In this document: positions 1 to 64,000 of the stretch, piece by piece
Layout: the number at the start of each line of letters is the position of its first letter
How positions within the stretch are numbered: position 1 is the first letter of the stretch
DNA from: Veillonella intestinalis
GTDB lineage: Bacteria; Bacillota; Negativicutes; Veillonellales; Veillonellaceae
DNA length: 64,000 bases
Assembly: GCF_943193155.1 (NCBI RefSeq)
Contig: NZ_CALPDB010000003.1
Span: 186,001-250,000, forward strand
Direction: 5' to 3'
Made by a program: the position numbers and the translations under genes
Notes under the pieces: generated by a model
Told to the model about the DNA's origin: nothing
Seen by the model: the letters and a program-made list of their open reading frames with translations, nothing else
Database searches by the model: none

Positions 1-644
1 CACATATTTGGAATTCTTTTTTCTTTGACCGACAAGTGGCGCAGCTACAAGAAGGTTTAGCTTTTGGCTATAACCCTGATAAGACTAAGAAAGGTCGACG
101 GGTATCTGTATTTGAGCCTAACACGTCTGTGGTAAAAAATTGTTATATGCCTGTTTTAATTGCAGAAGCAGCGTACAAAGAAGACAAAACAGCTTTAGCA
201 CATGTATATTTATGTAATACATATCATCTAAAGGATGTGAGTGGTTTTCACAAATTTATTGGTTATACTCAGTTAGTTAAGGAAAATATAATGACTGTAG
301 AAAGTCGTCATTTAATGCCTTACTTTTTGTCGAGGTATACTGATATTGTGTTGTCTTACCAATGGCAATTGGGTTTAAATTATGCATATTATGAGGCCTT
401 GTACGGTAATTATCCATTAGTGCATAATTCTGAAATTCTGCAAGAAGCAGGGGTGGGTTTCTATTATCCTGGTTTTGATGCATATAAAGGGGCTGAAGTT
501 TTGCTTGATGTAATTAATCATTATGATGAGTTGTTTGAGTTGCATGAGGCAAAGAATAAAGCTTTTCTTGAAACGTTATCGCCATATAACACTGAAGTAG
601 TAATGGCGCATAGAGCATTATTGCAAGAATTACTTGAAGCGTGA
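1..644 (+). CDS. DUF2827-like protein, 5' end outside the window
   Basis: The reading frame is open from base 3, so the gene very probably starts upstream. A GTG at 36 is in frame but has no ribosome binding site. The visible 214 residues contain VSVFEPNTSVVKNCYMPVLI, a NTYHLKD segment, and a conserved stretch ending in the Tyr-rich motif YYEALYGNYPLVHNS. This order of motifs is what I recall from the C-terminal half of the DUF2827 family, whose members resemble GT-B glycosyltransferases. The function is not established. It lies upstream of a very large Ser/Ala-rich adhesin on the same strand, separated by 837 bases. A role in modifying that adhesin is only a guess. Confidence 0.6.
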   Translation, partial: HIWNSFFFDRQVAQLQEGLAFGYNPDKTKKGRRVSVFEPNTSVVKNCYMPVLIAEAAYKEDKTALAHVYLCNTYHLKDVSGFHKFIGYTQLVKENIMTVESRHLMPYFLSRYTDIVLSYQWQLGLNYAYYEALYGNYPLVHNSEILQEAGVGFYYPGFDAYKGAEVLLDVINHYDELFELHEAKNKAFLETLSPYNTEVVMAHRALLQELLEA

Positions 645-1245
645 GCAAGAACTCCATAATTAGGTCAATATATATTGTAAATGAGGAGACTGTTCAATTT
701 CTTGATAGTTAATGATTTACTAAATAAAGCCTTAATATATTATTTAATTAAATGAAGTGTTAATTTTCAAAATATGAAGAGTTAATTTTGCTATAAAATT
801 GATTTTTTTAGTTAATAATCGTAAAATGTGAATACCGTTTATTTATTTTTAAAAATGGATATTGTCAATATTAAATGTAAAAGACACCGTTATAATCTAG
901 GTTATAACGGTGTCTTCGTGTTGCGCATAAAGTTGTGTGAAGTTTAGTTATCATTAAAATAAAATAAGTTCATGCAAAAAAGTGGTGAGCAAATTATGAA
1001 CCTAGTTTATGGAAATGTGTTAAAAGTAAACGAATTGTGTAATTTATAAATGATGATAGAAATGGCATAAAAAAGATTGTTTTTCATGAAAAATAGAAAA
1101 TAAAACGATAAAGATAGATTATATATCGATTTGATTATGAAGAGAAAGTTTGAAAAATGATAAATAGAAAATGAAGCTAATTATTTGCGATGATTTTATT
1201 AAAAATATTAATTAATGAATGGTTTGTTAAGATGAATTGCTTATA
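645..1245. other. AT-rich intergenic region
   Basis: No convincing gene is visible on either strand in these 600 bases. The sequence is very AT-rich with many short A and T runs. The only clear structure is the inverted repeat at 881-916. It may be the remains of deleted sequence between the DUF2827-like gene and the adhesin. Confidence 0.6.
881..916. terminator. inverted repeat, possible terminator of the DUF2827-like gene
   Basis: A perfect 15-bp stem, AAGACACCGTTATAA and its complement, flanks a 6-base loop. On the plus strand no T tract follows (CGTGTTG), and on the minus strand only TTTTACATTT follows, so intrinsic termination is possible but not textbook. It lies 240 bases after the stop codon of the upstream gene. 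Confidence 0.45.
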
Positions 1246-1274
1246 TTGACTTCAGTTTTTATTAACAATATACT
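1246..1274 (+). promoter_or_regulatory. sigma-70 promoter of the adhesin gene
   Basis: A TTGACT box at 1246-1251 and a TATACT box at 1269-1274 are separated by exactly 17 bases, each one mismatch from consensus. Transcription would start near 1281, giving a leader of about 200 bases before the adhesin start codon. No better promoter lies closer to the gene. Confidence 0.65.
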
Positions 1275-1329
1275 TTTAGTAAATAGTCGCATAGCTAACA
1301 TAATCAATACCGGTGATGTATTGTTATGA

Positions 1330-1371
1330 TGCATATTTTATCGAGCGTTTATGATAAGATATGCATTTTTT
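1330..1371 (+). terminator. leader hairpin with T6 tail, possible attenuator
   Basis: TGCATATTTTATC (1330-1342) pairs with GATAAGATATGCA (1353-1365), 13 pairs including one G-T, and is followed directly by six T residues. This has the form of an intrinsic terminator. It sits between the predicted promoter and the adhesin start codon, so it would end transcripts early unless it is bypassed. A third ATGCAT at 1402-1407 could compete with either arm. Confidence 0.55.
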
Positions 1372-1481
1372 AGGTTCAAAATTAGATATGGCGACCAAGG
1401 AATGCATTCTGGGGATTGGGTGAGTGTGTTAGTTTTTTCTTTTTTCTGTGTTTGATCTAAAGAGAGGAAGCGACACAATTA

Positions 1482-4400
1482 ATGAATAGAATTTTTAAAG
1501 TTATATGGAGTAAAACAAAAGGGTGTTATGTTGTAGCCTCTGAATTTGCTAAAAGTTATCAAACCGGTGGGGCTAAACGCACAAGACGTTTAACAGCTGC
1601 CGTTATGGCTGCTTTAATCTTAGCACCACAAGTAACTACATTTGCCACGACAATTACAGTTGGTGGTGAAGATTGGTCAGCTGGTTCTGCTGGAACTGGT
1701 GTTCTTACTGTGGTTGGAAGCGATGGTGTCACGGTTACTACTAGTGATGCAACGGGTACAGGCACTTCAAAAAGTATGACTTTAACCATTGGTTTAGATG
1801 ATGAAACAACAACTGCTATTAGCACAGCTGCTTCTAGTGTAACTTTAGCATCTACTAGTGCATCTAGTGCAGCGTCAAGTGCTATAGATGCGAGTACAAG
1901 TGCTTCATCTTCTCAATCCAGTGCGGAAGTATCTGAATCTTGGGCAAAGCAAGCAAGTACTAGTGCCTCTAGTGCAACATCCAGTGCTACGGCAGCAAGT
2001 GTTAGTGAAAGTAATGCTGTGTCTAGTGCAGCTGAAGCAAGTACCAGCGCATCTAATGCGGCGGTAAGTGAAAGCAACGCCGTTTCTAGTGCTACCGAAG
2101 CAAGTAGTAGTGCATCAACTGCTATTTCTAGTGCCGTTGTAGCAAGTACTAGCGCATCTTCTGCTGACTCTAGTGCTACAGTAGCAAGTACGAGTGCATC
2201 TAATGCGGCGGTAAGTGAAAGTAATGCATCCTCTAGTGCTGAGGCAGCAAGTACAAGCGCGTCAAATGCAGCCGTAAGTGAAAGTAATGCATCTTCGAGT
2301 GCTGAGGAAGCAAGTACAAGTGCTTCAAGTGCAGCGGTAAGTGAAAGCAATGCATCAACTAGTGCTGATGCAGCAAGTACTAGTGCATCAAATGCAGAGT
2401 CAAGTGCTAGTACAGCGACATCTAGTGCTGTTGAGGCAGCGTCTAGTGCGACCGCAGCAAGTGCAAGCGAATCCAACGCAGCCGTAAGTGAAAGTAATGC
2501 AACATCTAGTGCGATAGCAGCCAGCACTAGCGCATCCCATGCAGAATCTAGTGCAACTGCATCGGCATCGAGTGCTACAGCAGCCAATAGCAGTGCATCT
2601 TCGTCTTTATCTAGTGCGGAAGTATCTGAATCTTGGGCAAATCAAGCAAGCACGAGTGCATCATCTGCTGATTCTAGTGCTACAGCAGCAAATACAAGTG
2701 CGTCAAATGCGGCCGTAAGTGAAAGCAATGCATCAACTAGTGCTGATGCAGCAAGTACAAGTGCGTCAAATGCAGCCGTAAGTGAAAGTAATGCATCTTC
2801 TAGTGCTGATGCAGCAAGTACAAGTGCATCAAATGCTGCCGTAAGTGAAAGTAATGCATCTTCTAGTGCTGAGGCAGCAAGTACAAGCGCGTCTAATGCA
2901 GCAGTAAGTGAAAATAATGCTAAATCTAGTGCGACTGCAGCAAGCAGTAGCGCTTCTAGTGCTGAATCTAGTGCTACGGTAGCTAGCAGCAGTGCATCTT
3001 CGTCTTTATCTAGTGCGGAAGTATCTGAATCTTGGGCAAATCAAGCAAGCACGAGTGCATCATCTGCTGATTCTAGTGCAATAGCAGCAAGTACAAGTGC
3101 CTCTAATGCGGCAGTAAGCGAAAACAATGCATCAACTAGTGCTGATGCAGCAAGCACTAGTGCATCAAATGCAGAGTCAAGTGCTAGTACGGCGACATCT
3201 AGTGCTGTTGATGCAGCGTCTAGTGCGACAGCAGCACGTACAAGCGAATCCAACGCAGCCGTAAGTGAAAGTAATGCAACATCTAGTGCGACAGCAGCAA
3301 GTACGAGTGAAGCTAATGCAGCAGTAAGTGAAACTAATGCAGCGTCTAGTGCAACGGCAGCAAGTACAAGCGCCTCTAGTGCAGCAGTAAGTGAAAGCAA
3401 TGCAGCATCCAGTGCAACAGCAGCAAGTACAAGTGAATCTAATGCAGAATCAAGTGCAATAACTGCTTCCGATAGTGCGTCTAGCGCTTCTGTAAGTGCA
3501 AGCTCAGCATCTGATAGTGCATCTAGTGCATCTGAAAGCGCTAGTGTAGCATCTACAAGTGCAAGTTCTGCTAACTCTAGTGCAACAGCAGCATCTGACA
3601 GTGCAACGAATGCTTCTACGAGCGCAAGTAGTGCAGCTACAAGTGCAAGTACTGCATCCGATAGTGCGTCTAGTGCTTCTACAAGTGCAAGTTCAGCATC
3701 TAATAGCGCATCTAGCGCATCTGAAAGTGCAAGTGCAGCATCCACAAGTGCAAGTTCTGCCAACTCTAGTGCAACAGCAGCATCTGACAGTGCAACGAAT
3801 GCGGCTACTAGCGCAAGCAATGCTGCTATAAGTGCAACAGAAGCATCTGGTAGTGCATCTAGTGCATCTGAAAGCGCTAGTGCAGCATCTACAAGTGCAA
3901 GTTCTGCCAACTCTAGTGCAACAGCAGCATCTGATAGTGCAACGAATGCTTCTGCGAGCGCAAGTAATGCAGCTACAAGTGCAAGCGCGGCGTCCGATAG
4001 TGCATCTAGTGCATCCACAAGTGCAACAGAAGCATCTGGTAGTGCATCTAGTGCAGCTACAAGTGCAAGTGTAGCATCTACAAGTGCGACAGAGGCCTCT
4101 GATAGTGCGTCCAGTGCAGAAGCGAGTGCTGCAGCAGCTGACAGCAGTGCAAGTAGTGCTTCTGAAAGTGCTGAGGCTGCTAGTTCTTCTGCGACTGAAG
4201 CTACTGAAGCAGCTACTTCTGCGGCTGAAGCAGCCTCTACAGCAACCGAAGCAGCGTCTAGTGCATCTGAGGCAGCAAGCTCAGTTTCTACAGCCGTATC
4301 TACAGCTGTGCAAAATTTAGTGGATAGTGGTATTACAGGTGGCACAGCTACAGGTGAGGGTGCAACTACTGTAGGTAGTGATTCCGAAGCAGCTGGTGAT

Positions 4401-5246
4401 AATGCCACTGCTATGGGCGATAGTGCTACAGCTACTGGTACAGGTGCCTCTGCTATAGGTGCGGGTGCTACTGCTGATGGTGACAATGCTTCTTCACTAG
4501 GTGCTAATGCTAATGCAACTGGTGACAATACATCTGCTTTAGGTGCTAATTCTGTAGCTATTGGTAGTGGTGCTACTTCCGTAGGAGCTAATGCATCTGC
4601 TACAGCCGACAATGCTACAGCACTTGGTAACGGCGCGTCTGCAACGGCTTCTAATTCTGTAGCATTAGGTGCAAACTCTATAGCTAATGAAGAAAATACA
4701 GTATCTGTTGGATCTGCAGGTAATGAACGCCGCATTACTAATGTCGCTGATGGTGTTAATGATACTGATGCTGTCAATGTGCGCCAATTGAATTCTATGA
4801 ATAGTTCTCTTACAAAAGAAATTAGAAATGTGGGCTCTTTAAGTGCTGCATTGAGTGGCTTAAAACCAATTCAATATGATGCTGCTGAGCGAACTCAAAT
4901 TATGGCTGCTGTAGGTACTTACCGAGGTCATAACTCTATGGCACTTGGTGTAGCTCATTATGTAAACGATTCTACAATGTTCAATATTGGGGTTGCTTAT
5001 GGTGATCATGATGCTAAAGTAATGGCTAATGCTGGCGTAACTTGGAAATTTGGTACATCAGCACAACGTGAAAAAGCAGAAGTACAACAATTAGCAGGTA
5101 AAGAAGCACAACAGCGTATTAGCCAATTAAGTGCGGCTAATGCAGCACAAGCAACTCAAATTCAAGAACAGCAGGCTGAATTAAGTGCTCAAAATGAACG
5201 TATTGCTAAATTAGAAGCATTAGTACAGCAATTGGTTCAAAAATAA
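1482..5246 (+). CDS. trimeric autotransporter adhesin (YadA/Hia type), Ser/Ala-repeat stalk
   Basis: This 1,254-residue surface protein would mediate attachment as a type Vc secreted trimer. Residues 1-24 ([20 protein letters not shown]) are an ESPR extended signal region. A hydrophobic core follows at 38-55, with cleavage probably near TTFA. Residues about 115-940 are Ser/Ala-rich heptad repeats of the [15 protein letters not shown] type. Residues about 955-1080 are YadA-like head repeats ([20 protein letters not shown]). A HIM-like neck motif ([10 protein letters not shown]) lies near 1094, and the four-strand YadA anchor at about 1117-1190 ends in VTWKFG. Unlike classic members, about 64 residues of coiled coil follow the anchor. 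The head repeats sit next to the membrane and the stalk is distal, the reverse of YadA. The ATG follows an AGAGAGGAAG ribosome binding site. Confidence 0.93.
1840..4290 (+). repeat. Ser/Ala heptad repeat array encoding the adhesin stalk
   Basis: Degenerate repeats built on 21-bp (7-codon) units encode [15 protein letters not shown]-like segments. Larger exact or near-exact blocks recur. A block starting at 2601 recurs at 3000 (399 bp apart), and one at 2394 recurs at 3171 (777 bp apart). The SESWAKQ/SESWANQ element occurs three times, the first two 693 bp apart. All of these spacings are multiples of 21 bp, so duplications kept the heptad register. The array is likely to expand and contract by recombination and hard to assemble from short reads. 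Confidence 0.9.
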
Positions 5247-5251
5247 GTATA

Positions 5252-5338
5252 AATTTTGATCAAGAAGCTCGTTTACAAGCACAACAAGCTGAAATTAATG
5301 AGTTAAAAGCAGCTATGCAAGCGGTTCTTCAGAAATAG
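5252..5338 (+). pseudogene. remnant of a second adhesin C-terminal coiled coil
   Basis: Directly after the adhesin stop codon, in another frame, 28 codons encode a coiled-coil end (EARLQAQQAEINELKAAMQ, finishing AVLQK) and then stop at TAG. It closely resembles the adhesin's own C-terminus ([19 protein letters not shown]). It has no start codon or ribosome binding site. It is most simply a leftover of another trimeric autotransporter, or of an alternative tail, after recombination. The similarity is seen directly; the history is inferred. Confidence 0.65.
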
Positions 5339-5374
5339 TTGGTAGTTTTGACAATTTATTAATCTCGGCAATAC

Positions 5375-5409
5375 AAAACCCCTCTCTCGAATTTGAGAGA
5401 GGGGTTTTT
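5375..5409 (+). terminator. Rho-independent terminator after the adhesin
   Basis: A 10-bp GC-rich stem (CCCCTCTCTC and its complement) with a 6-base loop is followed by TTTTT and preceded by AAAA, so it may also work for the converging transporter gene. Confidence 0.88.
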
Positions 5410-5485
5410 ACATATACATATAAGAGAGGTGGTTTGTATATATTTGTATATAATAGTATATATTTTGAAAATTTATATTAGGTTC

Positions 5486-6985
5486 TTATACTAAACCAAT
5501 CCAATGCCAGTAAGTAGCGGCATATACTACAAGTAAAGCATATCCGATGATGGTAATAGGAATCCCGGTTTTCATGAAAGTTTTTACATCAAAGGTACCT
5601 GTACTGTAAGCAACCATACCTTGTGGTGAGTTAACGGGTAGAATAAAACCGAAACAAATGGAGAATTGTGCAATCATAGTGAGGCCTACTGGATTGATAC
5701 CAGGAATATGAACTGCTTGCACAATAGAAATAACAATAGGAATCATGGCAGAGGCTAAGGCCGTTGCTGAAGCGAATCCTAAATGGATGGCGATGAGGAA
5801 GAAGGTAATTGTACCAATTAACATGAATACTGATAAAGTTTCAAGGGTAAACATGTGAACAAATGCATTTGCCAGCCATGTAGCCGCTTTAGTTTTTAAA
5901 AGGGCTGTCCCTAAGCTAATACCAGCACCGAACATAACAATAGAGCCCCAATCGATACGTCCTTGGGCATATTTCCAGTCAATGATACCTATGCCCGGCA
6001 TTAAGAATAAGGCAATAGCTACAATTGTGGTAGTAGATGTATCGTATTTATGTAAGTGACCACCAGTAGCCCAGAAACCAAGTAAAATAAGAGATAAAGT
6101 TAATAGTTTCTTTTCGTTAAAGGTCATAGGACCTAGTTCTTTTAGATGTCGTTGTAGTTCTTGTTGTGAACCTTCTAGGTCATGTTCATCTGGTTTTAAA
6201 AGCCACATGGATAAGAAGTAGTAGATGACGATCATTACTAATGAATATGGTGCGGCAGCTAGTAACCAATCTAGCCAAGAAACAGATGTATTAAGCTGTG
6301 AAGAAATAAAGCCGACAGCTACTAAATTTTGGGCCGCCGCAGTTTGGACCATGATGTTCCAAACGGTATCAGCTTGGGTAGCACCAACTACGAGTAAAGC
6401 GGCTAATTTACTTTGACGATTAATTCCAAGACTATCTAAGATACCAATGATGATAGGGACTAAGCAAGCTAGGCGCGCAGTAGCACTTGGCACGAAGAAG
6501 GAAAGAATGAAGCCTGTGAAAATTACACCAATATAGATATGACTTGTTTTGGTTCCGATTCGTGAAAGTACATTTAATGCAATTCGGCGATCAAGACCTG
6601 TTTTAGTCATTGCTACAGAAATAAACATAGCTGCGGCAACTAACGCCCAAGCTGGTGTGGAATAACCAGAGATAGCTATTTTTAAGGCATTACTGGTGCC
6701 GAGTATTTTGGCTGGATCATCCATATTAGGTGCAGTACCTAATAATAAGGCTGTTAGGGCTGTTAACATAGTAGCACTAACAGGGTAGGAAACAGCGCTT
6801 GTTATCCACAGCACGATGGCAAAGAAAAGAAGGCCAATCATGCGATGCCCTGCTGTAGATAAGTCGCTCGGTGTAGGAATACATAGAATGCCGAGTAGAA
6901 CCAAGAAGCTAAGAATCAAGCCAATGTTTTGACTATTGGAACGAGCCTTAGCAGGTGCCGGAGCGGGTGAAGCTGGTTGTGTCAT
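5486..6985 (-). CDS. DASS/SLC13-family anion symporter
   Basis: This 499-residue integral membrane protein has about a dozen hydrophobic segments and belongs to the divalent anion:sodium symporter family, which moves di- and tricarboxylates or sulfate. The segments SFFVPSATARLACLVPII and LPVNSPQGMVAYSTGTF occupy the positions of the two substrate- and sodium-binding SNT loops, but neither keeps a strict Ser-Asn-Thr. The substrate therefore cannot be read from the sequence; malate, succinate or a related acid would suit a lactate/dicarboxylate fermenter. It is transcribed alone, away from the GntR gene, which could regulate it. A short inverted repeat lies upstream at 7161-7185. Confidence 0.85.
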   Translation of the reverse strand: MTQPASPAPAPAKARSNSQNIGLILSFLVLLGILCIPTPSDLSTAGHRMIGLLFFAIVLWITSAVSYPVSATMLTALTALLLGTAPNMDDPAKILGTSNALKIAISGYSTPAWALVAAAMFISVAMTKTGLDRRIALNVLSRIGTKTSHIYIGVIFTGFILSFFVPSATARLACLVPIIIGILDSLGINRQSKLAALLVVGATQADTVWNIMVQTAAAQNLVAVGFISSQLNTSVSWLDWLLAAAPYSLVMIVIYYFLSMWLLKPDEHDLEGSQQELQRHLKELGPMTFNEKKLLTLSLILLGFWATGGHLHKYDTSTTTIVAIALFLMPGIGIIDWKYAQGRIDWGSIVMFGAGISLGTALLKTKAATWLANAFVHMFTLETLSVFMLIGTITFFLIAIHLGFASATALASAMIPIVISIVQAVHIPGINPVGLTMIAQFSICFGFILPVNSPQGMVAYSTGTFDVKTFMKTGIPITIIGYALLVVYAATYWHWIGLV

Positions 6986-7160
6986 TTGTAATCATCTCAC
7001 TTTCTTGTGATTATACTAAATACATAATAAAAATTGATTTTAAGCGATATGCTAATAAGTATATCGAATTATATCAAAGTGTTATAGTGTAAGATTTCGA
7101 CAAAGAAATTATATTACCTGCAAGAAAGTGTTAAAAAATAAGCTAAAATCCACGAAATGA

Positions 7161-7185
7161 AAAATCCTATGCCAATAGGTATTTT
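7161..7185. promoter_or_regulatory. short inverted repeat upstream of the DASS transporter
   Basis: CCTAT and ATAGG flank GCCA, with partial extension into A- and T-rich arms. It lies about 180 bases upstream of the transporter start and could be an operator for the adjacent GntR-type regulator. The rest of the 386-base gap holds only AT-rich sequence and the terminator at 7289-7352. Confidence 0.25.
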
Positions 7186-7288
7186 ATAGTAAATATGTAG
7201 TTAATAAAGTGGTAAAATTCGATATAAATATGTGAGAGATGATGTAATGAGTAAATTTAGAATTTTAAATGTATCGGTATTTGAATAT

Positions 7289-7352
7289 AAAAAGGTCTGT
7301 AGCTTACTGTTCGAATACAGAATTATTCGTCATGTAAGTTACAGACCTTTTT
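7289..7352 (-). terminator. terminator of the ispE-gntR operon
   Basis: A long inverted repeat (AAAAAGGTCTGTAGCTTAC against GTAAGTTACAGACCTTTTT, one mismatch) lies just beyond the GntR stop codon. On the minus strand the stem ends in CCTTTTTATA. The symmetry allows function in both directions. Confidence 0.8.
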
Positions 7353-7371
7353 GTGAAAGCTTTATAGTTGA

Positions 7372-8061
7372 TTATTGTTTATCGATATTCATGCCTTTTA
7401 GTAGGGCTTGTTCGGAGTGTTCCATATGAAGGCGTGCAATTTCACGAGCCTGCGCAGGATTACGTTCAGCAATAGCTTCTACTAACATGCGGTGCTCTTC
7501 CCAGGTTTTTACTAAACGGCCTGGTTGGTTCATAGACATAGTACGGAAACGCAAAGTTTGTTCCCGTAAATTATGAATAATTTCTACTAAGCGCTCATTA
7601 CGTGAGGCTTTGTATAACACTTCATGGAAGTTAATATCAGCTTCTACCACTTTATCCATATTTTTTTGTTCCATAAAGGTGCCAATTTCTACTAGCATAC
7701 GCTCTAAGAATTCAATTTCGTCAGGCGTAATTCGTTCGGCTGCTAATTGAGCTGCTAATTCCTCTAAGGCAGAACGAATTTCAAAAACTTGTGTAACATC
7801 TTTTAAGGAAATATCTGCTACATAAGTACCACGATGAGGGATCATTACCACAAAGCCTTCTAGCTCGAGTTTGCGAATCGCTTCGCGTACCGGTGTACGA
7901 CTAACACCGAGTTCTTCAGCTAATGGCACCTCCATGAGACGCTCGCCTGGTTTGAAGACCCCATCGCGAATTGCTTGGCGCAAAGTTTCACATACGACTT
8001 CACGTAATGGTTTGTAGGATGTTAATACGATAGGCTGTAAGCGCCCTAAATCTTTATTCAT
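7372..8061 (-). CDS. GntR-family regulator, FadR/FCD type
   Basis: This is a 229-residue cytoplasmic DNA-binding protein. Residues about 13-80 form the winged helix (ERLMEVPLAEELGVSRTPVR, then EAIRKLELEGFV). Residues about 88-215 are the all-helical FCD effector domain. Its usual Asp/His metal ligands are visible in EADINFHEVLYKAS, EEHRMLVEAI and RLHMEHSE. Ligands of this subfamily are commonly small organic acids. The gene is translationally coupled to ispE: its ATG shares one base with the ispE stop (TAATG). The neighbouring carboxylate transporter is a plausible target, which is inference. Confidence 0.88.
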   Translation of the reverse strand: MNKDLGRLQPIVLTSYKPLREVVCETLRQAIRDGVFKPGERLMEVPLAEELGVSRTPVREAIRKLELEGFVVMIPHRGTYVADISLKDVTQVFEIRSALEELAAQLAAERITPDEIEFLERMLVEIGTFMEQKNMDKVVEADINFHEVLYKASRNERLVEIIHNLREQTLRFRTMSMNQPGRLVKTWEEHRMLVEAIAERNPAQAREIARLHMEHSEQALLKGMNIDKQ

Positions 8062-8945
8062 TAGGATAATGCCTCCTTACCGTGGGTTTTAGTAATTAAG
8101 GATAACCAAGTATGTCCAGCCTTTTTGATTTCTTCTTGTAATGTTAAGGCTTCAAGGGCTGTATCAAGATAGACCACCATAGTTGGGCCACTTCCTGTCA
8201 TGATGGTTGTATAGCCACGACTGGTGAAAAAGTCTTTACAAGTGATAAGCTCTGGATGGAGTGGGAATAGTAATTCTTCAAAGGTGTTGCCGCTGACTTG
8301 CATGGCTTTTTTGACGTCGCCAATACGCATAGCTTTTTCCACTTCATCAATCGTTTCACTGGTTACTTTGGATTGGTTGTCAAAACGATGATAAGCGGCA
8401 GCTGTAGAAACGGATAATTCAGGTTTTACTACTAAGAGCCAATGAGGTTTATCTGTAGGCAAATACTGAAGAATTTCGCCTCGCCCAGTGCCACGAGCGG
8501 TACCACCTTTCATGAGGAACGGCACATCTGAACCTAAGTCCTGAGCCAATTTCATAAGTTCGTCATCAGTAAGACGTAAGTCCCAGAATTTATTTAAGCC
8601 TAGTAGCATGGCTGCGGCATCGGAACTACCACCACCAAGTCCAGCCGCTGGTGGAACACGTTTTAGTAAATGGATGGCGCCGCCGGTTGTACAACCTGTA
8701 TAGGCTTGAATAGCACGGAGTGCTTTCATGGCTAGATTTGATTCGTCGTAAGGAATCATATCGTTCATGTATGTTGGTAATTCTGGTGCCATGCCAGAGA
8801 ATACAACGGAATGGTGTTTGGCAAAATAAATAGAATCGCCTAAATAAATAGATTGGAAAATTGTGTCAATATTATGATAGCCGTCTTCGCGCTTATTGAG
8901 AATAGCTAAACCAATGTTAATTTTACTGAAGCTTAATTGCTCCAT
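8061..8945 (-). CDS. ispE: 4-diphosphocytidyl-2-C-methyl-D-erythritol kinase
   Basis: IspE phosphorylates CDP-methylerythritol in the MEP route to isoprenoids, supplying undecaprenyl carrier and the menaquinone tail. It belongs to the GHMP kinase family. The ATP-binding loop PPAAGLGGGSSDAAAM is intact, as are the N-terminal SFSKINIGLAI and the C-terminal TIMTGSGPTMV loop. An upstream in-frame ATG at 8963 overlaps the Shine-Dalgarno AAAGGAGG, so the ATG at 8945, six bases after AGGAGG, is chosen (294 residues). It is the first gene of a two-gene operon with the GntR regulator. Confidence 0.95.
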   Translation of the reverse strand: MEQLSFSKINIGLAILNKREDGYHNIDTIFQSIYLGDSIYFAKHHSVVFSGMAPELPTYMNDMIPYDESNLAMKALRAIQAYTGCTTGGAIHLLKRVPPAAGLGGGSSDAAAMLLGLNKFWDLRLTDDELMKLAQDLGSDVPFLMKGGTARGTGRGEILQYLPTDKPHWLLVVKPELSVSTAAAYHRFDNQSKVTSETIDEVEKAMRIGDVKKAMQVSGNTFEELLFPLHPELITCKDFFTSRGYTTIMTGSGPTMVVYLDTALEALTLQEEIKKAGHTWLSLITKTHGKEALS

Positions 8946-9012
8946 AGGGAGCCTCCTTTGCATGGGTGAACTTACAGACGAAACTGCTTTAGTAGTTGAA
9001 ATTATAAGGTGG

Positions 9013-9046
9013 TTAGGTTAAGATGGACATAGGCATATTAACCTAA
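9013..9046. promoter_or_regulatory. inverted repeat TTAGGTTAA/TTAACCTAA between ispE and yitT
   Basis: A perfect 9-bp inverted repeat is separated by 16 bases, with GGAATTTTTTA just beyond. It lies in the divergent region, about 70 bases from each gene. It could be an operator or a weak terminator-like hairpin. A related TTAACC/GGTTAA repeat occurs before pgm at 11099-11114. Confidence 0.35.
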
Positions 9047-9115
9047 GGAATTTTTTATATTTAATCAATTTATTATACGCTATTAAGTGAGAAATTTCAA
9101 TTTCCAGGAGGAGCT

Positions 9116-10078
9116 ATGCAGTTTAAGTGGGGCCGCACGACGAATGCTTTAGTTATGACCACATTAGGTTCTTTATTATTTGCTATTGGTATTGATGCTT
9201 TTATTTTGCCGCATAAATTAGTAAGTGGTAGTTTGAGCGGTATTGCGTTAATGTTGTATTATCTAACAGGTATTCAAGTAGGTACCTTAAACTTGCTATT
9301 AAATGTGCCTATTTTATATGCAGCCTATCGTTGGCTCGGGCGTTGGCATTTGATGATTACTATATTTGGGACTGCAGTTATTTCATTTTTAATTAATGCT
9401 GTGGAATTTATGGAGCAGTACCAATTAACATCGGATCCTCTAGTAGGCTCTTTGTTAGGTGGTATTTTGTGTGGTCTTGGACTTGGTATTGTATATCGAG
9501 CTGGTGGTAATACTGGGGGATTAGATCCCATTGCTATGATTATTCGTAAACATTATGGTTTGCAAATAGGGAGTATTATTTTTGGAATTAATGTGCTTGT
9601 ATTATTTGCCGCGGCGTTAGTAATTAGTGTGGAAGCGGCCGCGATTACATTAATTAGTATTTATGTACAGGCTATGATTGCGAATAAAGTGGTAGTAGGT
9701 TTTAATCAGCGTAAAGCTATTTATATTATTTCCTATAAACCATATAAAATTTGTGATGTTATTATTCATCAGTTGGGGCGTGGCGCTACGATTTTAAATG
9801 GGGAAGGCGCTTATACACACCAGCATAAACAAGTAATTTTAGTAGTAGTAGGGTTGATGCAAGTAGCTAAATTAAAGGAAGCTGTTCAAAAAGAAGACCC
9901 AGCAGCATTTATGATTATTTCAGATGCAGCAGAGGTTATTGGACAAGGGTTTACAGTTCCTATAGCTACACCGGAGTCTGTAAATGCAGCTATTGAGCGG
10001 TCTGTACAGACAGGGGCTATGAGTGATGCGTTGCCAGAGGCGCCAGAAGGGACGATTGCAGAAACCCCTAAAAGTTAA
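9116..10078 (+). CDS. YitT-family membrane protein (first of a tandem pair)
   Basis: This 320-residue protein has an N-terminal block of five or six membrane segments (residues about 10-190; GIDAFILPHKLVSGSLSGIA and GGNTGGLDPIAMIIRKHYGL are family hallmarks). A cytoplasmic DUF2179 domain follows (about 200-285; NGEGAYTHQHKQVILVVV). The biochemical function of YitT proteins is not known. The next gene encodes a close paralogue. They differ mainly in the tail, where this copy has about 20 extra residues rich in Pro, Glu and Ala. AGGAGG precedes the ATG. Confidence 0.9.
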   Translation: MQFKWGRTTNALVMTTLGSLLFAIGIDAFILPHKLVSGSLSGIALMLYYLTGIQVGTLNLLLNVPILYAAYRWLGRWHLMITIFGTAVISFLINAVEFMEQYQLTSDPLVGSLLGGILCGLGLGIVYRAGGNTGGLDPIAMIIRKHYGLQIGSIIFGINVLVLFAAALVISVEAAAITLISIYVQAMIANKVVVGFNQRKAIYIISYKPYKICDVIIHQLGRGATILNGEGAYTHQHKQVILVVVGLMQVAKLKEAVQKEDPAAFMIISDAAEVIGQGFTVPIATPESVNAAIERSVQTGAMSDALPEAPEGTIAETPKS

Positions 10079-10102
10079 TGGATTTGAGAATTAGGAGGCG
10101 AC

Positions 10103-11011
10103 ATGTTTAAAAAGTGGAGTTCAACTTTATATGTAATGGCTATGGTCACGTTGGGTACATTCTTATTTGCTATAGGGATTAACGCCTTTGTAGTACCACA
10201 TAAGTTAGTTAGTGGTGGTATTAGTGGGGTTGCGTTGATGCTGTATTATTTAACGGGCATTCAAGTCGGTACATTGAATTTACTTTTAAACATTCCCGTT
10301 TTGTATGCAGCTTATCGCTGGTTAGGTCGTTGGCATGTAATGATAACGATTTTTGGTACTGTAGTATCCTCCGTATTCATTAATATGTTGCGATTTTTGG
10401 CGGACTATAATTTAACGTCTGACCCATTAGTGGGCGCTATCTTGGGGGGCTTATTCTGCGGTATTGGCGTAGGTACTGTATATCGCTCGGGCGGTAATGC
10501 AGGGGGGCTTGATCCTATTGCCTTGATTATTCGAAAGTATTATGGTTTGCAAATTGGTAGTATTGTGTTAGGCATTAACATGGTAATCTTAACCATTGCG
10601 GCATTTGTGGTTAATATTGAAGCGGCCGCTGTTACTTTGGTGAGTTTGTATATTTCGGCTATGCTAACAAACCGTGTTATTGTTGGTTTTGACCAGCGTA
10701 AAGCTGTTTTTATCATATCCTATAAGCCTTATAAAATTTGTGATTTGATTATTAATCAGATTGGTCGTGGTGCCACCATTTTAAATGGGGAAGGTGCTTA
10801 TACTCATCAGCATAAGCAGGTAATTTTAGTAGTGGTTAGCTTAATGCAGGTTGCTAAACTTAAAAAGGCAGTAGAGGAAGAAGATCCAACAGCCTTTTTA
10901 ATGGTAACTGATGTGGCGGAAGTTATTGGTGGTGGTTTTACGTTACCGTCAAAAGCGGAAACCCAGCAAGCAATTGAGCGTATTCGAGCTCGTGTTGAAG
11001 TAAATGAGTAG
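10103..11011 (+). CDS. YitT-family membrane protein (second of a tandem pair)
   Basis: This 302-residue paralogue of the preceding gene begins 25 bases after it behind TTAGGAGGCGAC. Long stretches are the same or nearly so, for example LTGIQVGTLNLLLN, YRWLGRWH and ATILNGEGAYTHQHKQVIL. The pair therefore arose by tandem duplication, with membrane and DUF2179 domains both kept. Co-transcription is likely. The two may form a heteromer, but no role can be assigned from sequence. Confidence 0.9.
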   Translation: MFKKWSSTLYVMAMVTLGTFLFAIGINAFVVPHKLVSGGISGVALMLYYLTGIQVGTLNLLLNIPVLYAAYRWLGRWHVMITIFGTVVSSVFINMLRFLADYNLTSDPLVGAILGGLFCGIGVGTVYRSGGNAGGLDPIALIIRKYYGLQIGSIVLGINMVILTIAAFVVNIEAAAVTLVSLYISAMLTNRVIVGFDQRKAVFIISYKPYKICDLIINQIGRGATILNGEGAYTHQHKQVILVVVSLMQVAKLKKAVEEEDPTAFLMVTDVAEVIGGGFTLPSKAETQQAIERIRARVEVNE

Positions 11012-11023
11012 TTACTCATTTTT
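11002..11023 (+). terminator. hairpin overlapping the second yitT stop codon
   Basis: AAATGAGTA and TACTCATTT form a near-continuous palindrome containing the TAG stop, followed by TT and then GAG. The AT-rich stem and short T run make termination uncertain. Confidence 0.35.
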
Positions 11024-11059
11024 GAGTATTATTTGATATATATATAGTCTTGATATAGT

Positions 11060-11088
11060 TTGACATAGTTTAATCATTGTTTTGAAAT
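11060..11088 (+). promoter_or_regulatory. possible promoter of pgm, with a downstream inverted repeat
   Basis: A perfect TTGACA at 11060-11065 is followed after 17 bases by TGAAAT (4 of 6). A TTAACC-tatc-GGTTAA inverted repeat at 11099-11114 lies at about the transcription start and before the ribosome binding site, where a bound protein or a hairpin could affect expression. Confidence 0.4.
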
Positions 11089-11143
11089 CACATAATAGTT
11101 AACCTATCGGTTAATAGTGTGGTGATGTGTAATGGAGGATTTT

Positions 11144-12823
11144 ATGGCACATGCATTAGCAGGCACTTTGGTGCGTTCAGAAGATTTGATTGATTTAGAG
11201 TCTATTATTGAAGCGTATTATGAAATAGCGCCGCAGTATGAGAATAAAGAGCAACGAATTTCTTTTGGTACATCAGGGCATCGAGGTAAGTCTTTGACAG
11301 GTAGTTTTAATGAATTGCATGTGGCAGCTATTACACAAGCGATTTGTGATGGTCGTAAAGAATTTGGGGCTACCGGTGTTTGTTTTGTAGGTCACGATAC
11401 ACATGCTTTGTCAGAACCTGCGATTGAAACGGTGTTAGAAGTATTGGCTGCTAATGGTGTGGTGGCAGCGGTAGATGGGGAAAATGGGTTTGTACCAACG
11501 CCTAGCGTTTCACGTGCGATTATTCGTTACAATGAAATTATAGATACGCAATCGACTGTAGCTTTTGTGCCTGATTTTTTAAAAGACAAAGTTGGTCAAG
11601 GTAAAGCCGATGGCATTATTATTACCCCTTCTCACAATCCTCCGGATCAAGGGGGCATTAAATATAATCCGATTAATGGTGGGCCGGCAGATACTACCAT
11701 TACGAAATGGATTGAAACAAAAGCTAATGAGTATATTAAAGCTGGCGGTGAAGGGATTCGCCGTGTGGCTATTGATGAGATTGATTCAGGTCTTCAATGG
11801 GAATATGACTATAAAGGCTTATATGTGAAGGAATTAGCAGAAGTTATTAATTTTGAAGCAATTCGTAAAGCTAAGCCTAAGGTATTGGTGAATGCACTTG
11901 GTGGCAGTGGTATGGAATACTGGGAAGCTATCAGTGATACATATGACCTTGATTTGACAATTATTAATAATGAATACGATCCAACTTTTAGTTTCATGCC
12001 TTATGACCATGATGGGGTAGTTCGCATGGATTGTTCTTCCACCTATGCTATGGCTGATGTGGTAAAACAGATTGGGCAATTTGATTTAGCTGTGGGGAAT
12101 GATCCTGATTATGATCGTTATGGCATAGTGACTAAAGCTGGGCTAATGGCGCCTAATCACTTTTTGATAACTGCAGGAGCGTATTTATTTTATAATCGTA
12201 AGTGGGCGGGCAAAGGATTTGGGAAAACCGCCGTTGTCACTGGTATGGTGGATAAATTCTGTGCTGATAATGACATTACTGTATATGAAGTGCCTGTAGG
12301 GTTTAAATATTTTGCCGCCCTTCTATTCGATGGCACTATTGGCATTGGTGGCGAAGAAAGTGCAGGAGCCTCTTTCCTTAAAAAGGATGGCACTGTTTGG
12401 ACTACTGACAAAGATGGCATAATTATGGCTTTACTTGCTATGGAAATGTGGTCTGTTACAGGACGAACTCCGGATCAATTATATGAAGCTTTGACGCAGC
12501 GTTATGGTAGTCCTATTTTTACACGTATTGATACTCCATGTAGCAAAGTGACTAAAGAGGCTTTGAGCCAACTTCAAGCTAGTGATGTGCAGGCTACAGA
12601 ATTAGCAGGTGAGCCGATTGAGTCAATTCGTACTACTTCGTTATATGGTGAATACGGACTTGGCGGTTTACGTATTACGACAGAAAAAAGTTTTTTAGTA
12701 GCACGTCCTTCTGGAACGGAAGATTTATACAAAGTATATGCAGAAAGTTTCAATGGCGAAGACGCCTTAAATTCTTTGTTAAAAGCAGGTCAAGACCTTG
12801 TAAACGAGGTTACTGCACGGTAG
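11144..12823 (+). CDS. pgm: phosphoglucomutase (alpha-D-phosphohexomutase family)
   Basis: The enzyme interconverts glucose-1-phosphate and glucose-6-phosphate, linking glycolysis or gluconeogenesis to nucleotide sugars and glycogen. Four domains are recognisable. The substrate-entry motif is SFGTSGHRG, the phosphoserine loop is ITPSHNPPDQGG, the metal loop is DPDYDRYG, the sugar loop is GGEESAG, and the phosphate-binding loop is RPSGTEDLYKVY. An upstream in-frame ATG at 11132 overlaps the GGAGG ribosome binding site, so the ATG at 11144 is preferred (559 residues). It has the full length of the bacterial glucose-specific form and stands as a single-gene unit. Confidence 0.95.
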   Translation: MAHALAGTLVRSEDLIDLESIIEAYYEIAPQYENKEQRISFGTSGHRGKSLTGSFNELHVAAITQAICDGRKEFGATGVCFVGHDTHALSEPAIETVLEVLAANGVVAAVDGENGFVPTPSVSRAIIRYNEIIDTQSTVAFVPDFLKDKVGQGKADGIIITPSHNPPDQGGIKYNPINGGPADTTITKWIETKANEYIKAGGEGIRRVAIDEIDSGLQWEYDYKGLYVKELAEVINFEAIRKAKPKVLVNALGGSGMEYWEAISDTYDLDLTIINNEYDPTFSFMPYDHDGVVRMDCSSTYAMADVVKQIGQFDLAVGNDPDYDRYGIVTKAGLMAPNHFLITAGAYLFYNRKWAGKGFGKTAVVTGMVDKFCADNDITVYEVPVGFKYFAALLFDGTIGIGGEESAGASFLKKDGTVWTTDKDGIIMALLAMEMWSVTGRTPDQLYEALTQRYGSPIFTRIDTPCSKVTKEALSQLQASDVQATELAGEPIESIRTTSLYGEYGLGGLRITTEKSFLVARPSGTEDLYKVYAESFNGEDALNSLLKAGQDLVNEVTAR

Positions 12824-12840
12824 AATTGTAAAATAAATTG

Positions 12841-12849
12841 TGATATAAT
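12841..12849 (+). promoter_or_regulatory. extended -10 promoter for the ACT/UPF0210 operon
   Basis: TGATATAAT is a TGn-extended consensus -10 box 62 bases upstream of the ACT-domain start codon, just after the pgm stop. No good -35 box is present, as is usual for extended -10 promoters. Confidence 0.5.
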
Positions 12850-12910
12850 ATAACATTATTGAAATACAGAGAGAAACGTTGAATTAGGTATTAAGGAAAA
12901 GGTGAATCAC

Positions 12911-13180
12911 ATGAAAGTAGTTGTAACTGTAGTAGGGGTAGACCGAGTGGGAATCATTGCCCGCGTTGCTACCGTATTGGCAGAAAATAATGTAAATATT
13001 GTATCCATCAACCAGACGATTTTAGATGGGATGTTTAACATGATTATGATGTGTGAAGCCGCAGATCCGACAGCGCTTCAAAAGGTGCAAGAAGCATTAA
13101 CTGTTGAGGGGGAACAGTTAGGTGTTCAAATTATGGCGCAACATGCGGATATATTCCTTAGCATGCATCGCGTAGGGTAG
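12911..13180 (+). CDS. ACT domain protein (UPF0237)
   Basis: This 89-residue single ACT domain ([19 protein letters not shown]) resembles the GcvR-like UPF0237 family. ACT domains bind amino acids, but no ligand is established here. A GTG nine bases earlier is in frame but overlaps the AAGGAAAAGG ribosome binding site, so the ATG is chosen. It is followed after eight bases by the UPF0210 gene. This gene pair is conserved in many Firmicutes and archaea, suggesting that the ACT protein senses a ligand for its partner. Confidence 0.88.
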
Positions 13181-13188
13181 GTGACACT

Positions 13189-14547
13189 ATGTTAAGCATC
13201 GAGAATATTATTGAAACTAACCAGATGATTCGTGATAATAAATTAGATGTTCGTACGATTACTATGGGCATTAGTTTATTAGGTTGTACTGCGTCTGATG
13301 GTAAGACGCTTTGTACGCGCATTTATGACCATATAACTAAGGAAGCTGAAAATTTAGTAGCTACTGGCGAAGCGATTGCGCAAGAATATGGGGTGCCAAT
13401 TATCAATAAACGAGTATCGGTTACACCTATTTCCTTAGTTGCGGCAGGTAGTGATTTAAAAAGCTATGTACCAGTAGCGGAAGCCCTTGATAAGGCAGCT
13501 AAAGCAGTGGGCGTTAATTTTATTGGCGGGTTTTCTGCTTTAGTAAGTAAAGGGTATACAGAAGGGGATCGTCGTTTAATTGCATCGATTCCAGAAGCAC
13601 TAGCGACTACAGATTTGGTATGTAGTTCTGTTGGTATTGGTTCCACTAAGGCAGGTATCAATATGGATGCTGTTGCTGAAATGGGACAAATTGTAAAACA
13701 GACGGCAGAGCTTACTGCAGACCGTGATGCATTTGGGTGTGCTAAGCTTGTCATTTTTTGTAATCCTGTCGAAGATAATCCATTTATGGCAGGAGCATTT
13801 CATGGTGTCACAGAAGGTAATACTACGATTAGCGTTGGTGTCAGTGGACCAGGGGTTGTTAAACATGCATTGGAAGCTGTGCGTGGACGACCTTTTGATG
13901 AGGTGGCCGAAACGATTAAACGCACAGCCTTCAAAATTACACGCGTTGGCCAATTAGTGGCTCAGGAAGCTTCACGGCGATTAGGTAAGCAGTTTGGGAT
14001 AATTGATTTATCCTTAGCTCCTACGCCTGCTGTGGGCGACTCCGTAGCGCATGTATTAGAAGAAATGGGTATTACCTCCTGTGGGGCTCATGGTACTACA
14101 GCAGCATTAGCCTTGCTTAATGATGCCGTGAAAAAAGGTGGCCTCATGGCATCTTCTCATGTAGGTGGTTTGAGTGGTGCCTTTATTCCTGTTAGTGAGG
14201 ATAAAGGTATGATCGATGCTGTATCAGTAGGTAGTTTAAGTTTGGACAAATTAGAAGCTATGACTTGCGTATGTTCCGTAGGTCTAGATATGATTGCGGT
14301 GCCGGGCGATACATCGGCAGCCACTATTTCGGCTATTATTGCTGATGAAGCTGCTATTGGTATGATTAATAATAAAACAACTGCTGTTCGACTTATTCCT
14401 GTACCTGGTAAAACAGTGGGAGAAATGGTTGAATTTGGCGGTTTATTGGGATATTGCCCAATTATTGAAGTAAGTCCGTTTGGGGCAGAAGAGTTCATTC
14501 AACGAGGTGGACGAATTCCAGCACCTATTCGTAGTCTTACAAACTAA
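13189..14547 (+). CDS. UPF0210/DUF711 (PFL-like) family protein
   Basis: This 452-residue cytoplasmic protein matches the UPF0210 family, sometimes labelled PFL family because of a pyruvate formate-lyase-like fold. No catalytic function has been shown. Recognisable features are the N-terminal [11 protein letters not shown], the Gly-rich [12 protein letters not shown], and the C-terminal [20 protein letters not shown]. Cysteines at SSVGIGSTK-flanking and [15 protein letters not shown] positions are present. It is co-transcribed with the ACT gene. Confidence 0.9.
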
Positions 14548-14571
14548 GGATAAGCACGAGGAGGTGCAGTA

Positions 14572-15621
14572 ATGACGGTGTACGTGTGGGCATTCATAAT
14601 TGCTTTAGTCATTACGTTTGCGATTACACCGCTAATTAAAAAGTTGGCGATTAATATTGGGGCTATGGATAAACCAGATGCGCGTAAAGTGCATCATGGG
14701 GCGATTCCCCGCTTAGGTGGCTTAGCTATCTTTATTGGCTATATGATTTCCGTTATCTACTCAGTAGACGATTTAAGTGCTGAAATGGGCTTATTAATTG
14801 GCTCAGTGGTGCTTGTAGCTGTTGGCATTTGGGATGATGTGAAACAAATTGGTCCTAAAACAAAATTAACAGGTCAAATTTTAGCGGCTGCAGTAGTCGT
14901 GGCCTTTGGTAATCAAGTAGAATTTATTACTAATCCTTGGGGGCATGTCTTTTATTTGGGCATTTTTTCAATTCCTCTAACTATCTTTTGGATTGTAGGT
15001 TTTACTAATATCGTGAATTTAATTGATGGTTTGGATGGATTGGCAGCTGGTATTTCGTTGATTTCTTCCATTGCTATATTCACGGTACTTTGGCAAATGG
15101 GACAAACTGATTTAGCTTGTATTGCATTGGCTCTAGCTGGTGCTGCTTGCGGTTTTTTACGGTATAACTTTAATCCTGCTAAAATCTTTATGGGTGATAC
15201 AGGAAGTATGTTATTAGGCTATACTATGGCTACCATTTCCGTTATGGGGGCTGTTAAGACCGCTGCGACAATTTCTCTAGTTGTTCCTGTTATTGTATTA
15301 GGTTTGCCTATTTTAGATACGACATTTGCTATTATTCGTCGTAAAATTAATGGACGTCCAGTATTTAAGCCTGATAAAGGACATATGCATCACCGTTTAT
15401 TAGCGTTGGGCTTATCTCAAAAACAAGCGGTGTTACTCATGTATGCCGTAACTGCTTTATTAGGTTATATAGCTATTTTGTTAGCAAAAGTAAATATTTT
15501 AGTTGGCATTGCTATTGTGCTAGCTATTTTGTGTGTTTGTGTGTTTATTGCTACTAAGCTTGGTATGATTGCTAAAGATGAAGTAGTAGCAAAAGAAGAA
15601 ACAGTTACAAATAGACGGTAA
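14572..15621 (+). CDS. polyprenyl-phosphate GlcNAc-1-phosphate transferase (WecA/TagO type)
   Basis: This is a 349-residue multispanning enzyme of the MraY/WecA family. It transfers HexNAc-1-phosphate from a UDP-sugar to undecaprenyl phosphate, starting surface glycan synthesis. Catalytic motifs are present in order: the DKPDARKVHHGAIPRLGG loop, DDVKQIGPKTKL, NLIDGLDGLAAG, FMGDTGSMLLG and the cytoplasmic HMHHRLLALG. The last motif marks the WecA/TagO group rather than MraY. The next gene, a UDP-GlcNAc 2-epimerase, suggests glycan containing GlcNAc and ManNAc. A ribosome binding site GAGGAGGTG precedes the ATG. Confidence 0.92.
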   Translation: MTVYVWAFIIALVITFAITPLIKKLAINIGAMDKPDARKVHHGAIPRLGGLAIFIGYMISVIYSVDDLSAEMGLLIGSVVLVAVGIWDDVKQIGPKTKLTGQILAAAVVVAFGNQVEFITNPWGHVFYLGIFSIPLTIFWIVGFTNIVNLIDGLDGLAAGISLISSIAIFTVLWQMGQTDLACIALALAGAACGFLRYNFNPAKIFMGDTGSMLLGYTMATISVMGAVKTAATISLVVPVIVLGLPILDTTFAIIRRKINGRPVFKPDKGHMHHRLLALGLSQKQAVLLMYAVTALLGYIAILLAKVNILVGIAIVLAILCVCVFIATKLGMIAKDEVVAKEETVTNRR

Positions 15622-15628
15622 TCTGCGA

Positions 15629-15653
15629 GCGCTTGTACGGATTGTACAGGCGC
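15629..15653 (+). terminator. hairpin between the wecA-type gene and wecB
   Basis: GCGCTTGTAC and GTACAGGCGC pair (one G-T) around a 5-base loop. No T tract follows (CTTCATAGC), so this is probably an RNA-processing or partial pausing element rather than a full terminator. Confidence 0.35.
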
Positions 15654-15706
15654 CTTCATAGCATACAGGGATTTATCTTGTGGCTAGCGATTTATGGGAG
15701 GTAATT

Positions 15707-16852
15707 ATGTTAAAAGTAATGACAGTCTTTGGTACACGACCAGAAGCAATTAAAATGGCACCTGTAGTGAAAGCGTTACAAGCAGCGCCAGATATGGAAG
15801 CAATTGTAACGGTTACTGCGCAACATCGCGAGATGCTAGATCAAGTGTTAGATTTATTTGCTATTACACCAGACTACGATTTAAATATTATGAGTCAGGG
15901 GCAAACTTTGTATGATGTAACTACACGTGCCTTAGAAGGACTTAAAGATGTGCTGATGGAAGCTAAACCTGATGTAGTATTAGTTCATGGTGATACGACA
16001 ACTACCTTTGCTGGCGCTTTGGCCTCTTTTTATCAAGAAATTCCTGTAGGTCATGTGGAAGCTGGCTTGCGTACGGGCAATATTTATTCCCCATTCCCAG
16101 AAGAAATGAATCGTAAATTGACAGGCTCTTTAGCCACTTATCATTTTGCACCTACTTCGAGTGCAGAAAAGAACTTAATGAAAGAAAATGTAAGTTCGGC
16201 ACATTTATATGTGACTGGTAATACTGTTATTGATGCTCTTCAAACGACGGTAAAAGAGAATTATCAGTTTGAAGAAGATTTATTGAATACATTGGATTAT
16301 AAGGGGCGTCGGATTGTATTAGTTACCACTCATCGCCGTGAAAATCTTGGTGAACCAATGCGTCATGTATATAAAGCAATTCGTCGCTTAGTTGATGCCT
16401 TTGAGGATATTGAAGTAGTATTCCCTGTTCATAAAAATCCAAAAGTACGAAGCATTGTTAACGAAGAATTAGGGAGTGTAGATCATGTCCATTTAATTGA
16501 TCCTTTAGATTATGAACCATTTGCTAATTTAATGGCTCGCTCTTATCTATTGATGACAGACTCTGGTGGCATTCAAGAAGAAGCACCTGCTTTGGGGAAA
16601 CCTGTGCTTGTGCTTCGTAATACAACGGAGCGTCCAGAAGCTGTTACAGCAGGTACAGTACGTTTAGTAGGGACTGATGAAAATACTGTTTATGATACAG
16701 CCCATCGTTTATTAGCTGATAAAGAGGCCTATGATGTGATGGCAAACTCAGTAAATCCTTATGGGGATGGTATTGCGTCACAACGCATTATTGAAGCTTT
16801 GCGATATGAATTTTTGCAGAGTGGCAAGAAGCCAAGTCGTTTTGGTTATTAA
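15707..16852 (+). CDS. wecB: UDP-N-acetylglucosamine 2-epimerase, non-hydrolysing
   Basis: The enzyme interconverts UDP-GlcNAc and UDP-ManNAc for surface polysaccharide. Its GT-B fold motifs include the N-terminal [38 protein letters not shown] and the C-terminal [19 protein letters not shown]. An in-frame GTG at 15680 is ignored because GGGAGG at 15696-15701 places the start at the ATG at 15707, giving 381 residues, the normal length. It follows the WecA/TagO-type gene, consistent with one glycan pathway. Confidence 0.93.
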
Positions 16853-17277
16853 TCATAATAGGTCATTTGCGTTATTGTAGTTAACCAGATGGCTTATTGA
16901 AGTTAATGAATTTAGCTATTAAAGTTAATCAGCATATAGTAATTAATTAGTGGATACACTAATAATTGAGGGCTGATGTATAGCTGGAACTTAAAAATTT
17001 TATTTGATTAGCTATATTAATTTATACAAAAAGGCCTAAAAATAGCCTTCATTATTCTTGTCAAGCATGAATGAAATTCGAGTTAGTAATCATAAAAATA
17101 TATCACAGTGATTATATTATTTGATGAATTGAGACGAAGATATAAATTAAATAGGCGATTCGATATTATAAAATAAAGCGTTTGTTATATATAGAGAAAA
17201 ATCGTTATTTGCGTATCGTATATATTTAAATATTTTGTGAAGTGAAAAAGCTATAAATTATAGTTGCTATAGGTGCA
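16853..17277. other. AT-rich intergenic region before the ATP synthase operon
   Basis: No gene is supported. Around 16880-16960 there are imperfect direct repeats containing AAGTTAAT. At 17029-17050 a short stem (AAGGC/GCCTT) may be a weak end for the wecB transcript. Otherwise only AT-rich sequence is visible. Confidence 0.5.
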
Positions 17278-17307
17278 TTGGCTAAAGTAATGACAAAATG
17301 TTATAAT
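17278..17307 (+). promoter_or_regulatory. promoter of the ATP synthase operon
   Basis: TTGGCT at 17278-17283, an 18-base spacer, and a perfect TATAAT at 17302-17307 preceded by the TGn extension (TGTTATAAT). It gives a leader of about 85 bases before the first gene of the operon. Confidence 0.6.
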
Positions 17308-17398
17308 TTAGTGACTGTTAAATTTCCTTATTTTATACTTGAACCATACAGTATAGTGGGGAGGTTATCATATTAGTTAACAAAGTGTAGGTGATGCT

Positions 17399-17605
17399 AT
17401 GAAGCGACTAGATTCCACTACTTTAAAAGCTTTAAATGTAGCGCTATCAGCAGGTTTTTCTTTGCTAGTATCTATTTTAGGATGTATAGCAATAGGACGC
17501 GGCATAGATTATCTATTTGATGTATCGCCGTGGGGGACTCTGATAGGAGGCATTATAGGAGGCTTAGGAGGCTTATACTCTCTTTACTTGAGAGTTGTTT
17601 CCTGA
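17399..17605 (+). CDS. AtpZ/AtpI-family small membrane protein
   Basis: This 68-residue protein has two transmembrane helices with a Gly-rich second helix (LIGGIIGGLGGLYSLY), matching the AtpZ/AtpI family found at the head of Firmicute F1Fo operons. AtpZ and AtpI proteins are linked to c-ring assembly and ion transport. The start ATG follows GTAGGTGAT. It is 13 bases upstream of the second small gene. Confidence 0.8.
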   Translation: MKRLDSTTLKALNVALSAGFSLLVSILGCIAIGRGIDYLFDVSPWGTLIGGIIGGLGGLYSLYLRVVS

Positions 17606-17618
17606 AAGGGGATAGAGC

Positions 17619-18008
17619 ATGGCGGATTTTGTGGAATTTTTAAAGCGTATGACAGCCTATTTATTTTTCACAACAATTAGCATTATGTTATTGCTAGAAG
17701 TTTTGGATTATGAACAGTACATCCTAGGTTGGCTTTGGGGATGTGGCATTAATTTTTTATACTTGCTTGTTTTAGGGCTGTGGATTTATCGAGTTCGTCA
17801 TAAGGATATTCGCGTTATAGAAAAAGCAACCAAGGCGGGATCTGCAGTGCGGCTTACCTTAGTTGCCTTTGGAACCATATTGGCAGCTTTTCTGTTTGAT
17901 AATTTTCCGTTCGTTGCATATATGTTAGGTCTGTTGGCGTGGCGCCCCTTATCTATCATAGAACGAATTCGGTATAACATGCAGAATGGCTGGAATAGTT
18001 TAATTTAG
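17619..18008 (+). CDS. atpI: ATP synthase subunit I
   Basis: This 129-residue protein has four predicted membrane helices, consistent with AtpI/UncI, an assembly factor for the c ring. The sequence is poorly conserved, so the call rests on size, topology and position between atpZ and atpB. Confidence 0.7.
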   Translation: MADFVEFLKRMTAYLFFTTISIMLLLEVLDYEQYILGWLWGCGINFLYLLVLGLWIYRVRHKDIRVIEKATKAGSAVRLTLVAFGTILAAFLFDNFPFVAYMLGLLAWRPLSIIERIRYNMQNGWNSLI

Positions 18009-18066
18009 TGCATATTCGTAAATTTAGATAAATAGTAGCTAAAATTCGTGAAAGGAGGTGAACCTT

Positions 18067-18738
18067 ATGGAGTTACATACCGGTAACCATACCGTTGTTC
18101 ACATGTGGGGAATGGCATTTAATATGGATACCCTATATATGACATGGCTTGTATTTGGTATTCTTATTGTCATTGCCTTTTTTGCTACACGACAAGTTAA
18201 CATGGTTCCCACAGGAGTTCAGAATGTTGTGGAATTTATATTAGAAGCTATTGGCAACCAGTTGAAGGGACCTTTAGGTAAGCACTTTAATAAGGTAAGT
18301 TCGCTACTATTTACGTTCTTTTTCTTTATCTTAGTAAGTAATGAATTGGGATTAATACCAAGCCCACATATCTTGGTATCGCCTACTAATGATTTGAATA
18401 CGACGTTAGGACTGGCACTAGCTAGTTCATTTAGTATTTGGGTTATTGGGGCACGTATCAAAGGGCCTGCTTACTTCAAGCACTTTTTTCAACCGTTTGC
18501 CGTTTTCGTAATTTTCCATCTTATGGAAGAGATTTCTAAACCGATTACGCTTAGTTTCCGTCTTTTTGGCAACATTGTAGCCGGTGAAATTGTGTTGGAA
18601 TTGTTAAATGGATTGGCACCATATTTAACACCGATTATCTGGATTGTATTTAGTCTTTTTGTTGGTGTTATTCAAGCCTTTGTATTTACTATTTTAGTAA
18701 CATCCTACTTAGGGATGGCGGTTTCAGAAGAACATTAA
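18067..18738 (+). CDS. atpB: ATP synthase Fo subunit a
   Basis: Subunit a forms the ion half-channels next to the c ring. The essential arginine lies in the conserved helix SFRLFGNIVAGEIVLELL. Five or six membrane segments are visible. An in-frame GTG at 18058 is part of the Shine-Dalgarno AAAGGAGGTG, so the ATG at 18067 is chosen, giving 223 residues. Confidence 0.95.
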   Translation: MELHTGNHTVVHMWGMAFNMDTLYMTWLVFGILIVIAFFATRQVNMVPTGVQNVVEFILEAIGNQLKGPLGKHFNKVSSLLFTFFFFILVSNELGLIPSPHILVSPTNDLNTTLGLALASSFSIWVIGARIKGPAYFKHFFQPFAVFVIFHLMEEISKPITLSFRLFGNIVAGEIVLELLNGLAPYLTPIIWIVFSLFVGVIQAFVFTILVTSYLGMAVSEEH

Positions 18739-18811
18739 TCACCATAGTTTTACAATCTAATTAAGTAGATATTAGATAGTATTAAATTACATTTTTAGGA
18801 GGAATTTTATT

Positions 18812-19069
18812 ATGGAAAAAGCAATCTTATTGTCAGTGAGTGTATTCAGTGCTTGTTTAGTAGCTGGTTTAGCCGCATTGGCAGCTGCCTTCGGTGATGC
18901 TTTGGCAGTTCGTAAAGCATTTGAAGGGATGACTCGTCAACCTGAGATGGCTGGTAAGATCATGACTAATTTATTTATTTCCATCGGTTTGATTGAATCT
19001 ATTCCAATCATTGCAACAGTTATTGCCATCGTTCTTGTATTCACGGATGTAGTTATTGGTAAACTATAA
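18812..19069 (+). CDS. atpE: ATP synthase Fo subunit c with a possible two-carboxylate ion site
   Basis: This 85-residue hairpin of two membrane helices forms the rotor ring. The polar loop MTRQPE is intact. The ion-carrying carboxylate is Glu62, followed by Ser63 (GLIESIP). A gapless alignment from memory with the sodium-binding Propionigenium/Ilyobacter subunit puts Asp29 where those proteins have Gln32, and Glu62-Ser63 where they have Glu65-Ser66. Fusobacterium rotors with two carboxylates at these positions bind sodium. Threonine 67 of the sodium signature is replaced by Ile, so coupling to Na+ or H+ is undecided. Confidence 0.95.
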   Translation: MEKAILLSVSVFSACLVAGLAALAAAFGDALAVRKAFEGMTRQPEMAGKIMTNLFISIGLIESIPIIATVIAIVLVFTDVVIGKL

Positions 19070-19141
19070 TTAGATGATTTTTAAATTGAACGAATACAAC
19101 AAGGCAAGTTATAATTCCAAGTTTAAGAGGGGGTTACGCCG

Positions 19142-19633
19142 TTGGTAGAAATAAACGGTACATTGCTGGTTCAATTTATCAATTTCTTTATTTTAGTGGC
19201 GATTTTAGCGAAATTTGCGTTTAAACCTTTAGTTGGCGTTATGGAAGCACGACGCAAAAAGATTGAAGGCGATTTAGCGAATGCTCAAGCTACATTAGAT
19301 TCAGCAGAAGCGACTCGTAAAGAATATGAAGCGCAATTAGCAAATGCTCGTAAAGAAGCACAAGCTATTGTTGAAAAAGCAGCTCAGTTAGCAGAGCGTA
19401 ATACGCAAGCTCAAATTAAGGAATTAAAAGAACAGCTAGTACGTGAAAAAGAAGAAGCTCGTAATGAAATTGCCCGTGAACAAGCCAAAGCATTAGAAAA
19501 AATGCGTGAAGACATGGTTACCTTGTCGGTAGCTATTGCTGGCAAACTTGTGGCTAAAAATATGGATAGTCAAGCTAATGTGGAACTTGTAAAAGAAGCA
19601 ATTGCTAAGCTTGACAGTAAAGCATTAGGGTGA
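19142..19633 (+). CDS. atpF: ATP synthase Fo subunit b
   Basis: This 163-residue peripheral stalk protein has one N-terminal membrane helix (LVQFINFFILVAILAKFAF) and a long charged coiled coil rich in Ala, Glu and Lys. Translation most likely starts at TTG (19142), eight bases after AGAGGGGG; no ATG or GTG is well placed. It overlaps the following gene region by a few bases. Confidence 0.93.
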   Translation: MVEINGTLLVQFINFFILVAILAKFAFKPLVGVMEARRKKIEGDLANAQATLDSAEATRKEYEAQLANARKEAQAIVEKAAQLAERNTQAQIKELKEQLVREKEEARNEIAREQAKALEKMREDMVTLSVAIAGKLVAKNMDSQANVELVKEAIAKLDSKALG

Positions 19634-19638
19634 TTGGT

Positions 19639-20205
19639 ATGAGCGTAAACATTGTAACAGATAAATACAGTACCGCTATCTTTGAATTGGCGCAGGAACA
19701 GCAAATCCTTGAACAAATGGAAACGGATCTTTCCTACGTAAAAGAAGTTATGGATACGCAACCTGGACTAGGCACATTGTTGTTGTACCCTGCCCTAGAA
19801 GCACAAGCCAAATGTGATATATTGACTAAAATTTTTGGTCAAGCAATTCATAAAATGGCGTTAAATACCTTGTATATCATGGTGAAACGAGGGCGTATAC
19901 GGTATATTCAGGCTACCATTGCAGAGTTTATTAATAAAGCACGGGAAGCCCGTGGTATATTTGCAGCCACCGTTACAGTGAGTCAAGCTATGCCAGAAGA
20001 AGTATATACACAGTTGGCAGATAAATTAAAAGCAATTACGGGTAAGCAATATGTTTTTACCATTAAAGTAGATCCTACGATTGTGGGTGGGTTAATTATC
20101 CAAATTGGCGATACACGCATTGATGCCAGTGTATTGCGTCGTATGGATGATTTGAAGAAGCATTTGCTTAAATCCGATACAACAGAGATTGGGGTGAATG
20201 GTTAA
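19639..20205 (+). CDS. atpH: ATP synthase F1 subunit delta
   Basis: The delta subunit joins F1 to the peripheral stalk. The protein has the typical all-helical N-terminal domain ([15 protein letters not shown]) and the conserved C-terminal [19 protein letters not shown]. An in-frame GTG at 19630 overlaps the atpF stop; AGGGTGA before the ATG at 19639 supports the latter, giving 188 residues. Confidence 0.93.
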
Positions 20206-20207
20206 GT

Positions 20208-21743
20208 ATGAAAATGAAGCCTGAAGAAATTACTGCCATAATTAAACAGCAGATTCAGGACTACGATGTGGAACTTAACGTTGATGATGTGGGTACTGTG
20301 CTTGAAGTAGGCGATGGTATTGCACATATTTACGGTCTTGAAAAGGCCATGGCAGGTGAATTGTTAGAATTACCTCATGGTGTATATGGTATGGTACAGA
20401 ACTTAGAGTTAGACAATGTAGGGGCTGTACTACTAGGTAATGATTTTTTAATTAAAGAAGGCGATCAAGTGCGTCGTACTGGTCGTATCATGCAGGTTCC
20501 AGTAGGTGAACAATTGATTGGCCGTGTAGTTAATGCCTTAGGTCAACCAATTGATGGCAAAGGGGCGATTACGCCAGAAGGTCATCGTCCAATTGAATAT
20601 CCTGCACCTGGTATTGCTGACCGTAAATCTGTATTTGAACCATTACAAACTGGTTTAAAAGCGATTGATGCTATGGTTCCAATTGGTCGTGGTCAACGTG
20701 AGTTAATTATCGGTGACCGTGGTACAGGTAAATCTGCGATTGCTATTGATACAATCTTGAATCAAAAAGGGCAAGATGTTATTTGTATTTATGTAGCCAT
20801 TGGTCAAAAAGAATCTACGGTAGCTCGTGTAGTACAAAAATTACAAGAAGCAGGCGCTATGGACTACACGATTGTAGTATCTGCTGGCGCTTCTGAAGGG
20901 GCACCAATGCAGTATATTGCGCCATATGCTGGTGTTGCTATGGGTGAACACTTCATGTATCAAGGTAAACACGTACTTTGCGTATATGATGACTTATCCA
21001 AACAAGCGGCCGCATATCGTGCCATGAGTTTATTACTTCGTCGTCCACCAGGACGTGAAGCATATCCTGGTGACGTATTCTATTTACATTCTCGTCTATT
21101 AGAACGAGCTGCTAAATTATCTGATGAATTAGGTGGCGGTTCCATTACAGCGTTGCCAATTATTGAAACGCAAGCTGGTGACGTATCAGCCTATATTCCT
21201 ACGAACGTAATTTCCATTACGGACGGTCAGATTTTCCTTGGCACAGATATGTTCTATTCTGGTATTCGACCAGCCGTTGACGTTGGTTTATCCGTATCCC
21301 GTGTAGGTGGTAGTGCTCAGATTAAAGCGATGAAACAAGTAGCTGGTAAATTACGTCTTGACTTAGCACAGTATCGTGAATTGGCAGCGTTTGCTCAGTT
21401 TGGTTCTGACCTTGATAAATCCACAAAAGCACAACTTGATCGTGGTGAACGTTTGACTGAAATGTTGAAACAACCACAGTATTCACCATTGAAGGTAGAA
21501 GAGCAGGTTGTATGTTTATATGCAGGGATTAATGGCTATTTTGCCACTATTGAAGTAGCCGATGTGCCAGCATTCCAAACTGAATTATTGCGCTATGTAC
21601 ATGGTAATTATAGTGAAATTCTTACTAACATTGCGTCTTCTAAAAAATTAGATGAAGCAACTGAAGAACTATTGAAAAAAGCAATTCAAGAATGCATTAA
21701 AGCTTTTGGCGAATCCCATCACTTAATTACTGAGGAGGCATAG
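20208..21743 (+). CDS. atpA: ATP synthase F1 subunit alpha
   Basis: This 511-residue non-catalytic nucleotide-binding subunit of the F1 hexamer has the P loop [11 protein letters not shown]. The alpha-specific segments [33 protein letters not shown] and [13 protein letters not shown] are intact. It is the longest gene of the operon and follows atpH after two bases. Confidence 0.97.
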
Positions 21744-21747
21744 GGTT

Positions 21748-22614
21748 ATGAGTAGTGCACAAGATTTGCGTAAGCGCATCAAAAGTGTGTCTAATACGCA
21801 GCAGATTACTAAAGCCATGAAGATGGTAGCGTCTGCTCGATTGCGCCGTGCACAGACCAAAGCCAAATCTACAGAACCATATGCGGAAAAACTAGGTCAG
21901 ATTCTTACTAATGTAGCAAGTACATTAGATAGTGAAGTATTAGCCGCCTATCCACTGATGCAGGTGAGAGAAGTTAATCGCACGTGTTATATCTTGGTTG
22001 GTGCTGATAAAGGCTTAGCTGGTGCATATACTAGTAATTTGATTAAATTCTTTTTGCAAGCTACCGAAGGTAAAGATGCAAATAATTTTGAAACTATTAC
22101 AGTAGGCCGTAAAGCAACGGAATTCTTGCAATATCATCATTATGATCTTGCTCACTCCCATGTAGGCTTTTCAGATAAACCTGAATATAGCCATGCCCGT
22201 CAAATCGTACAAGAAGCGACGAATCTATTCTTAGAAGGCACTGTGGATGAAGTAGTTTTGATTTATACACACTTTGTTAATTCTTTAACACAGACTGTGC
22301 AAAGTCTTAAATTACTCCCTATTGAAACAGAAGCACATGAGGATGGCGCATTAAATGATTTATATATTTATGAGCCAAATGTAGAAACCATTTACGATCA
22401 ATTGTTACCTAAATATTTAGAAATTACTATGTATAATGCATTATTGCAGGCTTCTGCTAGTGAGCTTGGTGCTCGTATGACGGCTATGACGTCCGCAACC
22501 GATAATGCAGGTGAATTAATTAGTACATTGAATTTGGAATACAATAAACTACGCCAAGCTGGCATTACAAACGAAATTTCGGAAATTGTGGGCGGCGCGA
22601 ATGCCTTGCAATAG
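21748..22614 (+). CDS. atpG: ATP synthase F1 subunit gamma
   Basis: This 288-residue central shaft subunit has the N-terminal helix RIKSVSNTQQITKAMKMVA and the C-terminal helix signature ELGARMTAMTSATDNAGE. The ribosome binding site GAGGAGG overlaps the end of atpA. Confidence 0.96.
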   Translation: MSSAQDLRKRIKSVSNTQQITKAMKMVASARLRRAQTKAKSTEPYAEKLGQILTNVASTLDSEVLAAYPLMQVREVNRTCYILVGADKGLAGAYTSNLIKFFLQATEGKDANNFETITVGRKATEFLQYHHYDLAHSHVGFSDKPEYSHARQIVQEATNLFLEGTVDEVVLIYTHFVNSLTQTVQSLKLLPIETEAHEDGALNDLYIYEPNVETIYDQLLPKYLEITMYNALLQASASELGARMTAMTSATDNAGELISTLNLEYNKLRQAGITNEISEIVGGANALQ

Positions 22615-22644
22615 GGTAACGACAAAGGAGGAGAGACCTCTTAA

Positions 22645-24069
<1,425 letters not shown>

Positions 24070-24072
24070 TTC

Positions 24073-24489
24073 ATGAGTAGTGGTAAAACTATGCATTTGA
24101 ATATTATCACCCCAGATGCGACAGTCTATTCTGGTGACGTTAGTTTTGTAGTAGCCCGTACAGAAATTGGTGATTTAGGGATTCTACCACGTCATGCTAA
24201 TTTAGTAGCTGCTTTAGAAATTGCACCTTTGCGCATTGATACGGTAGAAGGTAAAAAAATATTTTTAGCTAACTTTGGTGGTTTTTTAGAAATTAAAGAT
24301 AATGAAATCACTGTTGTGACGCCAAATTGTGAATTGCCGGAAGATATTGATGTAGAACGTGCTAAACGAGCTAAAGCACGGGCGGAAGAACGCTTGCAAA
24401 GTAAAAGCGAAGAAATAGATTTCCAACGTGCCCAATTAGCCCTAAAACGCTCCTTATTACGTTTAGATATTAAAAATAAAGTAGGCTAA
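24073..24489 (+). CDS. atpC: ATP synthase F1 subunit epsilon
   Basis: This 138-residue rotor subunit has an N-terminal beta sandwich (LNIITPDATVYSGDVSFV, GDLGILPRHANLVAAL) and a C-terminal pair of helices that in other bacteria inhibits ATP hydrolysis. It is the last gene of the operon and is followed by a strong terminator. Confidence 0.96.
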   Translation: MSSGKTMHLNIITPDATVYSGDVSFVVARTEIGDLGILPRHANLVAALEIAPLRIDTVEGKKIFLANFGGFLEIKDNEITVVTPNCELPEDIDVERAKRAKARAEERLQSKSEEIDFQRAQLALKRSLLRLDIKNKVG

Positions 24490-24548
24490 TTAAAGTTTGT
24501 TAATTAGTTTAATACTTTGTTTAGACTGTAATAGGTAAGAATGTATTC

Positions 24549-24598
24549 AAAAGTTGCTTATATAATTTCTCTTAGAATTTATATAAGCAACTTTTTTT
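24549..24598 (+). terminator. terminator of the ATP synthase operon
   Basis: AAAAGTTGCTTATATAA pairs with TTATATAAGCAACTTTT around an AT-rich loop, followed by further T residues, 60 bases after atpC. Confidence 0.88.
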
Positions 24599-24811
24599 GT
24601 TATATCTGGAGTGGACAAGTTTATAGTTCTTCTTTGTGGTTTGTTATAGTTTGAGACTATAGCAAATGGGGAATTTAATTATACTTGATTATTAAATTTC
24701 CTAGAGTATGTATAGGATTAAGGTTGGTTGCATTCAGAATAAGAGGTAGATAGTGGTAGATTAAGTAATGCTAGGAAAGTCCATTTGTAATGGACTGCCT
24801 TAAAAACTGTG

Positions 24812-24840
24812 TTGACAGTTTTTTTGTCCACTGGTATAGT
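24812..24840 (+). promoter_or_regulatory. promoter of the met T-box leader
   Basis: A perfect TTGACA (24812-24817) and TATAGT (24835-24840) have a 17-base spacer. The -35 box lies inside an inverted repeat (AAAAACTGT-gttg-ACAGTTTTT, 24802-24823), and a second perfect hairpin (AGTCCATT/AATGGACT) lies just upstream at 24778-24796. The gap from 24599 to 24777 shows nothing else. Confidence 0.75.
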
Positions 24841-24846
24841 AATCAC

Positions 24847-25170
24847 ATCGATACAACAACAATATGACATCGATAGCAGACAAATACAGAATTGACGATG
24901 AAGAGATAAGTATTCGTATGGCGTTGGCACAGAGAGTCCCGGTAGGTGGAAGGGGATGCAAAAGATTGCGAGGAAAATGGTCTTGGAGTATCCGAGGTGG
25001 AATGCGTAAGCTTTAGTCTCGGCGGATGCAACCGTTACAATGCCACAGTATAATCTTATTGATAAATAAGACGTACTGGTTGAGGGGTAAACTGTGAAGT
25101 TTAGCTAAATCAAGGTGGTAACACGTTTTTGACGTCCTTGTTCACGATTGTGAATAGAGGATGTTTTTTT
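24847..25170 (+). promoter_or_regulatory. T-box riboswitch, probably tRNA-Met responsive
   Basis: The leader of metA has the T-box hallmarks in order. These are a 5' AGAGATAAGTA segment of Stem I, the AGAGAG/GGTAGGTGGAAG distal elements, the T-box sequence AAGGTGGTAACACG at 25112-25125, and a terminator hairpin at 25131-25170 ending in T7. T-boxes read uncharged tRNA through a specifier codon and the acceptor end. Here the bulge is TGGT, which pairs with a discriminator A. That fits tRNA-Met (A73) and not tRNA-Cys (U73). An ATG lies in the expected specifier region (GTGGAATGCG), although TGC in the same stretch is an alternative reading. Confidence 0.88.
25131..25170 (+). terminator. regulated terminator of the T-box leader
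   Basis: CGTCCTTGTTCAC and GTGAATAGAGGATG form the stem, followed by seven T residues. The 5' arm overlaps the sequence just after the T-box, as needed for the mutually exclusive antiterminator. The G/A-rich stretch from 25171 to 25343 before metA shows no other structure. Confidence 0.85.
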
Positions 25171-25343
25171 ATACCTGTATTTGTGGCTTTAGACGGAACA
25201 AAAGAGGTGAGAGACCTTTTGCAAACGTCAAATTTTATGGGATGAAAGTAGTGCTTGAGAAAAAAGAGAGAATTAGGGGATTGAGAAAGTAGAGAGTTTA
25301 GAGAAAACAGAGAGTTGAGGTATAGGGGGAGGCGAGATAGTAA

Positions 25344-26291
25344 ATGCCCATTACAGTAGTCAAAGATTTGCCGGCTATTGCTAGGTTGGCAGAAGAAAAC
25401 ATATTTGTCATGGATACGGTAAGAGCTGAATCGCAAGATATTCGACCGCTACAAATTTTAATTGTGAATTTGATGCCTACTAAGGAAATTACAGAAACAC
25501 AAATTTTAAGAGCCTTAAGCAATACGCCGTTGCAGCTAGATATTACCTTACTTCACATGGTGACACATAAAGCAGCGCATACGTCAGAAGATCATTTAAT
25601 TTCTTTTTATCGGACCTTTGATGAAATTAAAGAGCAATTCTTTGATGGTATGATTATTACGGGAGCACCTATTGAGTTAATGCCTTTTGAAGAAGTTAAT
25701 TATTGGCACGAACTAACACGGATTATGGCGTGGAGTGAAGATCATGTATACTCTACCCTATATATTTGTTGGGGGGCGCAAGCGGGTTTGTATTATCACT
25801 TTGGTATTGATAAGAGTGTATTACCAACTAAATTATTTGGTGTTTTTGAAAATGATGTATTGAATACACAGCCTATGTTATTACGTGGTATGGATGAAGT
25901 GTTTTATATGCCTCATTCTAGGCATACGACAGTATCCATCGATGAAATTAGGGCGAATAAACAGTTGGAAATTTTAGCGGCTTCAGATAAAGCGGGGGCT
26001 GCTATTGTACGAAGTTTAGATAATAAACATATTTTTGTCTTTGGACATTCTGAGTACGATAGGGATACATTGCAGCGCGAATATGAACGAGATATTGGCT
26101 TAGGCTTAGGGATAACGGTTCCTGAAAACTATTATCCTGATGATGATCCTACTAAAGAACCCATTGTGCGTTGGCGTTCCACTGGTACTTTATTATTTAC
26201 CAATTGGCTTAATTATTATGTGTACCAAGAAACACCGTATATTATTGAGCAAATAAAGAAGATGAAGCGACAAAGACTTCATCGCGATTAA
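25344..26291 (+). CDS. metAA: homoserine O-acetyltransferase (MetA family)
   Basis: MetA acylates homoserine to start methionine synthesis. The 315-residue cytoplasmic enzyme has the catalytic Cys142 (ICWGAQAGLYYHFGI) and the HSRHTTV segment. Residue 111 (GAPIELMPF) is Glu. In characterised homologues Glu111 goes with acetyl-CoA and Gly111 with succinyl-CoA, so this is predicted to make O-acetylhomoserine despite the common succinyltransferase label. That matches the O-acetylhomoserine sulfhydrylase gene downstream. Expression is controlled by the T-box leader. Confidence 0.93.
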   Translation: MPITVVKDLPAIARLAEENIFVMDTVRAESQDIRPLQILIVNLMPTKEITETQILRALSNTPLQLDITLLHMVTHKAAHTSEDHLISFYRTFDEIKEQFFDGMIITGAPIELMPFEEVNYWHELTRIMAWSEDHVYSTLYICWGAQAGLYYHFGIDKSVLPTKLFGVFENDVLNTQPMLLRGMDEVFYMPHSRHTTVSIDEIRANKQLEILAASDKAGAAIVRSLDNKHIFVFGHSEYDRDTLQREYERDIGLGLGITVPENYYPDDDPTKEPIVRWRSTGTLLFTNWLNYYVYQETPYIIEQIKKMKRQRLHRD

Positions 26292-26321
26292 GTTAAGGCT
26301 AATTCGAAATTAGAAATTAAA

Positions 26322-26364
26322 ACAAAATAAAAAATAAAATAAAATAAAAAATAAAATAAAATAA
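26322..26364 (+). repeat. AAAAT/AAAAAT simple sequence tract between metA and metY
   Basis: About eight units of AAAAT or AAAAAAT lie between metA and metY. Slippage could change the spacing, but the tract is outside coding sequence and more than 100 bases from the metY start. No terminator is seen in the gap, so both genes may share the T-box transcript. Confidence 0.7.
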
Positions 26365-26477
26365 ATGCCTTCAATGATAGCTTAGCTGGAGAGGTATAAG
26401 AAGTATTTGAGAAAAGAGGGAAGTCGGCGTGAGAAACCGACGGAAACACTAACGGAGAGAAAAAGGAGAGATTTATT

Positions 26478-27755
26478 ATGAGCAACAACAAACAGTACAA
26501 ATTCGAAACAATTCAATTACATGAAGGTCAAGTTGTTGATGAGACAGGGGCTCGTGCAGTACCTATCCATCAAACTACAAGTTATGTCTTTAAAGATGCT
26601 CAGCAAGCAGCTGACCGCTTTGCTCTACGTGATCCAGGCGCTATTTATTCTCGCCTTGGTACACCAACGAATGATGTGCTTGAAAAACGTGTAGCTGCTT
26701 TAGAAGGTGGGGCTGGCGCTTTATCAGTAGGTTCTGGTTCAGCGGCGATTACCTATGCTATTCAAAATGTGGCTGGTACAGGGGACAACATTATTGCAGC
26801 CTCTACTTTATATGGTGGTACTTATAATCTATTTAGTGCAACCTTGCCACGCTTTGGCATTACCACTAAGTTTGTTGATCCTGATGATTTAGCTGGATAT
26901 GAAGCAGCTATTGATGAGAATACTAAAGCTATTTATATTGAATCGATTGGTAATCCTAATATTAATCTAATTGACATTCAAGCAGTAGCTGATATTGCAC
27001 ATAAACATGGCATTATTCTTATTGTAGACAATACCTTTGGTACACCTTATTTAATTCGTCCTATTGAACATGGTGCTGATGTGGTGGTTCACTCTGCCAC
27101 TAAATTCCTAGGCGGTCATGGTACAACTATTGCTGGGGTTATTGTAGAAAGTGGTACTTTTGATTATAAAGCGAGTGGTCGTTATCCTGATTTTGTAGCT
27201 GGGGATGTACATTATAATGGCCTTGTATATGGTGATTTACCAATTCCGTTTACTGTGAAGGTACGTGCTCAATTGCTTCGTGATACAGGGGCCACATTAA
27301 CACCATTAGCAGCGTGGTTAATTCTTCAAGGGATTGAAACATTATCGCTCCGTGTAGAACGACATGTAGCCAATACGCGCAAAATTATTGATTTCCTTGT
27401 TAATCATCCGAAAGTAGCTTGGGTTAATTATCCTGAATTAAAGGATAGTAAGTATAAAGCATTGGCTGATAAATACTATCCAAAAGGAGTTGGCTCTATT
27501 TTTACCTTTGGCATTAAAGGTGGTAAAGCGGAAGGCATTAAATTTGTAGATGAACTTCAGATTTTCTCTAATTTGGCAAATGTAGGGGATGCTAAATCCT
27601 TAGTCATTCACCCATCCAGTACAACTCATGCACAGCTTAATGAAGAGGAACAAAAAGCGGCAGGGGTAACGCCAGACATGATTCGTATTTCTGTAGGGAT
27701 TGAAAATGTGGAGGACTTAATCGATGACTTGGCACAAGCTTTGGAACACGTATAA
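26478..27755 (+). CDS. metY: O-acetylhomoserine sulfhydrylase
   Basis: This 425-residue PLP enzyme of the Cys/Met-metabolism family converts O-acetylhomoserine and sulfide to homocysteine. Recognisable segments are the N-terminal [30 protein letters not shown], the PLP-ring region [10 protein letters not shown] and the Schiff-base lysine in [12 protein letters not shown]. The insertions typical of MetY rather than MetB/MetC are present ([17 protein letters not shown]). It has a strong ribosome binding site (AAAGGAGAG). It completes the direct sulfhydrylation route with metA. Confidence 0.94.
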
Positions 27756-27823
27756 AGAGATAAAAACTATTAAGAATCCATATGCATATACAGAGTATTG
27801 GTGGTATTAATTAATAGATTGAT

Positions 27824-27875
27824 AAAAGGCTGTAACAACATGGGGATACTATCCTTAGGTTGTTACAGCCTTTTT
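27824..27875. terminator. bidirectional terminator between metY and the MerR/GyrI gene
   Basis: AAAAGGCTGTAACAAC and GTTGTTACAGCCTTTTT form a 16-bp stem around a 19-base loop, with T or A runs on both sides. It serves the two converging genes. Confidence 0.88.
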
Positions 27876-27891
27876 AATAGGCAATATTTAA

Positions 27892-28723
27892 TTATACTTT
27901 TTTTCTAATCGGCATTTCTAAGAGGCAAAAATCTACATCTTGATTACCGTCATAAAGGGTAGTATCTAATAGGCAGGTATCGATACTTCCGCCAGCTAAT
28001 TCATAGCCTTCTTGAGTGAGCCAGTCGTACAAGTATTCTATGTGTTTTGTTTCATAAGGCATGCCATATTTATAAAGACAAGCATATAGTCCGGCGGGCA
28101 AAGTGGCGGTACGCAGTTGCGGCAAATCCATAAGGGGGACGAAGATACAACTGCCGGCCCCTTCTAAGGGTTGGCCTTTGATTATGCTGTCTTTTGGGAA
28201 ATATGAACCGAAGCCAGCGGACGGTAGTAGTTGTCCTTTAAATAATTCGTGCCATAAATTGACCAGTGTTAAACTTAAGTTTTCGCGACTAATCGGTTTA
28301 ATATATTCTTTGTAAATAATTTGATGTTCACTTCGTTTAGTTATGAACGGCGTATGTACAGATTGACTTGTTACTTCGCGAGCATCTTCCAGTAAATTAA
28401 TTTGTTGGCTTATACGCTGTTCAATAATTTGTAAATTAGCAATTTCTTCGGCTATATGAGTTCGATGTTTTTGTAGTAAAGCTAGTGTATTGTCTAATTT
28501 ATTATCCTGCACACAATCAGCAATATCTTTTAAACTAATGCCCAAGTTTTTTTAAAAAGTCAATTTTTCTCATAAAGGGAATTTGCTGTTTGCTATAGTA
28601 GCGAAAGCCACGATTATTAGTATATATTGGCTTAAAAAGGCCAATCTTATCATAATGGATTAAGGTTTGTCGGCTCATGCCGTGTAGTTTAGCCATTTCA
28701 CTGATCGAAATTAACTCTTTCAT
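27892..28723 (-). pseudogene. MerR-family regulator with GyrI-like ligand domain, frameshifted
   Basis: Two overlapping frames together make one MerR/BmrR-type regulator. The first part (start at 28723, after GGAGCG) is the DNA-binding domain (ISEMAKLHGMSRQTLIHYDK, then RGFRYYSKQQ) and stops after FLKKLGH. The second part continues in the +1 frame as LGISLKDIADCV, then a dimerisation coiled coil and a GyrI-like drug-binding domain to the end. The break coincides with a seven-A run (T7 at 28547-28553 on the plus strand). With six A residues the join reads FLKNLGISLKDI, a typical MerR sequence. It may be a true mutation, a phase-variable switch, transcriptional slippage, or a sequencing error. 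Confidence 0.85.
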
Positions 28724-28849
28724 AATACGCTCCAACAGTAATTTTGATAGTTTTTATCATGAACTTAGTGTAAGTATAATACTATATTATACTACTGTAT
28801 GATAGGTATACAGCAAATAGAAGGAAGATAGTCTTTTAGAAAGATAGAC

Positions 28850-28880
28850 TTGACTTGGAGTCTACTTCAAGTATTACAAT
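28850..28880 (+). promoter_or_regulatory. MerR-type promoter with 19-bp spacer and dyad operator
   Basis: TTGACT (28850-28855) and TACAAT (28875-28880) are 19 bases apart, two more than optimal. The spacer holds the dyad CTTGGAGT-CT-ACTTCAAG. This is the standard layout of promoters activated by MerR proteins through DNA untwisting. It lies 60 bases upstream of the MerR gene on the same strand, indicating autoregulation. Confidence 0.8.
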
Positions 28881-28939
28881 AGATAACAAATAGATGTTGA
28901 AATGAAGTCAGTTTAAAATAGGCATAAGGAGATGATATA

Positions 28940-29344
28940 GTGACAATTAAAGAAGTAGCCGAGCAATTTGATATTACAACAGATACATTGCGGTATTATG
29001 AACGCATTGGTTTAATTCCCGCCGTACCACGCACCGCATCAGGGATTCGTGATTTTGATGAAATTACAGTAAAATGGCTTGAATTTGTCCTCTGTTTTAA
29101 AAAAGCCGGAGTTCCATTAGAGAGCATTGTTGAATATGTTAAATTGGCTATTGAAGGGGATCATACCCAAGAAGCTCGGCGCGATATTTTGGTGGAAACG
29201 AGGGAACAGTTATTAGAAAAATTCCACGAAATTCAAGAATGTTTGAAAGTATTAGATTATAAAATTGATGTTGTATATAAAGACTGCAATCAAGCAACGG
29301 CTAAATTAGTGGATGATTGGAAAGCAACACAGGAAAATGAATAA
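28940..29344 (+). CDS. MerR-family transcriptional regulator
   Basis: This 134-residue protein has the MerR winged helix (TIKEVAEQFDITTDTLRYYE, RIGLIPAVPRTASGIRDF) and a long dimerisation helix. The short C-terminal tail has one Cys (Asp-Cys-Asn), so it is not a CueR- or MerR-like metal sensor with paired cysteines. It resembles the AdhR/NmlR group linked to aldehyde or electrophile stress. The start is GTG after AAGGAGATG. No reductase gene is co-directional, so its targets may be elsewhere or only itself. Confidence 0.88.
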   Translation: MTIKEVAEQFDITTDTLRYYERIGLIPAVPRTASGIRDFDEITVKWLEFVLCFKKAGVPLESIVEYVKLAIEGDHTQEARRDILVETREQLLEKFHEIQECLKVLDYKIDVVYKDCNQATAKLVDDWKATQENE

Positions 29345-29386
29345 AACTTTATTCTGTTGATAAAAAATAGCGGGATAGTATAAAAG

Positions 29387-29461
29387 AAAACAGGCGCAAC
29401 CTTTTTTATTACTATGTATAAGATACATTAAGTAAGTACATAAAGATTGCGCCTGTTTTTT
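29387..29461. terminator. bidirectional terminator between merR and the flavin reductase gene
   Basis: AAAACAGGCGCAA and TTGCGCCTGTTTTTT pair across a 47-base AT-rich loop that can fold further. The two genes converge on it. Confidence 0.75.
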
Positions 29462-29472
29462 AGTTTTGTATC

Positions 29473-29988
29473 TTAGTCTTTAACAAGAACTTTGGTGATT
29501 TCACCAACATACATATCGTGGAAATCACGTTCAGGATAAGTGTCTTCCATCACCTTTTTGTCAATGAAACCTTCTTCAATAATAGGGGCTCTATAAATTT
29601 TGCGGCAAACAAGCACTAAATCTGCCTCGCCGAAATAGGTATGGTCGCCGTCAAATACAGGTGTCAAACCGGCTTTAGCAACTTTATCTTCGTCACGGCC
29701 TGAGTGAGTCCCTAAGTAAGCTAACTCCCGTTTATATTCTTTCGTAAAGAATGAGAGGGTAAACTCGCCTTCACGGTCAATGAATTCTTTGGTGTATCGT
29801 TGCGGACGCACATATACAATGGCTGTAGGTAAGCCGTTATTATGAGCCCAAAGCGCGCCTAGATGCCCCCAACTAGCGGTCATAGTATTATATCCGCGTT
29901 CTTCATTACCAGCTGTAATTAATAACCAGTCTTTGGCAATTAATGTCATAGGATTTAAGTTTAATTCACTTACTGCTATTTCTTTCAT
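29473..29988 (-). CDS. flavin reductase-like protein (FMN-binding split barrel)
   Basis: This 171-residue cytoplasmic protein belongs to the flavin reductase-like family. FMN-binding features include the NTMTASWGHLGALW segment and YVRPQRYTKEFIDREGEFTLSF. Members reduce FMN or bind it for electron transfer; the substrate is unknown. It lies divergent from a broken HxlR-type regulator, a common regulatory pairing, so it may have lost its control. Confidence 0.85.
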   Translation of the reverse strand: MKEIAVSELNLNPMTLIAKDWLLITAGNEERGYNTMTASWGHLGALWAHNNGLPTAIVYVRPQRYTKEFIDREGEFTLSFFTKEYKRELAYLGTHSGRDEDKVAKAGLTPVFDGDHTYFGEADLVLVCRKIYRAPIIEEGFIDKKVMEDTYPERDFHDMYVGEITKVLVKD

Positions 29989-30045
29989 AGTTGATGTCCT
30001 TTCTTAATTTACTTTGTTTAATTATATATTGATTAATAAGAATGA

Positions 30046-30201
30046 GTTGTATATAGCTTGACAGAACGAGGTTGTAGTTTACGGCATATATTGGAAAAAA
30101 TGTCTGATTGGGGTACCAATTTAATTGAAGAACGTCGTAAAGATGGTGAAACCATTCAAATTCTTGTTCCAGATGATACAGGTTTTAGAACCAAGGATTA
30201 A
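30046..30201 (+). pseudogene. C-terminal remnant of an HxlR-family regulator
   Basis: After an in-frame TGA at 30043, an open stretch of 51 codons begins VVYSLTERGCSLRHILEKM and continues through SDWGTN to RTKD and TAA. The Tyr-Ser-Leu-Thr-Glu-x-Gly-x-Ser-Leu wing and the Leu-x-x-Met-x-x-Trp-Gly end are HxlR family hallmarks. The DNA-recognition part is absent, so the gene is truncated. It is divergent from the flavin reductase gene, which an intact HxlR would be expected to control. The bases from 30202 to 30307 hold only A-rich sequence. Confidence 0.75.
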
Positions 30202-30307
30202 TAAAAATTTGTTAGTTCGGATCCTTTGTGCTGGGAAGCATTGTAATAGGATTTAAACTAATAAGAAAAACGTAAAACAAAAAAATGAAAAAAAGAAAAA
30301 ATGAAAA

Positions 30308-30369
30308 AAGACAGTCCCTTGAAACGACCATTGCTACATGTTAGCTCTGGGCGTAAAAGGGACTGTCTT
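30308..30369 (-). terminator. terminator of pepD
   Basis: AAGACAGTCCCTT and AAGGGACTGTCTT form a perfect 13-bp stem. On the minus strand it continues into TTTTTTCATTTTTTC, fitting the end of the pepD transcript. Confidence 0.85.
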
Positions 30370-30398
30370 GTCTTTTATGTGTCAGTGCATTAAAAGAC

Positions 30399-31835
30399 TT
30401 ATTTCAATTCTTTCAACAACACTTTTAAATATTCATAGATATGTTCTACTGATGGTAAATGTAACCGTTCTTGAGGGGTATGGGCATGGGTAATTGTTGG
30501 GCCAAAACTAATCATCTGTGTTTTAGGCATAACAGCTTTTAAGAGACCACATTCAAGGCCTGCATGAATGGCGGTTACAGTTGGTTTTTCACCAGTTACT
30601 TTTTCATAAATGGCAGTAGCTTGTTCTTCTAATGGGCTACCTGGTTCATATTCCCATGCTGGATAAGCGCCAGCAATTTTGACAGGTAAACCAAGGGTGC
30701 TAGCTAATAATTGGATTTTCTTTGTTAAGAAATCTAAGGAGCTAGCTGATAAGCTACGAATGGAAATGAGCAAATGAATATTATGCTCCAATTCTTCTAC
30801 AATGGCTACATTGTTACTTGTTTCTACTAATCCTTTTAAGGAATGATTCATAGCGAATACACCATTAGGTGCTAAGTATAAGAAGGTTAATAAGGATTCT
30901 GCTGTATCACCACCGTATACAGTGTCTGGTAAGTCTGCATCACTAATGAGAATATCGATATTTTCATCCTGTGGTGTATACTCACTGCGATAGGATTTTA
31001 TTTTAGATTGAATCCAAGCCATTACTGGTTTAACATCGGCTTCTTTTAATAAAATAGTAGCGGAACCTACACGAGGAATGGCATTGTGTTTAGTGCCACC
31101 AGTGAAGGAGGCTAATTGGAAGTTGTATTGACCAGCTAATTCATAAAGTAGACGACCAAGAATTTGATTGCCATTAGCTCGTTCTTTATGAATTTCAATG
31201 CCAGAGTGGCCCCCTAAAAAGCCGTTAAGGGTTAATTTGAGTGCTTTAGTGAATTGGGAATCGCGATTATCTCGTAAACGTGGAATTTCTACATCTACAC
31301 GGCAACCACCGGCACAACTAACAACAAATTCGCCTTCTACTTCAGTATCAATGTTTAATAAATATTGACCGTGAGTTTGTCCTTCTTTGATTGCTAGGGC
31401 CCCGTCCATACCAGTTTCTTCTGCTGTTGTGAAAAGACATTCTAATGGGCCGTGAGCAATGCTATCAGAGTCTAAAATGGCTAAGGACATAGCGACAGCA
31501 ATACCATTATCAGCGCCTAAGGTTGTTTCATTGGCATGAAGCCATTCACCATCGACGATATATTCAATCGGATCTTTTGTAAAGTCGTGGGTAGAGGTTT
31601 CACTTTTTTCACAAACCATATCCATATGGCCTTGAAGGATTACACTTGGGCGATCTTCGTAGCCTGGTGTTGCTGGTTTACGAATAATTACATTGTACGC
31701 CTCGTCTTGATTCACTTCGAGTTGACGGTCTTTGGCAAATTGTGCGAGCCAATCACTAACCGCTTTTTCGTTGCCGGAGCCGCGAGGGATTTGATTCATA
31801 GCTTTAAAAAATTCTAATACTTTTGTTGCACTCAT
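30399..31835 (-). CDS. pepD: aminoacyl-histidine dipeptidase (M20 family)
   Basis: This 478-residue cytoplasmic zinc peptidase would cleave Xaa-His and other dipeptides, feeding amino-acid use. Metal ligands and catalytic residues are visible in LQGHMDMVCEK, TLGADNGIAVA and TTAEETGMDGA. A lid/dimerisation domain (FLGGHSGIEIHKERANG) follows. The in-frame ATG at 31868 lies in the leader; ACGAGGTG before the ATG at 31835 favours the shorter form. Confidence 0.93.
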   Translation of the reverse strand: MSATKVLEFFKAMNQIPRGSGNEKAVSDWLAQFAKDRQLEVNQDEAYNVIIRKPATPGYEDRPSVILQGHMDMVCEKSETSTHDFTKDPIEYIVDGEWLHANETTLGADNGIAVAMSLAILDSDSIAHGPLECLFTTAEETGMDGALAIKEGQTHGQYLLNIDTEVEGEFVVSCAGGCRVDVEIPRLRDNRDSQFTKALKLTLNGFLGGHSGIEIHKERANGNQILGRLLYELAGQYNFQLASFTGGTKHNAIPRVGSATILLKEADVKPVMAWIQSKIKSYRSEYTPQDENIDILISDADLPDTVYGGDTAESLLTFLYLAPNGVFAMNHSLKGLVETSNNVAIVEELEHNIHLLISIRSLSASSLDFLTKKIQLLASTLGLPVKIAGAYPAWEYEPGSPLEEQATAIYEKVTGEKPTVTAIHAGLECGLLKAVMPKTQMISFGPTITHAHTPQERLHLPSVEHIYEYLKVLLKELK

Positions 31836-32000
31836 AGTTACACCTCGTTTTTTAAATAGGGTTAACAATTTGTTTTACAATATTTTCATACTTTAATAGT
31901 ATCATATTTACGAGAATTTGTAATAAAAATCTTGCATAGTTTATATGATAGCGCTAGGAGAAAAATCCTCTCTTTCCATAGCCAGTAGGAAGTAATCTTT

Positions 32001-32008
32001 GTTATAAT
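32001..32008 (+). promoter_or_regulatory. extended -10 promoter of the asparaginase gene
   Basis: A consensus TATAAT at 32003-32008 is preceded by TGT (TTTGTTATAAT). It lies 39 bases upstream of the start codon; no clear -35 box is present. Confidence 0.5.
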
Positions 32009-32046
32009 AGATATGAAAAAACTGTAAACATAGAGGAGGTTACGCT

Positions 32047-33030
32047 ATGGTCTATGACAAAAAAATTGTTGTCATTGGAACTGGAGGTACTATTGCAGGA
32101 CAAAGTTCGGCTGCCGAAGATTTAACGGGCTATCAGGCTGGTGAATTGAGTATTGACCAAGTATTAGCAACAGTACCTGGTGTAGAAGGCTATGGGCCTT
32201 TTGAAAGCCATCAACTGTGTAATATAGATAGTTCTGATATGACAATTGCTATATGGTCGGAGCTCTCACGCAAGGTGCAGACTTATGTGGAACGAGATGA
32301 TGTGGCTGCTGTGGTAATTACTCATGGCACTGACACATTAGAAGAAGGGGCGTATTTTCTACATTTGACAGTACGGACGGAGAAGCCCATTGTTATGGTG
32401 GGGGCTATGCGCCCCGCCACTGCCATTAGTGCAGACGGACCTTTAAATTTATTGCAAGCTGTGCAGGTTGCCCGTTCATCTCAAGCACAAGGACAGGGCG
32501 TGCTTGTTACTTTAAATGGGACGATTAATTGTGCTCGTGATGTAGTGAAGCAACATACAACCGATGTCGATGCTTTTGGTAATGCCTTTTTTGGTCATTT
32601 AGGTTTTGTGCAAGCTGGGGAGGCTCATTTTTATTATCAGTCATTGCGTACACATACCTTACACAGTGAATTTGCCCCACTAACTGCGGAGCCTTTACCT
32701 AAAGTAGTATTACTTACTTTGTATGGTGGTGTAGATCCAGAGTTAATTCACTATGTACTACAAGGAAAGCCCCGCGGGTTGGTAATCGCAGGGCTTGGTC
32801 ATGGCATTTTGCCTAAAAAAATTCAGCAAATTGTAGAACACAGTGATATTCCTATTGTTCGAGCTTCACGCACGGGTAGTGGCATGGTATCAGCCATGGC
32901 AAGTGATAGTCGGGATGGCTTTATTGTGAGCGATACCTTAACACCATCGAAAGCGCGTTTATTATTGATGTTAGGTTTGACGAAAACCTCAGATCGAAAG
33001 CAGTTACAACGTTATTTTCACGAATATTAA
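32047..33030 (+). CDS. L-asparaginase
   Basis: This 327-residue asparaginase hydrolyses asparagine to aspartate and ammonia. Both active-site threonine motifs are intact: VIGTGGTIAG and THGTDTLEE, plus VGAMRPATAISADGP. The sequence resembles the type II (AnsB) group, but no signal peptide is present, so it is predicted to be cytoplasmic. Aspartate could enter fumarate metabolism. AGAGGAGG precedes the ATG. Confidence 0.93.
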   Translation: MVYDKKIVVIGTGGTIAGQSSAAEDLTGYQAGELSIDQVLATVPGVEGYGPFESHQLCNIDSSDMTIAIWSELSRKVQTYVERDDVAAVVITHGTDTLEEGAYFLHLTVRTEKPIVMVGAMRPATAISADGPLNLLQAVQVARSSQAQGQGVLVTLNGTINCARDVVKQHTTDVDAFGNAFFGHLGFVQAGEAHFYYQSLRTHTLHSEFAPLTAEPLPKVVLLTLYGGVDPELIHYVLQGKPRGLVIAGLGHGILPKKIQQIVEHSDIPIVRASRTGSGMVSAMASDSRDGFIVSDTLTPSKARLLLMLGLTKTSDRKQLQRYFHEY

Positions 33031-33040
33031 TTCTTGCTTG

Positions 33041-33808
33041 TTATTGATTTATAAGAGCACGTTCATGCTCAGCTTTCCGTTCAATGTTCTCAAAAGCCCG
33101 TGCCATAGCGAGACGCACGCATTTGGCTAAGGTGTCGCCAAAGAGCGAATAGGTGCCAGAGTCAGTTAATACATCCCCATTGGTATCGATAGTAAGAATG
33201 ACACCATCAGTAGCCGTACCAGTGGCATAGGCACCACTAATTAGACTTTTAATTTCTGCGTCTCTAAAGGCTGCACTTTTAGCTTCTGTAATGGTAATCA
33301 AAGCTTTGGTTAAAGCACCATCAGTAAGGGCTTTGTTGGTGAACACTAGTAAATTGATGGTGCCCGGTTGATGGAATTCACCATCTTTTTCTTCGTAGTA
33401 GAAGCCATCTCCGGCACAGTGAGCAGTAGCTTCAAAGCCGGCGGTTGCAATCGTTTCAACAATTACATCGCCTGCCGTTACTTGGGCATAGACATGAAAT
33501 TCCATAGTGGCACTGGTAATAAGGCCCGTGCAAAAGTTTAAGGGATAATCTTCTTGCTCAAATTCAGCGCTTAAATAGCCTGCCGCAGAACCGCCAGGTA
33601 ATTCCTTTTCTGTATTCACAAAGAAGGGTAAATTTTGATTGCGAATGGCCATTATGTGATGAAGGCCACCGTTTAATGGTCCTGTGCTGAGGCTATAACG
33701 AACTTCGTCAAAAGCGACAACAATGGACGTATTATTTACGGTTACTTGACCACCAACCGCTAAGTGCGCAGGCACTTGGTAAGGGTTATTAACAGGATGT
33801 TTAGTCAT
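33041..33808 (-). CDS. cbiZ: adenosylcobinamide amidohydrolase
   Basis: CbiZ removes the side chain of cobinamide or pseudocobalamin to give cobyric acid for B12 salvage. The 255-residue protein keeps the family order: LSTGPLNGGLHHIMAI, TGLITSATM, the GTINLLVFTNKALTDGALTK segment and the end ITEAKSAAF with ATGTATDGVIL. It stands alone, convergent with asparaginase (10-base gap). No cobalamin riboswitch is visible upstream. B12 salvage fits organisms that depend on methylmalonyl-CoA mutase. Confidence 0.85.
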   Translation of the reverse strand: MTKHPVNNPYQVPAHLAVGGQVTVNNTSIVVAFDEVRYSLSTGPLNGGLHHIMAIRNQNLPFFVNTEKELPGGSAAGYLSAEFEQEDYPLNFCTGLITSATMEFHVYAQVTAGDVIVETIATAGFEATAHCAGDGFYYEEKDGEFHQPGTINLLVFTNKALTDGALTKALITITEAKSAAFRDAEIKSLISGAYATGTATDGVILTIDTNGDVLTDSGTYSLFGDTLAKCVRLAMARAFENIERKAEHERALINQ

Positions 33809-34022
33809 AGGAACTCCGATTCATGATACATTCGTATAGATAGTATATACTGAGGTATGCATACATTTTAAATGCAAGTAAAAGGGCTTTTTGTTAGCCT
33901 ATTAATATATCTTAGCATATTGTTATCATATATGCTTTTTTAGTTTTTGTCATCATTGTTTTATGTTAATTCTGTGTAAGTGTCATCCTTGATGGGGCTT
34001 ATATGGGGAGAGAGGAGTTTGT

Positions 34023-34943
34023 ATGTTATTAGCTAGTGCAACAACTGAGTCTGTATCGACTACGGTAAAAACACAAGTGGCAGATAGTGTAAGTTATTTA
34101 GATAAATTGATAGACTTTTTTTTAGACCATGGTCCTAGTATCATTGTCGCTATTCTTATATTTTTAGTGGGTATGTATATTGCACGTTTTATTCGTGATG
34201 TGGCGATGCGCATGATGACACGTGCTAATTATGACCACACAGTTATTTCCTTTGTAAGCCAAATTATTTACTATGGAATTCTAGCGATTGTTTTATTAAC
34301 AGCTTTAAACTCGGCAGGGTTCCCAACAAATTCGTTATTGGCCGCCTTTGGTGCCTTTGGTTTAGCCATTGGCCTTTCTTTACAAAACAATCTATCAAAC
34401 TTTGCATCGGGTTTATTAATTCTGATTTTTAAGCCATTTAAAGCAGGGGACTTTATTACAGTAGGGGAAATTTCAGGGACAGTACGAAGCATTCAATTTA
34501 TGAATACTACGATTATGACTAAGGAAATGCGTACTGTATTTATTCCTAATTCTATGTTAACGTCTCAGCAAGTTACTAATAGTACATATTATGAAACGAG
34601 AGTGGTTCCTTTTGTCTTTGACATAGGCTATAATAACAACCACCATCAAGCAATTGAAGTGATTAAAGAAATTATGCAAAATGATGAGCGCATAGTAAAC
34701 CGAGAAACTGTTGAGATTGGTATTAGTGAATTTGGAGAGAACTCCGTTCGCATTTCTGCATATCCTGTTGTAAAAAATGGTGATTATATGGCTGTTTTTT
34801 ATGACACTATGTCATCGGTGAAAGATCGCTTTGATGAAGAAGGTATTGATATTCCATATCCACAACGAGTAGTGCATGTGCAGCGCAGTGGGATGGATGA
34901 AGGGGCTAAGCCTTTAGGTGATATGAGTCAGTATATGAAATAA
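34023..34943 (+). CDS. MscS-family mechanosensitive channel
   Basis: This 306-residue protein has three N-terminal membrane helices. The third is the pore helix (LAAFGAFGLAIGLSLQNNLS) and is followed by the beta domain (NFASGLLILIFKPFKAGDFI). A cytoplasmic vestibule domain ends the protein. It has the small-conductance MscS layout and would release solutes on osmotic downshock. The stop is 12 bases before the DD-carboxypeptidase gene. Confidence 0.92.
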   Translation: MLLASATTESVSTTVKTQVADSVSYLDKLIDFFLDHGPSIIVAILIFLVGMYIARFIRDVAMRMMTRANYDHTVISFVSQIIYYGILAIVLLTALNSAGFPTNSLLAAFGAFGLAIGLSLQNNLSNFASGLLILIFKPFKAGDFITVGEISGTVRSIQFMNTTIMTKEMRTVFIPNSMLTSQQVTNSTYYETRVVPFVFDIGYNNNHHQAIEVIKEIMQNDERIVNRETVEIGISEFGENSVRISAYPVVKNGDYMAVFYDTMSSVKDRFDEEGIDIPYPQRVVHVQRSGMDEGAKPLGDMSQYMK

Positions 34944-34955
34944 GGATTTAATAGC

Positions 34956-35834
34956 ATGAAGTGTTGTAAAAAAATTGTGTGGCCTATGTTAGTAGGTTTA
35001 CTTGTGAGTAGTTTTAGTATGACTGAAGTGCCAGTATTGGCGGCCACTACATCGGCTAACGATGTAGTGGTGAGTAATGCGTTGCCAGTACCTTCCTTTG
35101 CAGCTGAAGCGGCAGTATTAATTGAAGCTGAAACGGGGCGGGTTTTAGTTTCTCATAATGCTAATAAACGCCTTCATCCAGCGAGTACGACTAAAATGGT
35201 GACTTTATTGACGGCGTTAAAGCATCAAGGTACACGCCTTGATGAGTTGGCAACTATTAGCCCTTATGCAGCGTCTATGGAGGAATCTAATTTAGGGGTT
35301 CGTACGACCGACCAGTTGCCACTACAAGCGGTGGCTGAAGGTATGATGGTAGCCAGTGGCAACGATGCGGCAGTAGTGGTAGCGGAGAATGTAAGTGGCT
35401 CTGTATATCGCTTTTCGTTGGCTATGAACGAAATGGCTAAAGAAGCAGGGGCGACGAATAGTTATTTCTTAAATCCTCATGGTTTAACTGAAATGGGGCA
35501 TTATTCGACGGCTATGGATTTAGCTAAAATAGCGGCGTATGGTATGCGCATGCCTATGTTCCGTGACTTTGTGGGCGATGATTTTTATAAGGTGCCTTAT
35601 GAAAATAGATCGCCACAATGGGTGAGAACAACGAATCATTTCATTCGTAGCAAATATGCTGGTGCTAATGGTTTAAAAACTGGATATACAGAGGCCGCTG
35701 GAGAATGTTTGATTGCTTCAGCGACTCGTGATGGCCGTACATTAATCGTTGTATTGTTAAATGACGATAATCGTTGGGTTGATGCGCCAGCTTTATTAGA
35801 CTATGGCTTTGCTGTATTGAATAGTAATAAGTAA
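34956..35834 (+). CDS. D-alanyl-D-alanine carboxypeptidase (S11), short form
   Basis: The enzyme trims the terminal D-Ala from peptidoglycan stem peptides. It has a signal peptide (residues 1 to about 31) and the three active-site motifs: Ser77-x-x-Lys80 (PASTTKM), SGN (ASGNDAAV) and KTG (LKTGYTEAAGE). At 292 residues it ends just after the catalytic domain. The C-terminal PBP5 beta domain and the amphipathic membrane anchor of DacA-type enzymes are missing, so it is probably periplasmic and soluble. Confidence 0.9.
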   Translation: MKCCKKIVWPMLVGLLVSSFSMTEVPVLAATTSANDVVVSNALPVPSFAAEAAVLIEAETGRVLVSHNANKRLHPASTTKMVTLLTALKHQGTRLDELATISPYAASMEESNLGVRTTDQLPLQAVAEGMMVASGNDAAVVVAENVSGSVYRFSLAMNEMAKEAGATNSYFLNPHGLTEMGHYSTAMDLAKIAAYGMRMPMFRDFVGDDFYKVPYENRSPQWVRTTNHFIRSKYAGANGLKTGYTEAAGECLIASATRDGRTLIVVLLNDDNRWVDAPALLDYGFAVLNSNK

Positions 35835-35873
35835 TGTGATAAATAATAAGTGAGGAGATAAGAGGAGTTTAGT

Positions 35874-36482
35874 TTGGAACTAACAAAGACAAAAAGTGCG
35901 TTTTTTGCGTTCTTACGGCGATTGCGCTTTATTCGTCGTTGGGGCCTTATGCGTAATACGGAAGTAGAAAATAATCAAGAACATAGTTTAGATGTAGCCT
36001 TTATTGCTCATAATTTAGGCTTGTTACATAATTTAAAAGGTGGCCAAGTCGATGTGAATCGGTTGGCCGTATTGGCTATGTATCATGATGTAAGTGAGAT
36101 TTTTACTGGTGATATGCCTACGCCTATTAAGTATTTTCACCCTACGTTACGTGAATTATATGGTGAGGTGGAACGATTGGCGCAGGAAAAAATTCTCCAT
36201 ACATTACCCCCAGAATTACAAGCTGCTTATGAACCTATGCTATTAGGTAAAATGAGTGATGAAGAGGCTAAGTTATTAAAAGCGGCTGATACTTTGGCGG
36301 CCTTTATGAAATGTGCCATAGAGAAGCAGGCTGGCAATGGGGAGTTTAATGAGGCTTATGAGAGTATATTAAAAAAGCTCCACGCCATGGAGTTACCAGC
36401 AGTGGAGCAATTTTTAGATTTATATATGGAGCCATTAACAGCGTCCTTAGATACTTTGAATTATTCTTCTTTAGAAGATTGA
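35874..36482 (+). CDS. yfbR: 5'-deoxynucleotidase (YfbR-like HD domain)
   Basis: This 202-residue HD-domain phosphohydrolase resembles YfbR, which dephosphorylates deoxyribonucleoside 5'-monophosphates. Metal-binding residues are visible in NNQEHSLDVAFIAH, MYHDVSEIFTGD and LKAADTLAAFMKC. Translation probably starts at TTG after GAGGAG. Its last 22 bases overlap the end of queG on the opposite strand. Confidence 0.88.
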   Translation: MELTKTKSAFFAFLRRLRFIRRWGLMRNTEVENNQEHSLDVAFIAHNLGLLHNLKGGQVDVNRLAVLAMYHDVSEIFTGDMPTPIKYFHPTLRELYGEVERLAQEKILHTLPPELQAAYEPMLLGKMSDEEAKLLKAADTLAAFMKCAIEKQAGNGEFNEAYESILKKLHAMELPAVEQFLDLYMEPLTASLDTLNYSSLED

Positions 36483-37429
36483 ATGCTTTGAATCCCTTCG
36501 GAAGACGGCGTGTTGTTGCTACTTGGGGAAGACGATGTGTTTTCCATAATGTGAGCATTGCGTAGTAAAGTAGCCTTGCCGCGCCAAGCAAAAGCCCTGT
36601 GACCAAAGGCTGCCTTAAAGGTTCTATTAGTCAAAGGTTCTAATTCCGATGCACTCACATAGGGTTCAATGTGACGGAATTCAGGAATTGGGGTTGTGGG
36701 AAGGTCTCGATTATGAGGACACACTTCTTGACAAATATCGCAGCCCCAGATTAGGGGAGAACGGCGTAGAATCGTTAGTTCTTCGTTGGTTAGTTCGCCT
36801 TTCTTTTGGGTAAGATAACTTTTGCAAGTTTCATAGCCAAAATCGGAACGTCCCAGTGATTGGCCAGGGCAAGCTCTAACACAACTATTGCAACTCATGC
36901 AGGCTCCTTCCATAGGTGTATCAGCCGGTAGGGGGCAAGTAGTGAGTAAGGTGCCGATAGAGGTGTAACTCCCCCAAGTAGGATGGATAAGAGCTCGATT
37001 TCTACCAAATACACCAAGACCTGCTAGATAGGCCATATAACGGTCGGCTAAGGGGGAGGTGTCGCAGTGGATTTCAAATTCTACTGTTTCATCTAGTGCT
37101 TGCAAAGCTTTGCCAAATCGTGTTAAGTAGTCAGGAATGACTAAATGATAGTCAGGGCCCCAAGCATAACGAGGTAGGTTGATTGGTTGCTCAACGGGCA
37201 TATCCTCAGGCCGTATATAGTAGGGAAAGAGGCACACAATAGCACTTCGAGGTTGAGATAGTTGCGTGTTCCCCGTTAAGCGTTCTTCTAAAGAGCCATT
37301 AATAAAAGGGCAAGGATTATCGGTTGCGATAAATTGAGTGGCTTCTTTGGGTAAGGGCCAAGGGGCAATCCCAAAAGCCGGAATATTTAATTGTTTTGCT
37401 ATTTTATTCAAATCGTTTCGTGTTATCAT
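36461..37429 (-). CDS. queG: epoxyqueuosine reductase
   Basis: QueG carries out the last step of queuosine synthesis on tRNA, using cobalamin and two [4Fe-4S] clusters. The cluster cysteines lie in CMSCNSCVRACPGQSLG and GCDICQEVCPHNRD. The N-terminal cobalamin-binding part has FGRNRALIHPTWGSY. The 322-residue protein lacks the longer C-terminal repeats seen in some homologues. Together with cbiZ it is a B12-dependent feature of the region. Its promoter region is shared with the divergent Mo-hydroxylase operon. Confidence 0.93.
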   Translation of the reverse strand: MITRNDLNKIAKQLNIPAFGIAPWPLPKEATQFIATDNPCPFINGSLEERLTGNTQLSQPRSAIVCLFPYYIRPEDMPVEQPINLPRYAWGPDYHLVIPDYLTRFGKALQALDETVEFEIHCDTSPLADRYMAYLAGLGVFGRNRALIHPTWGSYTSIGTLLTTCPLPADTPMEGACMSCNSCVRACPGQSLGRSDFGYETCKSYLTQKKGELTNEELTILRRSPLIWGCDICQEVCPHNRDLPTTPIPEFRHIEPYVSASELEPLTNRTFKAAFGHRAFAWRGKATLLRNAHIMENTSSSPSSNNTPSSEGIQSIQSSKEE

Positions 37430-37503
37430 AATAAAGTTATTATTACAAATTTCGTGAAAAAAAGCGATACTTATTTTACAGGTATAGATGTAGGAGGCTC
37501 ATC

Positions 37504-38292
37504 ATGTTGATGTATCGGCAATTATTGCAACCGAAAACGGTAGCAGAAGCCTATGATTTGGCGATGAAATATCGTTTTATGCCACTTCTGGCTGGCGGTG
37601 CTTGGATTGGCTTAGGTAGTTGGCGCTGGCCTATGGTTATTGATATGTCTGGTTTAGGACTCGATTATATTCGTGAAAACGATACCTATTTTGCTATTGG
37701 TGCTATGGCGACTCAAGGTGATGTGGAGCGATTTGAGCCATTTCAGACCTTTGGCAATGGCGTGTTACCTAAGGTTGTGCATTCCGTACTAGGTGTACAA
37801 TTTCGTAATATGGCTACGATGGGTGGTTCTGTAGCGGCTCGGTTTGGTTTTTCTGATATTATTCCTTCGTTATTAGCGTTACAGGCAGACGTAGTCTTAT
37901 ATAAGCATGGGATTATGAGCTTAACTGAGTTCTTGGCGTTGCGGGAGCGTGATGTGTTAGTCGAAATTCGTATTCCTAAAACAAAAGCCATTATAGCGGC
38001 TGAAAATTTACGTAAATCTGTGTCTGATTTTCCGTATTTAACGGGGGCTTTGCGTAAAGATGAGACGGGTTACCACCTATATATTGGCTGTCGGCCGGCG
38101 GTGGCAAGAGAAGCCGTCCAGGCAGGCGAGATTTTAACAGCTAAAGGGACGGCTGGTTTAACTGAGGCTATGGAAGCAGCTGCTAGGGAAATTCCGTTTC
38201 AAACTAATTCACATGCGTCGTCTAGTTATCGCCAAGCGATGACAAAAGTAATAGTGAAACGCTTGGTGCAGGAGGTAGAGCAGTGGACGTAA
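37504..38292 (+). CDS. molybdenum hydroxylase, FAD-binding subunit
   Basis: This 262-residue subunit has the CoxM/XdhB fold: an FAD-binding domain (LLQPKTVAEAYDLAMKYR, MATMGGSVAARFGFSDIIPS) and a C-terminal CO-dehydrogenase flavoprotein domain. It passes electrons from the Fe-S subunit to NAD or another acceptor. The usual AGGTDL loop reads AGGAWIGL. It opens an operon whose genes mostly overlap by a few bases. The substrate of the enzyme is discussed under the large subunit. Confidence 0.88.
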   Translation: MLMYRQLLQPKTVAEAYDLAMKYRFMPLLAGGAWIGLGSWRWPMVIDMSGLGLDYIRENDTYFAIGAMATQGDVERFEPFQTFGNGVLPKVVHSVLGVQFRNMATMGGSVAARFGFSDIIPSLLALQADVVLYKHGIMSLTEFLALRERDVLVEIRIPKTKAIIAAENLRKSVSDFPYLTGALRKDETGYHLYIGCRPAVAREAVQAGEILTAKGTAGLTEAMEAAAREIPFQTNSHASSSYRQAMTKVIVKRLVQEVEQWT

Positions 38293-38738
38293 AATTAACT
38301 GTTAATGGGAAAGTTTTAGAAACTACGATTGAAGCCGATGAAATGTTATTGACTACATTGCGCAAGCAAGGCTATTTCAGCATGCGCCGTGGTTGCGATA
38401 CTATGAACTGTGGTCTTTGCACAGTGTGGCTTGATGGAAATACAATTTTGTCATGTTCCTATCCTACATTTCGGGCTCATGGCCATGAAGTAATCACATT
38501 AGAAGGATTGGCGGATGAAGCGGCTTTGTTAGCAGATTGTTTAGCTGCTGAAGGGGCCGATCAATGTGGCTATTGCACTACGGGCATGATGATGAGTGCC
38601 ATGGCTTTGCGCCGTAAAAATCCCAATCCTACAGATGAGGAAATTAAAGACTTTTTAGTGGGAAATTTATGTCGTTGTACTGGTTATGAATCTCATTTAC
38701 GTGGTATTCGACGCTATTTAGCGGAGGTGGAAGCATGA
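38283..38738 (+). CDS. molybdenum hydroxylase, [2Fe-2S] subunit
   Basis: This 151-residue subunit carries a plant-type [2Fe-2S] cluster (GCDTMNCGLCTVWLDG, then a Cys at ILSCSY) and a second four-Cys cluster in the helical domain (QCGYCTTG, NLCRCTGY). It links the molybdenum centre to FAD. The start is GTG, overlapping the previous gene by ten bases. Confidence 0.93.
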   Translation: MDVKLTVNGKVLETTIEADEMLLTTLRKQGYFSMRRGCDTMNCGLCTVWLDGNTILSCSYPTFRAHGHEVITLEGLADEAALLADCLAAEGADQCGYCTTGMMMSAMALRRKNPNPTDEEIKDFLVGNLCRCTGYESHLRGIRRYLAEVEA

Positions 38739-41044
38739 GGGAGCAACAACAGCGAAAGCATGTAGGTAAATCCTATAAAAAAGTAGACGCCAGTACGATT
38801 TTAAGTGGTCGTCCTGCGTATACGGAAGATTTTATTCCCCCTCATGCGTTAGTTATTAAAATTTTACGTAGTCCTTATGCAATGGCTAAAATCATTGATA
38901 TTGATTTAAAATCTGCTTTGCGTATACCTGGGGTAGAGGCTATTTTTACATATAAAGATGTGCCTAAGACACGCTTTACTTTGGCAGGGCAAAGCTATCC
39001 AGAGCCATCGGCGTATGATTCGTTAATTCTTGATCAATATGTGCGCTATGTAGGGGATGCCGTAGCTATTGTAGTAGCTAAAGATGAAAAAACAGCCTTT
39101 CAAGCTATGCAGGTCATTCATGTAAAATACGATGTGATGGAGCCTGTATTAGATATTCATACAGCGTTAGATCATCCTACGGTAGTTCATCCAGAAGATG
39201 ATTTGCATTATAATTTGCCGGTAGGGGGCGACCCAAAACGAAACTTAGCATGCTCCTATAGTCGTGTAGCTGGCGATTTAGAAGGCGAGTTAGCTAACTG
39301 TGACTATGTGGTAGAAGAAACTTATTTTGACCAAGCGACATTGCAAACAGCGATGGAAACGTTTAGAACATTTTGTACTATCGATCAGTTTGGTCGTTTA
39401 GTGTGTACTAGTTCGACGCAAATTCCGTTCCATGTAAGACGTCACATTGCACGTGCTTTGGAAATTCCGGCCACTAAAATTCGCGTTATTAAACCGCGTA
39501 TTGGCGGAGGCTTTGGTTCTAAGCAAACCGCGTGTACAGAGCTGTATTGTGCCTTTGTAACTTGGACTTTGAAGAAGCCCGCTGTATTAGTGTATAGCCG
39601 TCATGAGGCAAGCAATTGCTCAACCAGTCGTCATGCCCGTGAGTGGAAGGTGCGTTTAGGGGCTACTAAGGATGGCATTATTCAAGTGATTGACATGGTA
39701 GCAACATCTGATGCGGGTGCTTATAGCACGCATGCGTTTACTACTTTTACAGCTGGCGAACATAAGTCAGTGCCTTTGTATAATAAAGGCAAAGCCGTGC
39801 GCTATGAGTCCAATATTGTGTACACAAACCATATGGCAGGGGGGGCTTTCCGTGGTTATGGCGCAACCGAAGCTCTTTGGCCATTAGAATGTGCTGTTAC
39901 TAAGTTGGCTAAAGCTATGGATATGGATGAGAGTGAATTACGCTTAAAAAATTTGATTGGCGTAGGCGAAACTTCCTTAGTTTATGAGCCTGATGAAATA
40001 TTGGAATCTGGTCTATTAAAAGAAGCCATTGCAAAAGCTAAAAAAATGGCTCGCTGGGATGAACGACCTCATAGTTGGCAAATTGATGAAACCCATCGGG
40101 GTGGACTAGGTATGGCGTTGGCTTTCCAAGGTTCTGGAGTAGCTAAAATTGATACAGCCTCGGTAGAAATAAAGTTACAAGATGATGGCTATTATACGTT
40201 ATACACTGGCTCTACCGATATGGGGACGGGTGCTAATACCGTATTGTTACAGATGGCCTGTGAAGTGTTAGGCTGTCCGTTAGATCATATGACCTGTTAT
40301 GAAGCGGATACAGATGTTGTGCCTTTTGATCCAGGCTCTTATGCATCGAGTACTACTTATGTAACAGGCACAGCGGCTAAATTGGCAGCTGAAGATTTAA
40401 AAGCCAAATTAATTCGTACCTTTGCTACTTATTTAGAGGTGCCTGAAGAAGATATTGAATTTGATGGCGTTATGGCAAATACAAAAGATGGTAGTAAAAC
40501 GATGACTACTAAAGAATTAGCGCCTAAATTAATGGTTAGTTTAGGTCATAAGCCAGAACAATTAGTAGGATTTGCTACTTGGGGTAGCCATACATCACCA
40601 CCACCATTTATGGTAGGGATTGCTGAAGTGAGTGTAGATATGGAAACGGGCCAAGTGACGCCGCTTGATTTTTATGCGGTCGTTGACTGTGGTACCATCG
40701 TAAATCCAGCGTTAGCAAGAGTTCAAGCAGAGGGTGGTATAGTACAAGGTATTGGTATGGCTTTGACAGAGGACATACGATATTCCTCGCGTGGTGTCTT
40801 AGAGACTAATAACTTTATGAGTTATAAAATACCAACTCGTCGTGATATAGGTCGTATTCATGTAGATTTTGTAGAATCTCATGAGCCAACGGGGGCTTTT
40901 GGGGTTAAATCCATTGGTGAAGTAGTTATTAATACTTCTTGTCCGGCGATTCAAGGCGCTATTTTAAATGCCTGTGGTGCGGAATTAACAACATTACCTA
41001 TGAATTCAGAAAAGGTATTTCAGGCTTTGATGGCGAAAGAGTAA
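38735..41044 (+). CDS. molybdenum hydroxylase, molybdopterin-binding large subunit
   Basis: This 769-residue catalytic subunit belongs to the xanthine dehydrogenase family. Cofactor-contact segments include RIGGGFGSKQTACTELYC, GGAFRGYGATEALWPLE, GSTDMGTGANTVLLQMACE and the C-terminal active-site glutamate region EPTGAFGVKSIGEVV. The YqeB/YqeC partners in the operon point to a selenium-dependent hydroxylase acting on purines, nicotinate or related heterocycles. Purine fermentation and a xanthine dehydrogenase are known from Veillonella, which makes xanthine the leading candidate, by inference. Confidence 0.9.
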   Translation: MREQQQRKHVGKSYKKVDASTILSGRPAYTEDFIPPHALVIKILRSPYAMAKIIDIDLKSALRIPGVEAIFTYKDVPKTRFTLAGQSYPEPSAYDSLILDQYVRYVGDAVAIVVAKDEKTAFQAMQVIHVKYDVMEPVLDIHTALDHPTVVHPEDDLHYNLPVGGDPKRNLACSYSRVAGDLEGELANCDYVVEETYFDQATLQTAMETFRTFCTIDQFGRLVCTSSTQIPFHVRRHIARALEIPATKIRVIKPRIGGGFGSKQTACTELYCAFVTWTLKKPAVLVYSRHEASNCSTSRHAREWKVRLGATKDGIIQVIDMVATSDAGAYSTHAFTTFTAGEHKSVPLYNKGKAVRYESNIVYTNHMAGGAFRGYGATEALWPLECAVTKLAKAMDMDESELRLKNLIGVGETSLVYEPDEILESGLLKEAIAKAKKMARWDERPHSWQIDETHRGGLGMALAFQGSGVAKIDTASVEIKLQDDGYYTLYTGSTDMGTGANTVLLQMACEVLGCPLDHMTCYEADTDVVPFDPGSYASSTTYVTGTAAKLAAEDLKAKLIRTFATYLEVPEEDIEFDGVMANTKDGSKTMTTKELAPKLMVSLGHKPEQLVGFATWGSHTSPPPFMVGIAEVSVDMETGQVTPLDFYAVVDCGTIVNPALARVQAEGGIVQGIGMALTEDIRYSSRGVLETNNFMSYKIPTRRDIGRIHVDFVESHEPTGAFGVKSIGEVVINTSCPAIQGAILNACGAELTTLPMNSEKVFQALMAKE

Positions 41045-41100
41045 AGGGTAGGTATTTAATTTCGAGCAGAACTGTAGGCTCGCACTGAGGAGGAATAGCC

Positions 41101-41859
41101 ATGACGATGCAAGCAAAACATTGGAGTTCGTTGATTCAACCAGGCATTACAGCCATTGTAGGGGCTGGTGGTAAAACAACGGTACTCGCTAAATTGGTAG
41201 AATATGGTGGGTTACAAGGGCAACCAACATTAGTGACGACTACGACAAAATTATATGAGTCACAAGTGGCTTTGTGGAATCCTTATTATGGTACTGATTT
41301 TAATGAGGCTGAAGAGGCCTGTCATAAAGCTATGCATCGAGGTCGCTGTGCTGCTTGGTTTAGTGGCATAGAAGGGACAAAGGTGACTTCCTTATCTGCG
41401 AATGCCATTGATGAAATGCATATGGTTCATCCTAAGTGGCAGATTTTAGTTGAGGCTGATGGGGCGAAAGAAAAATGGTTGAAAGCACCTAAAACATCTG
41501 AGCCAGTGATTCCTGCTAAAACGACTACTACCATTGGGGTTGTAAATTTACAGATGCTAGGGACACAACTTACGGAAGAGCATGTGCATAATTTAGAAGG
41601 GGTTTCTGCCATTATGGAACGCCCAGAAGGCGCAGTTGTTACGCCTTCTATGTTGGCTCGCTTAGTGCTTCATCCAGAAGGTTTATTCCAATATAGCCGC
41701 GGTCGCCGTATATTATTCTGTACTGGTTACGATACGGTGCAGCATCGCATTATTGATGACTTTTTAGACCGCTTAGCTGATAGTAAATTGGCTATGGTAG
41801 TATTAGCTGATGGTTATAAAGCAAGTTGTGAAATTGCCCGTGTTATTCGTTGGCAATAA
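41101..41859 (+). CDS. yqeC: YqeC-like selenium cofactor biosynthesis protein
   Basis: This 252-residue protein has an N-terminal P loop (VGAGGKTTVLAKL) and the EADGAKEKWLKAPK segment typical of YqeC. YqeC is a genomic marker of labile-selenium molybdenum hydroxylases; its chemistry is not established. A strong ribosome binding site (GAGGAGG) follows a 56-base gap after the large subunit. Confidence 0.85.
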   Translation: MTMQAKHWSSLIQPGITAIVGAGGKTTVLAKLVEYGGLQGQPTLVTTTTKLYESQVALWNPYYGTDFNEAEEACHKAMHRGRCAAWFSGIEGTKVTSLSANAIDEMHMVHPKWQILVEADGAKEKWLKAPKTSEPVIPAKTTTTIGVVNLQMLGTQLTEEHVHNLEGVSAIMERPEGAVVTPSMLARLVLHPEGLFQYSRGRRILFCTGYDTVQHRIIDDFLDRLADSKLAMVVLADGYKASCEIARVIRWQ

Positions 41860-41874
41860 GGCAGGCATATTGAT

Positions 41875-42483
41875 ATGGTCATAGATGTAGTTATATTAGC
41901 GGCTGGTCTTAGTCGACGCATGGGGCTTTGTAAAGGTCTGTTGCCTTGGGGCGAAGGGACTTTGTTAGAGCAAGCTTGTAAAGTATATCGGCATTTAAGT
42001 GGCCAGCGCATTGTAGTAGTTGGAAAAGAGGCGGATTTAATGAAGCCTCTTGCACATACTTATGGATTTCAAGTTGTGGTGAATGAGCAACCTGAATTAG
42101 GTCAAGGGGGATCACTTGCGCTTGGTATACAAGCAGTAGATACAACAGCAAATCCTGTATTATGTGCTGTTGTGGATCAACCTTTGATGACTGAGGCGAT
42201 TGTTCAAGCGTTAGTACAAGCTTATGAACAAGAGGCTCAGGATGGTAAGACTATTATTTGTCCGTTATATGGCCCTAGTAAAGAGCGGGGCAATCCGGTT
42301 ATCTTTGGTCCGTATTGGAAGCAAGGGCTTCAAAACATTACCGCTGATCATGGCGGTCGAGAAATTTTGCAGGGAATTGGTAAACCCTATATTAGGTTCG
42401 TCGAAATTAAAGAACCGGCAGGCGTAGATGTAGATACGCCTGATGAATATGAACAGTTGTATAATATGTGGGGTAAACTATGA
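41875..42483 (+). CDS. MocA-like molybdenum cofactor cytidylyltransferase
   Basis: This 202-residue nucleotidyltransferase of the MobA/MocA group has the N-terminal loop LAAGLSRRMGLCKGLLPWG and the metal-binding DQPLM. It would add CMP to molybdopterin to make the MCD form used by xanthine dehydrogenase-type enzymes. The position in the operon fits this assignment. Confidence 0.85.
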   Translation: MVIDVVILAAGLSRRMGLCKGLLPWGEGTLLEQACKVYRHLSGQRIVVVGKEADLMKPLAHTYGFQVVVNEQPELGQGGSLALGIQAVDTTANPVLCAVVDQPLMTEAIVQALVQAYEQEAQDGKTIICPLYGPSKERGNPVIFGPYWKQGLQNITADHGGREILQGIGKPYIRFVEIKEPAGVDVDTPDEYEQLYNMWGKL

Positions 42484-43298
42484 AACCTTTAGTATTGATG
42501 CGTGGCGGCGGTGATATTGCTTCTGGCTGTGTATACCGCTTGCGTCGCGCTGGTTTTCGTGTTGTAATTAATGAATTACCCATTCCTACGATGATTCGGC
42601 GCAAAGTTTGTTATGGTGCCGCTGTCCATCGTGGTGAAGTGTTATTAGAGCGATTAGCAGCTCGTCATGTAACGTTGGCTGAAGCACAGGCCATGGTACA
42701 AGAAGGGCATGATATTATTCCCGTAGTAACAGAAGCGTATGAAACAGTATTAAAAACATTACAACCAGATATTGTTGTCGATGCGATTTTAGCTAAACGC
42801 AATGTAGGTACACATAATGATGATGCAGCATTAGTTATCGCTTGTGGCCCTGGTTTTGTGGCTGGTGAGGATGTTGATGTCGTAGTGGAAACTATGCGTG
42901 GTCATACTTTGGGACGCTGTATTTATGAAGGGGCGGCTTTGCCTAATACGGGTATCCCTGGTAGTGTGGGTGGTTATACCATTGAACGGGTAATGCATGC
43001 TCCTTGTGAAGGTTTATTTACGGCAAAGCGTCATATTGGTGAGGAAGTTGAAGCTGGTGAAATTATTGGCTTTGTAGATGAAACACCAGTTAAATCGCAA
43101 ATTGCCGGTATATTGCGAGGCGTTTTGGCATCCGGTTTGATGGTAACTAAAGGCTTTAAATTAGCTGATGTGGATGCGCGGTGTGAAAAATTTCACTGTT
43201 ATACGATTTCTGATAAAGCATTAGCTGTAGCTGGTGGTGTTTTAGAAGCTGTGTTAGCCTTTTGTTATGAGCAAGAACAAGAAATAACAACAAAATGA
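42480..43298 (+). CDS. yqeB: selenium-dependent molybdenum cofactor protein (YqeB/EF2563 family)
   Basis: This 272-residue protein matches the YqeB (EF2563) family: N-terminal MRGGGDIASGCVYRLRRAG, central VDAILAKRNVGTH, GPGFVAGEDVDVVVETMRGH, and a lipoyl/biotinyl-like C-terminal domain (HIGEEVEAGEIIGFVDETPV). It is the second marker of the selenium-dependent hydroxylase system, thought to act in inserting selenium into the Mo site. It overlaps mocA by four bases. Confidence 0.88.
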   Translation: MKPLVLMRGGGDIASGCVYRLRRAGFRVVINELPIPTMIRRKVCYGAAVHRGEVLLERLAARHVTLAEAQAMVQEGHDIIPVVTEAYETVLKTLQPDIVVDAILAKRNVGTHNDDAALVIACGPGFVAGEDVDVVVETMRGHTLGRCIYEGAALPNTGIPGSVGGYTIERVMHAPCEGLFTAKRHIGEEVEAGEIIGFVDETPVKSQIAGILRGVLASGLMVTKGFKLADVDARCEKFHCYTISDKALAVAGGVLEAVLAFCYEQEQEITTK

Positions 43299-43306
43299 GG
43301 AGACTT

Positions 43307-44029
43307 ATGAATGTATATGATGTAATTGAGCAGCGCCTTAGTGAAGATAAAAAGTCAATTATGGTAACGGTGCTGACGGGAGAACGTCAAGGGGATAAAG
43401 TAGTATATGGGGAAACGGGCGATGTTGTATATGGTCAGCCCATCGACGGTTTGGCGATAAAACCAGATCAGCGGCCTAGTGTATTAAATCTAGGCGCTAT
43501 GGAATGTTTTGTCCAGCCTGTTGAAAAAGACCCAGAAGTATTAGTACTCGGCGCGGGTCATGTCAGTCGTTGTATTGCGGATATGCTTTTATTTATTGGT
43601 TGTCATGTAACGGTAGTGGATGATCGAGCTGAATATTTGAGGCCTGATTTCTTTGATGAACGAGTACGCCGTTTATGTTTAGATTTTAATGACTTGGCGT
43701 CTCAATTACCTTTAAATAGTTATAAAGGGATTATCATAGTAACGAGAGCACATGAATATGATAGTATTTGTTTAAATCAAGTGCGTCATTTAGTAGATAC
43801 TACCTACATGGGCGTTATGGGGAGTCATAAACGTGTATTCCATGCTTTTGAAGTATTGAAAGAAAGTGGCTGGACGCAAACTGAATTAGATAAGATTTAT
43901 GCGCCTATAGGTCTATCCTTAGGGGCTGAAACACCCGAAGAAATTGCTCTATCTATAGTGAGTGAGTTCTTGGCCGTAACGCGTGGTCGTAAGGCAGGAT
44001 TTTTATCGCGAGGAGGTCAAGGTCGATGA
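43307..44029 (+). CDS. XdhC-like protein, Rossmann domain (C-terminal half of XdhC)
   Basis: This 240-residue protein carries the XdhC Rossmann domain (EVLVLGAGHVSRCIADMLLF, VTVVDDRAEYL, GVMGSHKRV, IYAPIGLSLGAETPEEIA). XdhC proteins bind and protect the molybdenum cofactor and add the essential sulfur (or selenium) ligand. The N-terminal CoxI part lies in the separate next gene, so the two halves of XdhC are split and in reverse order. The ATG at 43307 after GAGGAGAC is preferred over the in-frame ATG at 43295. Confidence 0.88.
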   Translation: MNVYDVIEQRLSEDKKSIMVTVLTGERQGDKVVYGETGDVVYGQPIDGLAIKPDQRPSVLNLGAMECFVQPVEKDPEVLVLGAGHVSRCIADMLLFIGCHVTVVDDRAEYLRPDFFDERVRRLCLDFNDLASQLPLNSYKGIIIVTRAHEYDSICLNQVRHLVDTTYMGVMGSHKRVFHAFEVLKESGWTQTELDKIYAPIGLSLGAETPEEIALSIVSEFLAVTRGRKAGFLSRGGQGR

Positions 44030-44340
44030 AACGTGAATTTGTTAAATATTTGCAAGGTCGTGAAACCGATACCTTAGCGGTGGCCACTATTTTGCAAACG
44101 AAAGGATCTACGCCGCGTAAGGCGGGGACAACTATGGTAGTTCATCCTGATGGCTCTATTTTTGGTACGATTGGTGGTGGCCGTGCAGAGAACGAAATTC
44201 GTTTAAACGCATTAGACGCTTTGCAAAAAAAAGAAAATCATCGCCGTATTTTAGTAGACCTTAATGATGATGTAGCCGTTAAAGAAGGTATGGTTTGCGG
44301 TGGCAATTTAGATGTTTGGATTGAAACCCAAAATGTATAA
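44026..44340 (+). CDS. XdhC/CoxI-family small protein (N-terminal half)
   Basis: This 104-residue protein has only the XdhC_CoxI domain: TLAVATILQTKGSTPRKAG, FGTIGGGRAENEIRLNAL and the Cys in GMVCGGNLDVW. It overlaps the preceding gene by four bases and ends the operon. It presumably works with the Rossmann-domain protein. Confidence 0.85.
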   Translation: MKREFVKYLQGRETDTLAVATILQTKGSTPRKAGTTMVVHPDGSIFGTIGGGRAENEIRLNALDALQKKENHRRILVDLNDDVAVKEGMVCGGNLDVWIETQNV

Positions 44341-44358
44341 AATAGGTTACATCCTTGG

Positions 44359-44387
44359 TTGACAATATTTTACAGCGAACTGAAAAT
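44359..44387 (+). promoter_or_regulatory. possible promoter of the cdaA-glmM operon
   Basis: A perfect TTGACA (44359-44364) with a poor -10 (GAAAAT) after 17 bases. It stands directly before the hairpin at 44397-44435, so a transcript from here would have to read through that hairpin to reach cdaA. Confidence 0.35.
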
Positions 44388-44396
44388 AAGGTAAAA

Positions 44397-44435
44397 TAAA
44401 AGAGTACCTGTGCATTATACACAGTGTACTCTTAT
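44397..44435 (+). terminator. terminator-like hairpin between the Mo-hydroxylase operon and cdaA
   Basis: AGAGTACCTGTG and CACAG-T-GTACTCT form a long stem with flanking TAAAA and TTATTTATTTT. It probably ends the Mo-hydroxylase operon transcript; because it also lies after a TTGACA box, an attenuator role is possible. Confidence 0.6.
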
Positions 44436-44467
44436 TTATTTTCGTACCCCTTGAGGAGTGGTTTTAT

Positions 44468-45286
44468 ATGATGACACAGCTGCAAGGCTTAATTGAAACA
44501 TTCCGCTTTGGAGATTTAGTCGATATCTTATCCGTAGCGGTTTTAATATACTATTTATACAAACAAATTAGAGATACTAGAGCTATGGCCCTGTTAAAAG
44601 GGTTGGTTGTACTAGGGTTAATTAATGTAGCCAGCCGATTCTTTGATTTACATGTAATTAGCTGGATATTACAACAAGGTATGACCGTTCTATTGGTTGC
44701 ATTGCCAGTGGTATTTCAACCAGAATTACGTCGGGCTTTGGAACGATTAGGTCGTGGCCGACTATTTTCCAAATCCCAAGATGTAAGTGAAATGGAGATT
44801 GAAAGTCTAGTCAATGAAGTCATGGCATCAGCTAAGGTTATGTCTCGTGAAAAAATAGGGGCCCTTATCGTATTTGAACGCGAAGTAGGCTTGGGAGAAA
44901 TTATTGATACGGGCATTGAAATTGACGGTAAAGTATCCCGTGAATTGTTAAATAATATATTTATTCCTAATACACCCCTTCATGATGGAGCTGTTGTTAT
45001 TCGCAACAATCGGGTTATGGCAGCGGCCTGTTTATTACCATTAACTCAGGATAGAAGTTTAAGTACTGAATTGGGAACGCGCCACAGAGCGGCGATTGGT
45101 CTGAGTGAGCAGGCTGATGCAGTGGTGCTAGTTGTTAGTGAAGAGACGGGTAAAATTTCTTATACCTATGGGGGGCATATTTATCGTCATTTACCTGAAG
45201 AGCAATTGCGTGAATCCTTACGTGCCTTTATGGAACGTCCTAAATCAGCCTTGTCCTTCTTAAAGAAATGGAGGGCTAAAAAATGA
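44468..45286 (+). CDS. cdaA: diadenylate cyclase
   Basis: CdaA makes cyclic di-AMP from two ATP. The 272-residue protein has three N-terminal membrane helices (residues about 12-80) and a DAC domain with the DGA (PLHDGAVVI) and RHR (LGTRHRAAIG) catalytic motifs. c-di-AMP controls potassium and osmolyte balance and cell-wall homeostasis in Firmicutes. It is followed by its regulator gene with a four-base overlap. Confidence 0.96.
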   Translation: MMTQLQGLIETFRFGDLVDILSVAVLIYYLYKQIRDTRAMALLKGLVVLGLINVASRFFDLHVISWILQQGMTVLLVALPVVFQPELRRALERLGRGRLFSKSQDVSEMEIESLVNEVMASAKVMSREKIGALIVFEREVGLGEIIDTGIEIDGKVSRELLNNIFIPNTPLHDGAVVIRNNRVMAAACLLPLTQDRSLSTELGTRHRAAIGLSEQADAVVLVVSEETGKISYTYGGHIYRHLPEEQLRESLRAFMERPKSALSFLKKWRAKK

Positions 45287-46239
45287 TGCAATTTTTCCAC
45301 AAAATTCAAGGTCATTGGATGGCAAAAATTTTATCCCTATTGGGTGCCATTCTATTATGGTTCTTCGTTATGAAAGAACAAAATCCTATTGTAGATATTA
45401 ATTATACCGTGCCTGTACAAGTACAGAATTTGAACTCGCAGTATGTGGTAGATAATATACCATCAGAGGTTCATGTACATTTACGGGGACCTCGTAACTC
45501 CATTCTATCGATTAATCAAAGCTCGCTAAAAGCGCATTTAGATATGGGTGATGTGTCGCCAGGGCAGCAGAGCTTACAAATTTTATTCACACCACCAGCA
45601 GGTGTTACCGTGGTAAGTATGACACCGGATACAGTTAATGTAAATGTGGATGAATACATGCTCAAAGAAGTGCCGGTAGAGGTGCAACAGTTGGGAAAAG
45701 TGCCAGAAGACATTGCCATTAAATCTGTAAATACAGTACCTAAAGTAGTGACGATTAGTGGTGCTAAACAAGAAGTAGAAAGCGTTGCGCATGTAATTTT
45801 GCGTATTAAAATGAATGATCGTCGAGCTAACTTTACTGCTTCTGGTATGATGGTTGCCGTTGATGCGGCTGGTAAGACTGTAGATAATGTAACGATTACA
45901 CCACGACAAGGGCAAGCTCAGATTGAGCTGGAACAAATTCGCTTTGAAAAGAATTTACCTGTAGTGGCTAATGTAACCGGGACAGTGAGCAATGAGTATG
46001 CCATTAAAAGTATTACTGTAGAGCCACAGCAAGTGCTAGTAAGTGGTAAAGAAGGGGACCTTAAAAACTTGTCAGAATTACGGACCGTAGATATTCCGTT
46101 AAATGGCCAGATTGCTAATATTGAAGGCGACTATGATATAGTGTCGAGCGATAATTATGCAGTTAACCCTACAAAAGTACATGTAATTGTGGAAATTGTA
46201 AAAAAATATTTAGGAGACACTAATGCTAAGAATAATTAA
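45283..46239 (+). CDS. cdaR: CdaA regulatory protein (YbbR domains)
   Basis: This 318-residue protein has one N-terminal membrane anchor (KILSLLGAILLWFFVM) and three or four extracytoplasmic YbbR repeats (VQVQNLNSQYVVDNIPSEVH begins the first). CdaR binds and tunes CdaA. The end overlaps the next gene by 17 bases. Confidence 0.93.
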   Translation: MMQFFHKIQGHWMAKILSLLGAILLWFFVMKEQNPIVDINYTVPVQVQNLNSQYVVDNIPSEVHVHLRGPRNSILSINQSSLKAHLDMGDVSPGQQSLQILFTPPAGVTVVSMTPDTVNVNVDEYMLKEVPVEVQQLGKVPEDIAIKSVNTVPKVVTISGAKQEVESVAHVILRIKMNDRRANFTASGMMVAVDAAGKTVDNVTITPRQGQAQIELEQIRFEKNLPVVANVTGTVSNEYAIKSITVEPQQVLVSGKEGDLKNLSELRTVDIPLNGQIANIEGDYDIVSSDNYAVNPTKVHVIVEIVKKYLGDTNAKNN

Positions 46240-47848
46240 TTTTCGAGTGGATGTAACTGCTAAAAATCCATTAGAAGCCTTACTTGTTCATAAATTTCCT
46301 GTCTTAAAAGGTCAGATTGAGCAAATCCATGTAGTAAGAAGAGCTGTGGATGCGCGTAAAAAACCTCATATTACGTTTGTATATACGTTATTTGTGGAAG
46401 TTCGTGATGAAGCGTTGGTTATGAAACGCTTGGGACGGGACAAAAATGTAAGCACTATGGAACCTGTGGAGCCAGAACCGATTGTACATGGCAAGCAGAG
46501 CTTAGCCCATCGGCCAGTAGTAGTCGGCTTTGGCCCAGCTGGTATGTTAGCTGCTTTTTACTTGGCTCGTGAAGGCTATCGCCCGATTGTATTAGAGCGC
46601 GGACAAGATGTGGGCCAACGAGCTAAAGATGTAGAAGAGTTTTGGACCTCTGGGCAGTTTAAGCCAGAGTCTAATGTACAATTTGGCGAAGGTGGTGCTG
46701 GCACTTTTTCTGATGGTAAGTTAACTACGCGTGTAACGCATCCACGGCTTCATGAAATTGCTAAATATTTTGTACGCTTTGGGGCACCAGCAGAGATTTT
46801 ATACAAACATAAACCTCATGTAGGCACTGATGTGTTGCGCGGTATGGTAAAAGCGATGCGGGAGCAAATCATTGCTTGGGGCGGTGAAGTGCGCTTTGGC
46901 GCTAAAGTTACTAAGTTATGCCTTGAACAGGCGCATGTAACTGGTGTGGTGGTCAATGATAGTGAGACCATTACTACAAATTTAGTGCTAATAGGGATTG
47001 GCCATAGTGCCCGTGATACTTATGAAATGATGTATCAGGCAGGGATTGCCATGGAAAGTAAACCTTTTGCAGTCGGCGTTCGTATTGAACACCCGCAGTC
47101 GATGATTGATATTTCACAATATGGCATAGAACCAGCTGAATTAGGCTTAGGCGCTGCTGAATATTCCGTAGTATATCATGATAAAGAATCAGGCCGGACA
47201 GCGTATAGTTTCTGTATGTGCCCTGGCGGTGAAGTGGTGGCCTCAGCTTCAGAAGAAGGTCATGTAGTTACTAATGGTATGAGTTTGTATGCTCGTGCTA
47301 GTGGCGTAGCTAATAGTGCCTTAGTAGTCACTGTGGGACCCGATGATTTTGGAACTCATCCCTTAGGTGGCGTAGCATTTCAACGAGAATGGGAAGCGAA
47401 AGCTTATGAGTTAGGGGGCCGTGATTATAAAGCGCCATTGCAAACAGTGGGCGACTTTTTAGCACATCAAGTAGGTACGGTACCTCTTAATCAAGCAAAT
47501 GCGCCTCATTCGTATCGTCCTGGTGTAGTAGCAGCAGACTTGCATGCTTGTTTGCCAACGTATGTGACGGAAGTAATGGAACGCGCGTTGCCGTATTTTG
47601 GACGCCGTATTAAAGGATTTGATGAACCACAAATTTGTATGACTGGTGTAGAAACAAGAACATCGTCACCACTTCGTATTTTACGTGATGAAGATCGACA
47701 GTCACCGACCATTAAAGGGTTATATCCTATGGGTGAAGGTGCTGGTTATGCAGGTGGAATCATGAGTGCTGCCTTAGATGGTGCGGAAACAGCCATTCGT
47801 GTTATGGTTGCGTATAAGCCGTTAATGGCACAGGAAGGAGAAGCATAA
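46223..47848 (+). CDS. FAD-dependent oxidoreductase (COG2509 type)
   Basis: This 541-residue protein has an N-terminal ferredoxin-like or alpha/beta segment (residues 1-90), then an FAD-binding Rossmann fold (PVVVGFGPAGMLAAFYLARE). Further family motifs are NVQFGEGGAGTFSDGKLTTR, IGIGHSARDTYEM and the closing YPMGEGAGYAGGIMSAALDG. The physiological substrate is unknown. It sits inside the c-di-AMP/glmM operon, overlapping cdaR and sharing TAATG with glmM, so it is co-translated with envelope genes. Confidence 0.88.
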   Translation: MLRIINFRVDVTAKNPLEALLVHKFPVLKGQIEQIHVVRRAVDARKKPHITFVYTLFVEVRDEALVMKRLGRDKNVSTMEPVEPEPIVHGKQSLAHRPVVVGFGPAGMLAAFYLAREGYRPIVLERGQDVGQRAKDVEEFWTSGQFKPESNVQFGEGGAGTFSDGKLTTRVTHPRLHEIAKYFVRFGAPAEILYKHKPHVGTDVLRGMVKAMREQIIAWGGEVRFGAKVTKLCLEQAHVTGVVVNDSETITTNLVLIGIGHSARDTYEMMYQAGIAMESKPFAVGVRIEHPQSMIDISQYGIEPAELGLGAAEYSVVYHDKESGRTAYSFCMCPGGEVVASASEEGHVVTNGMSLYARASGVANSALVVTVGPDDFGTHPLGGVAFQREWEAKAYELGGRDYKAPLQTVGDFLAHQVGTVPLNQANAPHSYRPGVVAADLHACLPTYVTEVMERALPYFGRRIKGFDEPQICMTGVETRTSSPLRILRDEDRQSPTIKGLYPMGEGAGYAGGIMSAALDGAETAIRVMVAYKPLMAQEGEA

Positions 47849-49203
47849 TGTCTAGATTGTTTGGTACTGATGGTGTACGTGGGGTAGTGAATGCATTTTT
47901 AACCCCTGAATTGGCTTATCATTTAGGGCGCGCAGCGGCGGCCTATTTTGGGCGTCAAAAAAAGCGTCCTGTATTCTTAATTGGCCGCGACACTCGTATT
48001 TCTGGGGCTATGCTTGAAAATGCATTGGCCGCAGGTATTTGTTCTGTTGGTGGGGATGTAGTAGTAGCCGGTGTTGTGCCTACGCCAGCGGTGGCGTACT
48101 TAGTGCGTCAGCATGGCTGGGATGCTGGTGTTATAATCTCTGCGTCCCATAATAAATTCCCTGATAATGGTATTAAATTCTTCGATGGTCAAGGCTTCAA
48201 ATTACCTGATGCAGTAGAAGATGAATTAGAAGATTTATGCCGAAAGAGTAGTGAAAATGACTTAGAACGGCCGACGGGGGCTGATATTGGACGTATTTTA
48301 CATAGTCGTGAATTAGCGCATGAATATGCTCGTTTTGTAGAAAGCACTGTCGATGTGTCGCTAGAAGGTTTAACCGTTGTATATGATGGCGCTAATGGTG
48401 CAGCATCTGCTGTAGGGCCTGAAGTATTTGAAAAATTAGGCGCGAAGGTCATTGCTATTAATGTAGATCCTGATGGTATTAATATTAATGAAAATGCCGG
48501 TTCTACACATATGGAAGGCTTACAGGCGGCGGTTATTAAATATGGCGCTGATGTAGGGATTGCTAACGATGGCGATGCAGACCGCTGTTTATTAGTTGAT
48601 GAAAAAGGTCAGACCTTAGATGGGGACCAAATTATGTTGCTCTGTGCGAAACAATTAAAAGAGCAAGGTCATTTGAAAGATGATATGATTGTAGGCACCG
48701 TTATGAGTAATATAGGGTTCCATAAAGCGGCTCACGATTTAGGTATGAAAACTTGCTCCACCGCTGTGGGTGACCGATATGTATTAGAAAAAATGCGTGC
48801 TGAAGGCTATTCTATTGGTGGTGAACAGTCAGGGCATGTAATCTTTTTAGATTATAATAGCACTGGTGACGGCTTATTGACAGCTGTGCAGATGTTAGCC
48901 CTTATTAAAAAGTCCGGCCAAAGTTTATCTGAGTTGGCTAATGTAATGGTGAAATATCCTCAGTTATTAATCAATGTCCATGTGGCGACTAAAACTGGTT
49001 GGGATGAAAATCCATTAATTAAAGCGGAGATTTCTGAAGCCGCTCGTGAACTTGGTGAAAATGGTCGTGTATTAGTACGTCCATCAGGAACGGAAGCATT
49101 AATTCGAGTTATGGCAGAAGGGCCAAATCAAGAACAATTGGAACGACTTTGTCACACCATTGCTGATACAATTGGGCGTGAGCAAGGCTTAGTAGAAGAA
49201 TAA
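47848..49203 (+). CDS. glmM: phosphoglucosamine mutase
   Basis: GlmM converts glucosamine-6-phosphate to glucosamine-1-phosphate for UDP-GlcNAc. Motifs: LFGTDGVRG at the N-terminus, the phosphoserine loop IISASHNKFPDNG, the metal loop DGDADRCL, GGEQSGHVI and RPSGTEALIRVM. It has the normal length of 451 residues. In Bacillus and relatives GlmM binds and inhibits CdaA, so this operon joins both partners. Confidence 0.97.
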   Translation: MSRLFGTDGVRGVVNAFLTPELAYHLGRAAAAYFGRQKKRPVFLIGRDTRISGAMLENALAAGICSVGGDVVVAGVVPTPAVAYLVRQHGWDAGVIISASHNKFPDNGIKFFDGQGFKLPDAVEDELEDLCRKSSENDLERPTGADIGRILHSRELAHEYARFVESTVDVSLEGLTVVYDGANGAASAVGPEVFEKLGAKVIAINVDPDGININENAGSTHMEGLQAAVIKYGADVGIANDGDADRCLLVDEKGQTLDGDQIMLLCAKQLKEQGHLKDDMIVGTVMSNIGFHKAAHDLGMKTCSTAVGDRYVLEKMRAEGYSIGGEQSGHVIFLDYNSTGDGLLTAVQMLALIKKSGQSLSELANVMVKYPQLLINVHVATKTGWDENPLIKAEISEAARELGENGRVLVRPSGTEALIRVMAEGPNQEQLERLCHTIADTIGREQGLVEE

Positions 49204-49212
49204 AAACAAGCT

Positions 49213-49240
49213 AGGAAGGGGCTTTCGGGCCCCTTCTTTA
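49213..49240 (+). terminator. terminator of the cdaA-glmM operon
   Basis: GAAGGGGC and GCCCCTTC flank the stable loop TTTCGG, followed by TTTAC. Its end overlaps the -35 box of the glmS promoter. Confidence 0.85.
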
Positions 49241-49266
49241 CAATTTGTAGGTCTATACCGTATAAT
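49237..49266 (+). promoter_or_regulatory. promoter of the glmS ribozyme-glmS transcript
   Basis: TTTACA (49237-49242), an 18-base spacer, and a perfect TATAAT (49261-49266). Transcription would start near 49273, about 85 bases before the ribozyme cleavage site. Confidence 0.65.
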
Positions 49267-49349
49267 ATACTGTAACGTAGTCTGTCTATGTGACAGAAAC
49301 TATGTAGACTGTCGAATCAAATATAAAGGAGAGACCCTAATTCGTAAAG

Positions 49350-49500
49350 GCGAATAGCGCAAGCACTGAGCGGAGACAGCCGTTTCAGTAGACGAGGTAG
49401 AGGAGTATCGAAGAATCAGCGGATGCCTCTCGGCCAGCTTCAGTCGTTATATAAACTACAAAGTCTTTTGGTGACAGAGGAACAAAAAGTTTATAAGAAG
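49350..49500 (+). ncRNA. glmS self-cleaving ribozyme-riboswitch
   Basis: The 5' leader of glmS matches the glmS ribozyme consensus: AATAGCGC at the cleavage site (between A49356 and G49357), the conserved core GACGAGGTAGAGGAGTATCG, then CAGCGGATGCCTCTCGG, and a 3' arm where TATAAACT pairs with AGTTTATA. Glucosamine-6-phosphate is the cofactor for cleavage in known examples, which lowers glmS expression when the product is abundant. Confidence 0.95.
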
Positions 49501-49536
49501 CTATGAAGTATGTCTATTTTTAGGAGGAAAACAACC

Positions 49537-51369
49537 ATGTGTGGTATTGTAGGATATATTGGATTTGAGGATGCGTCCACGTTTATGTTAGACGGCTTGT
49601 CTAAGTTGGAATATCGTGGCTATGACTCAGCTGGGATTGCCGTATTGGGCCCAGATAATGTAATTAAGGTACAGAAAAAAGTAGGTCGTTTAGCTAATTT
49701 GGAGGCTGTAGTAAAAGGGGATCCAAATCCTGGTTTCATGGGGATTGGTCATACTCGTTGGGCGACTCATGGCCGCCCATCTGATATGAATGCTCATCCG
49801 CATACAGATGCAAAAGGTTTATTCGCTGTAGTTCATAATGGTATTGTAGAAAACTATTTACCAATCAAAGAAGAGTTACTTAAAAAAGGTTATGAATTCA
49901 AATCTGAAACAGATACTGAAGTAGTAGCTCACCTATTAGCTGACATGTATGACGGTGACTTTGAAGGCACTGTGCGTCGTATGTTAGACCGCATTGAAGG
50001 TTCTTACTCCTTAGTTATTATGTGTGCCGATGATCCAAATCGTATTATTTGTACAAAACAGGATAATCCATTAGTTATTGGCCTTGGCAAAGGAGAAAAC
50101 TTTATTGCCTCTGACATTCCAGCTATTATTAATCATACTCGTGATACTTACATTTTAAATGATGGCGAAGTAGCTATCGTAACTAAAGACTCTGTAAGTG
50201 TTAGTGACCGAGCTGGTAATCCAATTAATAAAAAAGTGTTCCATGTAACTTGGAATGCAGAAGCCGCTGAAAAAGGTGGTTTTGAGCATTTTATGCTTAA
50301 AGAAATTTACGAACAGCCTAAAGCGATTCGTGATACTTTAACAGGGCGTATTTCTAAAGATAATAAAGAAGTAATCTATGAAGAACTTGGTTGGGAACCA
50401 GCTGATGTTGCTTCAATTAATCGCATTTTAATTACTGCTTGTGGTACGGCATATCACGCTGGTTTAGTAGCTAAATACTATATTGAACAGTTAGCACGTA
50501 TTCCTGTTGAAGTAGATATTGCATCTGAATACCGCTATCGCAATCCATTGACGGATAAAAATACATTGGCTATCGTAATTAGTCAGTCTGGTGAAACTAG
50601 TGATACTTTGGCTGCTTTAAAAGAAGCTAAACGTTTAGGCGCTCGTTCTTTAGCAATTACCAATGTGGTAGGTTCGTCTATTTCTCGTGAAGCGGATCAA
50701 GTAATTTATACTTGGGCTGGTCCTGAAATTGCCGTAGCCTCTACTAAAGCCTATACCACTCAGTTGGTAGCATTATTATTATTAGCTGTATATCTTGGCC
50801 AATTAAATGGCAAATTGGATGCGACTTTACGGGAACAAATCTTAACAGATTTACATGAATTACCTAATTTATGTAATGAAATTTTTGAGTCCGTAGATGA
50901 TATTAAAGCTTTTGCTCGTAATTATGGTTTCCGCGAAGATGCGTTCTTCTTAGGACGTTCTATCGATTACGCTGTTGCTATGGAAGGTTCTTTAAAATTA
51001 AAAGAAATTTCCTACATTCATGCAGAAGCTTATGCTGGTGGGGAATTAAAACATGGTACGTTAGCGCTTATTGAAGAAGGCGTTCCAGTGATTGCCCTTG
51101 CAACGCAAGATGATGTGCGCGAAAAAATGATGAGCAATGTAAAAGAAGTTAAAGCTCGTGACGCTGTTGTAATTGGTCTTGGCTTAGCTGGTGATACAGA
51201 GCTTGAAAAGTATGTAGACCATACAATTTTTGTACCGCGTGCAGACAAATATGCGGCGCCAATTTTAGCAGTAGTGCCTCTACAATTATTAGCATATTAT
51301 GCAGCCATTACTCGTGGTGCTGATGTAGATAAGCCAAGAAATTTAGCGAAATCAGTAACTGTAGAATAA
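49537..51369 (+). CDS. glmS: glutamine-fructose-6-phosphate aminotransferase
   Basis: GlmS makes glucosamine-6-phosphate from fructose-6-phosphate and glutamine. The start is the ATG at 49537, after AGGAGG, so that the catalytic cysteine is residue 2 (MCGIVGYIG). An upstream in-frame ATG at 49510 would bury this cysteine. Domains: N-terminal glutaminase (TRWATHGRPSDMNAHPH) and two SIS isomerase domains (SQSGETSDTLAALKEAK, GRSIDYAVAMEGSLKLKEIS), ending KSVTVE. It is 610 residues long. It is regulated by the ribozyme in its leader. Confidence 0.98.
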   Translation: MCGIVGYIGFEDASTFMLDGLSKLEYRGYDSAGIAVLGPDNVIKVQKKVGRLANLEAVVKGDPNPGFMGIGHTRWATHGRPSDMNAHPHTDAKGLFAVVHNGIVENYLPIKEELLKKGYEFKSETDTEVVAHLLADMYDGDFEGTVRRMLDRIEGSYSLVIMCADDPNRIICTKQDNPLVIGLGKGENFIASDIPAIINHTRDTYILNDGEVAIVTKDSVSVSDRAGNPINKKVFHVTWNAEAAEKGGFEHFMLKEIYEQPKAIRDTLTGRISKDNKEVIYEELGWEPADVASINRILITACGTAYHAGLVAKYYIEQLARIPVEVDIASEYRYRNPLTDKNTLAIVISQSGETSDTLAALKEAKRLGARSLAITNVVGSSISREADQVIYTWAGPEIAVASTKAYTTQLVALLLLAVYLGQLNGKLDATLREQILTDLHELPNLCNEIFESVDDIKAFARNYGFREDAFFLGRSIDYAVAMEGSLKLKEISYIHAEAYAGGELKHGTLALIEEGVPVIALATQDDVREKMMSNVKEVKARDAVVIGLGLAGDTELEKYVDHTIFVPRADKYAAPILAVVPLQLLAYYAAITRGADVDKPRNLAKSVTVE

Positions 51370-51449
51370 GTGCTAGCCTTTGCTTATGATAGGCATTAGG
51401 GCTAAATAATGTATGTATCATAGAGTCACAGGTCGTCTGTTGATTCTTT

Positions 51450-51486
51450 AAACCGTGGCTATTTTATGTAGCCACGGTTATTTTTC
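51450..51486 (+). terminator. terminator of glmS
   Basis: AACCGTGGCTA and TAGCCACGGTT flank a 7-base loop, followed by ATTTTT. Confidence 0.88.
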
Positions 51487-51580
51487 ATGTACAGAATGAC
51501 ATATTCGGGGTACAATAGTAAATGAATATATAAATATACACTCTGATAAAACATGTATCTTTTGTCAGAGACAATTATAG

Positions 51581-52579
<999 letters not shown>

Positions 52580-52693
52580 AGGTAATATATTAAATTTACA
52601 TACTTGGTATGGTAGTGTTGAGTACGGTTAATAGCATGCTAGTAGGGGTTTTGATTAGCTGAGCTATACGGGCTTGGGGCTGGAGGTGTGGCT

Positions 52694-53182
52694 ATGGATG
52701 AAAAAGAAGTAGCTAAACGCTTTCCTTGTGGCGAGGTTGAGGGAACGTTTGCCGACTATATAGTAGTATCTTGGGTTATGTGGCTATTCTTTGGGGCTGT
52801 AGCTACATGGGCTATGTGGCATGCCCAAAGAGGGGTTGTGTGGAATCAGATTGCCATTGACTATTTTATTGTAGGTTTTTGTGTATGGCGTATGACCCGC
52901 CAACGCCGTCCTTTGGTGTATGTTTGTGAAAAGGGGATTGTCATACGGCGTCGTCCGGCTAGCCTATGGGAACGCATTGATATGCTGTGGAATGGCGATA
53001 ATTATTACACCTTTATTCCCTATAGTCAAATTATGGGATTTACTGCTAACTGGGAAGAAATTCATATGGTTACCGATACGGGTGGTATCTTAATTGTTAT
53101 GGTGGATTTACAATTTGTGCAGTACAATCAGAAGTTAGAACTGTTGACCTTAATTGATGAGCGTAGCCATAGTGGCTCATAA
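52694..53182 (+). CDS. membrane protein with PH-like domain, unknown function
   Basis: This 162-residue protein has two membrane helices (YIVVSWVMWLFFGAVATWAM, and a second at about 55-70) followed by a small beta-rich domain resembling bacterial PH domains (LVYVCEKGIVIRRRPASLWE, TFIPYSQIMGFTANWEEIH). It is probably anchored in the inner membrane with the PH-like part in the cytoplasm. The ATG at 52694, seven bases after GGAGG, is preferred to the GTG at 52688. No function can be given. Confidence 0.65.
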   Translation: MDEKEVAKRFPCGEVEGTFADYIVVSWVMWLFFGAVATWAMWHAQRGVVWNQIAIDYFIVGFCVWRMTRQRRPLVYVCEKGIVIRRRPASLWERIDMLWNGDNYYTFIPYSQIMGFTANWEEIHMVTDTGGILIVMVDLQFVQYNQKLELLTLIDERSHSGS

Positions 53183-53268
53183 GGGTTTGTACTTCATAGT
53201 GGGTAAGAGGTAGCACATTTAGTTAATGATTGTACATTTAAAAAGTAATTACATAGTTAGTTATAATC

Positions 53269-53298
53269 TAAGGTCCAACATATGTTGGGCCTTTTTAA
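53269..53298 (+). terminator. terminator downstream of the PH-like gene
   Basis: AAGGTCCAACA and TGTTGGGCCTT form a perfect-looking hairpin (one G-T) followed by TTT. It lies 87 bases after the stop codon. Confidence 0.75.
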
Positions 53299-53308
53299 TA
53301 TGCCAAGG

Positions 53309-53451
53309 TTGATGTTTTGTATACCAAGTTTAATTCTTTGTATGTTAAGTCTAATTCTTTGTATGTTGATTTTGATTTCTTGCATGTTAATTTTAATTCA
53401 CTCCTATCCTAAGTTGATTTCCCGTATACAAAGCTTGATTCACTGTAGAGG
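53309..53451. repeat. 21-bp minisatellite, seven imperfect units
   Basis: Seven units of 21 bp begin with TTGAT/TTAAT/CTAAT (53309, 53330, 53351, 53372, 53393, 53414, 53435), for example TTAATTCTTTGTATGTTAAGT. Units 2 and 3 are the most alike. The unit keeps reading frame, so translation gives a hydrophobic seven-residue repeat, but there is no good ribosome binding site and I do not call a gene. The sequence between 53183 and 53524 has no other feature except the terminator. Confidence 0.75.
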
Positions 53452-53524
53452 GGTTTATACCCTACTTATGCGTTTTAGTTCATTTAATTATGAATAATAT
53501 ATCTTAAAAATTAAAATTTAATAC

Positions 53525-53553
53525 TTTACAACTTTAGCTAGATGAAGTAAAAT
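53525..53553 (+). promoter_or_regulatory. promoter of the amino-acid ABC transporter operon
   Basis: TTTACA and TAAAAT, each one mismatch from consensus, are 17 bases apart. It is 52 bases upstream of the binding-protein start codon. Confidence 0.6.
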
Positions 53554-53604
53554 AAGTTCATAAATTTTAAATGTACCGACTAAAAAGAAAGAGGGGACTT
53601 AGTT

Positions 53605-54414
53605 ATGAATATGAAAAAATTAGCAGCTTTAGGGATGACCATGTTAGCTTTAGTAGCTTTCACCGCTGGTTGTGGTTCTGATACAAGTAGCAATGGAGCG
53701 GGGGAGTTACCTAAGAAAATGATTATTGGCTTAGACGACAATTTCCCACCAATGGGTTTCCGTGATGACAAAGGTGAAATCGTAGGCTTCGATATTGACC
53801 TAGCAAAAGAAGCTGCTAAGCGAGCTGGCATGGAGGTAGAATTTAAAGCCATTGATTGGGATAGTAAAGAAGCTGAACTTAAGAGTAAACGTATTGATGC
53901 CTTGTGGAATGGTGTAACAGTTACACCAGATCGGGAAAAGAATATTTTATTCTCCACTCCATATGTGCAAGATAAACAAATTATTGTGGTACGTAATGAT
54001 TCAGCCATTCAAGGCAAAGAAGATTTAACGGGTAAAATCGTAGGTACTCAACAAGGTAGTAATGTAGAACCAATTCTTGATAAGGATGCACAAGAACGTG
54101 GTATTAAAGAAGTTAAAAAATATGGTGATTTTGTTAATGCCTTCATGGATCTTGAATTAGGTCGTATTGATGCCTTGGTGGTAGATGGCATTGTCGGTCA
54201 ATATACAATGACTCAGAAACCTGGCGTGTTCCGCGTTGCTAATGGGGATTACGGTGCTGATAAAATGGCCGTTGGCTTCCGTTTAGATGATAAGGCGTTG
54301 CAAGCTAAGATGAATGATGTGCTCAAAGAAATGATGAACGATGGTACAGCAGATAAAATTGCTGAAAAATGGTTCGGTAATAGTAATTTATTAAATAAAG
54401 ATGGTTTTAAATAA
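53605..54414 (+). CDS. amino-acid ABC transporter substrate-binding lipoprotein
   Basis: This 269-residue family 3 solute-binding protein has a lipoprotein signal ending FTAGC, with Cys23 as the lipidated residue. The binding fold is typical of polar amino-acid or cystine binders: LDDNFPPMGFRDDKGEIVGF, DALWNGVTVTPDREK, GTQQGSNVE and DALVVDGIVGQY. The specificity (cystine, glutamine or other) is not determined by sequence. It is followed by a hairpin and by the permease and ATPase genes. Confidence 0.93.
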   Translation: MNMKKLAALGMTMLALVAFTAGCGSDTSSNGAGELPKKMIIGLDDNFPPMGFRDDKGEIVGFDIDLAKEAAKRAGMEVEFKAIDWDSKEAELKSKRIDALWNGVTVTPDREKNILFSTPYVQDKQIIVVRNDSAIQGKEDLTGKIVGTQQGSNVEPILDKDAQERGIKEVKKYGDFVNAFMDLELGRIDALVVDGIVGQYTMTQKPGVFRVANGDYGADKMAVGFRLDDKALQAKMNDVLKEMMNDGTADKIAEKWFGNSNLLNKDGFK

Positions 54415-54483
54415 TATCCAGAGAGCATAACGGCGTAAGCGCTGTGAGCATTTACAAGGATATGTAAATAAGAACAGTGTAAG

Positions 54484-54516
54484 AAGGGAGGTAAACCTTA
54501 CCTCCTTTCTTTCTTT
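54484..54516 (+). terminator. hairpin between the binding protein and permease genes
   Basis: GGAGGTAA and TTACCTCC pair around a 3-base loop, followed by TTTCTTTCTTT. The broken T tract suggests partial termination, giving more binding protein than permease. Confidence 0.65.
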
Positions 54517-54532
54517 GAAGGGAGTCAGTTAC

Positions 54533-55186
54533 ATGGACTATTTATTGAAGATTACGCCTGTGATTGCTAATGGCTTAGGCGTGACAATATCACTATTTAC
54601 AGTGGTCTTGGTATTATCCTTACCAGGGGGTATTTTAGCCGCTCTACTACGGCTATCACCTATCGGTATTGTTCGCAAAATTATGGCGTTTTACGTATAT
54701 GTAATGCGTGGAACTCCACTTATGTTACAGATTTTATTCATTTACTATGGTCTGCCTTTCATTCCCTATGTAGGCGTTCAGTTGGATGATACAACGGCAG
54801 CCGTGATTTCCTTTGTTTTAAACTATGCGGCCTATTTATGTGAAATCTTCCGTGGTGGGATTCAATCCATCCCTAAAGGGCAGTATGAAGGGGCTAAAGT
54901 ACTAGGCTTTACTTATGTACAAACGATGCGTAAAATTATTTTACCGCAAGTAATTAAACGCGTTTTGCCCCCTCTCGCGAATGAAACAATTAATTTATTA
55001 AAAGACACGTCTTTAGTGTATATTTTGGCTATGAATGATGTATTGCGCATTACTCGTGGCATCGTCCAACGTGACTTTGATACATCAGCCTTTATTGTAG
55101 CAGGGGCGTTTTATTTAATTATGACCTTTGTGTTGACAAATATTTTTAACTACTTAGAAAAGCGTTATGCTGTGTATGATGAATAG
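54533..55186 (+). CDS. amino-acid ABC transporter permease
   Basis: This 217-residue HisM-type permease has five or so membrane helices and the EAA loop [21 protein letters not shown] that contacts the ATPase. The start follows GGGAG at the ATG at 54533; an in-frame ATG at 54515 lies inside the hairpin tail. A single permease gene implies a homodimer. Confidence 0.92.
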
Positions 55187-55197
55187 GAGCGATACAT

Positions 55198-55956
55198 ATG
55201 AGCTTTATTGAAATGAAGAATATAGAAAAAAGCTTTGATGGCTTACCTGTTCTGAAAAATGTAAGTTTATCTATGGCAAAAGGGGAAGTAGTAGCCATTA
55301 TTGGCCCTTCTGGATCAGGAAAATCTACTTTTTTACGATGTTTAGGCCAGCTAGAAATGATAGACCGTGGTACAATAGTAGTAGATGGTACATCTTTGGT
55401 ACAAACGACAGGAGATGGTCCGGCTGTGTATAGTGATAAAAAAACACAGCAACAGCTATTGTTACAAATGGGCATGGTGTTTCAGCAATTCAATTTATTC
55501 CCTCATATGACGGTATGGGAGAATATTTTAATTGCGCCACAAATGGTAAAAGGCATGAAGACAGTAGATATTGCACCCATAGCGGAGCAACTATTGAAAA
55601 AAGTTGGATTGTGGGAAAAGCGCGATGTGTATCCTGCTAAATTATCAGGCGGTCAAAAACAACGTGTTGCCATAGCTCGTGCCTTGGCGATGAATCCAAG
55701 CATTATGCTTTTTGACGAACCAACTTCAGCTTTGGATCCTGAGTTGACTGGTGAAGTGCTTCGCACCATTCAGCAGTTAGCGGAGGAACATATGACGATG
55801 ATTATTGTTACTCATGAAATGGCTTTTGCGCGGCAAGTAGCAGATCGCATTATTTTTATGGCTGATGGTATTATCCAAGAAGAAGGGGAACCAGAAGCAG
55901 TCTTTACCAATCCTAAGTCACCACGTACCAAAGCATTTTTAGATTCTATGCTATAA
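55198..55956 (+). CDS. amino-acid ABC transporter ATP-binding protein
   Basis: This 252-residue ATPase energises uptake by the neighbouring permease. Walker A ([10 protein letters not shown]), Q loop ([14 protein letters not shown]), signature ([15 protein letters not shown]), Walker B ([14 protein letters not shown]) and the switch His (IVTHEM) are all intact. A 14-residue insert ([14 protein letters not shown]) before the Q loop is longer than in GlnQ. Confidence 0.95.
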
Positions 55957-55972
55957 AAAGGAGACTTATATT

Positions 55973-57211
55973 ATGAAGCAACATTGGCACGCAAAACTGG
56001 CTACTTTAGCAGTAGGCGCTTTATTAGGTGTAATGGGGACAGCCTATGCAAAGAGTTTACCAACGTATGATACAACGAAAGCAACGGCGCAGGCACAGAC
56101 CTTTGAAGCGCGAGGGGTTCATAGTGAAGCTAGCTTACCAGCGGCGTATCAGTCGTATGCGACTACAGTTACTACTGAAGTTCGTGATTATCATGAAGGG
56201 TTTACCTTTACTGTGCCTTGGCGTTTGACGAATGGCCGTTATGAATCGCAAGCCAAAGATGATGGCAGTACAGAACGAGGCTATTTCTTTAATTTAGCAG
56301 AAAGTTCCATTGCTGAGCCGTTTTTATTATCTTTTACAAAACGTGACAATATTGTAGAAGGCAATGTGAGCTTAGCCCAATGGAATACCACTTGGTATAA
56401 TGAGTCAGTCACGAATATGACAAAAGAGCGCTATTTAGCATTATGGCGTGAAAATCGCTCAGATCTTAAAGGGTACACCTTAGACGGTGACTTATTTGAT
56501 TATAAAGGGGCTACCACAGCTCGTTGGGATTCATTCGTACGCAGTGATGCTGGTGATACAGGCTCTACATTCTTTGACGCTGAATTTATTATGTCCCAAG
56601 ATCCAACTCAGCGTTATACATTGACTATGATGTACCCAAGTAAATATACGGACTACATGAATCAGGGGATTGTTAAAACTGTATTGCCTTCTTTTAAATT
56701 ATTAAAAGAAAAATATCGTAATGTGGGGGACTTAGTGCTCAATGATGAAATTAGTTTTGTGAAGCCAAAGGGTTTTAAAGTATTGACGAAGGGTAATACG
56801 GGTGCAGTGTTATCTAAAGATAGTTATCGCATTGAAGTAGGTTTATTCTCTATGGAAAAAACGGTGGCCTTAGATGGCGCTTCGGCTTATCCAACTATGA
56901 CAGCGCGCCAAGAAATGGCTGATTACTATGTAGAAGAGTTAGTAAATAATTATGGCGCCACTATTGAAGCGTACAAAACATTGATTGATAATCATAATAC
57001 AGGAAGCTTGATTGCAGGTACGTTGCAACGTGGTGAAGGTAGTGCGATTAAATTTGCTTCTTACATTACCTTGACTGATAAAGGGGAAGCTGTAGTGGCT
57101 CGCGTTATGACTCCGGATAATGGCCAGACTATAGAAGAATTAATGAAGCTCGTAGAAGGGGTACGGATTCAGCATAAGGGTCTTACTACGAGTGGCACTA
57201 TTGTTTTATAA
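55973..57211 (+). CDS. secreted protein of unknown function
   Basis: This 412-residue protein has a clear signal peptide (KLATLAVGALLGVMGTAYA, cleavage after Ala27). The mature part has no family I recognise. It seems to contain two similar regions, each mixing beta strands and charged loops: HEGFTFTVPWRL near residue 75 and NDEISFVKPKGFKV near 260. This may be a duplicated domain. It starts 17 bases after the ABC ATPase with its own AAAAGGAGAC site, so it is probably co-transcribed with the transporter. A periplasmic location is likely. Confidence 0.7.
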   Translation: MKQHWHAKLATLAVGALLGVMGTAYAKSLPTYDTTKATAQAQTFEARGVHSEASLPAAYQSYATTVTTEVRDYHEGFTFTVPWRLTNGRYESQAKDDGSTERGYFFNLAESSIAEPFLLSFTKRDNIVEGNVSLAQWNTTWYNESVTNMTKERYLALWRENRSDLKGYTLDGDLFDYKGATTARWDSFVRSDAGDTGSTFFDAEFIMSQDPTQRYTLTMMYPSKYTDYMNQGIVKTVLPSFKLLKEKYRNVGDLVLNDEISFVKPKGFKVLTKGNTGAVLSKDSYRIEVGLFSMEKTVALDGASAYPTMTARQEMADYYVEELVNNYGATIEAYKTLIDNHNTGSLIAGTLQRGEGSAIKFASYITLTDKGEAVVARVMTPDNGQTIEELMKLVEGVRIQHKGLTTSGTIVL

Positions 57212-57327
57212 AAAATAAAAATTTTTTCATAAGAAAAAAGGACTTTTATATATTTATAGAGAATACTTAAATATAGAAGAAGTCAGAGTGAATGATTTAA
57301 GCTCATTCACCAGTGGGAGGGATTCAC

Positions 57328-57777
57328 ATGAAAGTAGAATACAAAACAATTGTCGTACCAGCTGATGGTTCTGAAAACTCTAAACGAGCTTTACAACATG
57401 CCGTGTCTATTTGTGAACGCAATGAAGCACAGCTTATTATCGTACATGTAGCGAATATTGTATCTGCTATTTCTAATTTTGACCAAACACCAATTAGCGG
57501 TGGGTATGTGTCAGAACAAATTGCAGAAGATATGGAAGAAACCGGCAAAAAAATCCTTGAAGAAGTGGCTAAGGATGTGCCAGCAGACATTACTGTGAAA
57601 AATGTGTTTGAAGTAGGCTCACCTGGTCCTGCTGTTTTAGCTGTAGCAAAGAAATTTAATGCTGATTTAATTGTTATGGGTAGCCGTGGCTTAGGACCTT
57701 TGAAAGGCTTATTCATGGGCAGCGTAAGTAGTTATGTAACGAGTCATTCTACTTGCCCAGTGCTCGTTGTAAAATAA
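57328..57777 (+). CDS. universal stress protein (UspA family)
   Basis: This 149-residue UspA-fold protein (IVVPADGSENSKRALQHAV) has the ATP-binding signature G-2x-G-9x-G-S (GSRGLGPLKGLFMGSVS) and so belongs to the ATP-binding subgroup. The ATG follows GGGAGGGATTCAC; an in-frame GTG at 57313 is upstream of that site and is not used. It forms a single-gene unit ending in a strong terminator. Confidence 0.93.
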   Translation: MKVEYKTIVVPADGSENSKRALQHAVSICERNEAQLIIVHVANIVSAISNFDQTPISGGYVSEQIAEDMEETGKKILEEVAKDVPADITVKNVFEVGSPGPAVLAVAKKFNADLIVMGSRGLGPLKGLFMGSVSSYVTSHSTCPVLVVK

Positions 57778-57786
57778 GGTTGTCAC

Positions 57787-57824
57787 AAAAGAGGCTTTGC
57801 TCACAGAGGGCAAAGCCTCTTTTT
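57787..57824 (+). terminator. terminator of the universal stress protein gene
   Basis: AAAAGAGGCTTTGC and GCAAAGCCTCTTTTT form a 13- to 14-bp stem with a 9-base loop and T tail. Confidence 0.92.
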
Positions 57825-57838
57825 GGAATGGAGGCGCT

Positions 57839-59332
57839 ATGAATAAACAACGTGTTGTCTGGCTTCATGAGCAACTACCAACTTGGGAAGAAAAGGGGTG
57901 GATTACCAAAGAACATGCCGCTCAAATGAAAGTGTTCTACGGTACCATTGAAACTAAAAAAGGGCCTTCATGGCGTCGCTTGTTGGTATTATTGCTAGGT
58001 TTATTATTAATTAGTTTAGGTTTATTTTTATTATTTGCCGGCTATTGGTATAGCTTTTCGCCGGCTGGTCGTATGGATTGGTGTATAGCCCTTTTATTAG
58101 TAGCTGTCATTGCCCTCGGTCTTGGCGTGTGGAAAGCACCGCGCAGTAGCTTATATGCCGAAGGGGTGGGGCTTTTTTATACATTAGCCTTACTGTTATC
58201 TACGTGGCTTATGGGGGATACGTATTATACAGGCGAAGGGCTTGGATTTTACGCTCTTTTGTGTATGGTCTTAATATTGCCCGTGGTGTATTTGTTGGGC
58301 TCTCATTTTACTATGATGGCCTATTTGCTTATCGGCTTGGCTTGGAGTGTATCTGCTCATGATGTGACCATTTGGGGCGAACCTATTTGGCTGTGGCTGT
58401 TATTAGCTGCGGGAAGTCCGTTTTTTGCAGAGCAATTACGTAAACAAAGTCAGTCATATTTATCGTTATTATGGCTCTCTTGGGTATATGTAGGCGCTAT
58501 TTTTGGTGCTATTTTCTTCACCATTAATTCCTATCAGTTATCTTTAGGTCTATTCTTTGTGGCGGCTTTATCAGCAGCTACTTATGCTCTAGGAAGTTTA
58601 TCGCGTGAACAGGGAATTTGGTCACTCCCATTCCGTGGCGTAGGTGTGTTAGGTCTCATGTATGTTGTTGTATATGGCACCTTCCTTCAGACTTGGCAAG
58701 ATGAAGCTGTGGCGAACATAAATTGGCTCAGTATTGTACTAGCTGTGTTAGCCTTAGCTTTAGTGCTAGGGTCACTAAATGCATTGTGGCAAAAACGACA
58801 GGGCCCTGAGATGCTAATTGTTCTATGCCCTATCGTAGTTGGTATACTTATGGGGCTAGCTCATGCGGGCATAACACCGTTGACAGTTTCTATTATTTTT
58901 AATTTATATGTTATTTGTTTGGCGATAGTATTATTATGGCAAGGCACTATGTCTAAACGAGTAGCATTAGTAAATGGTTGTATTTTTACCTTCCTTGCGA
59001 TGATTGGCGCTCGCTTCTTTGATCCTGCGTTTACCTTTGTAGAGCGTGGTTTCACCTTCATTGTAGTAGGTAGTGCTATTTTTGTAGTAAATCTATTTTA
59101 TATGTGGCGAAAACAAGCTCAGCAGGTACAAATTAATTCATCCGTAGCAAAAGCGAATCGTCGCGTACGGCGGTCGAGTCAAATGAATGACGATGAACCT
59201 GAAATACAGGATAGTCAGTTAGTACAGGACAATAAGATAACTCCCAATGAGCAATTCGGTACTACCAGTGAGGAAAACCGAATAGCTACAGATTCCGTAG
59301 GTCGAAAGGAGGGGGCTAACGATGCTGAATAA
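57839..59332 (+). CDS. DUF2157 membrane protein
   Basis: This 497-residue protein has a soluble N-terminal segment (LHEQLPTWEEKGWITKEHAA) typical of DUF2157, then about a dozen hydrophobic helices and a charged C-terminal tail of about 60 residues. No function is known for the family. The chosen ATG follows GGAGGCGCT. Its end overlaps the GDYXXLXY-type gene by 11 bases. Confidence 0.8.
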   Translation: MNKQRVVWLHEQLPTWEEKGWITKEHAAQMKVFYGTIETKKGPSWRRLLVLLLGLLLISLGLFLLFAGYWYSFSPAGRMDWCIALLLVAVIALGLGVWKAPRSSLYAEGVGLFYTLALLLSTWLMGDTYYTGEGLGFYALLCMVLILPVVYLLGSHFTMMAYLLIGLAWSVSAHDVTIWGEPIWLWLLLAAGSPFFAEQLRKQSQSYLSLLWLSWVYVGAIFGAIFFTINSYQLSLGLFFVAALSAATYALGSLSREQGIWSLPFRGVGVLGLMYVVVYGTFLQTWQDEAVANINWLSIVLAVLALALVLGSLNALWQKRQGPEMLIVLCPIVVGILMGLAHAGITPLTVSIIFNLYVICLAIVLLWQGTMSKRVALVNGCIFTFLAMIGARFFDPAFTFVERGFTFIVVGSAIFVVNLFYMWRKQAQQVQINSSVAKANRRVRRSSQMNDDEPEIQDSQLVQDNKITPNEQFGTTSEENRIATDSVGRKEGANDAE

Positions 59333-59948
59333 AGTGTATGTAAAATGGTTGCTTTTCTTAGTGGTAGCCATTGTGACCTTAGTATCGCCCTTCTTTATTC
59401 AACAGAGGTCTACTTCGCTGTTACAAGGCGGTGGAGAATATCAGTGGCCAGTGTCCTTGTCACGAACGGCTAGTTGGATACCTTCTGATTATTTAGAGGT
59501 GAAGTTTTTAGGAAGCCGAGCTCCTTGGCAAGGGACAACTTTGCCGGCGGTGAATCAAGAAGTATATGTGTGGGTGATACCTAAGGCTAATGGGATTTTA
59601 GAAGTGAAAGGCGTAGCGGATACAAAGCCAACTTCTGGGGATTATATTTTAGCCCGCGTTACCAAAATTGATGGCACTGATGTAGAATTTCAACTATTAT
59701 TTAATCGGGTCACATTAGACTTAAATAAAGTGAATCCTCAATTTTATACTACGTACAAGGGAACCTTATTGGCGACTTTAAAAATTAAAGATGGCTATGG
59801 TATTGTAACTGGCGTTTATTCACGGGGCGTGGCCTTAGAGATGGCAACGCCAGAAAGTGAAGCGCAACAAGAGTTGGATAGTCGTACGCCTGTTGAACAG
59901 ATTGGTGAACCCGCTGCTAGTGGTGTAATGGTGACGGTCGGTGAATAA
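59322..59948 (+). CDS. GDYXXLXY-type membrane-anchored protein
   Basis: This 208-residue protein has one N-terminal membrane helix and a periplasmic beta domain. The segment SGDYILARV resembles the GDYxxLxY motif of a small family usually encoded next to DUF2157 or DUF4401 proteins, as here. The last two motif positions differ. The function is unknown; the pair probably forms one membrane complex. Confidence 0.75.
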   Translation: MLNKVYVKWLLFLVVAIVTLVSPFFIQQRSTSLLQGGGEYQWPVSLSRTASWIPSDYLEVKFLGSRAPWQGTTLPAVNQEVYVWVIPKANGILEVKGVADTKPTSGDYILARVTKIDGTDVEFQLLFNRVTLDLNKVNPQFYTTYKGTLLATLKIKDGYGIVTGVYSRGVALEMATPESEAQQELDSRTPVEQIGEPAASGVMVTVGE

Positions 59949-60021
59949 AGACTGGCTCAAGACCTACTTTTAGGTATATAATAAAAGGCAAATAAAATTC
60001 GTAGAGTATAGGAGTGGGGTC

Positions 60022-60318
60022 ATGGATGTAAGTCATGGGCAAGTAGATGTACAACAGTTGGCTGATTTATTTAAAGTATTAGGTGATCCAACACGGATAC
60101 GCATTGTGCAACAGCTATTGAATAAGGAAATGTGTGTTACCGATATAGCAGAGGCTATGGGGATGGGGCAATCAGCCATTTCTCATCAATTGCGTGTGTT
60201 GCGACAAGCTCGTTTAGTTACATTTCGCAAAGAAGGCAAGACTGCTTTATATAGTTTAAATGATGAGCATGTGGTTGTACTATTAAGTCAAGGTATTGAA
60301 CACGTTTCACATCAATAA
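60022..60318 (+). CDS. ArsR/SmtB-family metal-sensing repressor, alpha-5 type
   Basis: This 98-residue winged-helix repressor has the recognition helix MGMGQSAISHQLRVLRQARL. In the C-terminal helix, Asp81, His83, His94 and His97 reproduce exactly the D-x-H-x10-H-x2-H spacing of the zinc/cobalt site of CzrA and SmtB. The alpha-3 CxC arsenic/cadmium site is absent (single Cys in EMCVTDIA). This predicts a Zn(II)/Co(II) sensor. No metal exporter gene is adjacent in the window. Confidence 0.9.
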   Translation: MDVSHGQVDVQQLADLFKVLGDPTRIRIVQQLLNKEMCVTDIAEAMGMGQSAISHQLRVLRQARLVTFRKEGKTALYSLNDEHVVVLLSQGIEHVSHQ

Positions 60319-60339
60319 GGACAATTGTATATACGAGAT

Positions 60340-60367
60340 AAACCGCCTAGGTAGGCGGTTTTCTTTT
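60340..60367 (+). terminator. terminator of the arsR gene
   Basis: AACCGCCTA and TAGGCGGTT flank a 2-base gap and are followed by TTCTTTT. Confidence 0.85.
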
Positions 60368-60422
60368 AGTCCGTGACAATGGTATAATAAATTGTCAACA
60401 TAGTTTAACAATGAGGATTTTT

Positions 60423-61586
60423 ATGAAATATACAATTTTTTCTACAGACATAACGAATCCATTGGCCGTATGGCAACACTTTGATGGAAGTGAGCGTGTT
60501 TACTGGCATGACACGCAAGTAAATTGTGTTATTGTAGCCGCTGAACGAGTGAGAGCTATTACGGAAGCCGAATTAGCTGATTATCCTTGGGCGTGGTATA
60601 GCCAAAGTTTTTTTGACACGATTAACGATGATAGTTGGCAAGGCATGGGCAATGAATTAGTAGTGTTTAAGCACTACTATGTAAAAGAAGAAGGAAAAGC
60701 GTATTGGGTAACGATTAATAGTGAAGCCCCAACTGTGAGCGAAAGTGCAATACCTCACGTACAGCATGCCTATGAAATGGTGACCACTGGTGATTATCCA
60801 GCGTGGGAGCAACTCTTTGAAGGCATTCAACAGGCTATTCATAGCGGTGAAGTTACCAAAGTAGTAGCTTCACGGAAAGTGGCCTTTCATAGTGAACGCC
60901 CCTTTGAAAGTACGTCGATTATTGGTAATTTAGTGGCTCAAAATCAAGGGGCCTTTATCTTTGCGTATGGGAAAGGGGAGGCTGTTTTTCTAGGTGCTTC
61001 GCCAGAAGTATTAGTTCGTAAGCGTGGTCAAGATTTTATGAGTTATGCTTTAGCAGGAACCCTCAAAAAAGACCATATTCAAGATGGTGGCGCTCGTCTA
61101 TTGGAGGACCCAAAAAATTTGCGGGAACATCAAATTGTGATTGACCGTATTCGCCAAACCATGCTGTCCTTGTGTGATAAGGTTGATGTACAAGAAACGC
61201 ATATTATGGAATTGCCTAATTTATATCATTTACGAACGTTATTATATGGGCATGATACTAAAGATTCTATATTAACTATGGCTAAAGCTTTACACCCTAC
61301 GCCGGCTATGGGCGGAGAGCCTCGCGAGGCAGCCTTAGCGGTATTGAAAAAATATGAGCCTTATGAGCGTGGTTTATATGCTGCTCCTCTAGGTTGGGTC
61401 TGTGGTAATACGCCATTATTTCGTGAAGCGGGCGATGGTTTATTGATTGTAGGCATTCGTTCTGCCTTGATTCAGGGACAAGATTTATATGCCTATGCTG
61501 GTTGTGGTGTAGTTGCAGAATCTGACTGTGAAGCGGAATATACCGAAACAGCTACAAAATTGCAAACTATTTTAAACGCATTATGA
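60423..61586 (+). CDS. menF: isochorismate synthase
   Basis: MenF converts chorismate to isochorismate, opening the classical menaquinone pathway. The 387-residue enzyme has the chorismate-binding domain at about 140-385: VASRKVAF, GASPEVLVRKRG, YALAGTLKK, LREHQIVIDRI, LHPTPAMGGEP and GCGVVAESDCEAEYTET. The ATG after TGAGGATT is preferred to the in-frame ATG at 60411, which overlaps this site. It is followed by menD and menH. Confidence 0.93.
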   Translation: MKYTIFSTDITNPLAVWQHFDGSERVYWHDTQVNCVIVAAERVRAITEAELADYPWAWYSQSFFDTINDDSWQGMGNELVVFKHYYVKEEGKAYWVTINSEAPTVSESAIPHVQHAYEMVTTGDYPAWEQLFEGIQQAIHSGEVTKVVASRKVAFHSERPFESTSIIGNLVAQNQGAFIFAYGKGEAVFLGASPEVLVRKRGQDFMSYALAGTLKKDHIQDGGARLLEDPKNLREHQIVIDRIRQTMLSLCDKVDVQETHIMELPNLYHLRTLLYGHDTKDSILTMAKALHPTPAMGGEPREAALAVLKKYEPYERGLYAAPLGWVCGNTPLFREAGDGLLIVGIRSALIQGQDLYAYAGCGVVAESDCEAEYTETATKLQTILNAL

Positions 61587-61601
61587 TATTGAGGTATGAC
61601 T

Positions 61602-63353
61602 ATGAATGAATATATAGCAGCTGCTGTCGATGAGTTATATCAGTTAGGGGCCCGTCATGTAGTCTTTAGCGGTGGCTCTAGGTCGACAACTATGGCAATG
61701 CTGTTTATGGCGCAAGGTCAATACAAAACATATATGAATATTGATGAACGTTCGGCAGGATTCTTTGCTTTAGGAATTGCTAAGCGGACTCAACAGCCTG
61801 TTGTTTTAGTATGCACCTCAGGTTCGGCGGGCGCTCATTATTATCCAGCGCTTATTGAGGCGTACTATAGTCGAGTGCCGTTAATTGTATTAACCGCTGA
61901 TCGACCACCGGAGGCTCAGTTTATAGGGGCACCGCAAACAATGGATCAAATAAAGCTTTTTGGCTCTTATGTAAAGCATTTTGAAACTTTAAGTCCTTGT
62001 GAGGGCGATTTTATATATCCACGCCAAGTTATGGCTAGAGCCTACATGGCGGCTACAGATGTAGTGCCTGGGCCAGTTCATATTAATGTACCTTTGCGAG
62101 AACCTTTGGTGCCTTATACAGAAGCTACTTATTTTGAAAAAGGCCGTCAATCAAAACCGTTCCAAAAATTATTGGGACAAGGTCAACTTAGTATAGCTGA
62201 GGGTGAAACGTTGGCCGCGGAATTGCAAGGTAAGCGTGGTCTTATGCTTTGTGGCCCCCTTACTGGTCATGAAAGTTGGTCATTGGATTACCGGACAGCT
62301 TTATTAGCCTTAGCACAGCAGTTACAAACACCAATCTTAGCAGATCCCTTATCACCTATGCGGGCTGTCAGTGATGAACTACTTATAGATAGTTATGATG
62401 CTTTTTTGAGTAATCCTGATTGGCAAGAGGCGTTGAGACCAGATTATATTCTTCTATTTGGTCAAATTCCCGTTTCAAAGCGTTTACAACAATTTGTAAA
62501 ACAGCAAACGCAAGCTGTATGTTACCAAATAGATTCTGGTGCAGCTTATCGTAATGGCGCATTGACTACGAATATCGTGATTCAGGTAGACCCTAAAGCC
62601 TGGGCAGAACAAATGGTAGTTAGCTTAACTAAGATGAAGGCTGGCGCTGACTTAGTGAATGATAATGGGCAAGAGCAGCCTATAACACAGGACGTAGCTG
62701 ATTTTGTCAATCGCTGGCAACAGGCACAGCGCCTTATGCGCAAACAATTAAATAAGGTGGCTACAGAAGGTACTTTATTTGAAGGTCGCTTTGTCTATGA
62801 ATTACAGCAAGTATTACCTAGTGGTACTAATGTGGTTGTTGCCAATAGTATGCCTATTCGTGATTTTGATTATTTTTGGTCGCAAGGTACAGACCAAATA
62901 AAAATTTATGGCAATCGTGGCATTAATGGTATTGATGGTGTAGAGTCCACTGCCTTAGGTGTAGGTGCTGCTTATGGAGAACCTACTGTATTGGTAACTG
63001 GCGATTTATCCTTTTTCCACGATATGAATGGTCTTGTGATGGGACAGACTGAGAAGCTCAATCTTTTAATCGTGCTATTTAACAATGATGGGGGCGGTAT
63101 TTTTGAATATTTACCGCAAAAAGGGGTTCCTAATTTTGAATATTTATTTGGTACCCCCCAAGGCCTTACTTATAGTGCTTTAGCTGACTTGATGGGCGTT
63201 CAATATCAGGTGATTACTGATTATGAAACTTTCCCTCAAAGCGTACAAAAGGCGCTGGCAATAGGTGGTATCCATATATTAGAAGTAAAAACAAATCGTG
63301 AAGTCAGTCGTGAACTTCACAGAAAGTATACGGTAAGTGTGTATGAAAAATGA
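61602..63353 (+). CDS. menD: 2-succinyl-5-enolpyruvyl-6-hydroxy-3-cyclohexene-1-carboxylate synthase
   Basis: MenD is the thiamine-diphosphate enzyme that joins isochorismate and 2-oxoglutarate. Family segments include FSGGSRSTTMAML, the catalytic glutamate in NIDERSAGFFALG, VCTSGSAGAHYYPALIEA, LTADRPPEAQFIGAPQTMDQ, GNRGINGIDG and the TPP/metal loop GDLSFFHDMNGL with NNDGGGIF. The ATG at 61602 is seven bases after GAGG; the ATG at 61596 is too close. It overlaps menH by ten bases. Confidence 0.96.
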   Translation: MNEYIAAAVDELYQLGARHVVFSGGSRSTTMAMLFMAQGQYKTYMNIDERSAGFFALGIAKRTQQPVVLVCTSGSAGAHYYPALIEAYYSRVPLIVLTADRPPEAQFIGAPQTMDQIKLFGSYVKHFETLSPCEGDFIYPRQVMARAYMAATDVVPGPVHINVPLREPLVPYTEATYFEKGRQSKPFQKLLGQGQLSIAEGETLAAELQGKRGLMLCGPLTGHESWSLDYRTALLALAQQLQTPILADPLSPMRAVSDELLIDSYDAFLSNPDWQEALRPDYILLFGQIPVSKRLQQFVKQQTQAVCYQIDSGAAYRNGALTTNIVIQVDPKAWAEQMVVSLTKMKAGADLVNDNGQEQPITQDVADFVNRWQQAQRLMRKQLNKVATEGTLFEGRFVYELQQVLPSGTNVVVANSMPIRDFDYFWSQGTDQIKIYGNRGINGIDGVESTALGVGAAYGEPTVLVTGDLSFFHDMNGLVMGQTEKLNLLIVLFNNDGGGIFEYLPQKGVPNFEYLFGTPQGLTYSALADLMGVQYQVITDYETFPQSVQKALAIGGIHILEVKTNREVSRELHRKYTVSVYEK

Positions 63354-64000
63354 ATTTGATACAGACGAAACACATGTGTATGACCAAGGTGAGCGGTCGG
63401 AGGTAGAAGCGGTTTTAGAAGCAGCCGATGATGTATATATCAATATTGATAATGTATCTTACCATGTTTCTTTACGGGGGGAAGGTATGCCATTGATTTG
63501 CTTACATGGTTTTGCTGAAGCTGGTGATACATGGGATAAACTGAATATTCCCGGTTTTCGTCTATATTGTGTTGATTTTCTAGGTCATGGTGTATCTGAT
63601 CGTTCCAATGATCCTGTTATGTACCAATTAGATACAGTGTTACGTCATTTGTATACCTTGATTCATACGTTAGTAGGTCATGAATCCTATGGTATTTTGG
63701 GCTATTCAATGGGTGGTCGCATTGCCTTACAATATGCGGCTATGTATGAGCCTGAGCGATTGATGTTTTTGTTGCTGGAATCAGCTGCACCAGGAATTGA
63801 AGATATGCAAGTGCGTCAAGAACGGGCTATGGCAGATAAGGAATTGGCTAATAAAATAGAAACGCATTCCATTGAATGGTTTGAAGCCATGTGGTCACAA
63901 CTGCCCATTTTTAAGACGCAACAAAAATTATCACCAGCGGTGCAACAGACTATAAAAGATCGGCGCTTAAGTAATACGCCTGAGGTACTCGCTCATACAT
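63344..64000 (+). CDS. menH: MenH-like alpha/beta hydrolase, 3' end outside the window
   Basis: The frame opens with ATG inside the menD end and stays open to the window edge (219 codons). It encodes an alpha/beta hydrolase: oxyanion/entry segment CLHGFAEAGDTWDKL, DFLGHGVSDR, and the nucleophile elbow GYSMGGRIAL. The order menF-menD-menH fits the enzyme that eliminates pyruvate to form SHCHC in menaquinone synthesis. Residues 1-40 are an extra acidic extension not usual in MenH. Confidence 0.88.

Follow-up and report, generated by a model that had tools for sequence, protein, structure and literature searches.

Classical adhesins of the YadA type (type Vc) carry their outer-membrane anchor at the extreme C-terminus and end in its last strand, whereas the protein encoded near the beginning of the window (the 64,000-nt stretch of Veillonella intestinalis DNA analyzed here) continues for 64 residues beyond its anchor and is followed, in another reading frame, by a fragment that resembles this extension. 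What is this tail, what might it do, and where does the stray second copy come from? The study of Veillonella trimeric autotransporters cited below as PMC7549365 is presumably that of Bechon et al.

An adhesin that continues past its anchor

Adhesin A is a trimeric autotransporter of 1254 aa, encoded on the forward strand at 1482-5246 (ORF listing of the window). It bears the hallmarks of type Vc proteins, namely a signal/ESPR region, a YadA stalk and a YadA anchor (PF03895), arranged as follows:

Residues 1-45 of adhesin A: ESPR signal (Pfam, E 1.2e-13)
2085..4276, + strand: Ala/Ser-rich repeat passenger of adhesin A (Tandem Repeats Finder)
4731..4850, + strand: YadA_stalk, PF05662 (Pfam, E 4.8e-15, residues 4-43 of the translation of window positions 4722-5243)
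4872..5051, + strand: YadA_anchor, PF03895, with four predicted beta strands (Pfam, 1.3e-13 on the C-terminal 174 aa; AlphaFold2 strands)
5052..5243, + strand: C-terminal tail of 64 residues, a predicted helix and heptad coil, periplasmic if the usual topology holds
5199..5216, + strand: RIAKLE, a match to the motif RhxxhE (from the sequence; enriched across the tails of the genus)

The anchor coordinates were converted from C3:190872-191051 by subtracting 186000. We take RhxxhE to be a trimerisation motif. Within positions 1400-5400, the periods of 20 of the 22 repeat-array rows are multiples of 21 nt (those of the remaining two are 30 and 33), and since 21 nt correspond to 7 residues, the passenger also looks like a heptad rod.

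The anchor match stops at residue 1190, with VTWKF as its final letters, and the stop codon (5244-5246) lies 64 residues further on. The anchor was matched in the scan of the genome and again with the C-terminal piece; in the Pfam run on the whole protein, ESPR alone scored above the cut-off and YadA_anchor was not listed. An AlphaFold2 model of the last 174 residues (single chain, based on 89 aligned sequences of the same genome and its relatives) consists of a helix, four strands at 58-67, 70-80, 85-94 and 100-108, and a final helix at 114-173, with a mean pLDDT of 79 that falls to 54-61 at residues 111-130 and stands at 78-87 from residue 131. The four strands end at 108 and give way to a short linker and a single helix of roughly 60 residues, so the model does not carry the anchor to the C-terminus. 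The sequence-only reading, which had described a complete anchor ending near residue 1190 with about 64 residues of coil behind it, is thereby borne out by the PF03895 match and by the predicted strands; the circumstance that it had named against itself, strands running through the tail to the C-terminus, is not predicted by the same model. It had also placed the tail in the periplasm as a helical coil, which agrees with the predicted helix and the heptad statistics given below, while the periplasmic location would follow from the position of the tail in a type Vc topology.

Tailed autotransporters have precedents. According to passages of PMC7549365 (2020), a coil or an SLH domain lies past the anchor in all Veillonella trimeric autotransporters, V. 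parvula SKV38 included, so that the tail itself is already known as a general trait of these proteins, and adhesin A, although it departs from the classical C-terminus, stays within the wider type Vc family because this tailed variant is part of it. With a predicted helix directly past the anchor and the heptad statistics of its genus, adhesin A is built like the proteins described there, likewise a YadA anchor and then a coil, and differs from them only by the adjoining deletion scar described below; the statistics on register and on paralogues come from the present analysis. We regard adhesin A as an ordinary type Vc adhesin of Negativicutes.

The SLH-tailed autotransporter form of Negativicutes (PMC5491611, 2017) and OmpM, with its triple-coil periplasmic stalk bearing SLH (PMC10628300, 2023), are alike in placing a periplasmic SLH domain or coil on an outer-membrane barrel trimer, but the stalk of OmpM is N-terminal, whereas the tail of adhesin A is C-terminal and gives no SLH match. 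AtaA-TpgA of Acinetobacter (PMC13082670; PDB 9vnj) similarly has a periplasmic element at the barrel that is proposed to strengthen anchoring, except that TpgA is a separate peptidoglycan-binding protein while the element of adhesin A is part of the same chain. The same article cites a preprint (Dorison et al., 2026, bioRxiv 10.64898/2026.01.22.700529) for a wide distribution of C-terminal periplasmic extensions. CbpF of Fusobacterium nucleatum (PDB 9gh4; PMC12012533) belongs to a different phylum, yet our anchor-plus-tail profile matches its residues 333-472 of 489, reaching into the tail (E 8.6e-37); the membrane part is missing from its high-resolution map. The classical YadA and Hia anchors (PDB 2lme, 2gr7, 3emo) share the anchor fold (Foldseek E 2e-5 to 1.4e-4), and since the profile match stops 2-5 residues before the end of the solved chains, these chains, which as deposited may not end at the native C-terminus, have no tail.

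A downstream fragment read as the remnant of a neighboring gene

Beyond the stop codon of adhesin A, the sequence-only reading had noticed a piece of 28 codons encoding a similar coiled-coil end in another frame. Such a tail-like reading is present at 5252-5338 (27-28 codons), ending in FDQEARLQAQQAEINELKAAMQAVLQK and a TAG at 5336-5338. The features of this region are:

5247..5257, + strand: 11-nt junction from the stop codon of A to the remnant of gene B (blastn alignments)
5255..5338, + strand: remnant of adhesin gene B, its last 27 codons and stop (ORF listing, DNA and protein matches)
5381..5404, + strand: stem-loop terminator now lying behind A, interpreted as a leftover of gene B (similar hairpin past B in relatives G006 and G001)
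5486..6985, - strand: flanking gene of 499 aa that fixes the synteny (ORF listing, gene order)

The flanking gene looks like a DASS-type anion transporter, and the names transporter and glycosyltransferase-like are likewise assumed by us for the neighbor genes in the relatives G006, G001 and G003.

In three relatives the fragment aligns with the 3' end of an adhesin gene, here called B, at 73/83 nt in G006, 72/83 in G001 and 58/68 in G003 (blastn), and its 27 codons align to residues 580-606 of gene B in G006 with 89% amino-acid identity; judged by these alignments, its likeness to a tail is beyond chance. In a DNA search of the genus, the match to A stops at its stop codon in the relatives, and the fragment matches a separate place further downstream. 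The gene order in G006 is glycosyltransferase-like gene, A, B and transporter; it is the same in G001 without A, and in G003 it reads A, C, B, three more genes and transporter. The frame of gene B spans 712 aa in G001, 722 aa in G003 and 606 aa (open frame) in G006, where a likely start and signal peptide lie upstream in another frame, so that B may be broken there (L043, G006:C83). When the genome of the window was compared with the 606-aa frame of G006, only 5255-5338 was close among 50 matches, the other 49 showing 27-47% identity and falling mostly in known adhesin ORFs. A search for a phage origin of a 655-nt stretch gave no match in 50,697 phage records.

By these matches, the fragment is the 3' end of the neighboring gene B, an adhesin gene that this genome otherwise lacks. 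The ancestral locus would have contained the adhesin genes A and B in tandem, in this order, and the simplest account would be one deletion, from about 11 nt past the stop codon of A to 27 codons before that of B, which would have left the 3' end of B and its terminator behind A. This reading is based on one genome of the species compared with relatives; it suggests that the adhesin repertoire changes by loss of tandem genes, in line with the duplications, swaps and losses that PMC7549365 reports for Veillonella adhesin clusters.

The fragment had been taken earlier as a sign of tail swapping between adhesin genes. We abandon this interpretation, because gene B occupies the same place in the relatives and only its last 27 residues remain here; the alignment with other adhesin tails that had been proposed as a check is best explained by the 3' end of B. 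A related idea, that the fragment is a functional spare tail, whether gained through recombination (tail swapping) or reached through a frameshift where A ends, could appeal to the position of the fragment in the -1 frame of A, to the A-rich last codons of A and to the domain swaps among these genes reported in PMC7549365. Yet the -1 frame is expected by chance about one time in three, both the source and the place of the fragment are accounted for by the loss of B, and A ends without such a fragment in G003, G004 and G006. The fragment also lacks a usable start codon, the sole one in its frame after the stop of A being an ATG seven codons upstream of the TAG, and the ORF listing of the window holds no ORF of at least 25 aa ending at this TAG. 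Nor does the junction of A and fragment, as far as we can judge, form a canonical X XXY YYZ slippery heptamer. We therefore give the spare tail almost no credence.

Distribution of tails

In the genome of the window, all 17 anchors carry tails (42-178 aa), and across seven genomes of the genus 117 of 119 anchors read into a tail, the other two having stops inside the anchor. A tail is thus seen past every uninterrupted anchor examined in these genomes, although four of the 117 look truncated or frameshifted (three in G004, one in G005). This comparison of C-termini, which had been suggested with the sequence-only reading, agrees with a conserved extension. The three tails of this kind in G004, together with an anchor with an internal stop in the same genome (L064, L125, L143, L154), may reflect adhesin decay or assembly errors; in G005, gene A has no stop at the usual place and reads 14 residues further (L047, G005:C65:4518-4697).

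Outside these genomes, a search of 200 genomes of the class gave 23 new loci (L075-L097) among 30 matched, all with tails of at least 37 aa on the primary anchor; these are high-scoring matches rather than a random sample, and the tail of L077 leaves its contig. Tails of 43-93 aa followed 82 of 82 complete anchors at 80 of the 103 loci found in named genomes, Synergistes MAGs included, in a scan whose patterns lay within the anchor but whose query alignment contained tails. Thirty loci from distant families also have tails, often Pro/Ala-rich or short, the shortest complete ones being 16, 25 and 31 aa (at L244 the tail is cut by the contig end).

A motif resembling GPISSxYVxQDE stands between linker and coil in 64 of the 82 named-genome tails (loose pattern; e.g., L009, L010, L091, L092, L190), also in Synergistes, a count that cannot be read as a frequency because an alignment of tails of this kind had served to select the set. 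The stretch PQYVVQNEV of CbpF is related to it.

Heptad register and constraint on the tail

Among 107 distinct tails of the genus, the periodicity of hydrophobic residues is strongest at 3.50 (z=56 relative to shuffled tails), and 37 tails contain RhxxhE, whereas 2000 shuffles gave 2.5 +/- 1.6 and never more than 8; tails entered the motif and period tests without their first 12 residues and any SLH part, and related tails are not independent. The indels give the clearest sign of a coil. Where two related tails differ by a single internal gap, this gap is a multiple of 7 residues (7, 14, 21 or 28) in 64 of 76 pairs, while the other 12 have off-register gaps, of 18 in seven pairs, of 3 in two and of 1, 2 and 13 in one pair each. 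These pairs are not independent either, and rows of V. magna and V. ratti, SLH tails and pairs below 65% identity were left out. In the 27 orthologue pairs of equal tail length (out of 39), dN/dS is 0.073 for the tail and 0.036 for the anchor. Since indels come mostly in multiples of 7 and the dN/dS of the tail is low, the register appears to be mostly kept and the tail to be under purifying selection. Our results thus mostly confirm the published trait and sharpen it, the tail being a mostly register-constrained coil.

Across the class, tails are, to judge from their sequences, not always coils. A loose coil test was failed by 15 of 27 distant-family tails (taken from 27 of the 30 loci, with a single locus per genome and one tail shortened to the part before its SLH), although 45% of shuffled tails pass the same test. 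With a stricter window, 25 tails from low-copy genomes (of 28 matches, after omission of one already sampled, one with an internal stop and one partial) fell into 15 scoring at least 0.75, one at 0.62 and nine at 0.38 or less. Lys/Glu/Ala-rich charged, helical tails without a heptad core (L272, L276, L278, L280 and similar) were observed in genomes with few adhesins. By the loose test, all 136 tails from genomes with at least five adhesins were coil-like (23 of them chosen by anchor score), versus 12 of 27 from genomes with one to three. We do not rely on copy number as a cause of the coil: besides the permissiveness of the test, family is confounded with copy number, and low-copy genomes have both kinds of tail.

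Possible roles of the tail

Taking these observations together, we regard it as probable that adhesin A is a type Vc adhesin whose heptad-coil periplasmic tail clamps the trimer, and that the fragment behind it is the deletion scar of gene B. From the type Vc topology, the three tails would exit at the periplasmic rim of the barrel and could wind into one parallel trimeric coil that continues approximately in line with the stalk outside; such a coil might staple the three subunits during and after assembly and keep the long adhesin from being pulled out under load. Those paralogues whose coil ends in an SLH domain would gain peptidoglycan binding in addition. A clamp is favored by analogy with other systems: UpaG subunits are reported to trimerise in the periplasm, ahead of insertion (PMC5670179), bound TpgA-N roughly doubled the peak extraction force of AtaA in simulations (PMC13082670), and OmpM likewise has a triple-coil stalk in the periplasm (PMC10628300).

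The tail had been proposed earlier to contact peptidoglycan or the OmpM layer, and the bare coil could indeed act as such a tether by analogy with sister proteins in which SLH follows the same kind of coil: an SLH-like HWAY motif occurs in 3 of the 17 tails of the window's genome, the two tested both give Pfam SLH matches (1.7e-12 and 2.9e-11), HWAY is found with 21 of the 119 anchors of the genus (one of them cut short), and the SLH form is suggested in PMC7549365 to attach to peptidoglycan. We nevertheless consider a tether unlikely for adhesin A, whose tail matched neither SLH (PF00395), in the very run that detected it in the two sister tails, nor any other binding domain above the Pfam cut-off, and because length variation in heptad steps among relatives is easier to reconcile with a spacer or clamp than with a binding rod of fixed length. 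Still less probable, and in our view only barely credible, is a disordered or cleaved tail without function. The low AlphaFold2 confidence where the tail begins, the absence of the membrane part of CbpF from its map and the Pro/Ala-rich or very short tails of some distant relatives would fit it, but the heptad period, the mostly register-preserving indels and the purifying selection speak against it.

Two loci, L017 (G000:C3:170925) and L148 (G004:C8:14381), combine a coil with an end element R-(I/V)-D-x-(I/V)-S-G and have no SLH motif in between, as if SLH had been lost.

Tails differ between paralogues

Apparently new is the observation that paralogues with alike anchors differ in tail length while orthologues mostly match. 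None of 31 within-genome pairs with anchor identity of at least 0.75 has tails of the same length, versus 27 of 38 orthologue pairs (27 of 39 without the anchor limit), orthologues being defined solely by the DNA after the stop codon; 113 of the 119 anchors entered, the two with internal stops and the four with truncated or frameshifted tails (three in G004, one in G005) being omitted. A second set, from named genomes without V. magna and V. ratti, gave 1 of 32 within genomes (the lone pair having tails only 47% identical) versus 57 of 86 orthologue pairs. Amino-acid identity being an unreliable clock for an anchor under constraint, pairs were also matched on anchor DNA, and the contrast in tail identity persists, so that a misleading clock does not account for it. 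At anchor DNA identities of 0.80-0.90, the mean tail identity is 0.86 for 15 orthologous pairs, 10 of which agree in length, and 0.48-0.57 for 17 within-genome pairs, of which none does; at 0.95 and above, the values are 0.97 (8 orthologue pairs) and 0.67 (3 within-genome pairs). The pairs in these comparisons of length and identity are not independent. Equal length is equally rare over all within-genome pairs (13/887), and an active avoidance of equal length can therefore not be claimed.

With 13-23 anchors of one kind encoded per cell, these differences raise the idea that the tail serves as a homotypic address, gene-specific coils making the subunits of one adhesin trimerise with themselves. 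Besides the contrasts in length and identity just described, it would fit the periplasmic trimerisation of UpaG, of which two differently tagged co-expressed forms gave mixed trimers (PMC5670179). Sorting of subunits by their tails, if real, would account for the avoidance of mixed trimers in a cell with about 17 trimeric adhesins that resemble one another. A neutral alternative is that anchors are homogenized by gene conversion or change slowly, with older tails left behind, and the rarity of equal length among all within-genome pairs weakens the argument from length. Moreover, coils one heptad apart could still pair, and coils can occur in low-copy genomes too. At the DNA level, the tails of the G006:C5 paralogues (0.86) are no less alike than orthologous ones (0.77-0.84), and for the shorter G000/G001 tail orthologues are no closer than paralogues (0.79 versus 0.80-0.81), although in protein sequence the orthologues are the closer ones (0.82 versus 0.55-0.58). 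We judge such an address improbable, about as much so as the tether, and a shade more doubtful the broader proposal that, in bacteria with many adhesins and alike anchors, a gene-specific coil tail prevents mixed trimers in addition to clamping the trimer. Among the papers listed from the PMC literature on heterotrimers and gene conversion in trimeric autotransporters, none deals with paralogue tails to judge from titles and the beginnings of abstracts, and the preprint of Dorison et al. may cover the subject.

Two within-genome pairs have near-identical anchor DNA and differing tails (1.00 versus 0.81 in G001, 0.99 versus 0.86 for G006:C5), which by their sequences look like gene conversion stopping at the tail. 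Gene conversion does not hold up as a general rule, since only in these two pairs, among five families compared by DNA, are anchors clearly more alike within a genome than between genomes. The anchors of the QLMAKVGM pair in G000 (DNA 0.91) are about as alike as those of orthologues (0.88, 0.91), and most DNA comparisons within the YSNYSK and DYAKG families show the anchors of orthologues to be the closer ones.
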